Shown: positions 1 to 37,189 of the stretch, piece after piece | How the letters are laid out: the number at the start of each line of letters is the position of its first letter | How positions within the stretch are numbered: position 1 is the stretch's first letter | Source of the DNA: a virus | Reading direction: 5' to 3' (one strand) | Length of the DNA: 37,189 bases | Virus record (IMG/VR): IMGVR_UViG_3300049491_000677 | Location: 1 to 37,189 of that record | The notes under the pieces: generated by a model | The model's input: the letters and a program-made list of their open reading frames with translations, nothing else | What the model was told of the DNA's origin: nothing | The model's database searches: none | Made by a program: the position numbers and the translations under genes

Positions 1-436
1 GCAAAAGCTTCTCCAAATCCTCGGGGCTTTTGTCGCCCAGATTATATTGCTTGATGAGCGCACCTTTGGGGATGATGACCTCATGCTTGTCATTCCAGCC
101 GCCGCGCCGGGCAAGGAAAAATGCCATTGACGCAAAATGGCCAGTCATTGCCTTCTCGATCATCTTGACGCCGATTGCGCCCGCCGCCTTTGCGATACCC
201 AATTCCATCTCGCGCTCATAATGTTTTTGCAGCGTGCTTACCGATATATCCAGCAGGATTGCGATCTGCCCTTGAGTGCAAACGCGCGATAGGTCTTGCA
301 CCCGCTGGCGCGACTCTTCGGTGGGGATATGAGGCGGATTATGCTGCAAGCGGCGGTCGTCAGCTCGCGTCGGATAGTAGCTGGGCTTCGGAATGTCTTG
401 CCGCCCGTCAATCGTTCGATTTATGCCTTTAGCCAT
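1..436 (-). CDS. Terminase small subunit-like HTH protein, partial
   Basis: The reading frame is open on the minus strand from an ATG at 436 and runs off the left edge, giving about 145 visible residues. The middle carries a helix-turn-helix (TQGQIAILLDISVSTLQKHY), then an Ala-rich helix and a segment ending in FFLARRGGWND. This arrangement (HTH, A/G-rich helix, aromatic Arg-Gly-Trp motif) is common in small DNA-binding proteins beside the terminase of alphaproteobacterial prophages. By that likeness it would bind the packaging site and recruit the large terminase, expected just outside the left edge. The AAGGGG before the ATG is too close to be an ideal ribosome site, so the start is uncertain. 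It is transcribed away from the promoter at 477-505. A plain HTH regulator is the alternative. Confidence 0.6.
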   Translation of the reverse strand, partial: MAKGINRTIDGRQDIPKPSYYPTRADDRRLQHNPPHIPTEESRQRVQDLSRVCTQGQIAILLDISVSTLQKHYEREMELGIAKAAGAIGVKMIEKAMTGHFASMAFFLARRGGWNDKHEVIIPKGALIKQYNLGDKSPEDLEKLL

Positions 437-476
437 GCCCCTTGATAGCAAGGCGCAAAAAGAAGTGCGAGTCCTA

Positions 477-529
477 TTGCAATGAGAAACATTTGCGACT
501 ATACCAATGAGACTAAGGGGCATCGCCCC
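477..529 (+). promoter_or_regulatory. Early promoter with operator motif and 5' leader hairpin
   Basis: TTGCAA (477-482) and TATACC (500-505) are 17 bases apart and resemble a sigma70 promoter. The motif ATTTGCGAC (491-499) fills the end of the spacer, where a bound protein would block polymerase. Just downstream of the expected start is a GGGGC-ATC-GCCCC hairpin (517-529), followed by GCCT and the ribosome site of the gene at 550. The same layout recurs at 3100-3164. Confidence 0.6.
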
Positions 530-549
530 GCCTGTTTAGGAGATTTAAG

Positions 550-834
550 ATGGCCAAAAAGATAGACGATGAAGAAATGCTTCTGGCCCGCGCTATTGCG
601 GAGTCCAAGGAGTACAGCGCATTTCTGCGCTGCGGCCCCTATGAAAAATATGTAGAGCGCGGATTTGCTGATTATGCGTCCGCCCGCATTGCCGCCGACA
701 GGCTTGAGGCGACATATTCTCGTTTCGGGCGCAAGGCGTTAGCCTATGCGATCACGCCGCAAAGCTATCCCATTGATTGCAACGCATCCCGAGTCGCGCT
801 GGCCCAAAAAATAAAGGAGCAAGCCAATGTTTAA
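550..834 (+). CDS. Small phage protein of unknown function
   Basis: This is a 94-residue acidic and basic, largely helical protein, first in a short plus-strand operon. An AGGAGAT ribosome site lies before the ATG, and the promoter with 5' hairpin is just upstream. There is no signal peptide or membrane segment. The central part (YEKYVERGFADYASARIAADRLEA) looks like a small helical domain seen in phage accessory proteins, but I do not recognise a family. Its position next to an early-type promoter suggests early expression. The next gene starts within its last codons, so the two are probably translationally coupled. Confidence 0.65.
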   Translation: MAKKIDDEEMLLARAIAESKEYSAFLRCGPYEKYVERGFADYASARIAADRLEATYSRFGRKALAYAITPQSYPIDCNASRVALAQKIKEQANV

Positions 835-1222
835 CCCTAAACCACGCTTTCCGAAAATCAGGCCCTTGCCCGAGCATATCCCTCCCGCTGATTTTGAATT
901 CCTCGGCGCAGGTAGTGATCTTGATTATTGCGCTGGCATTTGCCGACGCGCTGATATGATTGTTGCTTGGCTTTACGGCGCTGGCGGAAAGATTCCGCAT
1001 GGCTTCCTCGACCCCTACGGATTTGCCGCCACCTGCATTGATAGCACTAACCGCAATAGAATCCGCCGCGTTTTAATCCGGCGGCTGCTTAACAATGATG
1101 TCCGGCGCGGGCGAGCGAGCATTCTTGCGCTGGGCGGAAAATTACAAATTGTTGCTCATAAAAAGGGGCATTTCGCGCCTGCTTGCACGGCCCTATGGAA
1201 GGCAAAACAATCCAGCTTTTAA
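827..1222 (+). CDS. Hypothetical protein (131 aa)
   Basis: The frame starts at an ATG overlapping the end of the preceding gene, with AAGGAG about 8 bases upstream. That start signal is good. The protein begins with a Pro-rich stretch and contains three Cys residues (CAGICRRAD and AATC). The second half is Arg-rich and reads less like a normal protein. Two other frames are also open across 1095-1371, so the true gene end may differ or a frameshift may lie here. No family is recognised. Confidence 0.45.
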   Translation: MFNPKPRFPKIRPLPEHIPPADFEFLGAGSDLDYCAGICRRADMIVAWLYGAGGKIPHGFLDPYGFAATCIDSTNRNRIRRVLIRRLLNNDVRRGRASILALGGKLQIVAHKKGHFAPACTALWKAKQSSF

Positions 1223-1371
1223 GCCTGATCGGAATGCCCCGCGAAGTTGCTTATTTCGCAGAATTTTTCAAACGGGTCGAAGCGCAGGATAAGGACGCCG
1301 TGCGCAAGGTTCCCAATAGGCTTTGGACAACCCCTAAATATTCCCGCAAAACCCGCAATCAAGGAGAATAG
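1195..1371 (+). CDS. Hypothetical small protein (58 aa)
   Basis: An ATG at 1195 opens a frame with natural-looking codon use, encoding a short protein with a helical core (MPREVAYFAEFFKRVEA) and a basic tail. No good ribosome site precedes it and it overlaps the previous frame by 28 bases. It may therefore be the C-terminal half of a frameshifted longer gene rather than a separate one. It ends three bases before the next gene, and its last codons supply that gene's AAGGAG. The function is unknown. Confidence 0.4.
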   Translation: MEGKTIQLLSLIGMPREVAYFAEFFKRVEAQDKDAVRKVPNRLWTTPKYSRKTRNQGE

Positions 1372-1374
1372 GCC

Positions 1375-1722
1375 ATGAAAAACATTGAAGGAAAGCCCAT
1401 GCCAAGCGAAGACGCAATCAATTGGTGGCTAGATATACGCGAGGGGGCAATTGATCTGGTCGCAAAGCATAGCAAAGATAGCTCTGATCAACGAGTCATC
1501 CAAATCAATGTTATTGATGGCAAGCTGGTTATATTTCAACAGGAACTTGCCGCGCTTAATCTCTGTTGGGCTTTCGGAATAAAGCAAAAGCAACGCCCTG
1601 CCATCAGGCCTTACGAAGAATATTTAACCGAAAAAAATACAGGGCTGGCAAACAGGCCAAAAGAACAAAAATCTAAATTAAGACGATTGTGGGATGCCGT
1701 TCGGTCATCGCGCCAATTTTGA
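1375..1722 (+). CDS. Hypothetical protein (115 aa)
   Basis: The ATG is preceded by AAGGAGAATAGGCC, a strong ribosome site. The 115-residue soluble protein has a mixed N-terminal part (AINWWLDIREGAIDLVAKH) and a highly basic C-terminus rich in Lys and Arg, which could contact nucleic acid. No conserved motif is recognised. It belongs to the same operon as the genes from 550, and the next frame begins inside its end or just after it. Confidence 0.6.
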   Translation: MKNIEGKPMPSEDAINWWLDIREGAIDLVAKHSKDSSDQRVIQINVIDGKLVIFQQELAALNLCWAFGIKQKQRPAIRPYEEYLTEKNTGLANRPKEQKSKLRRLWDAVRSSRQF

Positions 1723-2038
1723 AATGACGCGAAAGGCAGGGCCGCCCCAAGAGACGCAATCCGAGCTAGATAGCCTCCTCGTTATTTTGCGGAAAATATA
1801 CGCGCAAGAAAAAGCTGGAAAGCGCCCTCTTGGCATGAATGATTGCAGGGTGGCGAATTGGGCGCTTGGCATTATCCCTATAGATGATGTTTTTGCGTTT
1901 TATCACCAAAGGCGCATGGCGATCTATCGCGCTGGGCTGGCGGATTGGTATGCGCGGTGGGACGCTGAAATCAGGCGGCAAGCGCCTAAGCCTGTTTCCC
2001 CCGATACCGTGCCGAGGTGTCCGCCCTATCCCCTGTGA
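1694..2038 (+). CDS. Hypothetical protein (about 105-114 aa)
   Basis: This is the last gene of the left plus-strand operon. The longest frame starts at 1694, overlapping the previous gene by 29 bases. An ATG at 1724, two bases after the previous stop codon, is an equally likely start, and neither has a clear ribosome site. The protein is basic and rich in Trp and Arg (DWYARWDAEIRRQ), suggesting a helical nucleic-acid or protein contact surface, but no family is recognised. It meets the minus-strand ParB-methyltransferase remnant tail to tail, with a 13-base overlap. Confidence 0.5.
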   Translation: MPFGHRANFEMTRKAGPPQETQSELDSLLVILRKIYAQEKAGKRPLGMNDCRVANWALGIIPIDDVFAFYHQRRMAIYRAGLADWYARWDAEIRRQAPKPVSPDTVPRCPPYPL

Positions 2039-3037
2039 TTACTGGTTATGTCCACGCCCCTTTGCGCAGCAACCTCCGCATAAGCTCCTCCGCCTTCAAG
2101 CATGGCAGTTTGGCCAGTGAAATTCTGCCATCTGATTATAGCTACGTCCACATAAGATGGATTGAGTTCAATAGCCAGAACCCGACGCCCGATCATCTCG
2201 CCTGCGATGATTGAAGTGCCGCTGCCACTAAACGGTTCATAAACAAAATCACCGGGCTTAGAGTTGTTCTCCATAGGTCGCTTCATGCACTCCACTGGCT
2301 TTTGGGTGCTATGGCCAGTTTCGGATTTTTGTGGCTTGCTGATGTCCCAGACGGTCGATTGCTTGCGTCCGCCGATATAATTTCCGGACCGCCCCTTGCG
2401 GACGCAATACCAGGCAGGCTCATGTTTTGGATGATAATCACCACGACCAATCACAAAGTTATTTTTGTTCCATATAATCTGCGCTCGTATTTCTAGCCCA
2501 GCACCGATGAGGCTTTGCGCAACAATGGGGGGGGGAGACCTCGTCATCTTCGCCCTGCCTGTCTATGTTGACTAGGCGTGCTAGTGATGCGCTAAATTCA
2601 TCATCGTCAAAGCCCGTAATTGAGCGCAAATCAATATCATCGGTCATTGCGGCAATAGCGGCCAATTCCTCGTCTAGGATTTGCTGATCCCAGCCCGCGT
2701 TTAGCGCAATTTTGTTATCCGCCAGCGCATAGGCCCTGCATTGCGCCTCGGTCCATGCAGAGCAATCAACAGCCGGGATCATTCCGTCTTTGATCGGTGT
2801 TCCATCCGGCCAGCGGATTGATTGGCCGCGCTCAAGCAATAACGCTACGCCATCCAAGCGCCCGTTACCCGCCCGCACTACGCCCGAAGCATCCGCCGCT
2901 ATCGGGACCGCAAAGCCAAATTCCGCGATAGAAGCCGCGATTTGCTCAATCTGCGCCTCGCTATGTGTTCGCGCATTGCGCGGGTCATGGGATAAGCTCG
3001 ATATAGCGCGAACGCCGACAGGATGGGGTTTGGTCAT
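2026..3037 (-). pseudogene. Broken ParB domain-DNA methyltransferase fusion
   Basis: The gene reads from an ATG at 3037. The first part is a ParB-like nuclease/partition domain (DPRNARTHSEAQIEQIAASI, then VRAGNGRL and ALADNKIALNAGWDQ). The second part, in another frame from about 2530 to 2026, is the C-terminal half of an N6-adenine methyltransferase, with EIRAQIIWNKN, HEPAWYCVRKG, TQKPVECMKRP and the cofactor-binding YEPFSGSGT. The halves join at a run of nine G's (2527-2535 on the plus strand), where one base fewer would put them in frame. Full-length relatives carry roughly 100 or more residues between these parts, including the catalytic DPPY motif, and that block is missing. The methyltransferase is therefore very likely inactive. 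The ParB half could still be made, with a short altered tail ending at 2459. Confidence 0.75.
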
Positions 3038-3099
3038 GCGCCTTACTTGCCCGCAAATGTTTTCAGGCGCAACGGGATTTATTTGATATTGAGGAAACG

Positions 3100-3164
3100 T
3101 CGCAAATCTCTTGCTCTTTGCGTCAATTTGATTATATTGGAGTCGTTCTAGGGGACTTCTCCCC
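3100..3164 (+). promoter_or_regulatory. Early promoter with operator motif and 5' leader hairpin
   Basis: TTGCTC (3111-3116) and TATATT (3133-3138) lie 16 bases apart. TCGCAAAT (3100-3107) sits just upstream of the -35 element. The leader holds a GGGGA-CTTC-TCCCC hairpin (3151-3164), followed by GCCT and the ribosome site GGAAGGAA of the gene at 3186. The order CTA, GGGG stem, CCCCGCCT matches the leader at 513-533, so the two operons share one design. Confidence 0.6.
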
Positions 3165-3185
3165 GCCTATACGGAAGGAATAATT

Positions 3186-3374
3186 ATGAGTATTTATCAT
3201 CAGTTCGAGCGCGATGGCTTTGTGCTTCATGCGAGCCGCTTGCCTAAGTCAGGCAATATGCCGGGGGTTTCTTTGTTTAGTCTTTATCATAAGGCAGGGA
3301 GGAGGGTTTCTACTGTTGCTCTTTGTAAGCCTGCGTCGGTTATTAGGCGGATTGTTCGGGGAGGGGCGGCATGA
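3186..3374 (+). CDS. Small basic protein of unknown function
   Basis: This 62-residue basic protein follows a strong GGAAGGAATAATT ribosome site. It is the first gene of the second plus-strand operon, directly behind the promoter with 5' hairpin. It has no membrane segment and ends RRIVRGGAA. The short length, positive charge and promoter-proximal place fit a small early phage protein that acts on a host target, but nothing in the sequence identifies the target. Its stop codon overlaps the next start (ATGA). Confidence 0.6.
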   Translation: MSIYHQFERDGFVLHASRLPKSGNMPGVSLFSLYHKAGRRVSTVALCKPASVIRRIVRGGAA

Positions 3375-3697
3375 CCAGAGATCAGTATTTTCAAGAGGTG
3401 AACGACAGGGCCAAGCGTGATGCTGCTATTAGGGATGCTGCGCCTGAATTGTTAGATGCTTTAGTGGCATTGGTTGCAAGCATAAATGACATTCCGCGCC
3501 GTTTGCCGTTGTCTGTTGGCCCTATTGCCCTCCCTGTTACGGTCCATGACCTGATCGAAGAATATCAAACCAAGCTTGGGTTGATCGAAACTGGCATTGA
3601 AGGCGTTAAGGATGCGGTCACCGCATTACACATGACTTGCTGCGTTCAAGGTACGTTTGTGGAGTCGTTGCCCTCGGCTCCGGCTATCCCGCGCTAA
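3371..3697 (+). CDS. Hypothetical helical protein (108 aa)
   Basis: The start overlaps the upstream stop codon as ATGA, indicating translational coupling. The first 40 residues are helical and charged (DQYFQEVNDRAKRDAAIRD, then APELLDALVALVASIND), a pattern often seen in small phage proteins with the phrase 'aaPELLdALealv'. The rest has no recognised motif. The C-terminal 15 codons overlap the start of the next gene in another frame. The function is unknown. Confidence 0.6.
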   Translation: MTRDQYFQEVNDRAKRDAAIRDAAPELLDALVALVASINDIPRRLPLSVGPIALPVTVHDLIEEYQTKLGLIETGIEGVKDAVTALHMTCCVQGTFVESLPSAPAIPR

Positions 3698-4007
3698 GGG
3701 ATGGCGCTTGCCAGAGAACGCGATCAATGTTGCGCGGCCCGGCAAATTCGGAAACCCGTTTGTTGTCGGCAAAGATGGCACAAGGGCAGAATGTGTTGCG
3801 AACTTCAGGCACCTGCTAAATGGAATGGTTGCCATCGCCAGCGGCCTTGGCCTTGAATTTAATCTGGCCAAGAGAAGATATATTTTGGACAATATCGCCA
3901 CGCTGCGCGGCAAAGACCTTGCATGTTGGTGCGCTCTGGACCGTGGACCGTGCCACGCCGATGTTTTGATCGATCTGGCAAATAAGGAGACTGAAAATGA
4001 AAATTGA
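3657..4007 (+). CDS. DUF4326 family protein
   Basis: The protein matches the DUF4326 pattern: RLRLSRAKGWRLPENA, then VARPGKFGNPFVVG, and near the end LRGKDLACWCALDRGPCHAD. The CWC...CHAD Cys/His cluster is a hallmark of the family and could bind a metal or be catalytic. Family members are common in phages and mobile elements and have no settled function. The conserved N-terminus requires a start upstream of the first ATG, so I place it at TTG 3657, which has AAGG five bases before it. It overlaps the preceding gene by 41 bases. Confidence 0.75.
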   Translation: MWSRCPRLRLSRAKGWRLPENAINVARPGKFGNPFVVGKDGTRAECVANFRHLLNGMVAIASGLGLEFNLAKRRYILDNIATLRGKDLACWCALDRGPCHADVLIDLANKETENEN

Positions 4008-4158
4008 TGAATTAGAAACCCGCGTTCGTGACTTCTGCGAAAATTACCAGATAGGAAAGGAGGGCCAGCCTATACCATTGGGATTCATCGCGGAAATGGC
4101 TTTTTGCTTCGGCATTGAAATAGGCTTCACGCTTCATGAAAAAGAGGAATCAACATGA
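3997..4158 (+). CDS. Small acidic protein (53 aa)
   Basis: The ATG at 3997 follows AAGGAGACTGAAA, a strong ribosome site inside the end of the DUF4326 gene, and the frame ends by overlapping the next start codon (ATGA). The product is a soluble acidic peptide (MKIDELETRVRDFCENY at its start) with two Cys residues. No family is recognised. The good start signals and coupling on both sides make it a real gene despite its length. Confidence 0.6.
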   Translation: MKIDELETRVRDFCENYQIGKEGQPIPLGFIAEMAFCFGIEIGFTLHEKEEST

Positions 4159-4364
4159 AGGGCTTTATTGAAATCGCCATGTTCTTGGCTTGGGTTGTGG
4201 TTTGGATTGTGATTGAGGAAATGGGCGGCGGGCTAGGCTTAATGATATGTGCAGCATGGGCCGCTATTGGCATGTACATGGTGGCAAAAAGCAAATCACG
4301 CGGGTTTGTTGCCGATATGGGATTTGTGTTCGCTTGGCCCTTTTATATACTGTTTGATAGATAG
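4155..4364 (+). CDS. Small membrane protein (69 aa)
   Basis: The protein consists of two hydrophobic stretches, about residues 5-20 (IAMFLAWVVVWIVI) and 25-42 (GGGLGLMICAAWAAIGMYMV). A short basic loop (KSKSRG) and an aromatic tail follow. It is probably a small inner-membrane protein with two passes. Holin, superinfection-exclusion or membrane-anchor roles are all possible, but its early-operon position argues against a holin. It is translationally coupled to the 53-residue gene upstream and meets the minus-strand gene at 4343 tail to tail. Confidence 0.6.
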   Translation: MKGFIEIAMFLAWVVVWIVIEEMGGGLGLMICAAWAAIGMYMVAKSKSRGFVADMGFVFAWPFYILFDR

Positions 4365-4642
4365 GCGGTCCGCAACTTATGCCGCAACGAGGCTGCCGCC
4401 AAATCCTTTTTTGCTTTATATAAATCTCGAACAGCCCTGCCTTGCGGGGTAAGGCGCATCCTTTGATGGGGCAGCGCTGGATCAACAATTCGCAACACGC
4501 AAAGCTGATATGCACGGCGATACATTTTGCTATTTAGCCATTCCGGCCAAAAAAATATGCCATCCGGGCAATCGGCAAGATCAGCAAATTCCAACCCTAG
4601 CCTGCGGCAAATTATTTCGGTATTTTTGGCTATGCGAAGCAT
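4343..4642 (-). CDS. Hypothetical protein, possible winged-helix fold
   Basis: This is a 99-residue basic protein, last in the minus-strand operon that includes the RNase H-like gene, whose end it overlaps by 13 bases. The run MRLTPQGRAVRDLYKAKKDL near the C-terminus resembles the wing and following helix of small winged-helix proteins, but the match is weak. The Cys residues (IICRR, DLADCPDG, QLCVLR) do not form a spaced metal motif. It overlaps the convergent membrane-protein gene by 22 bases. The function is unknown. Confidence 0.55.
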   Translation of the reverse strand: MLRIAKNTEIICRRLGLEFADLADCPDGIFFWPEWLNSKMYRRAYQLCVLRIVDPALPHQRMRLTPQGRAVRDLYKAKKDLAAASLRHKLRTAYLSNSI

Positions 4643-5421
4643 TGAACTTTCTCTTCCTTTGCATTTGCCATGCGCTCACGGTGCAATTTCAGGCCGTGCT
4701 TGCGGGCTAGTTTGTCAGCCCGGCGGTTCATTGTGATGTCGAGGCTTTCTGCATTTTCGGGTTGATGCCCGCGCACCCATTTTGCGGTTATGTGAAGGCA
4801 ATCCTTCGATGCAAGGCCCTTGATGTAGGCAAATGCTGCCTTGGTTTGATTTGCGGACAATCCGCGAGGTTTGCACTTTTGCCTTGATAGATACCCTACG
4901 GCTGCCTTGTTATCACAAAGCACGACAAGTTGAGTATTTGGTCTGATTATCCCCCCAGCCAGAAAGCGGTGCATTGCATTGGCAACCGCAGCAATTTCGG
5001 CGGCAGTGCTGGATAGAATATCACCCTTAAGCGGCCCGGATACTTCTTGCGCCGAATTATCAGGGCAAACCAGAATAGCGGCCCAAGCGCCCGCGCAAGT
5101 TTGGCTATTTAGGCTTGCGTCGGTGTAAAGCCGATAATGATCGCGCAACGGGGCTGTATGTATGGGTGCTGGTTTAATTTCCGGCGGGGCTATAACGCCC
5201 GCCTGCAAAAATGACAAATAATGCTCCCAGCATTGCATCGAACTAAATGTTATCCGGCCTTTGCTAGGCTTCTTGAACACCAAGCAAGTCTCGCGGCCAT
5301 AACTATAGCGAAGCAATTCATAATCGCCTTTTGATGGCTCAATAATAATGGATTGACCAGCAAGCCATTGCGCGAATTTTGCGCGATAAAAATCATGGGC
5401 GAGGCAAGATTTAGACGCCAT
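4630..5421 (-). CDS. RNase H-like nuclease
   Basis: The C-terminal two thirds have the ribonuclease HI fold signature: YTDASLNS with the first catalytic Asp, SSTAAEIAAVANAM with the Glu, VVLCDNKAAVGYL with the second Asp, and KWVRGHQ followed by MNRRADKLARK with the last His and Asp. All four acidic positions are visible. RNase H cuts RNA in RNA-DNA hybrids and could remove primers or R-loops during phage replication. The N-terminal 90 residues are a separate unknown domain. I chose ATG 5421 because it overlaps the upstream gene's end; a longer version from TTG 5439 is possible. Confidence 0.8.
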   Translation of the reverse strand: MASKSCLAHDFYRAKFAQWLAGQSIIIEPSKGDYELLRYSYGRETCLVFKKPSKGRITFSSMQCWEHYLSFLQAGVIAPPEIKPAPIHTAPLRDHYRLYTDASLNSQTCAGAWAAILVCPDNSAQEVSGPLKGDILSSTAAEIAAVANAMHRFLAGGIIRPNTQLVVLCDNKAAVGYLSRQKCKPRGLSANQTKAAFAYIKGLASKDCLHITAKWVRGHQPENAESLDITMNRRADKLARKHGLKLHRERMANAKEEKVQCFA

Positions 5422-5593
5422 CAATAGGACCAGATTCAATATAAGCGGACACCTTTGCCGCCGTCTTTGCGCTTAAACTGCGGCCTCTGCGCAAATCCCC
5501 CACAAGGCGCGGGTCTTTTATTGCCTCGCGGCCAAATCGTGAATCTGCCATTTTATGCTTTGTGCAAAATTTGTTTATTTCTCGCAACATCAT
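5411..5593 (-). CDS. Small HTH (Cro-like) DNA-binding protein
   Basis: This 60-residue protein has the pattern REINKFCTKHKMADSRFGRE, then DPRLVGDLRRGRSL, then TAAKVSAYI. It fits a compact helix-turn-helix seen in small alphaproteobacterial phage regulators (F-R-A-V-x-DP-x-LV-x-DLR-x-GR). An AAGGA ribosome site precedes ATG 5593. It is a candidate binder of the repeated ATTTGCGA motifs in this phage, though that is inference only. It overlaps both neighbours: the DUF5131 frame ends on its start codon (ATGA) and the RNase H-like gene starts in its last codons. Confidence 0.7.
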   Translation of the reverse strand: MMLREINKFCTKHKMADSRFGREAIKDPRLVGDLRRGRSLSAKTAAKVSAYIESGPIDGV

Positions 5594-6663
5594 TTTGATC
5601 CTTTATCTCGGCATTCGGGAAATCCATTATGCAACACGCCGTCTAAATGGCGGCCAGCGGCTTTTTTGCCGACCCGCTCCATAAGTTGTAAGTCATCAAA
5701 TGCGTGTAATTCAATTTTTACTAATTGAGCGTATTGTTCGTTTAATTCTGATGATTTCCCGTTTTCAAACTCAACCGCTTGCCAATTCCCCCATTGCTTA
5801 AAAAAGAACGGGACGCCCGCCGCCGCGCATTAATCTCGCAGTGACCGCGCCCAATCGGGGTGCATCGGGCGAGCGCCGTGGCCGCTTTCGCCGCCAGCAA
5901 TTATCCAATCAATCCACGGCAAACACCCCCACTCCGGTGGGTATGGCAGCGGCATGGTTGAAGGCCAGTATTTCAAATCCTCGGCGCTTGGGCGCGGCGC
6001 AATGCTTGTTATGTTGATCGGCCCAAGCAACGGCTCGCAACTCAAAAATCGCACGGCGGCAGGGGTATCAAGCAAATCAGGGATGCGTTCATCGGCGCGG
6101 GCTTGATCCTCAACTGAAACGCCTAGCCAGACATTGGGTAGCGGCCACCCCACAAAGGACGGGTCTTCTTCTTTGGCGCGGTTGCCCAGCGGCTTAAGCC
6201 AGTCTTCGCCCTTAATCGACCAATCGCTTGCCTGTTCTATTATTATGAGCGCTATCCGCTCCGGTGTTTGTGGATCATTGCAATATTCCCGCATCCGCGC
6301 CGACCGCTTGGTCAAAATCTGGAACGTATGTTGCGGGCAAAGCGCCGCGACCGCGAAAACCTTGTCAATCACTTCATCTGGTACGGCGGGATGGAACAAA
6401 TCACTCATGCTGTTGACGAAAATCAGGCGCGGTTTTTTCCATTTGAACGGTTTTAGCAGCGCCGCCTCATTGAAATTCACCTTCCCTGTCCAGACAAAGC
6501 CTGCCTTACTTTTCTGCGTCGTGCCTTGATAGGACTCAACGCCCATAGCTTCCAGCCTACCCGCCATTTTCATCGCGTAGCAATTGGTGCATCCCGGCGA
6601 TGCCAGCGAGCATCCCACAACCGGATTCCAAGTCTCGTTTGTCCATTCAATATTGCTGGTCAT
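5590..6663 (-). pseudogene. DUF5131 (Gp37/Gp68) gene with one in-frame stop
   Basis: From ATG 6663 the frame encodes the DUF5131 (phage Gp37/Gp68) family: IEWTNETWNPVVGCS, the Cys cluster GCTNCYA, NVWLGVSVEDQARADERIP, FLSCEPLLGP, WIIAGGESGHGARPMHPDW. The family's three-Cys motif recalls radical SAM-like proteins. At 5832-5830 a TAA replaces the CAA (Gln) expected after ARSLRD. The same frame then continues with the normal family C-terminus (CAAAGVPFFFKQWG ... VGKKAAGRHLDGVLHNG) for 79 more codons to a stop overlapping the next gene's start. One C-to-T change explains the break. The product is either a 277-residue truncated protein, a readthrough protein or inactive. A sequencing error is also possible. 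Confidence 0.8.
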
Positions 6664-6956
6664 GTAGCCACCCCATATTCCGGCGTTCGAGGGTCAAGTT
6701 CATCGTGGATTGCATTTACACAATCCACGATATGCGCAAAATCTTGCACCTCATGCGGCATTGGTGCATATTTATAAGCTATAGGCGATATTCTGCCGAG
6801 CGAGCGTATTTCGACAAATGGATGGGCTGAATTGCTTTCATCAATAAGCGTCCAAGGTCGCGGTGCGGCATAAGAAGCAGCCTCAACGGCGGACACGCCG
6901 ACATGAACGCCACAGGCCACTTCATCGCCGCCCGGATATGCATATAGTTTGTTCAT
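6660..6956 (-). CDS. Hypothetical protein (98 aa)
   Basis: This is a 98-residue soluble acidic protein between two small minus-strand genes. It starts one base after the upstream stop and ends overlapping the DUF5131 start as ATGA, so the operon is tightly coupled. It contains a Cys and several His and acidic residues (DEVACGVHVGVSAVEAASYA, HEVQDFAHIVDCVNAIHDEL) but no recognised motif. Close linkage with DUF5131 may mean a joint role. Confidence 0.6.
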   Translation of the reverse strand: MNKLYAYPGGDEVACGVHVGVSAVEAASYAAPRPWTLIDESNSAHPFVEIRSLGRISPIAYKYAPMPHEVQDFAHIVDCVNAIHDELDPRTPEYGVAT

Positions 6957-6957
6957 T

Positions 6958-7173
6958 TTATTCAGCCTTCCTAATTAGATATGCCGCCGCCCTATGCGCT
7001 GCTACTTTTTTTGCATCCTCAAGATGGTAAAAACGCCCCCGCCCGCCCTCAACAACATAATAATCAACAGGCCCGTTTTTCTTAAAAGATGTGTCGATAA
7101 AAAGGCCGTGATGGCGAATATGCGCCGCCGCTCGCGGTTGCCGTTTTGACTTATCTGATTCGCAAATGTTCAT
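6958..7173 (-). CDS. Hypothetical small basic protein (71 aa)
   Basis: This is the first gene of the minus-strand operon that leads into DUF5131 and the RNase H-like gene. It is 71 residues and basic, with a central YYVVEGGRGRFYHLEDAKK segment resembling small beta-rich phage proteins. The start codon lies within a second copy of the ATTTGCGA-type motif (7159-7167), so a protein bound there could also affect translation or early elongation. The likely promoter is at 7184-7211. No family is recognised. Confidence 0.6.
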   Translation of the reverse strand: MNICESDKSKRQPRAAAHIRHHGLFIDTSFKKNGPVDYYVVEGGRGRFYHLEDAKKVAAHRAAAYLIRKAE

Positions 7174-7183
7174 AGCGCCATTT

Positions 7184-7221
7184 TGCCTATTGTTGGAAAT
7201 ATTGCAAGCAAAGATTTGCGA
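7184..7221 (-). promoter_or_regulatory. Promoter/operator region of the DUF5131 operon
   Basis: On the minus strand TCGCAAAT (7221-7214) is followed by TTGCTT (7211-7206) as a possible -35 element; the -10 (around 7189-7184, TAGGCA) is poor. Positions 7220-7201 are identical over 20 bases to positions 11635-11654 in the divergent control region, in opposite orientation in the window. That makes this a shared regulatory element rather than chance. Confidence 0.5.
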
Positions 7222-7404
7222 TAAACGACAGGCAGGGTGAAAGTCTGCGGCCTGCTTATATTTGGATATTTTAGATTTTGCCCAAAAACCCCCTCCGCCC
7301 TCACCGGATTTAGTGCGGTCTGGCTCCGCAAGGGGTGCGACCCTGCCCTTTGCGGGCGTCGGGCAATTTTCCGGCGCTAACGCGGGCGAGCTGTTAGCGC
7401 CGGA
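7222..7404 (-). other. Noncoding stretch with strong hairpin
   Basis: No credible gene is seen between the tmRNA tag region and the next operon. On the minus strand a perfect 12-base-pair stem (7404-7393 with 7381-7370, loop of 11) follows the tmRNA coding piece. Further down come several GC-rich short stems and GGAGGGGGTTTTT (about 7288-7276), which could end transcription. The strong stem may be part of the tmRNA coding piece or mark its 3' processing point. Confidence 0.5.
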
Positions 7405-7767
7405 CCGCTTGCGCGGATAACGTCGGGGATTCTGTTGCCCGGCTCCCCGGAGCCGCGACCGCTGTTTAGGCGGCCAGTGCCATTGCTGGCTGGTTGTTGT
7501 TGACGGTTAAGTCTTCTTGTCCGCATTTCTCGGGGCGGGCCAAACCGGGGCGCAATCTATCTCAATCTGGAATGTCGATCCTGTTTCATCCCCATCAACT
7601 GCAACGCAACGCAACGCAACGGAGACAAACCGTTTTTCGCATCAAGATACTTATCGCCGCGACCAATTAGCTATTTTGGCTTGCGGTGCAGATGGTGGAG
7701 ATGGCGGGTACTGCCCCCGCGTCCATCCCTTCAATCAATAGGCCGTATATCGACCATAAACGGACTC
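7405..7767 (-). ncRNA. ssrA: Circularly permuted two-piece tmRNA (SsrA RNA)
   Basis: On the minus strand an acceptor piece ends at 7693 with CATCTCCACCA, preceded by a 5-bp T-arm (GCGGG/CCCGC, loop GGCAGTA). About 99 bases later the coding piece begins at 7593 with GGGGATGAAACAGGATCGACA, the classic tmRNA 5' end. GGGGATG and CATCTCC form the 7-bp acceptor stem with one G-U pair. This order, 3' half before 5' half with a spacer to be cut out, is the permuted gene form of alphaproteobacteria. The tag frame (7504-7466) reads VNNNQPAMALAA then TAA, preceded by TTAACC. The ALAA end is the usual protease signal; the start differs from the usual ANDN. tmRNA rescues stalled ribosomes and tags the products for breakdown. 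The acceptor 5' end and coding 3' end are not defined. Confidence 0.88.
7601..7620 (-). repeat. Pentanucleotide repeat in tmRNA intervening segment
   Basis: Four copies of GCAAC on the plus strand (GTTGC on the RNA strand) lie in the spacer between the acceptor and coding pieces of the permuted tmRNA. This spacer is normally removed, so repeat-length change would be tolerated. Confidence 0.75.
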
Positions 7768-8415
7768 TTAATCCCCTCGCAAATCTTCCGCAAGCTCTAA
7801 ATCATCCGGATCACATTCCGGCTCGGCCTCGCCTTGCGCAATGGGGCGCGGCTCGGCTTCGCCAGAAAAATATCGGCTATCGCATCCAATCCGCCGCATT
7901 TGGCTGTTGAACGCTCTGCGCTCGGCGTCATCAGGCGGTGGCAAAGGCTCGCGGGGACGACCGCCCCAGCGCAAGATAAATTGCGCCCGATTAATCGTTT
8001 TTTGCTCCGGACTTACCCATTCGGCGGCCAGCGCCTTTAACTGCGATATGGCGGGGAACCATTTTTCGGTGTCCAGCCATGCCCTGCAAGCGTAATAGAC
8101 CGCTTCGGCTGGCAGAGTACCCAAACGGCTCTTATAGGCCGCCAGCATGATCTTTCCGCCCAATTCACCGCTATCCCTGTGCGGCATGTGTGCCAGCCCT
8201 GCTAACGCTTGACGCAAATCATTCTCCTTGATCGGTGGAATGGCGGGCGGGCGGGCCGATGCAATAGGTATTAGCGCGGCGCGGTCGGCATCAGAGTAAA
8301 TTGTTGCCTTGATCGCCTCGATCCCATTGGCCTTGCTCAACACGGCTTGTACGCTCGTCGTCAGCAATTGCTCCGAGAAAACCGTTGCGACCTGATTCTT
8401 TGTTTCCGTTTCCAT
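7768..8415 (-). CDS. Putative replication protein (loader-like, lambda P position)
   Basis: This 215-residue soluble protein lies directly downstream of the lambda O-like initiator. The middle section (KIMLAAYKSRLGTLPAEAVYYACRAWLDTEKWFPAISQLKALA) is like phage replication proteins of the P or helicase-loader type, in which a helical domain ends in W-FP-x-xxx-L. The C-terminus is very acidic. The role as helicase loader is inferred from this likeness and gene order; no ATPase motif is present. GAGGAG stands 9 bases before ATG 8415, so the start is credible although it overlaps the initiator gene by 125 bases in another frame. The tmRNA follows directly. Confidence 0.55.
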   Translation of the reverse strand: METETKNQVATVFSEQLLTTSVQAVLSKANGIEAIKATIYSDADRAALIPIASARPPAIPPIKENDLRQALAGLAHMPHRDSGELGGKIMLAAYKSRLGTLPAEAVYYACRAWLDTEKWFPAISQLKALAAEWVSPEQKTINRAQFILRWGGRPREPLPPPDDAERRAFNSQMRRIGCDSRYFSGEAEPRPIAQGEAEPECDPDDLELAEDLRGD

Positions 8416-9016
8416 GATTTTTGCTCCTCAAAAACTTATCTGCATTCCGCGCCCACGTCCGCCATGCCGCTTGCCAATCAAGCATCAACGACCCTCGGGA
8501 TTTGTGATAATCGGCAAATTGCGCCAGCTCATGTTTAATCCGATGCGCTGGCCAATTATCGACAGCCTCTTTGGTAAGGCCAGTCATTATCGGTTCAAAT
8601 CCATCCGGAAATTGAGATTTGTTTTTTGGCTTTTTGCCAAAAATGGTGGTTCCTTGGTGGTTCATTGATGGTTTGGGTGCGAGATTTGCAGGGGTGGGGT
8701 GCAATTCTTGCAGGGGTATAGGTGCGAAATTTGCAGGGGGTGCGAGATTTTCACCCCCTGCAAGACTATCTGGATGAATGATATAAACCGTGCTTGTTCC
8801 TGTCCGCTGGCGGCGGCTTAAATGTCCGCCAGTTTCCAATTCAAGCAGCATAGCAAAAATTGTGCGCTCGGACCTTGAGCAGCGCCGCGCTATTGTTGGT
8901 ATGGCTGGCCAGCAATATCCCTCGTCATTTGCTTGATCGGCGAGCGCCAAAAGGACAATCTTTTGGCTGGCCGCCAATTCCATATCCCAAACCTGATTCA
9001 TAAGGCGAATGCTCAT
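8291..9016 (-). CDS. Replication initiator with HTH domain (lambda O-like)
   Basis: Residues 1-85 form a winged helix-turn-helix of the phage/plasmid replication initiator type (MELAASQKIVLLALADQAND, CWPAIPTIARRCSRSERTIF, LSRRQRTGTSTVYII). A Pro-rich linker with repeated ANFAP/ANLAP phrases follows at about 88-120. The C-terminal domain contains LMLDWQAAWRTWARNA, common in lambda O/DnaT-like replication proteins. It should recognise origin repeats and load the replisome. The linker DNA itself contains direct repeats (8676-8758), the arrangement of lambda, where the origin lies inside gene O. The start overlaps the stop of a 26-codon upstream frame (ATGA). Confidence 0.75.
   Translation of the reverse strand: MSIRLMNQVWDMELAASQKIVLLALADQANDEGYCWPAIPTIARRCSRSERTIFAMLLELETGGHLSRRQRTGTSTVYIIHPDSLAGGENLAPPANFAPIPLQELHPTPANLAPKPSMNHQGTTIFGKKPKNKSQFPDGFEPIMTGLTKEAVDNWPAHRIKHELAQFADYHKSRGSLMLDWQAAWRTWARNADKFLRSKNHGNGNKESGRNGFLGAIADDERTSRVEQGQWDRGDQGNNLL
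8600..8763. other. Putative replication origin with iterons
   Basis: Inside the initiator gene are three direct repeats of about 20 bases, GGTGCGAGATTTGCAGGGGT and variants, at 8676-8695, 8698-8717 and 8721-8740. A fourth partial copy starts at 8739. The last part forms a perfect 12-bp inverted repeat (8731-8742 with 8752-8763, loop of 9). Next to it lies an A/T-richer stretch with T and A runs (about 8600-8650), which could melt. The layout of iterons in the linker of the initiator gene plus an adjacent AT-rich element mirrors lambda ori. Confidence 0.65.
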
Positions 9017-9093
9017 TGCTCCGCCCCAGCCTGATTTATCACTGGAATAGGGGCTTGCGCGGCTGAAATTCGCTGGCTATATCGTTCAGGCAT
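9013..9093 (-). CDS. 26-residue leader peptide of the replication operon
   Basis: The ATG at 9093 is preceded by GAGGAGAGTAAA, the best ribosome site in this leader. The frame encodes 26 residues and ends on the initiator's start codon (ATGA). The initiator gene has only a badly spaced GGAG of its own, so ribosomes probably reach it by coupling from this small frame. The peptide has no recognised family and may be purely regulatory. Confidence 0.5.
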   Translation of the reverse strand: MPERYSQRISAAQAPIPVINQAGAEQ

Positions 9094-9127
9094 TTTACTC
9101 TCCTCGAAAAGATTGAATGCAACCTCT

Positions 9128-9197
9128 GGGGTCGCTGGAAACAGCGGCCCCTTTGCGTTGGCACGACTCGGATAGCGATATTTGCGACTAATTGCGA
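9128..9197 (-). promoter_or_regulatory. Replication operon promoter, operators and leader hairpin
   Basis: On the minus strand TCGCAA (9197-9192) and TATCCG (9174-9169) are 17 bases apart. TCGCAAAT (9187-9180) lies in the spacer and a related TTCGCAAT (9198-9191) overlaps the -35. The transcript would then form a GGGG-initiated hairpin (9151-9142 with 9137-9128, one mismatch, loop TTTC) before the GAGGAG ribosome site. Confidence 0.55.
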
Positions 9198-9230
9198 ATC
9201 TTTCGAGACGCCGATTTGATCGGCAAATAA

Positions 9231-9758
9231 TCACAATAAAAGCTTTTGCGCTTGGCGCTTTTGCAACCGCGCTTGGGATGGCGTCAAAGCGCCGGGATCG
9301 GTATCACATGCCCACACAATGATTTCCGTGCGCTCCGGTGCGCCGTAGCGCTTAAACGTGTTGTGATAGCGCCAGACTTGATTGTCGTCGACATAGATCA
9401 GGCCCGTCAAAGAATCTTGGATTTGCTTAATTAACTGATCGGCGTCCGGATCAACCGTATGCGGCAATCTGCCCTCTATCGCAGCTTGGCGAACGGCGGG
9501 AGGCCATGATTTTGGGATGGCAAAGATAAATCGCATTTCTAGGATTATGGGGCAAGTAATCGGTGGGCCTTTGAATTTAAGGGCGGCCAATCTGGCAACC
9601 ATTTCCTTATGCGCTCGCGGCTTTTTTTCGTTAATCCGAACCATGCGGCCCTTGGCTTCGTTGAAATATTCGGTTGTCCGCATCCATCGCTGGGGCCGCC
9701 CTTCAATTGTCAGCGCAAGGGCTTTGCGGGCGTTAATTGTCACTGCCCGCGCATCCAT
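9231..9758 (-). CDS. rusA: RusA-like Holliday junction resolvase
   Basis: The protein carries the RusA core: PITCPIILEMRFIFAIPKSW, then DPDADQLIKQIQDSLTGLIYVDDNQVW. The aspartates of DPDAD and YVDD are the metal-binding catalytic residues and the Lys after QLI is also conserved. RusA cuts four-way DNA junctions, resolving recombination or replication intermediates before packaging. At 175 residues it is longer than E. coli RusA because of an N-terminal extension and a basic tail. It starts inside the end of the upstream gene; a GTG at 9744 coupled to that gene's stop codon is an alternative start. Confidence 0.82.
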   Translation of the reverse strand: MDARAVTINARKALALTIEGRPQRWMRTTEYFNEAKGRMVRINEKKPRAHKEMVARLAALKFKGPPITCPIILEMRFIFAIPKSWPPAVRQAAIEGRLPHTVDPDADQLIKQIQDSLTGLIYVDDNQVWRYHNTFKRYGAPERTEIIVWACDTDPGALTPSQARLQKRQAQKLLL

Positions 9759-9925
9759 TTAAGGACATCGCGCTCACTCGCGCCAGCATACGCAGCGGCG
9801 GCATTTGCCAATTGAAAATCAGATATAGGCCGTCCGATATATTCAGCTTCATTGCGCAAATCGGTCACTTTTCGCAATGCCGTCTGCTTTTGCCATGCGC
9901 GATGCTCTTGAGTGTTATTTTGCAT
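9740..9925 (-). CDS. Small hypothetical protein (61 aa)
   Basis: This 61-residue helical protein overlaps the membrane-protein gene upstream by 11 bases and the RusA gene downstream. The second half (ISDFQLANAAAAYAGASERDVLKWMRG) looks like a small helix-turn-helix type bundle but gives no firm match. The tight overlaps on both sides indicate a real operon member. The function is unknown. Confidence 0.5.
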   Translation of the reverse strand: MQNNTQEHRAWQKQTALRKVTDLRNEAEYIGRPISDFQLANAAAAYAGASERDVLKWMRGQ

Positions 9926-10106
9926 CGCGGATCAATACCCAAAGCGCCAGCGGCCAAAGTATTACGACAAGCACAAAGCCTATCGCTATAGCTATGCCTT
10001 CGCGCAATTTGCTCCAGCGCGTAGCTGGATCGGCCCATGTCCCGCCGATAAAGATAACCAGCCCGATAGCCAGCCATGCCTGCAATGCAATTTCAAAATA
10101 ATTCAT
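9915..10106 (-). CDS. Small two-pass membrane protein (63 aa)
   Basis: Two hydrophobic segments are clear: about residues 8-23 (LQAWLAIGLVIFIGGT) and 38-58 (GIAIAIGFVLVVILWPLALWV), separated by a polar loop with Trp and Arg. This predicts an inner-membrane hairpin. The gene sits among replication and recombination genes, not lysis genes, so a role at the membrane during early infection is more likely than a holin. No family is recognised. Confidence 0.6.
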   Translation of the reverse strand: MNYFEIALQAWLAIGLVIFIGGTWADPATRWSKLREGIAIAIGFVLVVILWPLALWVLIRDAK

Positions 10107-10164
10107 GCTGCCCCCACTAATATCAGCCTCGCGGCGGGCCTGCCCGCCGTCCGGTCATATCAGT

Positions 10165-10662
10165 TTAGAATTCGGCTTCATCGCCTTCGGTTTCGAATAC
10201 AAGGCCCGGCGCGTCTGGCATAGCCTCGGGCAAATCGCCGCCGCCGTTAAATTCCTCGGCGCTGGCTGGCGTTAGCAAAACATATTTGCCGACCGCCTTA
10301 TGCAATACTCCAATAACGTCAACCTCTGCGCCGTCCGTACCAAATTTGCTGATTTTCAGCGTGGCGACAATATCGCCTTTGTCGGTATATTTTTCCAATA
10401 AGCCACGAATTGCAGGCTGGCCGTTGGCGCGGATCAAAGTGACAATCTCGCCAATAAAATGCCGAGCGGCATTATCCAATTGAGCAATAATATCGCGTTG
10501 TTCTTCCTCCGGTATAGCTGTCCACGGCTTTGGATGATGTTGGATTTGGGCCAGCATCGCGCTAACTAATCCGGTTTGCAGCTTGCTGGAATCAAATTCC
10601 ACGGCTTGCATTGCCTCTTCCATCGCAGCGGTAGATAGCGCCTCGTCTTTTGCTTTAGCCAT
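10165..10662 (-). CDS. Conserved phage protein of unknown function (165 aa)
   Basis: GAGGAG precedes ATG 10662. The sequence runs from a helical N-terminus (MEEAMQAVEFDSSKLQTGLV), through KPWTAIPEEEQRDIIAQLDNAARHFIGE, to a central strand-rich part (IVATLKISKFGTDGAEVDVIGVLHKAVGKYVLLTPA) and a very acidic tail. Proteins of this pattern occur beside replication and recombination genes in many prophages without an assigned role. The acidic tail, like that of SSB, might contact DNA-processing partners, which is inference only. It follows the methyltransferase gene in the minus-strand early operon. Confidence 0.6.
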   Translation of the reverse strand: MAKAKDEALSTAAMEEAMQAVEFDSSKLQTGLVSAMLAQIQHHPKPWTAIPEEEQRDIIAQLDNAARHFIGEIVTLIRANGQPAIRGLLEKYTDKGDIVATLKISKFGTDGAEVDVIGVLHKAVGKYVLLTPASAEEFNGGGDLPEAMPDAPGLVFETEGDEAEF

Positions 10663-10696
10663 TTTTTACTCCTCGTTTTGGGGCGGAATTGCCCGG

Positions 10697-11326
10697 TTAT
10701 GCCACGCCACGCGGGCGCATCCATTTCGTTTCGGTGGGGCCTTTATGCCCGCGCCTATATTCAAGCCATGCATAATCTTGCATGGCCCCTTTATATGCCG
10801 CATCGCCCATTGCTTCGATCATTGCGCCGGGCGGCATGGTAGGGCGCTCTGAACAGATGTGAACGGCATAAGGGCGGCATTCGCGGCTGAAAAACTCCCA
10901 TCGGTCTTGGGATGACAAAAACGCCAAAGGCACGACAAAAACCGCCTTTTCAACATTCGGCAAAGCGATGGCGTGGCGAATAATTCGCTCGCATATTTTG
11001 TCTTCGTAACCATAAGGCGGGTTGCAAGCGATGGCCAAGCTTTTGCCTTCAGGAACAGGGACCTCGCGCACTTGCAAGATGTTGCCGATAGCAAAGGGAT
11101 GCTGCGCCCCGCGCCTTACTAAATCTGAACCCATTGTTGCATAGCCAGCGCGACGTGCGCCGTCCAGCATTGCGCCCGCACCGCAGCACGGATCGTAAAT
11201 GATGCAATTGGGGAACTCGATTTGCGCAAACATTTGATCGACAAGCCAAGGCGGTTCCCTGTACCAATCATAAGGATCGCGGGGCCAACGCTTTGACCTA
11301 TCGCCGCCCGCTGGCTTATTTGCCAT
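10697..11326 (-). CDS. Phage DNA methyltransferase (NPPY type)
   Basis: The protein shows the AdoMet-binding motif YDPCCGAGAMLDGA followed by the catalytic motif ACNPPYGYED, in the order seen in gamma-type amino methyltransferases. These transfer a methyl group to the exocyclic amine of adenine or cytosine in DNA. Motif I starts near residue 44 and NPPY near 104. At 209 residues it lacks an obvious separate target-recognition domain, so specificity may be low. No restriction enzyme lies nearby; an orphan phage methyltransferase could shield DNA from host restriction. It overlaps the end of the HTH gene by 11 bases. Confidence 0.75.
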   Translation of the reverse strand: MANKPAGGDRSKRWPRDPYDWYREPPWLVDQMFAQIEFPNCIIYDPCCGAGAMLDGARRAGYATMGSDLVRRGAQHPFAIGNILQVREVPVPEGKSLAIACNPPYGYEDKICERIIRHAIALPNVEKAVFVVPLAFLSSQDRWEFFSRECRPYAVHICSERPTMPPGAMIEAMGDAAYKGAMQDYAWLEYRRGHKGPTETKWMRPRGVA

Positions 11327-11582
11327 TGGGCATCACAAAATCGGCATCCGATAGCTTGTGGCCTTTTTGTTTCGCCAAAGATTCAATAATTGCTCGGCGC
11401 GTCGGCGGTATTCTTCCGGACTTAAGCCACGATTGAATTGTTGACGGCGCAATCCCTGTATGGCGGTTCACTTCCGCTACACCGCCACACATATCGTTGA
11501 CGATGCGATCTGCGGGGCTTCCTGTTTTAACCAATTTACTGGCTGATTTTTTTGGCCTGCCAAGCCGCCATCCGATTGTCAT
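11316..11582 (-). CDS. Repressor-like HTH protein
   Basis: From ATG 11582 (AAGGAA eight bases upstream) the 88-residue protein has a basic N-terminus (GWRLGRPKKSASK) and a helix-turn-helix: GGVAEVNRHTGIAPSTIQSWLKSGRIPPTRR, then a helix with AIIESLAKQKGH. This is the YdaS/Cro-like pattern of prophage regulators. It lies divergent from the RecE/RecT operon across a control region with three ATTTGCGA-type motifs. One of these sits inside this gene's own promoter, as expected for an autoregulated phage repressor. A longer frame from 11687 would run through the operators and is rejected. Confidence 0.72.
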   Translation of the reverse strand: MTIGWRLGRPKKSASKLVKTGSPADRIVNDMCGGVAEVNRHTGIAPSTIQSWLKSGRIPPTRRAIIESLAKQKGHKLSDADFVMPNGK

Positions 11583-11603
11583 GTGATTGGTTCCTTTTTT
11601 TGA

Positions 11604-11675
11604 CGCATAATGATTTGCGATTATTTTTGCAAGCCGCAAATCTTTGCTTGCAATCCATCTATTTTTATCGCAAAT
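11604..11675. promoter_or_regulatory. Divergent control region (genetic-switch candidate)
   Basis: Minus strand: TTGCAA (11632-11627) and TATGCG (11609-11604), 17 apart, drive the HTH gene, with TCGCAAAT (11620-11613) in the spacer. Plus strand: TTGCTT (11644-11649) and TATCGC (11666-11671), 16 apart, drive the recombination operon, with TCGCAAAT (11668-11675) over the -10. A third copy, CCGCAAAT, lies at 11634-11641 between them. Three related sites between divergent promoters resemble a lambda-type operator. Confidence 0.6.
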
Positions 11676-11706
11676 GTTTTGAAGCAAAAATTTCGAGGAG
11701 TCAAAA

Positions 11707-11901
11707 ATGCAATTAATTATATCAAGTCTAGCGTTTGGGGCGGGGGCTGTTATTTGCTTGCGCGGGGCCTATAACAGCATGGCGGTAAAAGCCACGCCAG
11801 CACAGGCAAATATGGGTTTAGTGCTTGGCTTATGCGCTGTCATATTGCTTGTTTTTTTGGGGGCTTCGTTGGGGCTGGTCTTGGAATTAGCCAATGCCTA
11901 A
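11707..11901 (+). CDS. Small two-pass membrane protein (64 aa)
   Basis: CGAGGAGTCAAAA precedes the ATG. The sequence is almost wholly hydrophobic, with two segments (IISSLAFGAGAVICLRGA, and LVLGLCAVILLVFLGASLGLVLEL) joined by a short polar loop. It predicts an inner-membrane hairpin. It is the first gene behind the plus-strand promoter of the switch region, a place where temperate phages often keep exclusion or host-takeover factors. No family is recognised. The next gene starts eight bases inside its end. Confidence 0.6.
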   Translation: MQLIISSLAFGAGAVICLRGAYNSMAVKATPAQANMGLVLGLCAVILLVFLGASLGLVLELANA

Positions 11902-12118
11902 GCCCGTCATCTTTTTTGCTGATTATCAAAACAGGCCCCATGCAACCGCTAATCAAGCTGCAATATCTGAAATGGCCGAGGTTATAGCGGGTATTTCTGA
12001 TTTGCCCGGTATCGCCGAGCATGTTGCCCGCGAAATCATGCTCCAACGGCCCCGCATTGAGGCGATATTCGCTAGCCTTGATGCAATCAATAACAGCGAA
12101 AACGAAGGAGATTTATAA
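11894..12118 (+). CDS. Hypothetical helical protein (74 aa)
   Basis: This 74-residue soluble protein, mostly helical after the first 15 residues (AAISEMAEVIAGISDLPGIAEHVAREIM), overlaps the previous gene by 8 bases and shares one base with the next start (TAATG). The tight coupling places it in the recombination operon. No motif for DNA binding or catalysis is seen. Confidence 0.55.
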   Translation: MPKPVIFFADYQNRPHATANQAAISEMAEVIAGISDLPGIAEHVAREIMLQRPRIEAIFASLDAINNSENEGDL

Positions 12119-12354
12119 TGGCAACGTATGAAGTTAAAGACAAAATAGACGGCGAACTGTTTGTTGTCGAAGCAACTAGCGGCTCGGCTGCAATCCAACG
12201 GGCGGCGCGGGATCGTTATGAAGTTCGCACTGTTACGAATTCAGCCGATGCGGCAAGGCTTGTTGCGCATGGCGCAGACTTTTTGGATGATGAGCAGAGT
12301 TCGCCCGATCAAGAAATCCCAGCTTCAAAGCAGGCCGAACACGACGCGGGCTGA
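12118..12354 (+). CDS. Hypothetical small protein (78 aa)
   Basis: GAAGGAGATTTATA gives a strong ribosome site for this 78-residue protein. Its first half is a likely beta-beta-alpha fold (YEVKDKIDGELFVVEATSGSAAIQRAARDRYEVRTV), as in small phage accessory proteins that pair 'xA' strands with an Ala-rich helix. The tail is acidic and disordered. The stop codon lies inside the outer arm of the hairpin that separates it from the RecE-like gene. Confidence 0.55.
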   Translation: MATYEVKDKIDGELFVVEATSGSAAIQRAARDRYEVRTVTNSADAARLVAHGADFLDDEQSSPDQEIPASKQAEHDAG

Positions 12355-12412
12355 TTTGACCGGACTGCGCGGGCTTCCCCTAGCTCCGCCCGCGCAGCGA
12401 GGATGAAATCAG
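12351..12412 (+). terminator. Large intergenic hairpin before the RecE-like gene
   Basis: A perfect 10-bp GC-rich stem (12365-12374 with 12388-12397, loop of 13) is nested in an outer 7-bp stem (CTGATTT 12351-12357 with AAATCAG 12406-12412). No T-run follows, so it may attenuate transcription, mark RNA processing or stabilise mRNA ends rather than fully stop transcription. Confidence 0.55.
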
Positions 12413-12425
12413 CAAGGAAATTGAA

Positions 12426-13652
12426 ATGAACAATCCTGATAGCATGGCTGCAATTATTGCGGGGGAAGGTATAGAGCCGCGCCAGTTTATTGAAGTTGAA
12501 GCCGCGCTGGCGATTCCTGTTTATGCAAACACGCCGCCCGCCTTAAATCCCGGCATATATTTTGGCATGGACGAGCATGATTATCATGCCATGCCCGCGT
12601 TCAATCAATCGGGCGCAAAAGTGCTGCGGGCCAGCCCTACAATGTATTGGGAAAAGTCATGGCTTAACCCCGAAAACAAGCCGGATGCTGGCGCGGAGAA
12701 AAAGCATAATATTGTCGGCAAGGGCTATCACGCGATGATTATGGAAGGGCGCAAAGCCTTTGACGAGCGGTTTTATCCTCTGCCTGCGAAAGAGGATCAT
12801 GCCGACGCTATTGACGCGGCTGCGGAGATCAAGGCGGAAATTGAAAAATTGGGGCAAAAACCAGCAACCAAAGTTGACGATGGCAAAGGTGGTTCGCGGG
12901 CGGCCAAAAAGGAGGATTGGGTTAACCAGCTGATTCATGCCAACCCGCGAGCGCAAGTTTGGGATGATATTATCGGGCGAGCGCGAAAGCGGGCAGGCAA
13001 ACGCTCTTTAATCGAACGCGATGATTATATCCGCATTCATGTGGCACACCGCATGATTGCGCAGCAACCCGAATTGGCCAAGGCGTTTACCGGAGGCTAT
13101 CCCGAGGTTGTGCTGGTTTGGCTTTGCCCCAAGCAGGGCGTGTTGAAAAAAGCGCGTGTCGATTATCTCAAGCTGAAAGCGGTGGTCGATCTTAAATCCT
13201 ACGAAAACCGCTATGGCCGCTCGGCGCGAAGTGCCTGCGCACGGACCATTTCGGATTTTGCCTATTTCTTGCAGCCCGCGCATTATTTGGAGGGCATCAA
13301 CGAGGTTAAGGAATTGGTGCGCCAAAGCGGCGTGTCGGTAATCCATAGCCTTGATGATTGCGGCGATGAGGCGCATTGCGTGCGGCGCGATTTTGCCTTG
13401 CGGTGGGCAAGCTATAAAGGCGATCTGCGCTGGCTTTGGGTTTTTCAGCAAAAAGGGGCTGCGCCGATAACGCGAGGCCTTTGGCATCCCTTAGGCGGGA
13501 CTAAGCACTCAATCGCGCAAGGCATCATGCTCGATGCAACGCGTCAATTTAGGCAATGCTGCGAAACATACGGGACCGATATGTGGCTCGATATTGAGCC
13601 TGTCGATGAGCTGGACGAGGAAGAAATACCCAATTGGGGCTATGAAATTTAA
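12426..13652 (+). CDS. RecE-like PD-(D/E)XK exonuclease
   Basis: The 408-residue protein begins its fold with MDEHDYHAMPAFNQSGAKVLRASP, then VGKGYHAMIMEG. The nuclease core is YPEVVLVW (Glu about 227), KARVDYL (Asp 246) and AVVDLKS (Asp 255, Lys 257). A Q-x3-Y motif follows in FLQPAHYLEG. These are the marks of the RecE C-terminal/DUF3799 exonuclease group. The enzyme would chew one strand from double-stranded ends and expose 3' tails for the RecT-like partner ten bases downstream. An extra polar helical insert (about 120-165) is present. AAGGAAATTGAA precedes the ATG. The pair supports phage recombination or end repair. Confidence 0.82.
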   Translation: MNNPDSMAAIIAGEGIEPRQFIEVEAALAIPVYANTPPALNPGIYFGMDEHDYHAMPAFNQSGAKVLRASPTMYWEKSWLNPENKPDAGAEKKHNIVGKGYHAMIMEGRKAFDERFYPLPAKEDHADAIDAAAEIKAEIEKLGQKPATKVDDGKGGSRAAKKEDWVNQLIHANPRAQVWDDIIGRARKRAGKRSLIERDDYIRIHVAHRMIAQQPELAKAFTGGYPEVVLVWLCPKQGVLKKARVDYLKLKAVVDLKSYENRYGRSARSACARTISDFAYFLQPAHYLEGINEVKELVRQSGVSVIHSLDDCGDEAHCVRRDFALRWASYKGDLRWLWVFQQKGAAPITRGLWHPLGGTKHSIAQGIMLDATRQFRQCCETYGTDMWLDIEPVDELDEEEIPNWGYEI

Positions 13653-13662
13653 GGAGCGTAAA

Positions 13663-14700
13663 ATGACAGAGCAATTAGAAAACACCGCGATTGCCACGCG
13701 GCCCGCAGCAAAGGCTCCAACCAAAATGGTCGCCGCCGACAATTCGGGTATCTTGGCAATCATTCCGCGCGATTTAGACGAGGCTTGGCGGTATAGCGCG
13801 GCGCTTATTAAAGGCGATATGGTCCCCAATGGCTTTAGGGTTGGCGGGCGATCAGGCGGCGCAGTCAATCCAAGCCTTGTGGTTGCAGGCGTGATGAAAT
13901 CTTTGGAAATCGGCATGGCCCCGCTAACTGGCCTTGCGCATCTTGTGCCGATCAACGGGCGCTTTACCGTTTATGGCGATGGCGCTCAAGGGTTGGTCGC
14001 CAAAGCGGGTCAATTGGAAGATATGCTTGTCGAGACGGTGGGGCCTGATTTTGATAAAGACACCACGCCAATCCTGAAATGGCCGCAAGGCTACGGGTAT
14101 CGGGTCACAATGAAGCGGCGCGGTGTTGCGCGGCCTTTTATTGCTCAATTTACGGTGGCCGATGCGGTGCGGGCAGGGCTGTGGAATAAATTCGGGCCTT
14201 GGCAATTATACCCAGACCGGATGCTGTTTAATCGCGCCCGCGCTTTTGCAACCCGCGATGGCTTTGCCGATGCGCTGGTTGGCTTGGGGATATTCGAGGA
14301 GATGGTTGATACCGTTCCGGCCCGCAAACAAATATCAGATAACTCCGCGCTGGATGATGATTTGACCGAGCAGGATATGGCTATGGCCGACCCGCTTAAA
14401 CTCCCCAGCTTGGTGGATGATTATATCGCAGGGCTTGCGCGGCAAGTCTCTTTGGACGGGCTGGCGGATTATCAAATGCAGGATGCTAATTTGCGATTAT
14501 TGGTGCAAGTCAGCGAAACGGACGAGGAGTCTTATTCGCGGGCCGTTACCGCAGGCGCAAAGCGTTTTGGCGAATTGGAAGCCGCTGAAATAAACGACCA
14601 ACGCGCAAAAGATGAGGAAGTGCGCGAAGCTGAAATTGAGGAAATAGAAACGGGCGATAGCACAGTACCGCAAAATAATTTATTGGGAGATGAGCAATGA
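13663..14700 (+). CDS. recT: RecT-like single-strand annealing protein
   Basis: From ATG 13663 (AAGGAG seven bases before) the 345-residue protein has the RecT core: DLDEAWRYSAALIKGDMVPNG, ALSO visible as VAGVMKSLEIGMAPLTGLAHLVPINGRFTVYGDGAQGLV, and AVRAGLWNKFGPW with RMLFNRARAFATRDGFADAL. RecT-type proteins anneal complementary strands and pair with RecE-like exonucleases in the same operon, as here. The C-terminal 90 residues are acidic and helical, a probable interaction tail. The frame is open further upstream inside the RecE-like gene, but the ribosome site fixes the start. Confidence 0.85.
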   Translation: MTEQLENTAIATRPAAKAPTKMVAADNSGILAIIPRDLDEAWRYSAALIKGDMVPNGFRVGGRSGGAVNPSLVVAGVMKSLEIGMAPLTGLAHLVPINGRFTVYGDGAQGLVAKAGQLEDMLVETVGPDFDKDTTPILKWPQGYGYRVTMKRRGVARPFIAQFTVADAVRAGLWNKFGPWQLYPDRMLFNRARAFATRDGFADALVGLGIFEEMVDTVPARKQISDNSALDDDLTEQDMAMADPLKLPSLVDDYIAGLARQVSLDGLADYQMQDANLRLLVQVSETDEESYSRAVTAGAKRFGELEAAEINDQRAKDEEVREAEIEEIETGDSTVPQNNLLGDEQ

Positions 14701-15338
14701 GCAGCAAAATTTGTCCGGGCCTATACGACGCTTATTCCAAGGCGCTTAATGATGAGCCATATTTTATGCTTTTGGCTCGCGATAAAACCGCGCCCGCCAA
14801 AATCCGGCAATGGGCGGATGAAAAGCGCAGTTCCGTTGTCTCGGAATTTGGTGCAAGCCGTGACTCCCTGCAAGCCGATCCTGCGCGACAAGCCGAGTAT
14901 CGGCATGAAATGGAAAAATGCCGCGATGCCGATATGATCGCGCATGACATGGAGGATTGGCGGGCAATCAATGACGGCGCTTGGCATGAGGACGCGCCGC
15001 GCCGTGCTCTGGATAACATCAATCCAGCCTTGCGCGATGCAATAGCCGATGAGGTGCGGCGCTCGGTTTGCAGCTTTCTCTCGATAGGAACGGCAAGCCT
15101 TGTGGTCCGCGATCATATTATCAACGCTTGGTCTGTTCCCGGCTTTGCAATCCGGCGGCATTATTTCAGGCTGGAGTCAGAGGGTAAATTTGAGATTTTG
15201 GCCAACGAGCAAAATCTTGAACTGCCCGATTTTCATATCAGCGGTTTTGACGTCTCGCTTGGCGATGTGCTTTGCAAATACAAATCCGATTCCGATGTAC
15301 GTTTGGAAATTCAAATTGTCGGAGCAGGCCATAATTGA
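14697..15338 (+). CDS. Hypothetical protein in the recombination operon (213 aa)
   Basis: The start overlaps the RecT-like stop (ATGA). The N-terminus (YDAYSKALNDEPYFMLLARDKTAPAKIRQWADEKRSS) matches a short phrase common in small phage proteins. It is followed by a charged helical middle and a strand-rich C-terminus (GFDVSLGDVLCKYKSDSDVRLEIQIVG). No catalytic motif is seen. Its place right after recT suggests an accessory role in DNA metabolism, which is inference only. Confidence 0.6.
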   Translation: MSSKICPGLYDAYSKALNDEPYFMLLARDKTAPAKIRQWADEKRSSVVSEFGASRDSLQADPARQAEYRHEMEKCRDADMIAHDMEDWRAINDGAWHEDAPRRALDNINPALRDAIADEVRRSVCSFLSIGTASLVVRDHIINAWSVPGFAIRRHYFRLESEGKFEILANEQNLELPDFHISGFDVSLGDVLCKYKSDSDVRLEIQIVGAGHN

Positions 15339-15359
15339 TTTTAAGGAAAGGTAATTTCA

Positions 15360-15695
15360 ATGATGCAAATAGCCAACCAAGCCCATGCCCGCCGCGCTGA
15401 TCCGCAAACCAGCCATGATGCGGCGCGGGCGGCAACCAATGACATGACATGGATACAAAATCGAATCTTGCGTTATGCGCAGCAATGCGGGCGGGAAGGC
15501 TTTACTGATTTTGAGATGTACGCCCATTTTGAGGAATTTGATTCCAATTATCGGAGCCGCAGGGCTGAATTGCGCGATGCTGGATATATCGAGGATAGTG
15601 CAATGCGGCGGCGAAAGGACGGCAAGGGCCGACAATTTATTGTCTGGCGCGTGACAGGCAAAGGACGGGCCGCACCTATCAGGGGCGGCAAATAA
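15360..15695 (+). CDS. Winged-helix-like DNA-binding protein
   Basis: The sequence opens with ARRADPQTSHDAARAA, a signature of phage proteins with a winged helix. It continues with WIQNRILRYAQQCGREGFTDFEMYAHF, SNYRSRRAELRDAGYIED, and a basic wing (RRRKDGKGRQFIVWRVTG). The helix-turn-helix spans roughly residues 30-75. It probably binds DNA as a regulator or in replication. Two ATG codons in a row at 15360 follow AAGGAAAGG. Confidence 0.65.
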   Translation: MMQIANQAHARRADPQTSHDAARAATNDMTWIQNRILRYAQQCGREGFTDFEMYAHFEEFDSNYRSRRAELRDAGYIEDSAMRRRKDGKGRQFIVWRVTGKGRAAPIRGGK

Positions 15696-15739
15696 CAAAC
15701 GCGCAAAGCTGTTTTGCGCCCACTTATAGGATGCCGACA

Positions 15740-15982
15740 ATGCACAAAATTCAAGAGTTAGGCGAAAGGATTGAGGCCACTTGGGCAGCAATGAAAGACC
15801 TCGATATTGACATTCACATTGCCGAACGCGGCGGCGATCAAGATCAGATTGCAAAGGCAAAAGCGCGGCGGATGGCGGCATCAAAATCATGGTATGATGA
15901 CCGGATATTATTCCGCGAGCTTGTGCGCGATCATTGGGCCAAAATTGGCGTTGATAGCGAGTTGGTAAAAAGCAATAGTTAA
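15740..15982 (+). CDS. Small helical protein (80 aa)
   Basis: This is the last gene of the plus-strand operon. I use ATG 15740 because AGGA stands eight bases upstream; ATG 15731 is possible but is fused to the same AGGA. The protein is a long charged helix pair (IQELGERIEATWAAMKDLDIDIHIAERGGDQDQIAKAKARRMAASKSW), likely coiled coil. No family is recognised. It converges on the Rz1-like gene 15 bases away. Confidence 0.5.
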   Translation: MHKIQELGERIEATWAAMKDLDIDIHIAERGGDQDQIAKAKARRMAASKSWYDDRILFRELVRDHWAKIGVDSELVKSNS

Positions 15983-16015
15983 GCGCCGCCGCGTTGGTTA
16001 TTCTTCCGGCGCGGC
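15983..16015. terminator. Possible terminator between convergent operons
   Basis: GC-rich arms can pair in two ways: 15983-15988 with 16007-16012, or 15988-15993 with 16010-16015, with loops of 16-18 bases. This is the meeting point of the early plus-strand and late minus-strand operons, where a terminator is expected. There is no T-run, so this is weak. Confidence 0.3.
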
Positions 16016-16288
16016 AATTGCTTCTAGGGGGCATCTATCAAATATAGCGTCGGCTTGGTCCGCATATTTGCCCGGCGCGGCATATTCGGCAAGCTTGGCT
16101 CCCAAAACAGCCGCCAACGCCCCCAAATCGCCCGGTAGGACGCCAATTGGGGCAGGTCGGGATGGACGAGTGCCGGGGCAAGGCTTTGTAACTTCCCGCA
16201 GCACCTCAATCGTTTCTATGCGGACTTCCGGCGCGGTTGTTTTGCAAGCGGCCAAGGCCAGCAACGCGATCAATGCGATAATTCTCAT
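15998..16288 (-). CDS. Rz1-like outer-membrane spanin lipoprotein
   Basis: The protein begins with a lipoprotein signal (MRIIALIALLALAAC); the lipobox LAAC places the lipid-bearing Cys at residue 15. A short Pro-rich mature part follows (PCPGTRPSRPAPIGVLPG) with a helical end. A small lipoprotein last in a lysis cassette and coupled to a membrane-anchored coiled-coil protein is the Rz1 pattern. It would sit in the outer membrane and, with the Rz-like partner, fuse the two membranes at lysis. The start is ATG 16288, overlapping the partner's stop codon (TGATG). Confidence 0.7.
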   Translation of the reverse strand: MRIIALIALLALAACKTTAPEVRIETIEVLREVTKPCPGTRPSRPAPIGVLPGDLGALAAVLGAKLAEYAAPGKYADQADAIFDRCPLEAIAAPEE

Positions 16289-16770
16289 CACAAGCCCTCC
16301 AATGCGGCCAAGAGTTCAGGATCGGCCCTGCAAGCGGGGTTTTCCTTTACCGCCCCCGCTATAACCATCAAGCGGACAATTTGGGCTTGCGAAGCGCCTG
16401 CCAGCTTATCCAAGCGTTTCCCATCTTCCCGCGCATCATTGCGCTGGGTATTCAGGATTAGCCCGCGCATTTCAATATCGCTGTTTTGATCGGCAACTGC
16501 CCCTGTTAGCTTATTGATCGCATCGCCAAAATATCCGATTTGGTGGATGACGGATTCTTTAGCAATCAACGCCCGCCCGCCTTTGGAATCGTGGATATTG
16601 GCAACATTCGATATTGCGGTAACGACGCCTTCCTCCCAAATCTCCTGCCGTTCGATTTTTGTCTGGGCGCGGTCTAATTTCAACAACGCGATGCCCAATG
16701 CAATGGATAACGCCAAGGCGACAATCCCGCCGCCGATTGCTATAAATTTGGCCGTAGCAAATCCAAGCAT
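16288..16770 (-). CDS. Rz-like inner-membrane spanin
   Basis: The 160-residue protein has one N-terminal membrane segment (IAIGGGIVALALSIALGIALLKL), then a long charged helical region (DRAQTKIERQEIWEEG onward) ending in CRADPELLAALEGL. N-in anchor plus periplasmic coiled coil, directly upstream of a lipoprotein gene, fits the i-spanin of an Rz/Rz1 pair. The single Cys near the end resembles that in other Rz-like proteins. It acts after the endolysin has cut the wall. Confidence 0.65.
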   Translation of the reverse strand: MLGFATAKFIAIGGGIVALALSIALGIALLKLDRAQTKIERQEIWEEGVVTAISNVANIHDSKGGRALIAKESVIHQIGYFGDAINKLTGAVADQNSDIEMRGLILNTQRNDAREDGKRLDKLAGASQAQIVRLMVIAGAVKENPACRADPELLAALEGL

Positions 16771-16771
16771 T

Positions 16772-17272
16772 TCAATTCTCCTGTTGCCAGTTTTCGGGCG
16801 GCTGATCGTCCGGCGCTTCGTCCTTTTTGCCTAATTCGAGCGGCAATTCCTTTTTGGTCACTTCGACAACATCGCCATCGCGCAAGATTTCGCGGGCAGG
16901 CAATTCTTTGCCGATTTCGCCAGATATGCCATCTTTGCCGCCTTTGAAGCTAATCCGCCCGCCCGCTATCACGATAACCATCAATGCAAGCAGACAAAGC
17001 GCGGTGCTTGCGGCAAAAATATAGCTGTTGATGGAAAGCGCGGATATTTGCTGGCTCATTAAATCAATGCAAGCCTCGGCCCCTTTGATAAGCTCCCTGC
17101 CATCACTTTTGCCTGATGCCTTGCCTGCGCCAAGCGCCCTTACGCACCAATCATTTGCCGATAGTAAATTGATCAGCCACCATCCCATATACATCACATA
17201 GCCGCTTGAAACCGCGACACAGATCAGCGCGAAGGTTCGCAATGTATGTTTGGGCGGGGGCTTGTCAGTCAC
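16772..17272 (-). CDS. Two-pass membrane protein, holin candidate
   Basis: Two hydrophobic stretches are seen, about residues 11-36 (FALICVAVSSGYVMYMGWWLINLL) and 83-105 (SYIFAASTALCLLALMVIVIAGG). A loop with two Cys residues lies between, and a long charged C-terminal tail follows. It starts at a GTG overlapping the previous stop and lies between the XhlA-like gene and the spanins. A holin or antiholin role is inferred from place and topology; no holin family is recognised. Confidence 0.5.
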   Translation of the reverse strand: MTDKPPPKHTLRTFALICVAVSSGYVMYMGWWLINLLSANDWCVRALGAGKASGKSDGRELIKGAEACIDLMSQQISALSINSYIFAASTALCLLALMVIVIAGGRISFKGGKDGISGEIGKELPAREILRDGDVVEVTKKELPLELGKKDEAPDDQPPENWQQEN

Positions 17273-17613
17273 TTCATGCCGCCAAATTTATCAATGCCTA
17301 TCAAGGCCGCGATTGCTGCGCTCAAGGCAAAAATCCAAGGCATGTTTTTCGATAGCCAGCTTGCCAAAGTAACCGCGCCCTCGCGCTTATCCTCGGCGCT
17401 TTCGAGTGCGTCAATTTTGGCGGCCAAATCGTGCATTGTTTCTTTGACCGCCACAACTTCGGATTCTAGCCTATTGGCTTCAAAGCGGATTAAGCGGCGG
17501 TCAATATCGTTAAGCGTAATTCGGTCTGCTGCGGATTCTTTGGATATACGGTCTACGTTTGCGCCGATTTGGCGCAATAATTCTAGTTCCACGGATGCCC
17601 CCTGAACTGACAT
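17269..17613 (-). CDS. XhlA/holin-like coiled-coil membrane protein
   Basis: The protein has an 85-residue helical, coiled-coil-like part (LLRQIGANVDRISKESAADRI ... EVVAVKETMHDLAAKIDALE), then one C-terminal membrane segment (MPWIFALSAAIAALIGID). This soluble-coiled-coil plus tail-anchor form is that of haemolysin XhlA-type proteins, which act with holins in phage lysis. It follows the endolysin gene with a one-base overlap (TAATG). Confidence 0.55.
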   Translation of the reverse strand: MSVQGASVELELLRQIGANVDRISKESAADRITLNDIDRRLIRFEANRLESEVVAVKETMHDLAAKIDALESAEDKREGAVTLASWLSKNMPWIFALSAAIAALIGIDKFGGMK

Positions 17614-18389
17614 TATAGTCGAACTGCTTGAAAATGCATTGCGTCGAACCCCCGTTCGCGGCCTAGGCTAATTATCCCCTCGGCTTCAAAGCAATCAATG
17701 AACGCAGAATAGGGAGCGGAAAGCATTCGTGCCTTGCCCGCCCCCCAGCGCAGTTGATTATTTTCTGGATCAATATCAATCGCCGCCGCCATTGCGTGCG
17801 TTGAAAGATTTGTGCCGCCGCGCATGACGCGGTTGTTATAGCAGCCGCCAAATAGGTCCAGTCCCATAGTTACCAGTTTATCATAGCCGTAATGCGCTTT
17901 TGCTGCGGCGAGCGCCCGCATAAAAGCGGGAGCGCATTTGGCGTTCATAGCGATGCGGTTGACGGTCTTTGTTTTATCCCATGCCAGCCTCATAGGATAA
18001 GGCAATTCGGCTTTGGTATGGTTTGTGCCGGGCTGGCCGTAGAAAGCGACCATATCTCGCTGCCTTGGCCAAATTGGCGATTGATGCGCAATTTGATCGG
18101 GGGAAGGGAACGTGCTGCGCGTTTTATTTTGCCATTGCTCCAAGGCAAAGGCGGATGATGGCCCCCAAAGCCCATCAATTGTGCATTGGATACCCGCCCG
18201 CATCATTGTCCATTGTACGATTGCGGTATCGCGGCGGCCCTCGGTCCATGTTGAAATGTCAATTTGTAAGGCAATAAGGGCTTTGTCGCGGGCTGCCTTA
18301 GATGCGGGGCCGTAATCGCCGTCTATTTTTCCTGCGTAATGGCCCGCCTTGGCCAAAGCCGCTTGGATTGAACGATTGTCTATCTGCAT
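17613..18389 (-). CDS. Endolysin, M15-type peptidase with wall-binding domain
   Basis: The N-terminal part has a peptidoglycan-binding pattern (IQAALAKAGHYAGKIDGDYGPASKAA, and a second IQCTIDGLWGPSSAFALEQWQ). The C-terminal half holds the M15 zinc peptidase motif STHAMAAAIDIDPENN and the later DAMHFQ, which supply the His, Asp and His ligands. It would cut peptide cross-links of peptidoglycan. No signal peptide is seen, so it needs a holin for export. I place the start at ATG 18389 with AAGGGAG ten bases upstream; the longer frame from 18434 runs through a hairpin. It sits first in the lysis cassette, after kdsA. Confidence 0.8.
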   Translation of the reverse strand: MQIDNRSIQAALAKAGHYAGKIDGDYGPASKAARDKALIALQIDISTWTEGRRDTAIVQWTMMRAGIQCTIDGLWGPSSAFALEQWQNKTRSTFPSPDQIAHQSPIWPRQRDMVAFYGQPGTNHTKAELPYPMRLAWDKTKTVNRIAMNAKCAPAFMRALAAAKAHYGYDKLVTMGLDLFGGCYNNRVMRGGTNLSTHAMAAAIDIDPENNQLRWGAGKARMLSAPYSAFIDCFEAEGIISLGRERGFDAMHFQAVRL

Positions 18390-18399
18390 GGCGGCGGCG

Positions 18400-18420
18400 C
18401 TCCCTTGTGGCATCACAAGG
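18400..18420 (-). promoter_or_regulatory. Hairpin masking the endolysin ribosome site
   Basis: On the minus strand CCTTGTG-ATGC-CACAAGG forms a perfect 7-bp hairpin (18420-18403). The AAGG of the ribosome site AAGGGAG (18406-18400) is part of its 3' arm, so folding would lower endolysin translation. Confidence 0.5.
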
Positions 18421-18459
18421 CGCATTATTCTCACATAGAATCAAATTTCACAAGGCGGG

Positions 18460-19272
18460 TTACAAATCCGCTTCAATTGCGCGGCGTATAGTGACCAATC
18501 GGCGGACAATATTGTATAGACTATCCAAATGGATGCTATTGGGGCCATCGCAAGGGGCGTTATCGGGATCGGGGTGGCACTCCATAAACACTGCATCGCA
18601 GCCCGCCGCTACCGCCGCCGAAGCCAATGATGGAACCATCGTCCTATCGCCGCCGCTGGCATTGCCTAATGCGCCGGGCAATTGAACGCTATGGGTTGCA
18701 TCAAAACAAACCGGCCGCTGCGTTGCGCCGTGCATGATTTTGATTCCGCGCATATCGACAACCAGATTGCCGTAACCAAAGGCCGTCCCGCGCTCGCATG
18801 ACATGACGTTTTTATTGCCAGCGGCGCGGCATTTGTCGATCACGCCCGCCATATCTTGCGGGGCCATCCATTGCCCTTTTTTGATATTCATCGGCTTGCC
18901 ATAGGCTGCAACGCCTTTGATAAAATCAGTCTGGCGGCAAAGAAAAGCGGGAGTCTGGACAATATCGACAACCGGACAAACTGCGCCCGCTTGGCTTAAA
19001 TCATGCAGGTCGGTTAAGATTGGCAATTCAATTTGGTCGCGCACTTGCTGCAATATCCGCAGCCCTTCGTCTATGCCGACACCGCGAAAGCTGGAATCAC
19101 TGGTTCGGTTGGCTTTATCGAAGCTAGATTTGTAAATGATCGTGACGCCAAAAGCCTCGGCAACCCTTGAAATCTCGGCGGCGCAATAAAGCGCATGGTC
19201 CAGCGTTTCAATCGCGCACGGCCCCGCAATAAAGAACAGTTCGTTTGATAGGTCTTTTCCGGCGATTTGCAT
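18460..19272 (-). CDS. kdsA: Kdo-8-phosphate synthase, metal-dependent type
   Basis: This enzyme condenses arabinose-5-phosphate with phosphoenolpyruvate to Kdo-8-phosphate. Family motifs are intact: FFIAGPCAIET, KSSFDKANR, FRGVGIDEGL, QTPAFLCRQTDF, NIKKGQ, GYGNLVVDMRG, DATHSVQLPG, FMECHPDPDNAPCDG. The Cys of GPCAIE (residue 19) with the His of ATHS, the Glu of MECHP and the Asp of PCDG are the ligands of the metal-dependent class, as in Aquifex. E. coli KdsA has Asn at the Cys position. Length is 270 residues, normal for the family. It lies two bases after kdsB and is last of the cassette, before the lysis genes. It acts in the cytoplasm. Confidence 0.93.
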   Translation of the reverse strand: MQIAGKDLSNELFFIAGPCAIETLDHALYCAAEISRVAEAFGVTIIYKSSFDKANRTSDSSFRGVGIDEGLRILQQVRDQIELPILTDLHDLSQAGAVCPVVDIVQTPAFLCRQTDFIKGVAAYGKPMNIKKGQWMAPQDMAGVIDKCRAAGNKNVMSCERGTAFGYGNLVVDMRGIKIMHGATQRPVCFDATHSVQLPGALGNASGGDRTMVPSLASAAVAAGCDAVFMECHPDPDNAPCDGPNSIHLDSLYNIVRRLVTIRRAIEADL

Positions 19273-19273
19273 G

Positions 19274-19963
19274 TCAGTTTTCCAATTTGGTTAAGGCAGC
19301 GGCAAGGGCTGGAATATCGGCGGGATAATTGCATTCGCGCATTTGTATTTTGGAAGCCTTGCCGATAAGCACTTTCATTGACCCCGGAATGCGCAATTGC
19401 TCCAGCCCGCGATCCAATTCTAAGGCGCTCGGCTTTGTACTTTTATAAGCCGCAAGAACATTTCTTTGATAGCCGTAAATCCCGCAGTGCATCAAAATCC
19501 GGCCCGTTATCTCCGGCCCGCAGCGCATAAAATCCGTCGCTATGCCATCTGGATTGCATGTAATCCGCACCGCGCCTTCATGGGCATCGGCTAAGACACC
19601 CATTGTTACCGCCGGATCGCCCGCTTCCAATTCAGCAAAAATAGATTTGGCAAATGACGGCGGGATAAGCGGGGCATCGCCTTGCCAGTTTATGATAGAG
19701 CGCCAGCGCGTTCCATCGGCCCACCACGCGCAACGCTCTGTGCCATTGCGTAAATCGCTTGGCGTCATCGCCGCCATGCCGCCGAGGCTTTCGATATGGT
19801 TAAAAATTGCAATACTATCGGTAACGACAATGACGTTAATTCCTGTCGAAACCGCCGCCCGCCAAGTCCATTCAATCAAAGGCCGCCCTGCAATATCCGC
19901 CATCATCTTGCCGGGGAATCGCTCGCTATCCCACCTTGCCGGAATCATTATCATTTTAGACAT
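19274..19963 (-). CDS. kdsB: CMP-Kdo synthetase
   Basis: KdsB activates Kdo with CTP to give CMP-Kdo, the sugar donor for LPS core or capsule. The N-terminal nucleotide-binding motif IPARWDSERFPGKMMADIAGRPLIEW, the phrase DLRNGTERCAWWAD, WQGDAPLIPP and HCGIYGYQRNVL match the family. The length (229) is slightly short of E. coli KdsB (248). AAGGGG stands six bases before ATG 19963, and the gene overlaps the end of kdsD by 13 bases, so all three Kdo genes form one translational unit. It acts in the cytoplasm. Confidence 0.9.
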   Translation of the reverse strand: MSKMIMIPARWDSERFPGKMMADIAGRPLIEWTWRAAVSTGINVIVVTDSIAIFNHIESLGGMAAMTPSDLRNGTERCAWWADGTRWRSIINWQGDAPLIPPSFAKSIFAELEAGDPAVTMGVLADAHEGAVRITCNPDGIATDFMRCGPEITGRILMHCGIYGYQRNVLAAYKSTKPSALELDRGLEQLRIPGSMKVLIGKASKIQMRECNYPADIPALAAALTKLEN

Positions 19964-20553
19964 AAAGAACCCCTTATATCAGCGCCCAAATATCCGCCGT
20001 GATGCAAGGCCAGAAAATCCGTTTCCGTAAACTTGCGTTCAACCATAAGCATTGCGGCCAAGCAATCGCCTATAACCAATTGCATGAGAGTCGATGCCAT
20101 CGGGGCACGGCCTATTGGGCAACCTTCTGGCCTTTCGGGATAGGTTAGGACGACATCGGCGGCCAAGGCCAGCGGGCTTTGCGGGCGGGCAGTTATTGCA
20201 ATTATGCGATTGCGACCATCGGCATATTCTAGCACGGGCATAATCTCGTTGGTCTGGCCTGAATTGGATAGGACAAGCAAAAAGTCGCCATCCTGAATCA
20301 TACCCATATCGCCATGCGCGGCGGCGGCGGGATCAAGAAACGCGGAGGGCTGGCCTGTCGATTGCAATGTGGCGGCTATTTTGCGGCCAATCAATCCGGA
20401 TTTGCCCATGCCTGTGACCACCGCCTTGCCGGGCTGGCACAATATCCAAAGCAGAGCTTTATTGATTGCCTCTTGGCCGTCCGCCGTGGCGTAATGGGCT
20501 TCAAGGGTTGAAAGCGCGGCGGCTTGATCGGCGATAAATTGATTTGGCGTCAT
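19951..20553 (-). CDS. kdsD: Arabinose-5-phosphate isomerase, SIS domain only
   Basis: KdsD turns ribulose-5-phosphate into arabinose-5-phosphate, the first step to Kdo. The SIS fold is clear: AVVTGMGKSGLIGRKIAATLQSTGQ, FLDPAAAAHGDMGMI with the conserved His, VLSNSGQTNEIMPVL, and the end FLALHHGGYLG. At 200 residues it stops straight after the SIS domain and lacks the two CBS domains of E. coli KdsD (about 320 residues). CBS-less isomerases are known in other bacteria. It could instead be another SIS sugar-phosphate isomerase, but the kdsB and kdsA genes behind it settle the pathway. No strong ribosome site is seen; a possible promoter lies directly upstream. Confidence 0.87.
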   Translation of the reverse strand: MTPNQFIADQAAALSTLEAHYATADGQEAINKALLWILCQPGKAVVTGMGKSGLIGRKIAATLQSTGQPSAFLDPAAAAHGDMGMIQDGDFLLVLSNSGQTNEIMPVLEYADGRNRIIAITARPQSPLALAADVVLTYPERPEGCPIGRAPMASTLMQLVIGDCLAAMLMVERKFTETDFLALHHGGYLGADIRGSLCLK

Positions 20554-20558
20554 AGCCC

Positions 20559-20587
20559 GCTATCGCAAATCCTTTGTGATTATTCAA
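20559..20587 (-). promoter_or_regulatory. Possible promoter/operator of the Kdo cassette
   Basis: On the minus strand TTGAAT (20587-20582) and GATAGC (20564-20559) are 17 bases apart, with the phage's recurrent motif ATTTGCGAT just before and over the -10. The predicted start lies at the kdsD ATG, so a message from here would be leaderless. The -10 is not a strong match. Confidence 0.35.
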
Positions 20588-20601
20588 ACGAATTATGCGG
20601 C

Positions 20602-20787
20602 TCAACTGTTGACGATTTGTCGGCGGCGTCCAGCGACCAGATTGGTGTCAATAATCACACTATAATTGATCTTGGAAACCGTCAGCCCCGACGGCCCCGT
20701 GACGACACCGTAATTCTGTTTGGAAACCGTCAGCCCCGACGGCCCCGTGACGACACCGTAATTCTGTTTGGAAACTCGAATTGTCAT
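20602..20787 (-). CDS. VSK-repeat protein downstream of the tail genes
   Basis: The start overlaps the upstream tail gene's stop (ATGA). The 61 residues are three modules: VSKQNYGVVTGPSGLT twice in identical form, then VSKINYSVIIDTNLVAG and a basic end (RRRQIVNS). Short proteins built of repeated VSK-x3-Y modules follow fibre genes in other alphaproteobacterial phages, as far as I recall, and are probably virion-tip or fibre-associated. The identical modules come from a 48-base tandem repeat. The function is unknown. Confidence 0.65.
   Translation of the reverse strand: MTIRVSKQNYGVVTGPSGLTVSKQNYGVVTGPSGLTVSKINYSVIIDTNLVAGRRRQIVNS
20674..20775 (-). repeat. 48-base tandem repeat inside the VSK-repeat gene
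   Basis: Two identical 48-base units (20674-20721, 20722-20769) and six bases of a third. The unit is 16 codons, so copy-number change keeps the frame. Confidence 0.9.
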
Positions 20788-21758
20788 GTTGTGGATTTAA
20801 CCCCGAATTCATTTGCCGCGAGCGCTGCGTTTGCGGAGGTCCAAGCTGCGCCTGTCGATGGGTCGGTTTCCCAAATCCCAAGAAACGGCGCAAAGCCCGT
20901 TCCTATCCCTGCAACATCAGCGGTAAAATAATTCGTCGAGCTGCGCCGCAAAGCAAGCTGCATATTTTGCGGCCCTGTGGCAATATTCAAAGCGCGGGCG
21001 GAAACCACCACAGCCTTAACCGCACCGCTGGCAAATGTCATCGCCGCGCCCGTGTAAGTCTCAACATCATTAGCCGCCACGCTTTCGATATAATCCGCAT
21101 CATTAAGTGATGTTTCGTCAACGTCTGCGAAAGTCCCTGTGAAAGCTGTATTCGCCCCATTTCCGGTGGGCGGCTTTAGGTAAAGCTTCCAGCCCACGGT
21201 TGATACGTCTGCGCAAATTATTTGGCTAAAGCCGCCGCCTGTGCCGCCCGAAGTAGGTGTCTGCAAGCGATGTCTTGCAATATTTGTGACTGATCCCATT
21301 GAGGCGCTGCCCGAAAGAGTAAGAGTCTGGTTTAGGTAAAGTTCAAACGAACCCGAAGAACCACATATTATTTTCAAATCTATAATATACCGGACGCTCA
21401 CAGATAATGTTGTGGTCGAGCCGATATTTGTCCACGCCGAGCCGTTCCAATATTGCGCCTGCAAGACTCCCGAACCTGTAAACTGCAAACGAAAAACCGC
21501 TGTCGCCGAACTGTTGTACCAAGTAATTAACGTGTTGCCAGACGTGCCCGCCGAATTACCTGTCGTGACTTCAAAATGAGTCCACGAAGTCGTTGCCGAG
21601 GTGTAAACAGGGCTTTCCGCATAATCAGCCGTATTAGTAAAAGGCCGTATCGAACAACGGGCGCAGGCTGTATCGTAGGTTCCTGAGTTGGTGGACTCTG
21701 TAACAGGCCCCGAAACTGTATAAGCCTCCAACTCGCCAGCGGCAAAAAATACAGTCAT
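20784..21758 (-). CDS. Tail fibre/receptor-binding-like protein, lectin-like
   Basis: The 324-residue protein is rich in Ser, Thr and Gly. It has a beta-sandwich look (WTHFEVTTGNSAGTSGNTLITW, VFRLQFTGSGVLQAQYWNGSAW, DLKIICGSSGSFELYLN), similar to concanavalin/LamG-like folds used by phages to bind surface sugars. Its N-terminus is short and lacks an enzymatic motif. It comes directly after the DUF2793 protein (one-base overlap) at the distal tail end of the operon, where receptor-binding proteins lie. It precedes genes for a surface sugar, which may be related. Confidence 0.55.
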   Translation of the reverse strand: MTVFFAAGELEAYTVSGPVTESTNSGTYDTACARCSIRPFTNTADYAESPVYTSATTSWTHFEVTTGNSAGTSGNTLITWYNSSATAVFRLQFTGSGVLQAQYWNGSAWTNIGSTTTLSVSVRYIIDLKIICGSSGSFELYLNQTLTLSGSASMGSVTNIARHRLQTPTSGGTGGGFSQIICADVSTVGWKLYLKPPTGNGANTAFTGTFADVDETSLNDADYIESVAANDVETYTGAAMTFASGAVKAVVVSARALNIATGPQNMQLALRRSSTNYFTADVAGIGTGFAPFLGIWETDPSTGAAWTSANAALAANEFGVKSTT

Positions 21759-22636
21759 TATAAAGATCCTTTGAGCGTGATGGAAACATTGGCGATGGTG
21801 GCATCTGGCGTTGCAGGTGCAACAATTTTGATTTGGTCACCCGCCGCCAAAGAGACCGTCGTCCCGCTGGTGACAAACGTAAATCCGCCGCCGGTTGATA
21901 TTGTGATGGTCCCGACGCTCGCGCCGTTTTTCTGGACATTGAGCGCGAATGAAGCGGTCGGGTTTGTGCCGACATTGCCTGCTGATCCGGCAAAATCATC
22001 GGCCAAAAGGATGCTCTCGCAGGCCGTGTAAAGCAACATTACTTCAGATGCGGTTGGGGCGGTCGTGAAGAAAAACGCAACGGGGCGGATGATACCAAGA
22101 TTCGTCCGCGCCGTTGCCGCATTGGCCAAATCGGACAGGTTGTTTGCAGCAGCAAGATAGCCGGAAACGGCGGCGGGTTGCTGGGAAGCCCATAAGCCGG
22201 AGGATGCTTCATAAACTAGAATGTCGCCATCCACTGGTGCAATAATTGCAACATCGGACAAATCGCCAAGCTGGCTTACGCCATTTGATGCAATAACCCA
22301 AGCGGCGCTGATATATTCAATCAACACTGCTTCATCGCGAACATAAAGCTGATTACCCTCGCGGGCGACGCTCGCATAAACCCATCCCGAGGCGGCGTTG
22401 GCTCCAAAAGCAATTGCCATTTGCCCCTCGCGGCCAACCCATAGGCCGCTGGCCGGGCTGGCAATGAGATAGCAGGCTCCATCTGCGCATGATCCCGGCG
22501 GCGCGGTTAAATTGCGGTCCTCAATGGGAGCCTTGACCGCAAAGGCGTCAAATATCCGCTTTGCCTGATTTTCGGTAAGCCACGGCGTTTCTTGCGCGGC
22601 GGCCCATTCAGGCGCGTTGATATTCGGTGTTGCCAT
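21758..22636 (-). CDS. DUF2793 tail protein with fibre-type repeats
   Basis: From ATG 22636 (GGGACGG upstream) the first half matches DUF2793: APEWAAAQETPWLTENQA, then GACYLIASPASGLWVGREGQMAIAFG and GWVYASVAREGNQLYVRDEAV. The middle has the fibre phrase NNLSDLANAATARTNLGI. The last third is Ser/Thr-rich and strand-like. DUF2793 proteins in alphaproteobacterial phages follow the large tail-tip protein and probably form the attachment part of the baseplate. Residues upstream of 22636 in the open frame overlap the tip gene and are not counted. Confidence 0.75.
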   Translation of the reverse strand: MATPNINAPEWAAAQETPWLTENQAKRIFDAFAVKAPIEDRNLTAPPGSCADGACYLIASPASGLWVGREGQMAIAFGANAASGWVYASVAREGNQLYVRDEAVLIEYISAAWVIASNGVSQLGDLSDVAIIAPVDGDILVYEASSGLWASQQPAAVSGYLAAANNLSDLANAATARTNLGIIRPVAFFFTTAPTASEVMLLYTACESILLADDFAGSAGNVGTNPTASFALNVQKNGASVGTITISTGGGFTFVTSGTTVSLAAGDQIKIVAPATPDATIANVSITLKGSL

Positions 22637-22649
22637 ATTCCGTCCCTTA

Positions 22650-25600
22650 TCAAATCTCGGCAGCGGCCATGCTATAAAATCCATCTATGCCCAAAGCTGG
22701 CGATTGCTGCGCTACCTTATACGCAAAAGTCGTCACGGGCGCACCAAAATCTATTACTTGCTCGGCAATGCCGTAAACATAGGATTTGCCCGCTTGCTCA
22801 ATCGTCCGCAAAACCACGCCCGCGCCGTCCAGAATTTGCAGCTTATAGGATTCAGATGTTTCGCCCAAAGGTATATTTTGTCCGTTTAGCGTTGCCCCGC
22901 CAATGCGCGAGCGGCGAATCCAGCTTATTGTCCATTCGCCCGAATAATCGTCATATTCAGCCGCTAGATGCGCGGGGCTATAGGGCTTGTGCGCAGCGGC
23001 GGTGAAGGTGAGTCCAACGGCATCGTTCAAATCAGGATTGAGGCCAAGGCTGCCCGCGACGTAATAATCGGTATCGCCGATTTCGGAAGCTCCTAAGCTA
23101 TGCCGCTTAACCACGGAATCGAGTAGCAAGAAATCCTCTATGTAATCGTGGCTTCCGGTATGTTGTTCCGTCCCCCTTGCGCCGCGTACAAAGCCACTGA
23201 CACGATATAGCGCGGGGCCAATTAGCGTTGCGGTGATGAACTGCACAATCTCGGAGCCGATTATTGCAAGGTTAACGCTGGAATCGGCGAGAATTTGCGC
23301 CTCGGTAACGGATTGCAATTCGCCATATAGAAGCTGAATTTCAATCTGCGATCCGTAATCAATCACGCTGGTTAAGCAGTCGGCAAGCGGGGTTAAAACC
23401 GAGCCGTGGGCGCAGCCTTCGGATGAAGCAACCCCATCCCATCCCGCCGCATATTCAGACGCTATGCCTGAATCCGAATAGCTTATGTCTGCACCCGACC
23501 AAAAATCGGTATAACTGACAGGCCCTGCGGCTAGATAAATCAGCGGCGTAGTTTGATCGTGGGCATCATCGAGCAACGGTATATCAAGAAAGAAGCCTTG
23601 GCTTGGCCCCGGCGCAAATATCACAGAAGGGGGCCGTCCAGAGGCAGGCGCACCCGTCATGCCGGGCAGCAAGGCTAGATTGGGATGATCGCGGTTCCAT
23701 TTCGATGCAAGCACCCCGTCCGCGCCAATCGAAACCCGCGACAACCGCATGGTGATAGAATTTCCATCAAAGCCGATAGTTTGAATGTCAGCGGGTTCCA
23801 AGCCCAAGTGCATGGCGGTTATGCCAAATTCGGCCTTTTCGCGGCTGAACCAAATTCGGCGAAACATGCGATTGGAAAGATCGGCGGCGCGGGCGGGCGT
23901 CATGGCCAGCGTTGTCATATCAATCGACAAATCGCGGGCGCTGCTTATGGCATCGGCGGGCCGTTGGCAAACCACCGTATTGGGCTGTTGATCGGCGTCC
24001 ACATCGGCAAAGCTGAAAAACAGGCGGCGCGGCAAATCAGTATCCGAGGTGAGCGTGACGACAAAACGGGCGTCATCGGCTCCGCTTATGGCAAATTCCT
24101 CGCTTTCGATTGCACCGCCGCTCGCGCTGCCACGGGGGAGAAATTCAATGCCAAAATCATGAGGCCGCGCGTCAATGTCATATAGATCAAGCAACGGCCC
24201 GATTATGTCTTTCCCGCTGCCTTGTGTCCAAGAATAACCTTGTACATTTTGCGTGCAAAGCGTGGCGTCAACATCTTCTGAATTTAATCCAGCGCGAACC
24301 GATGCATCTTCTATGATAGATTGCAGTGCAACCCCGCTGAAATCGACCCTATCCAAAAAGCGCCATGTGATTGATAAAATTCCATCGGGGGCACCTATCA
24401 GAGCATTGTTTATTGGGTCGTAAATAATGCCATCCGCAACCGGAGCGCCTATCCAGCTTGCAAGATTAACCGTCCGAATAATAGATAAGTCTCGCAAGCT
24501 ATATTCACGGTTTTGCAGCCAAATAGAAGTAGCACCCGGCGGCATATTCAAAAATTGCGATGGAGTGCAATAAGGCACAAGAATAAAACCTATGGAGCTG
24601 GCATTTATTGCCCCCGTGTTTATATCTGCGGCATATAGCGAGCTGCCCCCCCATTGGAAGACAAACTGATCGCGCGTGGCATCTTTGTAATGCACCGCCG
24701 CAACTTCACCATAACCACCGCCAATGTCAACCAAACCTGTGACAATGATATAACCGGATGAACCCGGCCTCGCTCCGGTATCAATAATTCGGTAAAATCT
24801 AGCGGTAGTAGTGCTTGCTGACGGAACACGCCCAATTGCCCACACATCGCCGTAACTATCCACAAAATAATTTTCAGGATACCAAATTGTTCCAGTTAGG
24901 TCTTCCATCTCAAACACAGCGCCGTCCACATAAAAATACGGGACGGTAGGCTGCGGCGTACTCGCCCAATGCTCGATGCCATTGCCGTCTTCAAAAACGC
25001 CGATTTGCCGCTGCAAATGTTGGTCGAAGGTCGTGTTTGGAAATAAATTCGGAGAATAGCTTTCAGTTGATCCGTCCGCCCGCAAAACATAAACATCTTG
25101 AGAGTTACTGATAATTAAGCGACCGTCATTAAACATTCCAAGCTTAGAAGAATAAGGAACAGAAGTTGGGAACGTCCCTGTCCTAATTAGTGATCTGGTA
25201 GCTACGTTCCAAATTTCGTAATCATCGCCAAGCGCCCACATAAATCGCGAATAATCAGGAGAGAACGTCGCGTTATCAAGTTGGCTAAGTGCAGGCGTTG
25301 TGGTTGAAAAAGTGTCAAAGGGATATATTGGCTCGCCGCTTGCAATGACTTCAACGCTTACCTGCGGAAACCGATTGCCTAACTTTTCCAGCGGAATGTC
25401 GATAAAGAATATATAGCTTACGCCTCGATATGCGGGGCATGTATCGGGGCCTTCTTCGGCTTCAACCGTAGCAATCATCCGCTCGTTAGGCATTTGATCT
25501 TCAGAGCCGTAATAGAAAGCGATGCTGTTGCTTATCTCATACGAATCCGCCAATCCAAATATGGAAGTTGCGCCGGGGGAGTTGGCGTCATAAACCAAAT

Positions 25601-25919
25601 GGCGATCAAACCAGATACGCTTGTAACTAGCGATTTCGTGATCGGCGACCTCTACGGCCCAAGTTCCAAAATAGGTGTATTCGTTATATTTACCACCCTT
25701 GGTCTTCCGCTTTTTTCTTCGCTCTAATATCGGCTCGGCGTAAAATACAGGAACTTCAACGCGGCGATTTCCATAGATGTAATTGAGCGGCGTTCCGTAA
25801 TCCGCAACGGTAACCGACAAATCGGTAAGGCGCGGGCCTTCGATTTTCTGCATGGCGGTAGCTGCCATCGCCGCCGCATTTAATGCTACTGTAATCGCAA
25901 GGCTTACCGGATCGGCCAT
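22650..25919 (-). CDS. Tail tip protein (GTA gp15-like) with large insert
   Basis: At 1089 residues this is the host-contact tip protein in the gp15 position of the gene transfer agent. N-terminal family marks are PRLTDLSVTVADYGTPLNYIYG and IWFDRHLVYD. The central part resumes with VDFSGVALQSIIEDASVRAGL and includes LFFSFADVDADQQP. Late parts have YRVSGFVRGARGTEQH and a fibronectin-like end (SPAHLAAEYDDYSGEWTISW). Between about residues 197 and 525 there is an insert rich in W, Y and G with recurring strand patterns (FSPDYSRFMWALGDDYEIWN, DGRLIISNSQDVYVL), resembling a beta-propeller. It is the last structural gene before the fibres. Confidence 0.85.
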   Translation of the reverse strand: MADPVSLAITVALNAAAMAATAMQKIEGPRLTDLSVTVADYGTPLNYIYGNRRVEVPVFYAEPILERRKKRKTKGGKYNEYTYFGTWAVEVADHEIASYKRIWFDRHLVYDANSPGATSIFGLADSYEISNSIAFYYGSEDQMPNERMIATVEAEEGPDTCPAYRGVSYIFFIDIPLEKLGNRFPQVSVEVIASGEPIYPFDTFSTTTPALSQLDNATFSPDYSRFMWALGDDYEIWNVATRSLIRTGTFPTSVPYSSKLGMFNDGRLIISNSQDVYVLRADGSTESYSPNLFPNTTFDQHLQRQIGVFEDGNGIEHWASTPQPTVPYFYVDGAVFEMEDLTGTIWYPENYFVDSYGDVWAIGRVPSASTTTARFYRIIDTGARPGSSGYIIVTGLVDIGGGYGEVAAVHYKDATRDQFVFQWGGSSLYAADINTGAINASSIGFILVPYCTPSQFLNMPPGATSIWLQNREYSLRDLSIIRTVNLASWIGAPVADGIIYDPINNALIGAPDGILSITWRFLDRVDFSGVALQSIIEDASVRAGLNSEDVDATLCTQNVQGYSWTQGSGKDIIGPLLDLYDIDARPHDFGIEFLPRGSASGGAIESEEFAISGADDARFVVTLTSDTDLPRRLFFSFADVDADQQPNTVVCQRPADAISSARDLSIDMTTLAMTPARAADLSNRMFRRIWFSREKAEFGITAMHLGLEPADIQTIGFDGNSITMRLSRVSIGADGVLASKWNRDHPNLALLPGMTGAPASGRPPSVIFAPGPSQGFFLDIPLLDDAHDQTTPLIYLAAGPVSYTDFWSGADISYSDSGIASEYAAGWDGVASSEGCAHGSVLTPLADCLTSVIDYGSQIEIQLLYGELQSVTEAQILADSSVNLAIIGSEIVQFITATLIGPALYRVSGFVRGARGTEQHTGSHDYIEDFLLLDSVVKRHSLGASEIGDTDYYVAGSLGLNPDLNDAVGLTFTAAAHKPYSPAHLAAEYDDYSGEWTISWIRRSRIGGATLNGQNIPLGETSESYKLQILDGAGVVLRTIEQAGKSYVYGIAEQVIDFGAPVTTFAYKVAQQSPALGIDGFYSMAAAEI

Positions 25920-25922
25920 TTA

Positions 25923-26345
25923 TCAGTCCCCAAGGCTGGGCCATGTCCAGAATGAATCGAACTTACGCGACAGGCCAATCGGCACGTTAATAACGCATCC
26001 CGGCCCTCTTTGGTAGCTATGCAAAATTTTATGATCGGGCATGATGAGGCCTAAATGTTGCGGGCGGCCCGCAAGCACTATGACAGCGACATCGCCGAGG
26101 CGCGGGGCCGCTACCCGCTTAAAGATTTTTGCAAGGCTCGCGCCCAAGAAATCCGTGTCAATGTTATACGAATAGGCGCTGTGGGCCATAAGCGGATGAT
26201 CGGCCTCTGGCATACCCGCACCCCGCGCTATGCCCCAAATCAAGCCCTTGCAATCGCATCCTGCACCTTTTGCGCTTGCTTGATGATGATGGGGCGTTCC
26301 AATCCAGCCAAAAGCCTCCGCAATAATATCATCGCGGCTCGGCAT
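25923..26345 (-). CDS. NlpC/P60-type peptidase of the tail (GTA gp14-like)
   Basis: The 140-residue protein starts DIIAEAFGWIGTPHHHQASAKGAGCDCKGLIWG; the second Cys of CDC before KGLI is the likely nucleophile. The His in PQHLGLI and the later strand complete the catalytic group. Tail peptidases of this type cut the cell wall locally during DNA entry. It keeps the conserved position between the DUF2163 protein and the tip protein. A proline/aspartate-rich middle has LGDVAVIVLAG, the usual family phrase. Confidence 0.85.
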   Translation of the reverse strand: MPSRDDIIAEAFGWIGTPHHHQASAKGAGCDCKGLIWGIARGAGMPEADHPLMAHSAYSYNIDTDFLGASLAKIFKRVAAPRLGDVAVIVLAGRPQHLGLIMPDHKILHSYQRGPGCVINVPIGLSRKFDSFWTWPSLGD

Positions 26346-27247
26346 TACGCGCCCGCCGAGCCCGGTACAGGGATTTTCAGATAAGTATCGGAGCCGGGCA
26401 CGCGGTCAAAACCTCTGAAATTAAGAACATTGGCATAAGACAGGCAGGTGGGCAGGGCTGTGTCAGTGCTGGATTTCAGCTTGGAACAGCCGCGATAAAG
26501 CACAATGCTATCGCCGACCATAGGCGGTTGCGGGCAGGGCACAAAAAGCTGCAATAGCCCCGTTGCGCCGACATAATCGAATATCTCGATTTCCTCAATT
26601 CCAGCCAAATCTCCGCTGGTAAATACTATGGTCCCGAGATTAAAAAAATCATTCGCATAAGCCCCGCCAAGGCTGACAGTGAAATTGAAATCATCCGTCA
26701 CCGTTGCAATTGTGGCATAATAAGGCGCACGACCAACCGTGCATTGCGCATCGCCAAAATCAGCCGTGCAATAAGGCGCAAGCACGCGGCCTATGGATTG
26801 GTTATAGGCGTCAAAATAGTTACGCACTTCAAACAGAAAGCGGCGGCCTTCCAGCCGTGACTCCGCAATAGTGCCGCCCAAATACCGTATTTGCCCCGCC
26901 TCGGGATCGCGCCAATCGACATCAAATACCCAGCATCGCGCACGGTTGAACTTTTTGCCTAAGATATGGGCGGCGGTGATCTGGGCTGTGATAGGCCCGC
27001 TGATTTCGCAGGAATCGACATCTAAGCCCGTCGCAAGCACAATCTCGGACGTCATTATGCCCGTGCTTGGCGAATAGGTTTCTTCGTAATCAGCCGACGT
27101 ATCGGGCAAGACAAAGGCCAGCGCCTTGTCGTGATCGGTAAAGGTAAGCACTTCGCCTTGAATTGTTTCGATGCGGACGCACCGCGCACGATAATGATTG
27201 CGCGATTCAATCATCACTTGATTTTCAGATGAAAGCGTCCGGCTCAT
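26345..27247 (-). CDS. DUF2163 tail protein (GTA gp13-like)
   Basis: The N-terminus ARCVRIETIQGEVLTFTDHDKAL and the run SCEISGPITAQITAAHILGKKFNRARCWVF, then RYLGGTIAES and DVRN-like strands, match the DUF2163/BR0599 phage family. The C-terminus has a Cys-containing end (CPQPPMVGDSIVLYRGCSK, LPTCLSYANVLNFRGF). Family members form the hub linking the distal tail ring to the tip. The gene shares end bases with both neighbours (TAATG-type overlaps), keeping the tight GTA-like order. Confidence 0.88.
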   Translation of the reverse strand: MSRTLSSENQVMIESRNHYRARCVRIETIQGEVLTFTDHDKALAFVLPDTSADYEETYSPSTGIMTSEIVLATGLDVDSCEISGPITAQITAAHILGKKFNRARCWVFDVDWRDPEAGQIRYLGGTIAESRLEGRRFLFEVRNYFDAYNQSIGRVLAPYCTADFGDAQCTVGRAPYYATIATVTDDFNFTVSLGGAYANDFFNLGTIVFTSGDLAGIEEIEIFDYVGATGLLQLFVPCPQPPMVGDSIVLYRGCSKLKSSTDTALPTCLSYANVLNFRGFDRVPGSDTYLKIPVPGSAGA

Positions 27248-27843
27248 TCGCGGATTTCCTCAAGCATTATTGAAACTGGCTGCTGCAAATCGCCTGATAG
27301 GCCGATAAAGTCAATTGAGTCATCGGCAAAGCGGACAGGAATATCAAATTCAAATGTTGCGGTGATAATCTGGCCAATGCCGACCGCTGGCGTGATTGAA
27401 ACCTCGCTTGTAGCGTAATTGACCGTCGCGCCCGGCGCAACCGCCCCGTTGACTTTTATAACAACAGTTCCCGCGACGGGCCGCGTGATCTTGCGGGTCC
27501 GCGATAAAGCCCCCCGCGTGTATGTTTTGACCAATTGCCAGATGATTGTGCCGCCGTCGCCGATACCTATTTGGCTGTCAGTCGCCTGATAATCAAATCG
27601 GTCCCGAAATTTGAATGACTCCGCCGCGCCGCCCGCCGCATAGAATAACTCGCGCAATTCCTCCAAATCATCATCATCGCCCGCAACGCCCGGCGATAAA
27701 TCAAATTCCATTTCGTGCAGCGGATAGGACCAACGGCTATTGCGGACTTCAAAGCCGCCGTCTGTTTTGACAATTTCGGTTGAGAATTTAGGCCGGATAA
27801 TAGCGCCCGCGCCAATATGGTCTGTGATGCGATAATCAATCAT
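27244..27843 (-). CDS. DUF2460 distal tail protein (GTA gp12-like)
   Basis: The 199-residue protein shows DUF2460 marks: PKFSTEIVKTDGGFEVRNSRW, LHEMEFDLSPG, LRELFYAAGGAAESFKFRDRFDY and the C-terminal FEFDIPVRFADDSID. DUF2460 proteins form the distal tail ring at the end of the tail tube. It overlaps the tape-measure stop by four bases and the DUF2163 start by four. The length is typical. Confidence 0.9.
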   Translation of the reverse strand: MIDYRITDHIGAGAIIRPKFSTEIVKTDGGFEVRNSRWSYPLHEMEFDLSPGVAGDDDDLEELRELFYAAGGAAESFKFRDRFDYQATDSQIGIGDGGTIIWQLVKTYTRGALSRTRKITRPVAGTVVIKVNGAVAPGATVNYATSEVSITPAVGIGQIITATFEFDIPVRFADDSIDFIGLSGDLQQPVSIMLEEIRE

Positions 27844-30800
27844 TGGGGACTCCTGAACCCATGTGATGCAGAGCGGGCCATATCGCCCCTAATCCCGGCC
27901 ATAACCTGCTTTCCGATGCGCCGCGCCGCCCGCTCGTCGGTAAGGCCGGGCAATACAATATCGCCAAAACGGAAGTTGCTTGTGCGGGCGCGGTTGGCGC
28001 TCATGCTTCCGCCCTTAATGCCGGGGCGGGCGTTGCCGGGAATGCCGCGTGAAAGCGCCTCCATGCGGCTTGCGAGATCATTGGTTTGCCTTGCGGTCGA
28101 TATGAAATGGCCCGCATCATCCCATACCGCCTCCGCGCCCAATTCACCGACCATGAACGGGGTGCGGCGCGGAGTTGATCCGCCGCCCGCTTTGCCGGGC
28201 ATACTGGCAATGAATTTTTCAACGCCGGGCAGCGATTTGCCTAAAGAGCCGCCATCAATAGCCGTGCCGCCGCCAAATGCCGAGCCTGCAACCGACGCGG
28301 CAAGGCCAAGGAATGAAGCTATACCGCCGCCGCCACCCCCGCCTAATCCTGATAATACCTGCGATAGCGAGTTACCAAAATTGCTAATATCCGGGATGGT
28401 GTTCGATAGTTCGGTTCCTGCATTCGCCGCACCTAATTGCAGCGGCAAAGCGCCGTCAGTTCCGGCCATCATAAGCGCCTGCGCGGCGCGAGTTGCGGCT
28501 TGTGCCATTGCATCAATTTTGAACGAGGCATTGACCGACGATGTTTCCAATGTTTTGGCCCATAAGCCCTCGGGGCCAGCAGGAGCGCCCGTTGCTTGCT
28601 CGGCCAAGGGATTGCCGATATTTTGCAGCGCAAAATCCTTTATGGGCCGGATCAAGACTTCCTCGGTAAACGTGCTGGCCAAATCGGTAAGAAGGTTGCG
28701 CAATATATCGAGCGGGTTTTCCAGATTGATAATCGAACGGGCGGTGTTGGCAAACGCCTCGCCAATATCATCCGCCATCGCCACGCTGCGGTTGCGGGCC
28801 TCCTCAAGCTTATCAACGCGGATGCGCTCAATAGCCTCATTGATTTTATCAAGGCTATCGGGAAGGCTGGAAAGATATTCGGCAAGCGGCCCCTGCGTTT
28901 GGGATTCGATAGTGCTGATTTGCAGCTTTTTCAAAACGGCCAAATGCGCTTTGCGCTCGGCGGCTATTTGCTTTTCGGTATTAGATGTTTCCGCGCTGGC
29001 AATAACGCCATCTAATTGAGCCGCTTCCATGCGGTGCTGCAAATCAAGCAAATCCAATTCGGCCTTGCGGCGGGCCTTCATTGTTTTGGCGGAGTCGGCG
29101 GCGTATTCGAGCAGATCGCGTTCATTATCCATTTTGGAACTGGAAATTTCAAGTTCATCGGCGCTCATCGCCTGCAATTTTTCGGCATCAACTTGGCGCA
29201 ATTCCGTAATGCGCCGTTGTTCGTTCGCCGCCTTTAGCGTTGCAGCATTGGCTTTGGTCAGCTCGCCTTGATCGACAGACGAGTCCAAGCCAGCGTTGTA
29301 CTTATCGCGCTCGCGGTTGACTTGCTCTTTGCGGATAGCGGCAATTTCCTCGGAATTACTCGCCTCGCTCAAGCGCGATTGCAATTCCTCATCCTGCAAG
29401 CCGGAAAGCATATTCCGATAACGCTCGTCCATTTGCGATTGTTTCTTAGCCAAAGCCGCCGCATCGCGTTCGGTTTCCAGCAAGTCTTTGCGGCCCTTTG
29501 CCCATGTCACATGATAGGCATGGCCCTCGTCCAAAACGCGGACATTCTTTGCCCCTGCAGCTTCTAATGCGGCCTCAATTTTCGCAGCGCTTGCGCCCGG
29601 ATTGGTCTTTTTGCCAACATCAACCGCCATGCCTTTTTCGTGCGGACTTGTGCCCGGCTTTGCTACGGGGCCGGGGCGTTTGCCCGCAAGAAATTCCTCA
29701 TATATTTTTTTCTGTTCTTTATAGCTGCGCCGCGCAGATGTGGTTTTAAGCCCGCCAGCCCGCAAAGCAGCGGTTGCATCCTCGGAAGTAAATTCAGGCT
29801 CGGCGGATACACGCGCCCTGCTCCCTTTAGGCTTATCCTCATAAGATTTTTTCATTGCCTCAAGGGCTTTTTTGTCCGCTAGGGATTGCGCTTGCTGCGC
29901 ATTGCTTCGTCCCGTCGCAGTTTTTTTCGCGGGTTTAGGCGCGGGCGCTTTATCATATCCCAAAATCTTTTGGCCTAAGCCAGCAACCAAGCCCACGGGG
30001 GAGAGTGAAAATAATTTCGCCAGTTCAAATCCCGCTGAAATTGAGCTTTGGCGCATCAAATCAAGTCTGGTAGTTATCGCATCCAAGCCCGTGGTGATAG
30101 GCCCTGCAAGGAGGCCGCCCAATGTTTGCTTAAACCGATCCCAGCTTTTGCCCGCCTTATCGGTTGCCGTGGTCAATCCATTAGGCCCATCGCCCGCCGC
30201 ATTAGCCAAGCCTGCGATAAGGGCTTTTTGAGCATCGGCGGTTTTTCCGGCCTGCGCCAAGTTTGCAATTGTCAGTTGCAGCGATGGATTAAGCCCCTCC
30301 ATTGCATTGAACAGGGCTTTCATGTCCCTATTGGCCAGAGCGGTTAAAACCTCGCCTGTTGTTTTGGCCGTATCGGTTACATCTTTGCCCAATGCGTCGG
30401 CAAGGCGCGATGACGCCTCCAACGCCGATTGCAATGCGGCCTCTGTTATGCCGGGAACTTTGGCTAAAGATGCAGCGGCCTGTAAAACTGACTTTTCGGT
30501 TTGCAGCGTCCCTTCGCTAATAGCCGTGGCCATTTGCTTAATTTGATCGCTGGTTGCCGCCGAAAGATTGCCTGTAAGCTTCAGATTGGCATTGAAGGCA
30601 TCAATAGAGCCTTCGTGTACAATAAATGCTTGCGTCACCTCGCTCACGGCAATTGCCAAAGCACCCAGCGCGGCGCTGGCAACGGTCACATAAAGCCCCG
30701 CTTTTGATGCAAGCCCTGCGGTTGTGCCGGAAACTTTCTGCAACTCGCCGGATGATCGGGCATAAGCTTGAGCGGCTTTGTCCTGAAACATCGCAGCGTC

Positions 30801-31094
30801 TTTGGCGCTAAAGATATTGGCCTTTTGCAGCCTATCAATATCGGCCAAATCTTTGACATACCGGATTTGCGCGGAATGAAGGGGGGAATAGCTTTTTGCC
30901 AGGCGCTCGGTTGCGCGGTCTAAATCGCGCATTGCCGCCTCGTTCTTAGCCGCAGCAGCCGACGCCTTGCTGGACATTTTCTTATCAAATGAGGAGGCCA
31001 TAGCCTCGCCTTTTTTGAAATCGGACGCCAATTTGCTTAAATCAGCATAGACATCAACCGCTACCTGCCCAAGCGCCCCGCTATCGCCGACCAT
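27840..31094 (-). CDS. Tape measure protein with M15-like peptidase domain
   Basis: The 1084-residue protein sets tail length. It has a coiled-coil start (DLSKLASDFKKGEAMASSFDKKM), hydrophobic segments (LYVTVASAALGALAIAVSEV and later VGLVAGLGQ) and Gly/Ala-rich ends (GGGGGGGIASFLGLAASVAGSAFGGG). At about residues 440-535 lies a peptidase-like domain with SPHEKGMAVDV and AYHVTW, the His, Asp and His of M15/VanY-type enzymes, which would help pierce the wall. I start at ATG 31094 (GGAG upstream), inside the end of the chaperone extension. The downstream DUF2460 gene overlaps by four bases. Confidence 0.85.
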   Translation of the reverse strand: MVGDSGALGQVAVDVYADLSKLASDFKKGEAMASSFDKKMSSKASAAAAKNEAAMRDLDRATERLAKSYSPLHSAQIRYVKDLADIDRLQKANIFSAKDAAMFQDKAAQAYARSSGELQKVSGTTAGLASKAGLYVTVASAALGALAIAVSEVTQAFIVHEGSIDAFNANLKLTGNLSAATSDQIKQMATAISEGTLQTEKSVLQAAASLAKVPGITEAALQSALEASSRLADALGKDVTDTAKTTGEVLTALANRDMKALFNAMEGLNPSLQLTIANLAQAGKTADAQKALIAGLANAAGDGPNGLTTATDKAGKSWDRFKQTLGGLLAGPITTGLDAITTRLDLMRQSSISAGFELAKLFSLSPVGLVAGLGQKILGYDKAPAPKPAKKTATGRSNAQQAQSLADKKALEAMKKSYEDKPKGSRARVSAEPEFTSEDATAALRAGGLKTTSARRSYKEQKKIYEEFLAGKRPGPVAKPGTSPHEKGMAVDVGKKTNPGASAAKIEAALEAAGAKNVRVLDEGHAYHVTWAKGRKDLLETERDAAALAKKQSQMDERYRNMLSGLQDEELQSRLSEASNSEEIAAIRKEQVNRERDKYNAGLDSSVDQGELTKANAATLKAANEQRRITELRQVDAEKLQAMSADELEISSSKMDNERDLLEYAADSAKTMKARRKAELDLLDLQHRMEAAQLDGVIASAETSNTEKQIAAERKAHLAVLKKLQISTIESQTQGPLAEYLSSLPDSLDKINEAIERIRVDKLEEARNRSVAMADDIGEAFANTARSIINLENPLDILRNLLTDLASTFTEEVLIRPIKDFALQNIGNPLAEQATGAPAGPEGLWAKTLETSSVNASFKIDAMAQAATRAAQALMMAGTDGALPLQLGAANAGTELSNTIPDISNFGNSLSQVLSGLGGGGGGGIASFLGLAASVAGSAFGGGTAIDGGSLGKSLPGVEKFIASMPGKAGGGSTPRRTPFMVGELGAEAVWDDAGHFISTARQTNDLASRMEALSRGIPGNARPGIKGGSMSANRARTSNFRFGDIVLPGLTDERAARRIGKQVMAGIRGDMARSASHGFRSPQ

Positions 31095-31347
31095 TGCCTT
31101 GTCTCCAATTATCATTGTGAGATTTGGCCATAGCACGAAAATTGTCAGACGTCATCGGGACCGTATTTGCCTTGCTCTTTTTGCCAGAGCCATAAACCAT
31201 TTGGAGCAGATCAATTTTGGCATCAATTGCAATGCGGACGATATTTACGTCGGCGGCCATAGTTTGATCGGGCGGCCAGCCAAGCCAGCCCATCGCTTTG
31301 GCCGCCAGATCAGTATAATAATCTAAATGGGGGATGGCTCCAAAGGG
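31081..31347 (-). CDS. Tail chaperone extension (GT-type, by -1 frameshift)
   Basis: This is the -1 frame extension of the upstream gene, read after a slip on CCCTTTG (31347-31341). After the slip the frame runs without stops through GAIPHLDYYTDLAAKAMGW to GNGRR, adding 86 residues for a total of about 202. There is an internal ATG at 31293 but no ribosome site before it. An AAKAMGWLGWPPDQ motif matches the short GTA gp10.1-type chaperone. The arrangement before a tape measure is that of lambda G/GT. The joint product would load the tape measure during tail assembly. Confidence 0.65.
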   Translation of the reverse strand, partial: PFGAIPHLDYYTDLAAKAMGWLGWPPDQTMAADVNIVRIAIDAKIDLLQMVYGSGKKSKANTVPMTSDNFRAMAKSHNDNWRQGNGRR

Positions 31348-31688
31348 CTTTCGCCAGCGGGCACGCCCTCCGCTTCTTCTTCCTCGCGCTTGCCGCCATT
31401 GGCAATTACGTGGACATATTCCATTGCCGCCGCAGATACCGCAAAAATTCCGGCATTATACACGGCCTCTGGAATGTCTTTTTCGCGCTGGCGTGGATTG
31501 GCTCCGATACCGATGCCAATTACTTGGCAAATCGTCTCAAAATGCATTGAGCGGATATGGGCAAAAACCTCGTTTATTGAACCCATTTTGCTAATCGCAA
31601 TGCAGGCCTCAAGCGAGGGCTTCAAAAGCAATTCCCGACCATCTAGGATGATCGGGACATCGCCGCCGCCTATTTCCGCTTTTGCCAT
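31323..31688 (-). CDS. Tail assembly chaperone, G-type (GTA gp10-like)
   Basis: The 121-residue protein starts GGGDVPIILDGRELLLKPSLEACIAISKMG, which fits the short beta-then-helix family encoded between the tail tube and tape measure in the gene transfer agent. The tail is very acidic (REEEEAEG). The slippery CCCTTTG lies seven codons before its stop, and a slip to the -1 frame gives the longer GT-type product. It overlaps the tail-tube stop by one base. Confidence 0.75.
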   Translation of the reverse strand: MAKAEIGGGDVPIILDGRELLLKPSLEACIAISKMGSINEVFAHIRSMHFETICQVIGIGIGANPRQREKDIPEAVYNAGIFAVSAAAMEYVHVIANGGKREEEEAEGVPAGESPLEPSPI

Positions 31689-32179
31689 TAACTTGGATCG
31701 GTGCTGATAATCGGGCTGTTAATGCCGACATTGAATGTCCGGCGAATGACGTTATTTGCTTGGCCAACATTGCGGCGCTTGCTCATGACTTTTCCGTAAA
31801 AATAATGGGCCGAATTACTGCCGCCTAAAGTCTGCGCATCGTTCAAAATGATCTTGAAATTGTAATCAAGCGGAGTGCGCTCGGCGGCTTCCATTGCTGC
31901 TTGTCCATCATCCAAAACATCATCGCCCACCACAATCGGAATTGAGCCTGCATCACGCGGGCCTTTCAATTTGCGAACGCGGCTATCTGCAAGGGAAGTA
32001 AACGGTATCTCTTCCGATTCATCGCCAAATTCGCCCAAATCCTCGACTTCGCCAACTTCGATATAGCTGTCGGCTTCAAATTCCAAAAGCACGTCCGCAT
32101 CAATATAATCGGGGCCGATAACAGGGATTGCCGTTGTCCCGATGAATACTCGCGCTCCGGCTGCTGCACTGATGGTCAT
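31688..32179 (-). CDS. Major tail tube protein (GTA gp9-like)
   Basis: AAGGGAGATTTGAA precedes ATG 32179. The 163-residue protein has the phage tail-tube pattern: an N-terminal strand (ARVFIGTTAIPVIG), EVGEVEDLGEFGDESEEIPFTSLADSRVRKLKGPRDAGSIPIVV, and a C-terminal RNVGQANNVIRRTFNVGINSPI. It would polymerise into the non-contractile tail tube. It stands between the tail terminator (DUF3168) and the chaperones, as in the gene transfer agent. The length is typical for the group. Confidence 0.85.
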   Translation of the reverse strand: MTISAAAGARVFIGTTAIPVIGPDYIDADVLLEFEADSYIEVGEVEDLGEFGDESEEIPFTSLADSRVRKLKGPRDAGSIPIVVGDDVLDDGQAAMEAAERTPLDYNFKIILNDAQTLGGSNSAHYFYGKVMSKRRNVGQANNVIRRTFNVGINSPIISTDPS

Positions 32180-32180
32180 T

Positions 32181-32618
32181 TCAAATCTCCCTTAACCGAA
32201 TAATCAGGCTTACCATTCTTGCGACTGTTTTTTCATCGTCAACAGGTGCAGGCGTGGGGCCATTCACGCGAATATCTACCACGGCGAATCCGTTTGGAAT
32301 AGCCGAAAATTTCTGGCGGTGGAACAAGCGCCGCGCCTCGAACGCCATTTGTTCGATAATCCGATAATCATCATTGCCCGCTCCGCCTTTGCGCCCGTAA
32401 AATATAATATCGCGCTGGACGATTGGTCGCGATGAATTGAGGCCATCAAAATCAGTAATCGAGATAGCGGCGGGAATGACGCACAAAGGGTATGGGGTCT
32501 CCTCCGGAACGGGAACGCGGGTAAAGACCGCAGGCTCGCCGCTCCATTGCGCTAGATGGGCTGAAATCGGCAAATGGCCAATGATTGCATTGCGCAGCGC
32601 GGCGGATAAATCAGGCAT
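32181..32618 (-). CDS. DUF3168 tail terminator (tail completion) protein
   Basis: The 145-residue protein begins DLSAALRNAIIGHLPISAHL, contains TRVPVPEETPYPLCVIP, and later EARRLFHRQKF and GFAVVDIRVNGPTP. This is the DUF3168 family pattern of tail terminator proteins, which cap the tail tube and join it to the head. Its place between the HK97 gp10-like gene and the tail tube is the usual one. The ends are tightly packed with both neighbours. Confidence 0.8.
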   Translation of the reverse strand: MPDLSAALRNAIIGHLPISAHLAQWSGEPAVFTRVPVPEETPYPLCVIPAAISITDFDGLNSSRPIVQRDIIFYGRKGGAGNDDYRIIEQMAFEARRLFHRQKFSAIPNGFAVVDIRVNGPTPAPVDDEKTVARMVSLIIRLREI

Positions 32619-33040
32619 TATACGCCGCCCCCCTTGGCTGCTTTGGCAATTTCGCTTCTTACGGCGTCTTGAATTTCATCCAATTTCACATTGAGCGCCC
32701 GCCTCGCATAAGGCCGCGCTTCCATATTTGGCGTTCCAACTTCCAATTTCAAAGCGTAATCGGTACGGAATGTCAGGCGGCTTCGGTTCTGCGCGGGAAA
32801 ATCCTCAACCGTGCGGCTATTAACCAGTCTTCCTAAATCATTCGCAGGGCTTTCATCCGGGGCGGAGGCTTGATGAGTGCGCTTTGGTTTCTGCTTATTG
32901 TATATCGTGCCCGTTTTTGGGCCTTCCATGATTGAGCGCACGGCTTCCGTTTCGGCAATCCGAATGCCCCGCGCAACGCCGATATTCGCGGCGCGGCTAA
33001 AGCGGGCTATTGTTGCGGTATCATTCCAGTTTACGCTCAT
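32618..33040 (-). CDS. HK97 gp10-like head-tail joining protein
   Basis: From ATG 33040, which overlaps the upstream stop (TGATG), the 140-residue protein has the HK97 gp10 pattern: helical N-terminus (RFSRAANIGVARGIRIAETEAVRSIMEG), a basic middle (NKQKPKRTHQASAP), and C-terminal VGTPNMEARPYARRAL with an Ala/Lys helix. These proteins complete the neck. The 30 residues upstream of 33040 in the open frame overlap the preceding gene and are not counted. Confidence 0.78.
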   Translation of the reverse strand: MSVNWNDTATIARFSRAANIGVARGIRIAETEAVRSIMEGPKTGTIYNKQKPKRTHQASAPDESPANDLGRLVNSRTVEDFPAQNRSRLTFRTDYALKLEVGTPNMEARPYARRALNVKLDEIQDAVRSEIAKAAKGGGV

Positions 33041-33429
33041 CAAATATCCCCCGGCACAGCAATCGGGAAGGATTGGCAGGTCCATAGGGCTGTAGCTGGA
33101 TCGCGGGCGACTTTGCGGATTTGATACCAACGCGCCCCAATCAAGGCACGGTCGTCCTTTTCAGGCTCAATGCCTTGGCTAAGTGATTTTGCAAATATGG
33201 AAATTTTAACATCGCCGTCTGGAATGCCAGCCTGCGTACGGTAAAATTCTGAATAGCGGCTATCGAAGCCTTCGCAGGGATATTGGGCTGCGGATACGTC
33301 AACCGGATCGCCTAATTCGTCCAGCCCGCCGGACTCGGCCATGCCCGCTTTGAGCAATATGCCTTTATGCAATTTTCCTTTGAATGCGGCAAAGACCTTA
33401 ACCGCAATTTGGTCGTCAAGAAGGCTCAT
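33040..33429 (-). CDS. Head-tail stopper/adaptor-like protein
   Basis: From ATG 33429 the 129-residue protein reads MSLLDDQIAVKVFAAFKGKLHKGILLKAG, then a strand-rich part with GVSAAQ-like spacing, IPDGDVKISIFAKS and DDRALIGARWYQIRKVARDPATALWTCQ. The closing pattern (G-x-WYQIRKVxxDPAxAxW) is that of small phage stoppers that sit under the connector. The role is inferred from this and from gene order. It overlaps the gene upstream by 14 bases. Confidence 0.65.
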   Translation of the reverse strand: MSLLDDQIAVKVFAAFKGKLHKGILLKAGMAESGGLDELGDPVDVSAAQYPCEGFDSRYSEFYRTQAGIPDGDVKISIFAKSLSQGIEPEKDDRALIGARWYQIRKVARDPATALWTCQSFPIAVPGDI

Positions 33430-33841
33430 TGCCGGAGTCGACAATCGCGCCCGCAATATCGCGCTTTGTGCGGAGATGGGAAATATCAATGCCCAAAGTG
33501 GCTGCCGTTGCTTTCAGATTGGCAAGGGTATGGGCATCAATCAGCGCATCAACAGCCGTAGCTGCTTGCTCGGCATCTGGCGTTTTGGGTTGCGGGGCAA
33601 GGCGGCGCTTGGCGTCTTTGGAGCCGATAGGAACAGGCGTAGGCCCGCGCTTTTCATGCTCGGCGGGATCGGCGAAGCGAATTACCCGCTGATCGTAAAA
33701 TAGGCGTATCTGGCGCGGGGTAAGCCCCAGCTTGCGAAATGCTTCACCGCGCCGATAGCGGCGACCCCCGCACAACCAACCCTCGCGGTCTACGATAAAA
33801 TCGCGGGCCGGATCATAAGGTGGCAGTGCGCGGATCGCCAT
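33416..33841 (-). CDS. Head-tail connector-like protein with HeH/SAP-like end
   Basis: The 141-residue protein has an N-terminal domain (RDFIVDREGWLCGGRRYRRGEAFRKLGLTPRQIRLFYDQR), a disordered basic linker and a C-terminal helix-extended loop-helix (DAHTLANLKATAATLGIDISHLRTKRDIAGAIV). HeH/SAP-like ends are common in small phage head-completion proteins. It follows the capsid gene by four bases. A connector role is inferred from position. Confidence 0.6.
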   Translation of the reverse strand: MAIRALPPYDPARDFIVDREGWLCGGRRYRRGEAFRKLGLTPRQIRLFYDQRVIRFADPAEHEKRGPTPVPIGSKDAKRRLAPQPKTPDAEQAATAVDALIDAHTLANLKATAATLGIDISHLRTKRDIAGAIVDSGNEPS

Positions 33842-33844
33842 CGG

Positions 33845-34849
33845 TTAGTTGCTTACCGGAATAACGGCATCCGAGATAAACATGCCTAGATCGGAAGCGA
33901 CAAGCTTTAGATCAAAGGCGTTGCGGCTATGGAACCAATCGGAATAAGCACGATCATCACGGCCCCGCGTGATAACCCCGCCCTGATTAGTCGAAGCGCC
34001 GGGGATAAGTCCGTTCCAACCGAAACGCGCAATCGCGGTGGGTACGTTCAGCCCACCGTTAGGCGCGATATAGCCAAGCCACATTGCGTTTGGATCGCAG
34101 ATGAATTCAAAATCATCATCCGCGCCTTCTAATGCCGCGTTGTAAATTGCCATCGGCGTTTTGACGCTCTGTACTTCAAATAACGACGCAAGCAAATCGT
34201 CTGTTACGACGCCGCGCTGCGTGTATTTGATGCGGTCTAGCATGTCTGGATTATTCTTGAGCGCCGCACGAACATTCGCCCCAAGCACCAAAGTATTCGG
34301 CATAATGCCTGTCGATTGCGCCTGTTGCAATTTCAGGTTTTCAATAACCGTGATTGGGGTAGATGCAGCATCATTGAACGGGGTAAAATCCGTCCCGCCG
34401 ATTTCCTCAAAGGACCAAACGCCCGTCCGGAAGAAGCTTTCGCACCAAATACGGTCTTCGCGGATCAACTGCTTGGTTTCCAGCGTCATGATAGCGCCTT
34501 CTTCCAAGTTAATTGGCTGATCGGTATTTGCACGTTGGCGGTCGTCTAGCGTTGTTTCTAACGCCCATTCCTCGGCGTTGTAATTGCCGCTATCAAGCTT
34601 CTGGTTGACCTGCGCAGGGCGGCCTCCCAATGGGCGAACCTGCGCTTCATCGCGGAGCATATAGCCGCGTGGGTAGACGACATATTTATCAGATTCCTTG
34701 AGGACCGGAATAGATGTCGAAGCCATGCCGCTGATATAAGCGTTTGCGCCTTGGCGGTATGACAAGGAAAAGCTGGTCAAATAACCATCGACGTGAATCG
34801 CGCCTTTGACGTCATTGACCTTAGCGGCGCGTTGTGTCTGGAAACTCAT
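33845..34849 (-). CDS. Major capsid protein
   Basis: From ATG 34849 (GGGGGAG ten bases upstream) the 334-residue protein has features of the lambda E-like/HK97-fold capsid group: SIPVLKESDKYVVYPRGYMLRDEAQVRP, EEWALETTLDDRQRANTDQP, LETKQLIREDRIWCESFF, and ARFGWNGLIPGAS with AFDLKLVASDLGMFISDAV at the end. It would assemble with the scaffold protein upstream and the decoration protein. The open frame before 34849 overlaps the decoration gene's 3' end and lacks a ribosome site. Confidence 0.85.
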   Translation of the reverse strand: MSFQTQRAAKVNDVKGAIHVDGYLTSFSLSYRQGANAYISGMASTSIPVLKESDKYVVYPRGYMLRDEAQVRPLGGRPAQVNQKLDSGNYNAEEWALETTLDDRQRANTDQPINLEEGAIMTLETKQLIREDRIWCESFFRTGVWSFEEIGGTDFTPFNDAASTPITVIENLKLQQAQSTGIMPNTLVLGANVRAALKNNPDMLDRIKYTQRGVVTDDLLASLFEVQSVKTPMAIYNAALEGADDDFEFICDPNAMWLGYIAPNGGLNVPTAIARFGWNGLIPGASTNQGGVITRGRDDRAYSDWFHSRNAFDLKLVASDLGMFISDAVIPVSN

Positions 34850-34893
34850 TTTACTTAACTCCCCCTTGCGAGAAAATGGATTGTTCAAAGCTA

Positions 34894-35253
34894 TCAAGTG
34901 CGATCAGGGATAACTTCGACAATTTGATTTGCAGCCGTTACCGCGCTCCGCGCCGTCCCGAAATGATTGGTTGCGCCACTGATACCCTTGCCATTGGCAT
35001 CGGATTGTACTTTATCGCCAATTGCGATTGCGCCGCCAGCGATAACGCGAAGCCAACCGCCGCCAGTATTGTAACTGGAGTGGAGGCCAACCGCCTTGCC
35101 TTCGGAAAGAACGCCGTCAATGCGCTCACCCGCCGCGCAAAGGACAATCTGGTTGCTGCTGTTCCGGCGGCAAAAATACTCTTCCTTGCCCGTCAAATCA
35201 ACACCGCTGGCTCCGCAATCGGTAAACAAGCCGTCTTGCTTTTGTGTCGCCAT
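34894..35253 (-). CDS. Capsid decoration-like protein
   Basis: AAGGGAGTAAAGAAA precedes ATG 35253. The 119-residue protein is strand-rich (EEYFCRRNSSNQIVLCAAGERIDGVLSEG, WLRVIAGGAIAIGDKVQSDANGKG, QIVEVIPD). The GxxIAIGDKVxSDANGKG phrase is common in small head proteins of the DUF2190 kind that lie just upstream of capsid genes. It probably binds the outside of the capsid. The gap to the scaffold gene holds a short CCCC-GTCA-GGGG stem. Confidence 0.7.
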   Translation of the reverse strand: MATQKQDGLFTDCGASGVDLTGKEEYFCRRNSSNQIVLCAAGERIDGVLSEGKAVGLHSSYNTGGGWLRVIAGGAIAIGDKVQSDANGKGISGATNHFGTARSAVTAANQIVEVIPDRT

Positions 35254-35312
35254 TTTCTTTACTCCCTTGTCTGCGCGGGCTTGCCGCTAGATTTCCCCTG
35301 ACGGGGCCGTGA

Positions 35313-36383
35313 TTAAGCGGCCTCGGTCTGGCTCGATGCGTGATAGGCTTTGAATAGCTCTGGATATTCATCACGGGCTTTTTGCATCGCCTGATGATTT
35401 GGAATATCGTCGCGCTTTTCGATTTCTTTGACCTTGCCCAAATAATCGCCCTTTGCCTTTTGGGCATCGGCGGTTTTGGCAACATCGGCATGGCCTTCCT
35501 CGGTAAATCCGGCGGCGGCCATTTTCTGCGCAGAAGCCATAACGGCATCAAGCGCCTTTTGCGCGGCCTCGGGCATCGCGGTGCGAGCCTTCAAGATAAG
35601 CGCCTTTTCGGTATCTGTGCCGACAACCTGCGCAAAGTCTGTGCCTGCTGTTTTTTCAAACGCCTGCATAACGATTGTATCATTCTGTTTTTCAATGACA
35701 GACTGCTGCGCTTTTAGGATAGCAAATTGCGCTTCACCCGCTACTGATTTGCGGATTTCAGCATCGCCGACTTTCAGAATTTCATCATCGCCGGATTTCT
35801 TAAGATTTTCCAGAGCCAGCTCGGCGTCCTTCTTTTCCTTATCGGATGCTTCCATCTTAGCGTTGGCCGCATCGCTGGCCTTTTCGAGATCGGTCACAGT
35901 GCTTTTTAGCTTGGCGATTTCGGCGTTTGCGTCGTCCAGTTGCTTCTGGAGGTCCATGTCTGCTACTCCCTTTTCAAGATATTTTAGAAGTTCTGCCTCG
36001 ATGTCCGGGCTTTTGTCGTTCACTTCCCGAAGGAAGCTTTCAACACTATCGCGGAGCATCGCTTGCTTGGCATCCCATCCAATCTTGCTATCCCCTATAA
36101 TACTGCGAATCGAATCTGTCACGGCACTAATTACAGGCCAGATTTTATCAAGCGCCGCCCAATGTTTCCGGTCTTTTTCGGAATCTTCCAAGACAGCCGC
36201 AAAACTACGCGCCCCCTCGGCGGTATCAATATATTTTGCGATAGGGGCCAGCGCCGAATCGCCGCGACGCTTCATTATCGCGGCCCGTGCGCCTTCCTGC
36301 GCAGGATCATCAACCGCCGATAATTCGTCTAGTTTCAGGGTGCGGAATTTCCCTCTTACGAAGCCGCCTTTGCCATCACGCAT
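35313..36383 (-). CDS. Scaffold protein with XkdF-like N-terminal segment
   Basis: I start at ATG 36383, ten bases after GGGGAG. Near the N-terminus is KLDELSAVDDPAQEGARAAIMKR, a phrase that in XkdF-type phage proteases follows the GFSI motif. The middle is a long coiled coil (DLQKQLDDANAEIAKLKSTVTDLEKASDAA ...), and the end is charged and helical. A coiled-coil protein just upstream of decoration and capsid genes is probably the internal scaffold for head assembly. In relatives the protease domain is often fused in front; here it is separated by a stop codon and shortened. Confidence 0.7.
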   Translation of the reverse strand: MRDGKGGFVRGKFRTLKLDELSAVDDPAQEGARAAIMKRRGDSALAPIAKYIDTAEGARSFAAVLEDSEKDRKHWAALDKIWPVISAVTDSIRSIIGDSKIGWDAKQAMLRDSVESFLREVNDKSPDIEAELLKYLEKGVADMDLQKQLDDANAEIAKLKSTVTDLEKASDAANAKMEASDKEKKDAELALENLKKSGDDEILKVGDAEIRKSVAGEAQFAILKAQQSVIEKQNDTIVMQAFEKTAGTDFAQVVGTDTEKALILKARTAMPEAAQKALDAVMASAQKMAAAGFTEEGHADVAKTADAQKAKGDYLGKVKEIEKRDDIPNHQAMQKARDEYPELFKAYHASSQTEAA

Positions 36384-36555
36384 CTTTTTCAAACTCCCCT
36401 GAACCGCCTATCGAGAAGCCCTTATATTCCTTCGATGCGAATTTAGCTAGGACTCCGGCATTGGGCTTCATTGCAACCAGCCATCCGGTTTTGCGCGTTG
36501 TGATTTCCAGCGCCTTGGCAATATCCGTTGTCAAAGGGAATGAATGAACAATCAT
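36376..36555 (-). pseudogene. Remnant of XkdF-like prohead protease
   Basis: The frame from ATG 36555 encodes 59 residues: VHSFPLTTDIAKALEITTRKTGWLVAMK, then SKEYKGFSIGGSGEFEKDA. The pattern (GW-V-x-M ... GFSIGG) is the C-terminal part of the XkdF/phage head protease domain. The N-terminal two thirds with the catalytic part are absent; in the same frame a stop lies at 36594-36592 and unrelated small genes precede it. It ends overlapping the scaffold start. A short functional protein is possible but a worn-down remnant is likelier. Confidence 0.55.
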
Positions 36556-36629
36556 GCCGATTGCACGGCCAATTCTAATGCTGTTGGCATTTTATGATTC
36601 CTTTTTGTTTAATCTTGCTAGATGATAGC

Positions 36630-36779
36630 TTATCGGAATTGCTTCGGCACGCCTGTAATTATCAACAGCAGCGCAGCCAAGGCCGATTGATGGCTCGTTG
36701 ATTTGCCCGCCTCCCATCCTTTGATGGTATTGAGAGGCGCTGGAACCAGTCGAATAATGCGGGAGTGGTGCTTGCTCAT
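36630..36779 (-). CDS. Small HTH-like protein, possibly truncated
   Basis: The frame from ATG 36779, four bases after the previous stop, encodes 49 residues with SRIIRLVPAPLNTIKGWEAGKSTSHQ followed by a hydrophobic helix. TIKGWEAG is the third-helix phrase of XRE-type HTH proteins (as in 'T-x-x-x-WE-x-G'). The front of such a domain is missing, so this may be a fragment of an antitoxin or regulator. A competing frame at 36825-36592 has no domain likeness. Confidence 0.4.
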   Translation of the reverse strand: MSKHHSRIIRLVPAPLNTIKGWEAGKSTSHQSALAALLLIITGVPKQFR

Positions 36780-36782
36780 TGG

Positions 36783-37091
36783 CTAAGCCTCTTTGAGGAG
36801 ATAATAGTTTGGCTCCCGATCCCAATGATAATCAGTCAAACGCGGCGCTGTGCCAAATGCATCCAACTCGACAGCGTAGCCGGACGGCCCAAAAATAGCG
36901 GGCTGCGCGTCCAGTGTTTTGCCAAGCGAAAAGCCAGCGGGAAGCAAATATCGCTTGCCGCCATCATCGTGGCCGACCCGCTCATACTCGTCGCTGCTGT
37001 AGTATGGCTCAAGACTGTAGCTATCCTTAAGAGAGCATTGAATAGGCACTTTGGCGTGGATATGACGATAGAGTGTGATTGTGTTTGTCAT
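36783..37091 (-). CDS. Hypothetical protein (102 aa)
   Basis: GAGGATTAAGTC gives a good ribosome site for ATG 37091. The 102-residue acidic protein is rich in Tyr and Asp (YSLEPYYSSDEYERVGHDDGGKRYLLPAG, YHWDREPNYYLLKEA) with no recognised motif. It lies in the late operon between an unseen head gene on the right and the HTH-like fragment. Small Tyr-rich proteins here can be moron-type cargo rather than structural. Confidence 0.55.
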   Translation of the reverse strand: MTNTITLYRHIHAKVPIQCSLKDSYSLEPYYSSDEYERVGHDDGGKRYLLPAGFSLGKTLDAQPAIFGPSGYAVELDAFGTAPRLTDYHWDREPNYYLLKEA

Positions 37092-37107
37092 GACTTAATC
37101 CTCTTTC

Positions 37108-37188
37108 TCAACGCAAAAAGGCGGTCAGTGCATCGAGTTCCGCCTGGACACCAGCGATAGCGTTGTCATAGGCCCGAAGAATAGGGTC
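37108..37188 (-). CDS. C-terminal end of a gene entering from the right
   Basis: The frame is open from the right edge to a TGA at 37110-37108 and encodes a charged helical end (AYDNAIAGVQAELDALTAFLR). By gene order it should be a portal, head-morphogenesis or moron protein, but 26 residues do not decide. It is directly followed by the next gene's ribosome site. Confidence 0.5.
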   Translation of the reverse strand, partial: DPILRAYDNAIAGVQAELDALTAFLR

Positions 37189-37189
37189 A

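Follow-up and report, generated by a model that had tools for sequence, protein, structure and literature searches.

The window considered here, the whole of a linear IMG/VR virus record of 37,189 bp, contains what looked on first reading like a two-piece tmRNA gene. It raises the questions of whether the gene is real, whether it belongs to the virus or to the host, and what a virus would do with it. Phage tmRNAs are usually explained as genes taken from a host. The anatomy and structure of the gene, its phage context and its membership in a phage lineage can be observed directly and are described below. The locus is probably a complete and functional phage-encoded, alpha-type permuted two-piece tmRNA, from which the phage would most probably gain ribosome recycling during infection, with tagging secondary.

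The original prediction placed a permuted, alpha-type two-piece tmRNA at 7405-7767 and proposed Infernal with Rfam and ARAGORN as checks, both of which support it. RF01849 (alpha_tmRNA) is matched end to end (model 1-355) from 7797 to 7421 on the minus strand, with a cmscan score of 109.3 bits (E 3.7e-29) against a gathering threshold of 50. RF04321 (tmRNA_permuted) is also matched end to end, from 7755 to 7466 on the minus strand (91.0 bits, E 1.9e-16, gathering threshold 47). The permuted tmRNA called by ARAGORN spans 7375-7785 and has the tag VNNNQPAMALAA*. The E-values of the covariance models exclude a chance match. The parts of the gene are as follows.

7421-7797, minus strand: whole permuted tmRNA gene, as the covariance-model span (RF01849 and ARAGORN)
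7693-7755, minus strand: upstream piece, comprising the T arm, acceptor 3' strand and CCA of the tRNA-like 3' part (RF04321 alignment; 5' boundary approximate)
7704-7720, minus strand: T arm, GCGGG-GGCAGUA-CCCGC (covariance-model alignment)
7697-7703, minus strand: acceptor 3' strand CAUCUCC, which pairs 7/7 with 7587-7593
7594-7692, minus strand: 99-nt intervening sequence, predicted to be removed on maturation, with ends that can pair (CUGCA/UGCAG), a GCGUU repeat and a UUGAU leader at its end
7421-7593, minus strand: downstream piece, with acceptor 5' strand, D-like region AAACAGGAUCGAC, tag frame and 3' pseudoknot region (covariance models and sequence)
7505-7513, minus strand: GACUUAACC, just 5' of the resume codon, common to other valine-resume phage tmRNAs (sequence comparison)
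7466-7504, minus strand: tag frame GUC AAC AAC AAC CAG CCA GCA AUG GCA CUG GCC GCC UAA (ARAGORN; the RF04321 match ends at 7466)
7424-7454, minus strand: 3' pseudoknot, a GGCU/AGCC stem plus CGGGGA/UCCCCG, with conserved GGCAACAGAA (read from the sequence and aligned to the RF01849 consensus)
7371-7403, minus strand: perfect 11-bp hairpin without a U run, just past the mature 3' end (fold); possibly a 3'-end stabiliser

The half that bears CCA is encoded upstream of the half that bears G1, with the spacer between them, which is the permuted order and is evident in both the sequence and the covariance models. G1, read from the sequence, lies at 7593, and the acceptor stem formed by the two halves (GGGGAUG/CAUCUCC) includes a G3-U70 wobble, the identity mark for alanine. 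Directly after the acceptor 3' strand come A73 and an encoded CCA (7693-7696, the terminal A at 7693). The relatives described below have acceptor stems of other sequences (GGGCCUG/CAGGUCC, GGGCGUG/CACGUCC, GGGGGUG/CACCUCC) in which compensatory changes preserve the pairing, and the acceptor structure is thus kept by selection. The T stem likewise departs from its family consensus (CCGGG/CCCGG) through a compensatory change, to GCGGG/CCCGC. The two-piece reading is therefore borne out by both Rfam families, by ARAGORN and by the acceptor pairing, on the minus strand. The predicted span does contain the tmRNA, but the mature gene runs instead from about 7755 to 7421.

The tag frame is short and closes with a hydrophobic-AA end of the ClpX type (LAA) and a stop. 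It opens with the resume codon GUC (7502-7504) and keeps N2 and N4, so that the tag starts VNNN rather than ANDN. The comparison with host tags recommended at the outset confirms that this start is unusual: alanine codons begin 39 of 40 ARAGORN calls from hosts (some of them one gene fetched twice), and the single exception reads VANKG..., outside the pattern V-N-[DN]-N. The valine is real, but the implication that it is peculiar to this phage does not hold, since valine-resume tags occur in 10 other viral contigs and three cultured phages. A direct scan for the valine pattern found it in 0 of 385 alphaproteobacterial genomes, a count that shows little alone, as the matching alanine pattern was found in only 4. 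A second host resume-codon pattern, with a fixed trailing GC, gave matches that look like chance and was set aside. The chromosomal tmRNA L269 (alphaproteobacterial genome G061) has the ARAGORN tag VANKGIQVAAFAAAA with an apparent valine start, which may reflect a mis-set frame.

Valine at this position is a tolerated change and not a new principle, since it is known from Helicobacter pylori and is workable in E. coli, where GUA or GUC can function as resume codon, although GUA-type tags are sometimes ineffective (PMC2862035). The H. pylori tmRNA resembles that of the window in resuming at valine (GUA), but it is chromosomal, not phage-borne, and its tag body is unrelated (PMC2862035).

I infer that the tmRNA is expressed, processed and active in rescue, to the benefit of the phage. 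It would be read together with the neighbouring minus-strand genes as a single transcript, which would be cut on the CCA side and, by RNase P, at G1, so that the 99-nt spacer drops out and the acceptor and neighbouring stems hold the two pieces together. Host alanyl-tRNA synthetase would charge the RNA by way of G3-U70, and host SmpB would deliver it to ribosomes stalled on non-stop mRNAs. Use of the host proteins is expected because the phage has no recognisable SmpB (no SmpB domain was found in the window). Translation would then restart at GUC and add (A)VNNNQPAMALAA, whose LAA end would feed host ClpXP. The phage would gain by having ribosomes recycled at a time when host and phage mRNAs are being cut.

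The tag itself might instead be the point, if the main role were to mark chosen proteins for degradation, either host proteins for amino-acid recycling or targets that escape the host's adaptors, with the changed start redirecting adaptor choice. The substitution of VNNN for ANDN fits this idea, and protein recycling has been proposed for phage Melnitz (PMC9004378). I nonetheless consider it unlikely, for the LAA end, N2 and N4 are all kept while the tag body varies freely among relatives, and an E. coli test phage needs rescue and not tagging: SsrA mutants blocked in rescue reduce phage plating to near 1e-5, as compared to 0.9 with a minimal-tag mutant (table in PMC2862035). Since rescue matters more than tagging for that phage, by analogy ribosome recycling would rank above tagging for the window tmRNA as well. 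Still less probable, indeed very doubtful, is that the RNA serves as a decoy that competes with or inhibits the host's trans-translation. The window copy is divergent, and PMC11915505 cites a precedent in the tag-less tmRNA of mycobacteriophage DS6A, but a decoy needs no tag, and this RNA has an intact tag frame and resume codon as well as an intact pseudoknot and G3-U70.

The genes near the tmRNA all lie on one strand, the same as its own. Those closest to it are:

7768-8415, minus strand: 215-aa ORF of unknown function, immediately upstream of the tmRNA
8291-9016, minus strand: phage replication initiation protein (phrog_1032, 1.2e-24), on the upstream side
6958-7173, minus strand: 71-aa ORF of unknown function, downstream of the tmRNA
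5830-6663, minus strand: DUF5131/phrog_2045 phage protein (Gp37/Gp68 family), on the downstream side

Upstream there is also a gene for a RusA-like resolvase, and the downstream side has small unknown ORFs and an RNase H-like protein in addition to the DUF5131 protein. Farther off are genes for RecT-like protein and exonuclease VIII, endolysin, tail proteins and a major capsid protein that is closest, among named relatives, to those of Erythrobacter phages (48% identity). The host of the virus is probably an alphaproteobacterium. The left end of the window bears a weak match to small terminase; neither a large terminase nor a portal gene was seen in the window, and the record is for that reason probably not quite whole. 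I saw no convincing promoter adjoining the tmRNA, and no riboswitch match in the window at gathering level. Elsewhere, at 2026-3037 (minus strand), two overlapping ORFs in different frames match positions 38-196 and 286-445 of the phrog_498 profile (ParB/DNA methyltransferase), the mark of a split or frameshifted gene.

These surroundings bear out the claim that the tmRNA is phage cargo: the record is viral, replication, recombination, lysis, tail and head genes lie around the RNA, no integrase was found, and the RNA groups with phage tmRNAs. It is highly improbable that the RNA is a fragment of host ssrA, whether carried for attachment or acquired through imprecise excision, or that it marks a misassembled joint with the host chromosome (the outcome the original prediction named as fatal to it). 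Although ssrA is a common integration site (PMC11915505), the gene is complete and internal to the record rather than a partial gene at a prophage end, phage genes flank it with none from a host seen on either side, and the sequence groups with phage copies. No match to integrase (PF00589) was found in the window, and this, together with the completeness of the gene, led me to reject an attachment-site remnant. Nor does anything suggest that the host had lost its own ssrA, a loss that the original prediction thought the copy might make good. The tmRNA does appear to be an accessory, dispensable gene, since 0 of 50 whole records of phages sharing the DUF5131, replication or capsid protein, and thus related by single genes, contain a permuted tmRNA.

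The relatives of the RNA were reached only via valine-type sequences; blastn of the window tmRNA against named phages gave no match. The tag pattern V-N-[DN]-N was found in 8 viral contigs, and ARAGORN or Rfam identified a permuted tmRNA in all 8. Five of these were checked for phage genes, which are present (portal, terminase, capsid, primase, ribonucleotide reductase). A further pattern, GACTTAANNGTCAACRACAAC, was found in ten contigs, two of them new, and both of these also have tmRNAs. Among named phages located by sequence similarity, valine-start permuted tmRNAs occur in Erythrobacter phage vB_EliS-L02 (VNDNDVVVARDEVRLAA), Caulobacter phage CcrSC and Mesorhizobium phage Cp1R7A-A1, and alanine-start ones in DSS3_MAL1, DSS3P8, RcSimone-Hastad, RcXuper and Lacusarx. 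Most of the copies in named phages are unannotated in their records; this is so in GenBank for Cp1R7A-A1, CcrSC, vB_EliS-L02, RcSimone-Hastad and RcXuper. The best match to the window tmRNA (L232) is 72% identical, and a recent host donor is thus not apparent. The RF04321 score of the window tmRNA, 91 bits, lies below those of all 42 host matches over the cut-off (115-166), and some drift or partial loss of function may therefore have occurred. Two contigs, L227 and L229, have nearly identical tag-bearing halves and different tRNA-like halves, a mosaic that suggests recombination within the tmRNA gene.

Trees were constructed from sequences with the spacer removed (104 in the first tree), over about 200 columns and with a host sample of about 34-40 alphaproteobacterial genomes, which may or may not include SAR11. 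In the first tree the window tmRNA and all sampled valine-resume phage tmRNAs fall on one branch apart from the hosts (96/94), and after the addition of Lacusarx, CcrSC and one more contig the hosts are on one side (100/96) and 17 phage sequences are together (95/86), although branch details and support values from so short an alignment are rough. The phage group is separate from 34 alphaproteobacterial chromosomal tmRNAs and includes cultured phages of Erythrobacter, Mesorhizobium, Caulobacter and Sphingobium. Lacusarx, with its GCC alanine codon, nests among the valine types. A strict valine-only clade was accordingly dropped, and the GUC codon appears to be typical of the phage lineage without being diagnostic of it. 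Some contigs of the generic viral set, gathered in the first pattern scan, may be misfiled host DNA (L120 groups with hosts). Judged by its sequence, the window tmRNA is a member of an old phage-borne lineage and not a recent capture from a host. The lineage spans very different phages and stands apart from the sampled host copies, a distribution that speaks for ribosome rescue as a function that phages maintain.

The precursors of the phage tmRNAs also have features in common. UGAU or UGAC stands directly before G1 in the window tmRNA and in 16 of 16 valine-resume or named-phage sequences, but in just 2 of 38 host tmRNAs (Fisher p 7e-12), a comparison chosen as cleaner than one with the generic viral set in view of its possible misfiled contigs. 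Later additions (Lacusarx UGAU, L231 UCAU, CcrSC UUAU) bring the count to 17 of 19. Spacers are longer in phages, with group medians of 80-98 nt against 25 nt in hosts. Counted in a fixed register, a spacer-end helix of at least 7 pairs is found in 7/9, 6/6 and 89% of three phage sets, and in 8-13% of shuffles. The helix sequences are completely different between phages, with pairing kept. The end helix of the window spacer runs uninterrupted for a short stretch and is taken up again after a bulge by the GCGUU repeat. I rejected the helix as an exclusive property of phages, since 39% of host spacers of 15 nt or more (9 of 23) also have at least 7 pairs.

Taken together, alphaproteobacterial phages may have in common an old tmRNA lineage that is their own and circulates horizontally. 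Its marks would be GACUUAAnn ahead of the valine codon GUC, UGAU ahead of G1 and a long spacer closed by a helix, with the consequence that processing and translation restart would differ somewhat from those of host tmRNA, a generalization that I offer tentatively. In a limited literature search I found no account of phage-borne tmRNAs that form a lineage, resume mostly at valine and have such precursor features in common; the UGAU leader and the spacer helix may have been described before. If there is indeed a separate phage lineage, host and phage tagging could be distinguished in the infected cell: with the distinct tag start, mass spectrometry could tally phage-tagged and host-tagged proteins apart, which would test directly what the phage tmRNA is for. 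Such experiments are feasible with named phages, since several cultured alphaproteobacterial phages carry unannotated copies.

Phage-borne two-piece tmRNAs are already known, as in Melnitz and Lacusarx, and the window adds a member. A 2021 survey counted 53 unique two-piece forms among 402 tmRNA-bearing phages (PMC9004378), and a 2025 tmRNA database holds 79 unique phage sequences (PMC11915505). Methylophilales phage Melnitz (PMC9004378) resembles the window in having a complete permuted alpha-type tmRNA in a phage genome without integrase, but Melnitz is a marine myophage of 141 kb, and a glutamine riboswitch accompanies its ssrA. The ssrA of Sphingobium phage Lacusarx (KY629563, PMC5648845) shares the phage group, the TGAT leader and the terminal spacer helix, and differs in its alanine resume codon and its tag, ANDNDVVTAEVRLAA. 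Erythrobacter phage vB_EliS-L02 (OL955261) has a valine-resume permuted tmRNA of the same group, but a different tag body, in a 150-kb genome with a large tRNA cluster. Alphaproteobacterial chromosomal ssrA (RF01849) has the same permuted architecture, acceptor and T stems, and an ANDN-like tag ending in LAA, but it starts with alanine save for the one exception noted, its spacer is usually shorter, and the UGAU leader is rare.

The neighbours of some permuted tmRNAs deserve mention. In DSS3_MAL1 and DSS3P8 the permuted tmRNA is directly preceded by a GOLLD giant RNA (L275, 896-1359; L279, 715-1148). The window encodes kdsA (KDO-8-phosphate synthase, an LPS-sugar gene) at 18460-19272 on the minus strand (NF003543, 1.2e-111, above cut-off), and relatives of kdsA are found 1-2 kb from permuted tmRNAs in four short "viral" contigs (L009, L065, L104 and L110).
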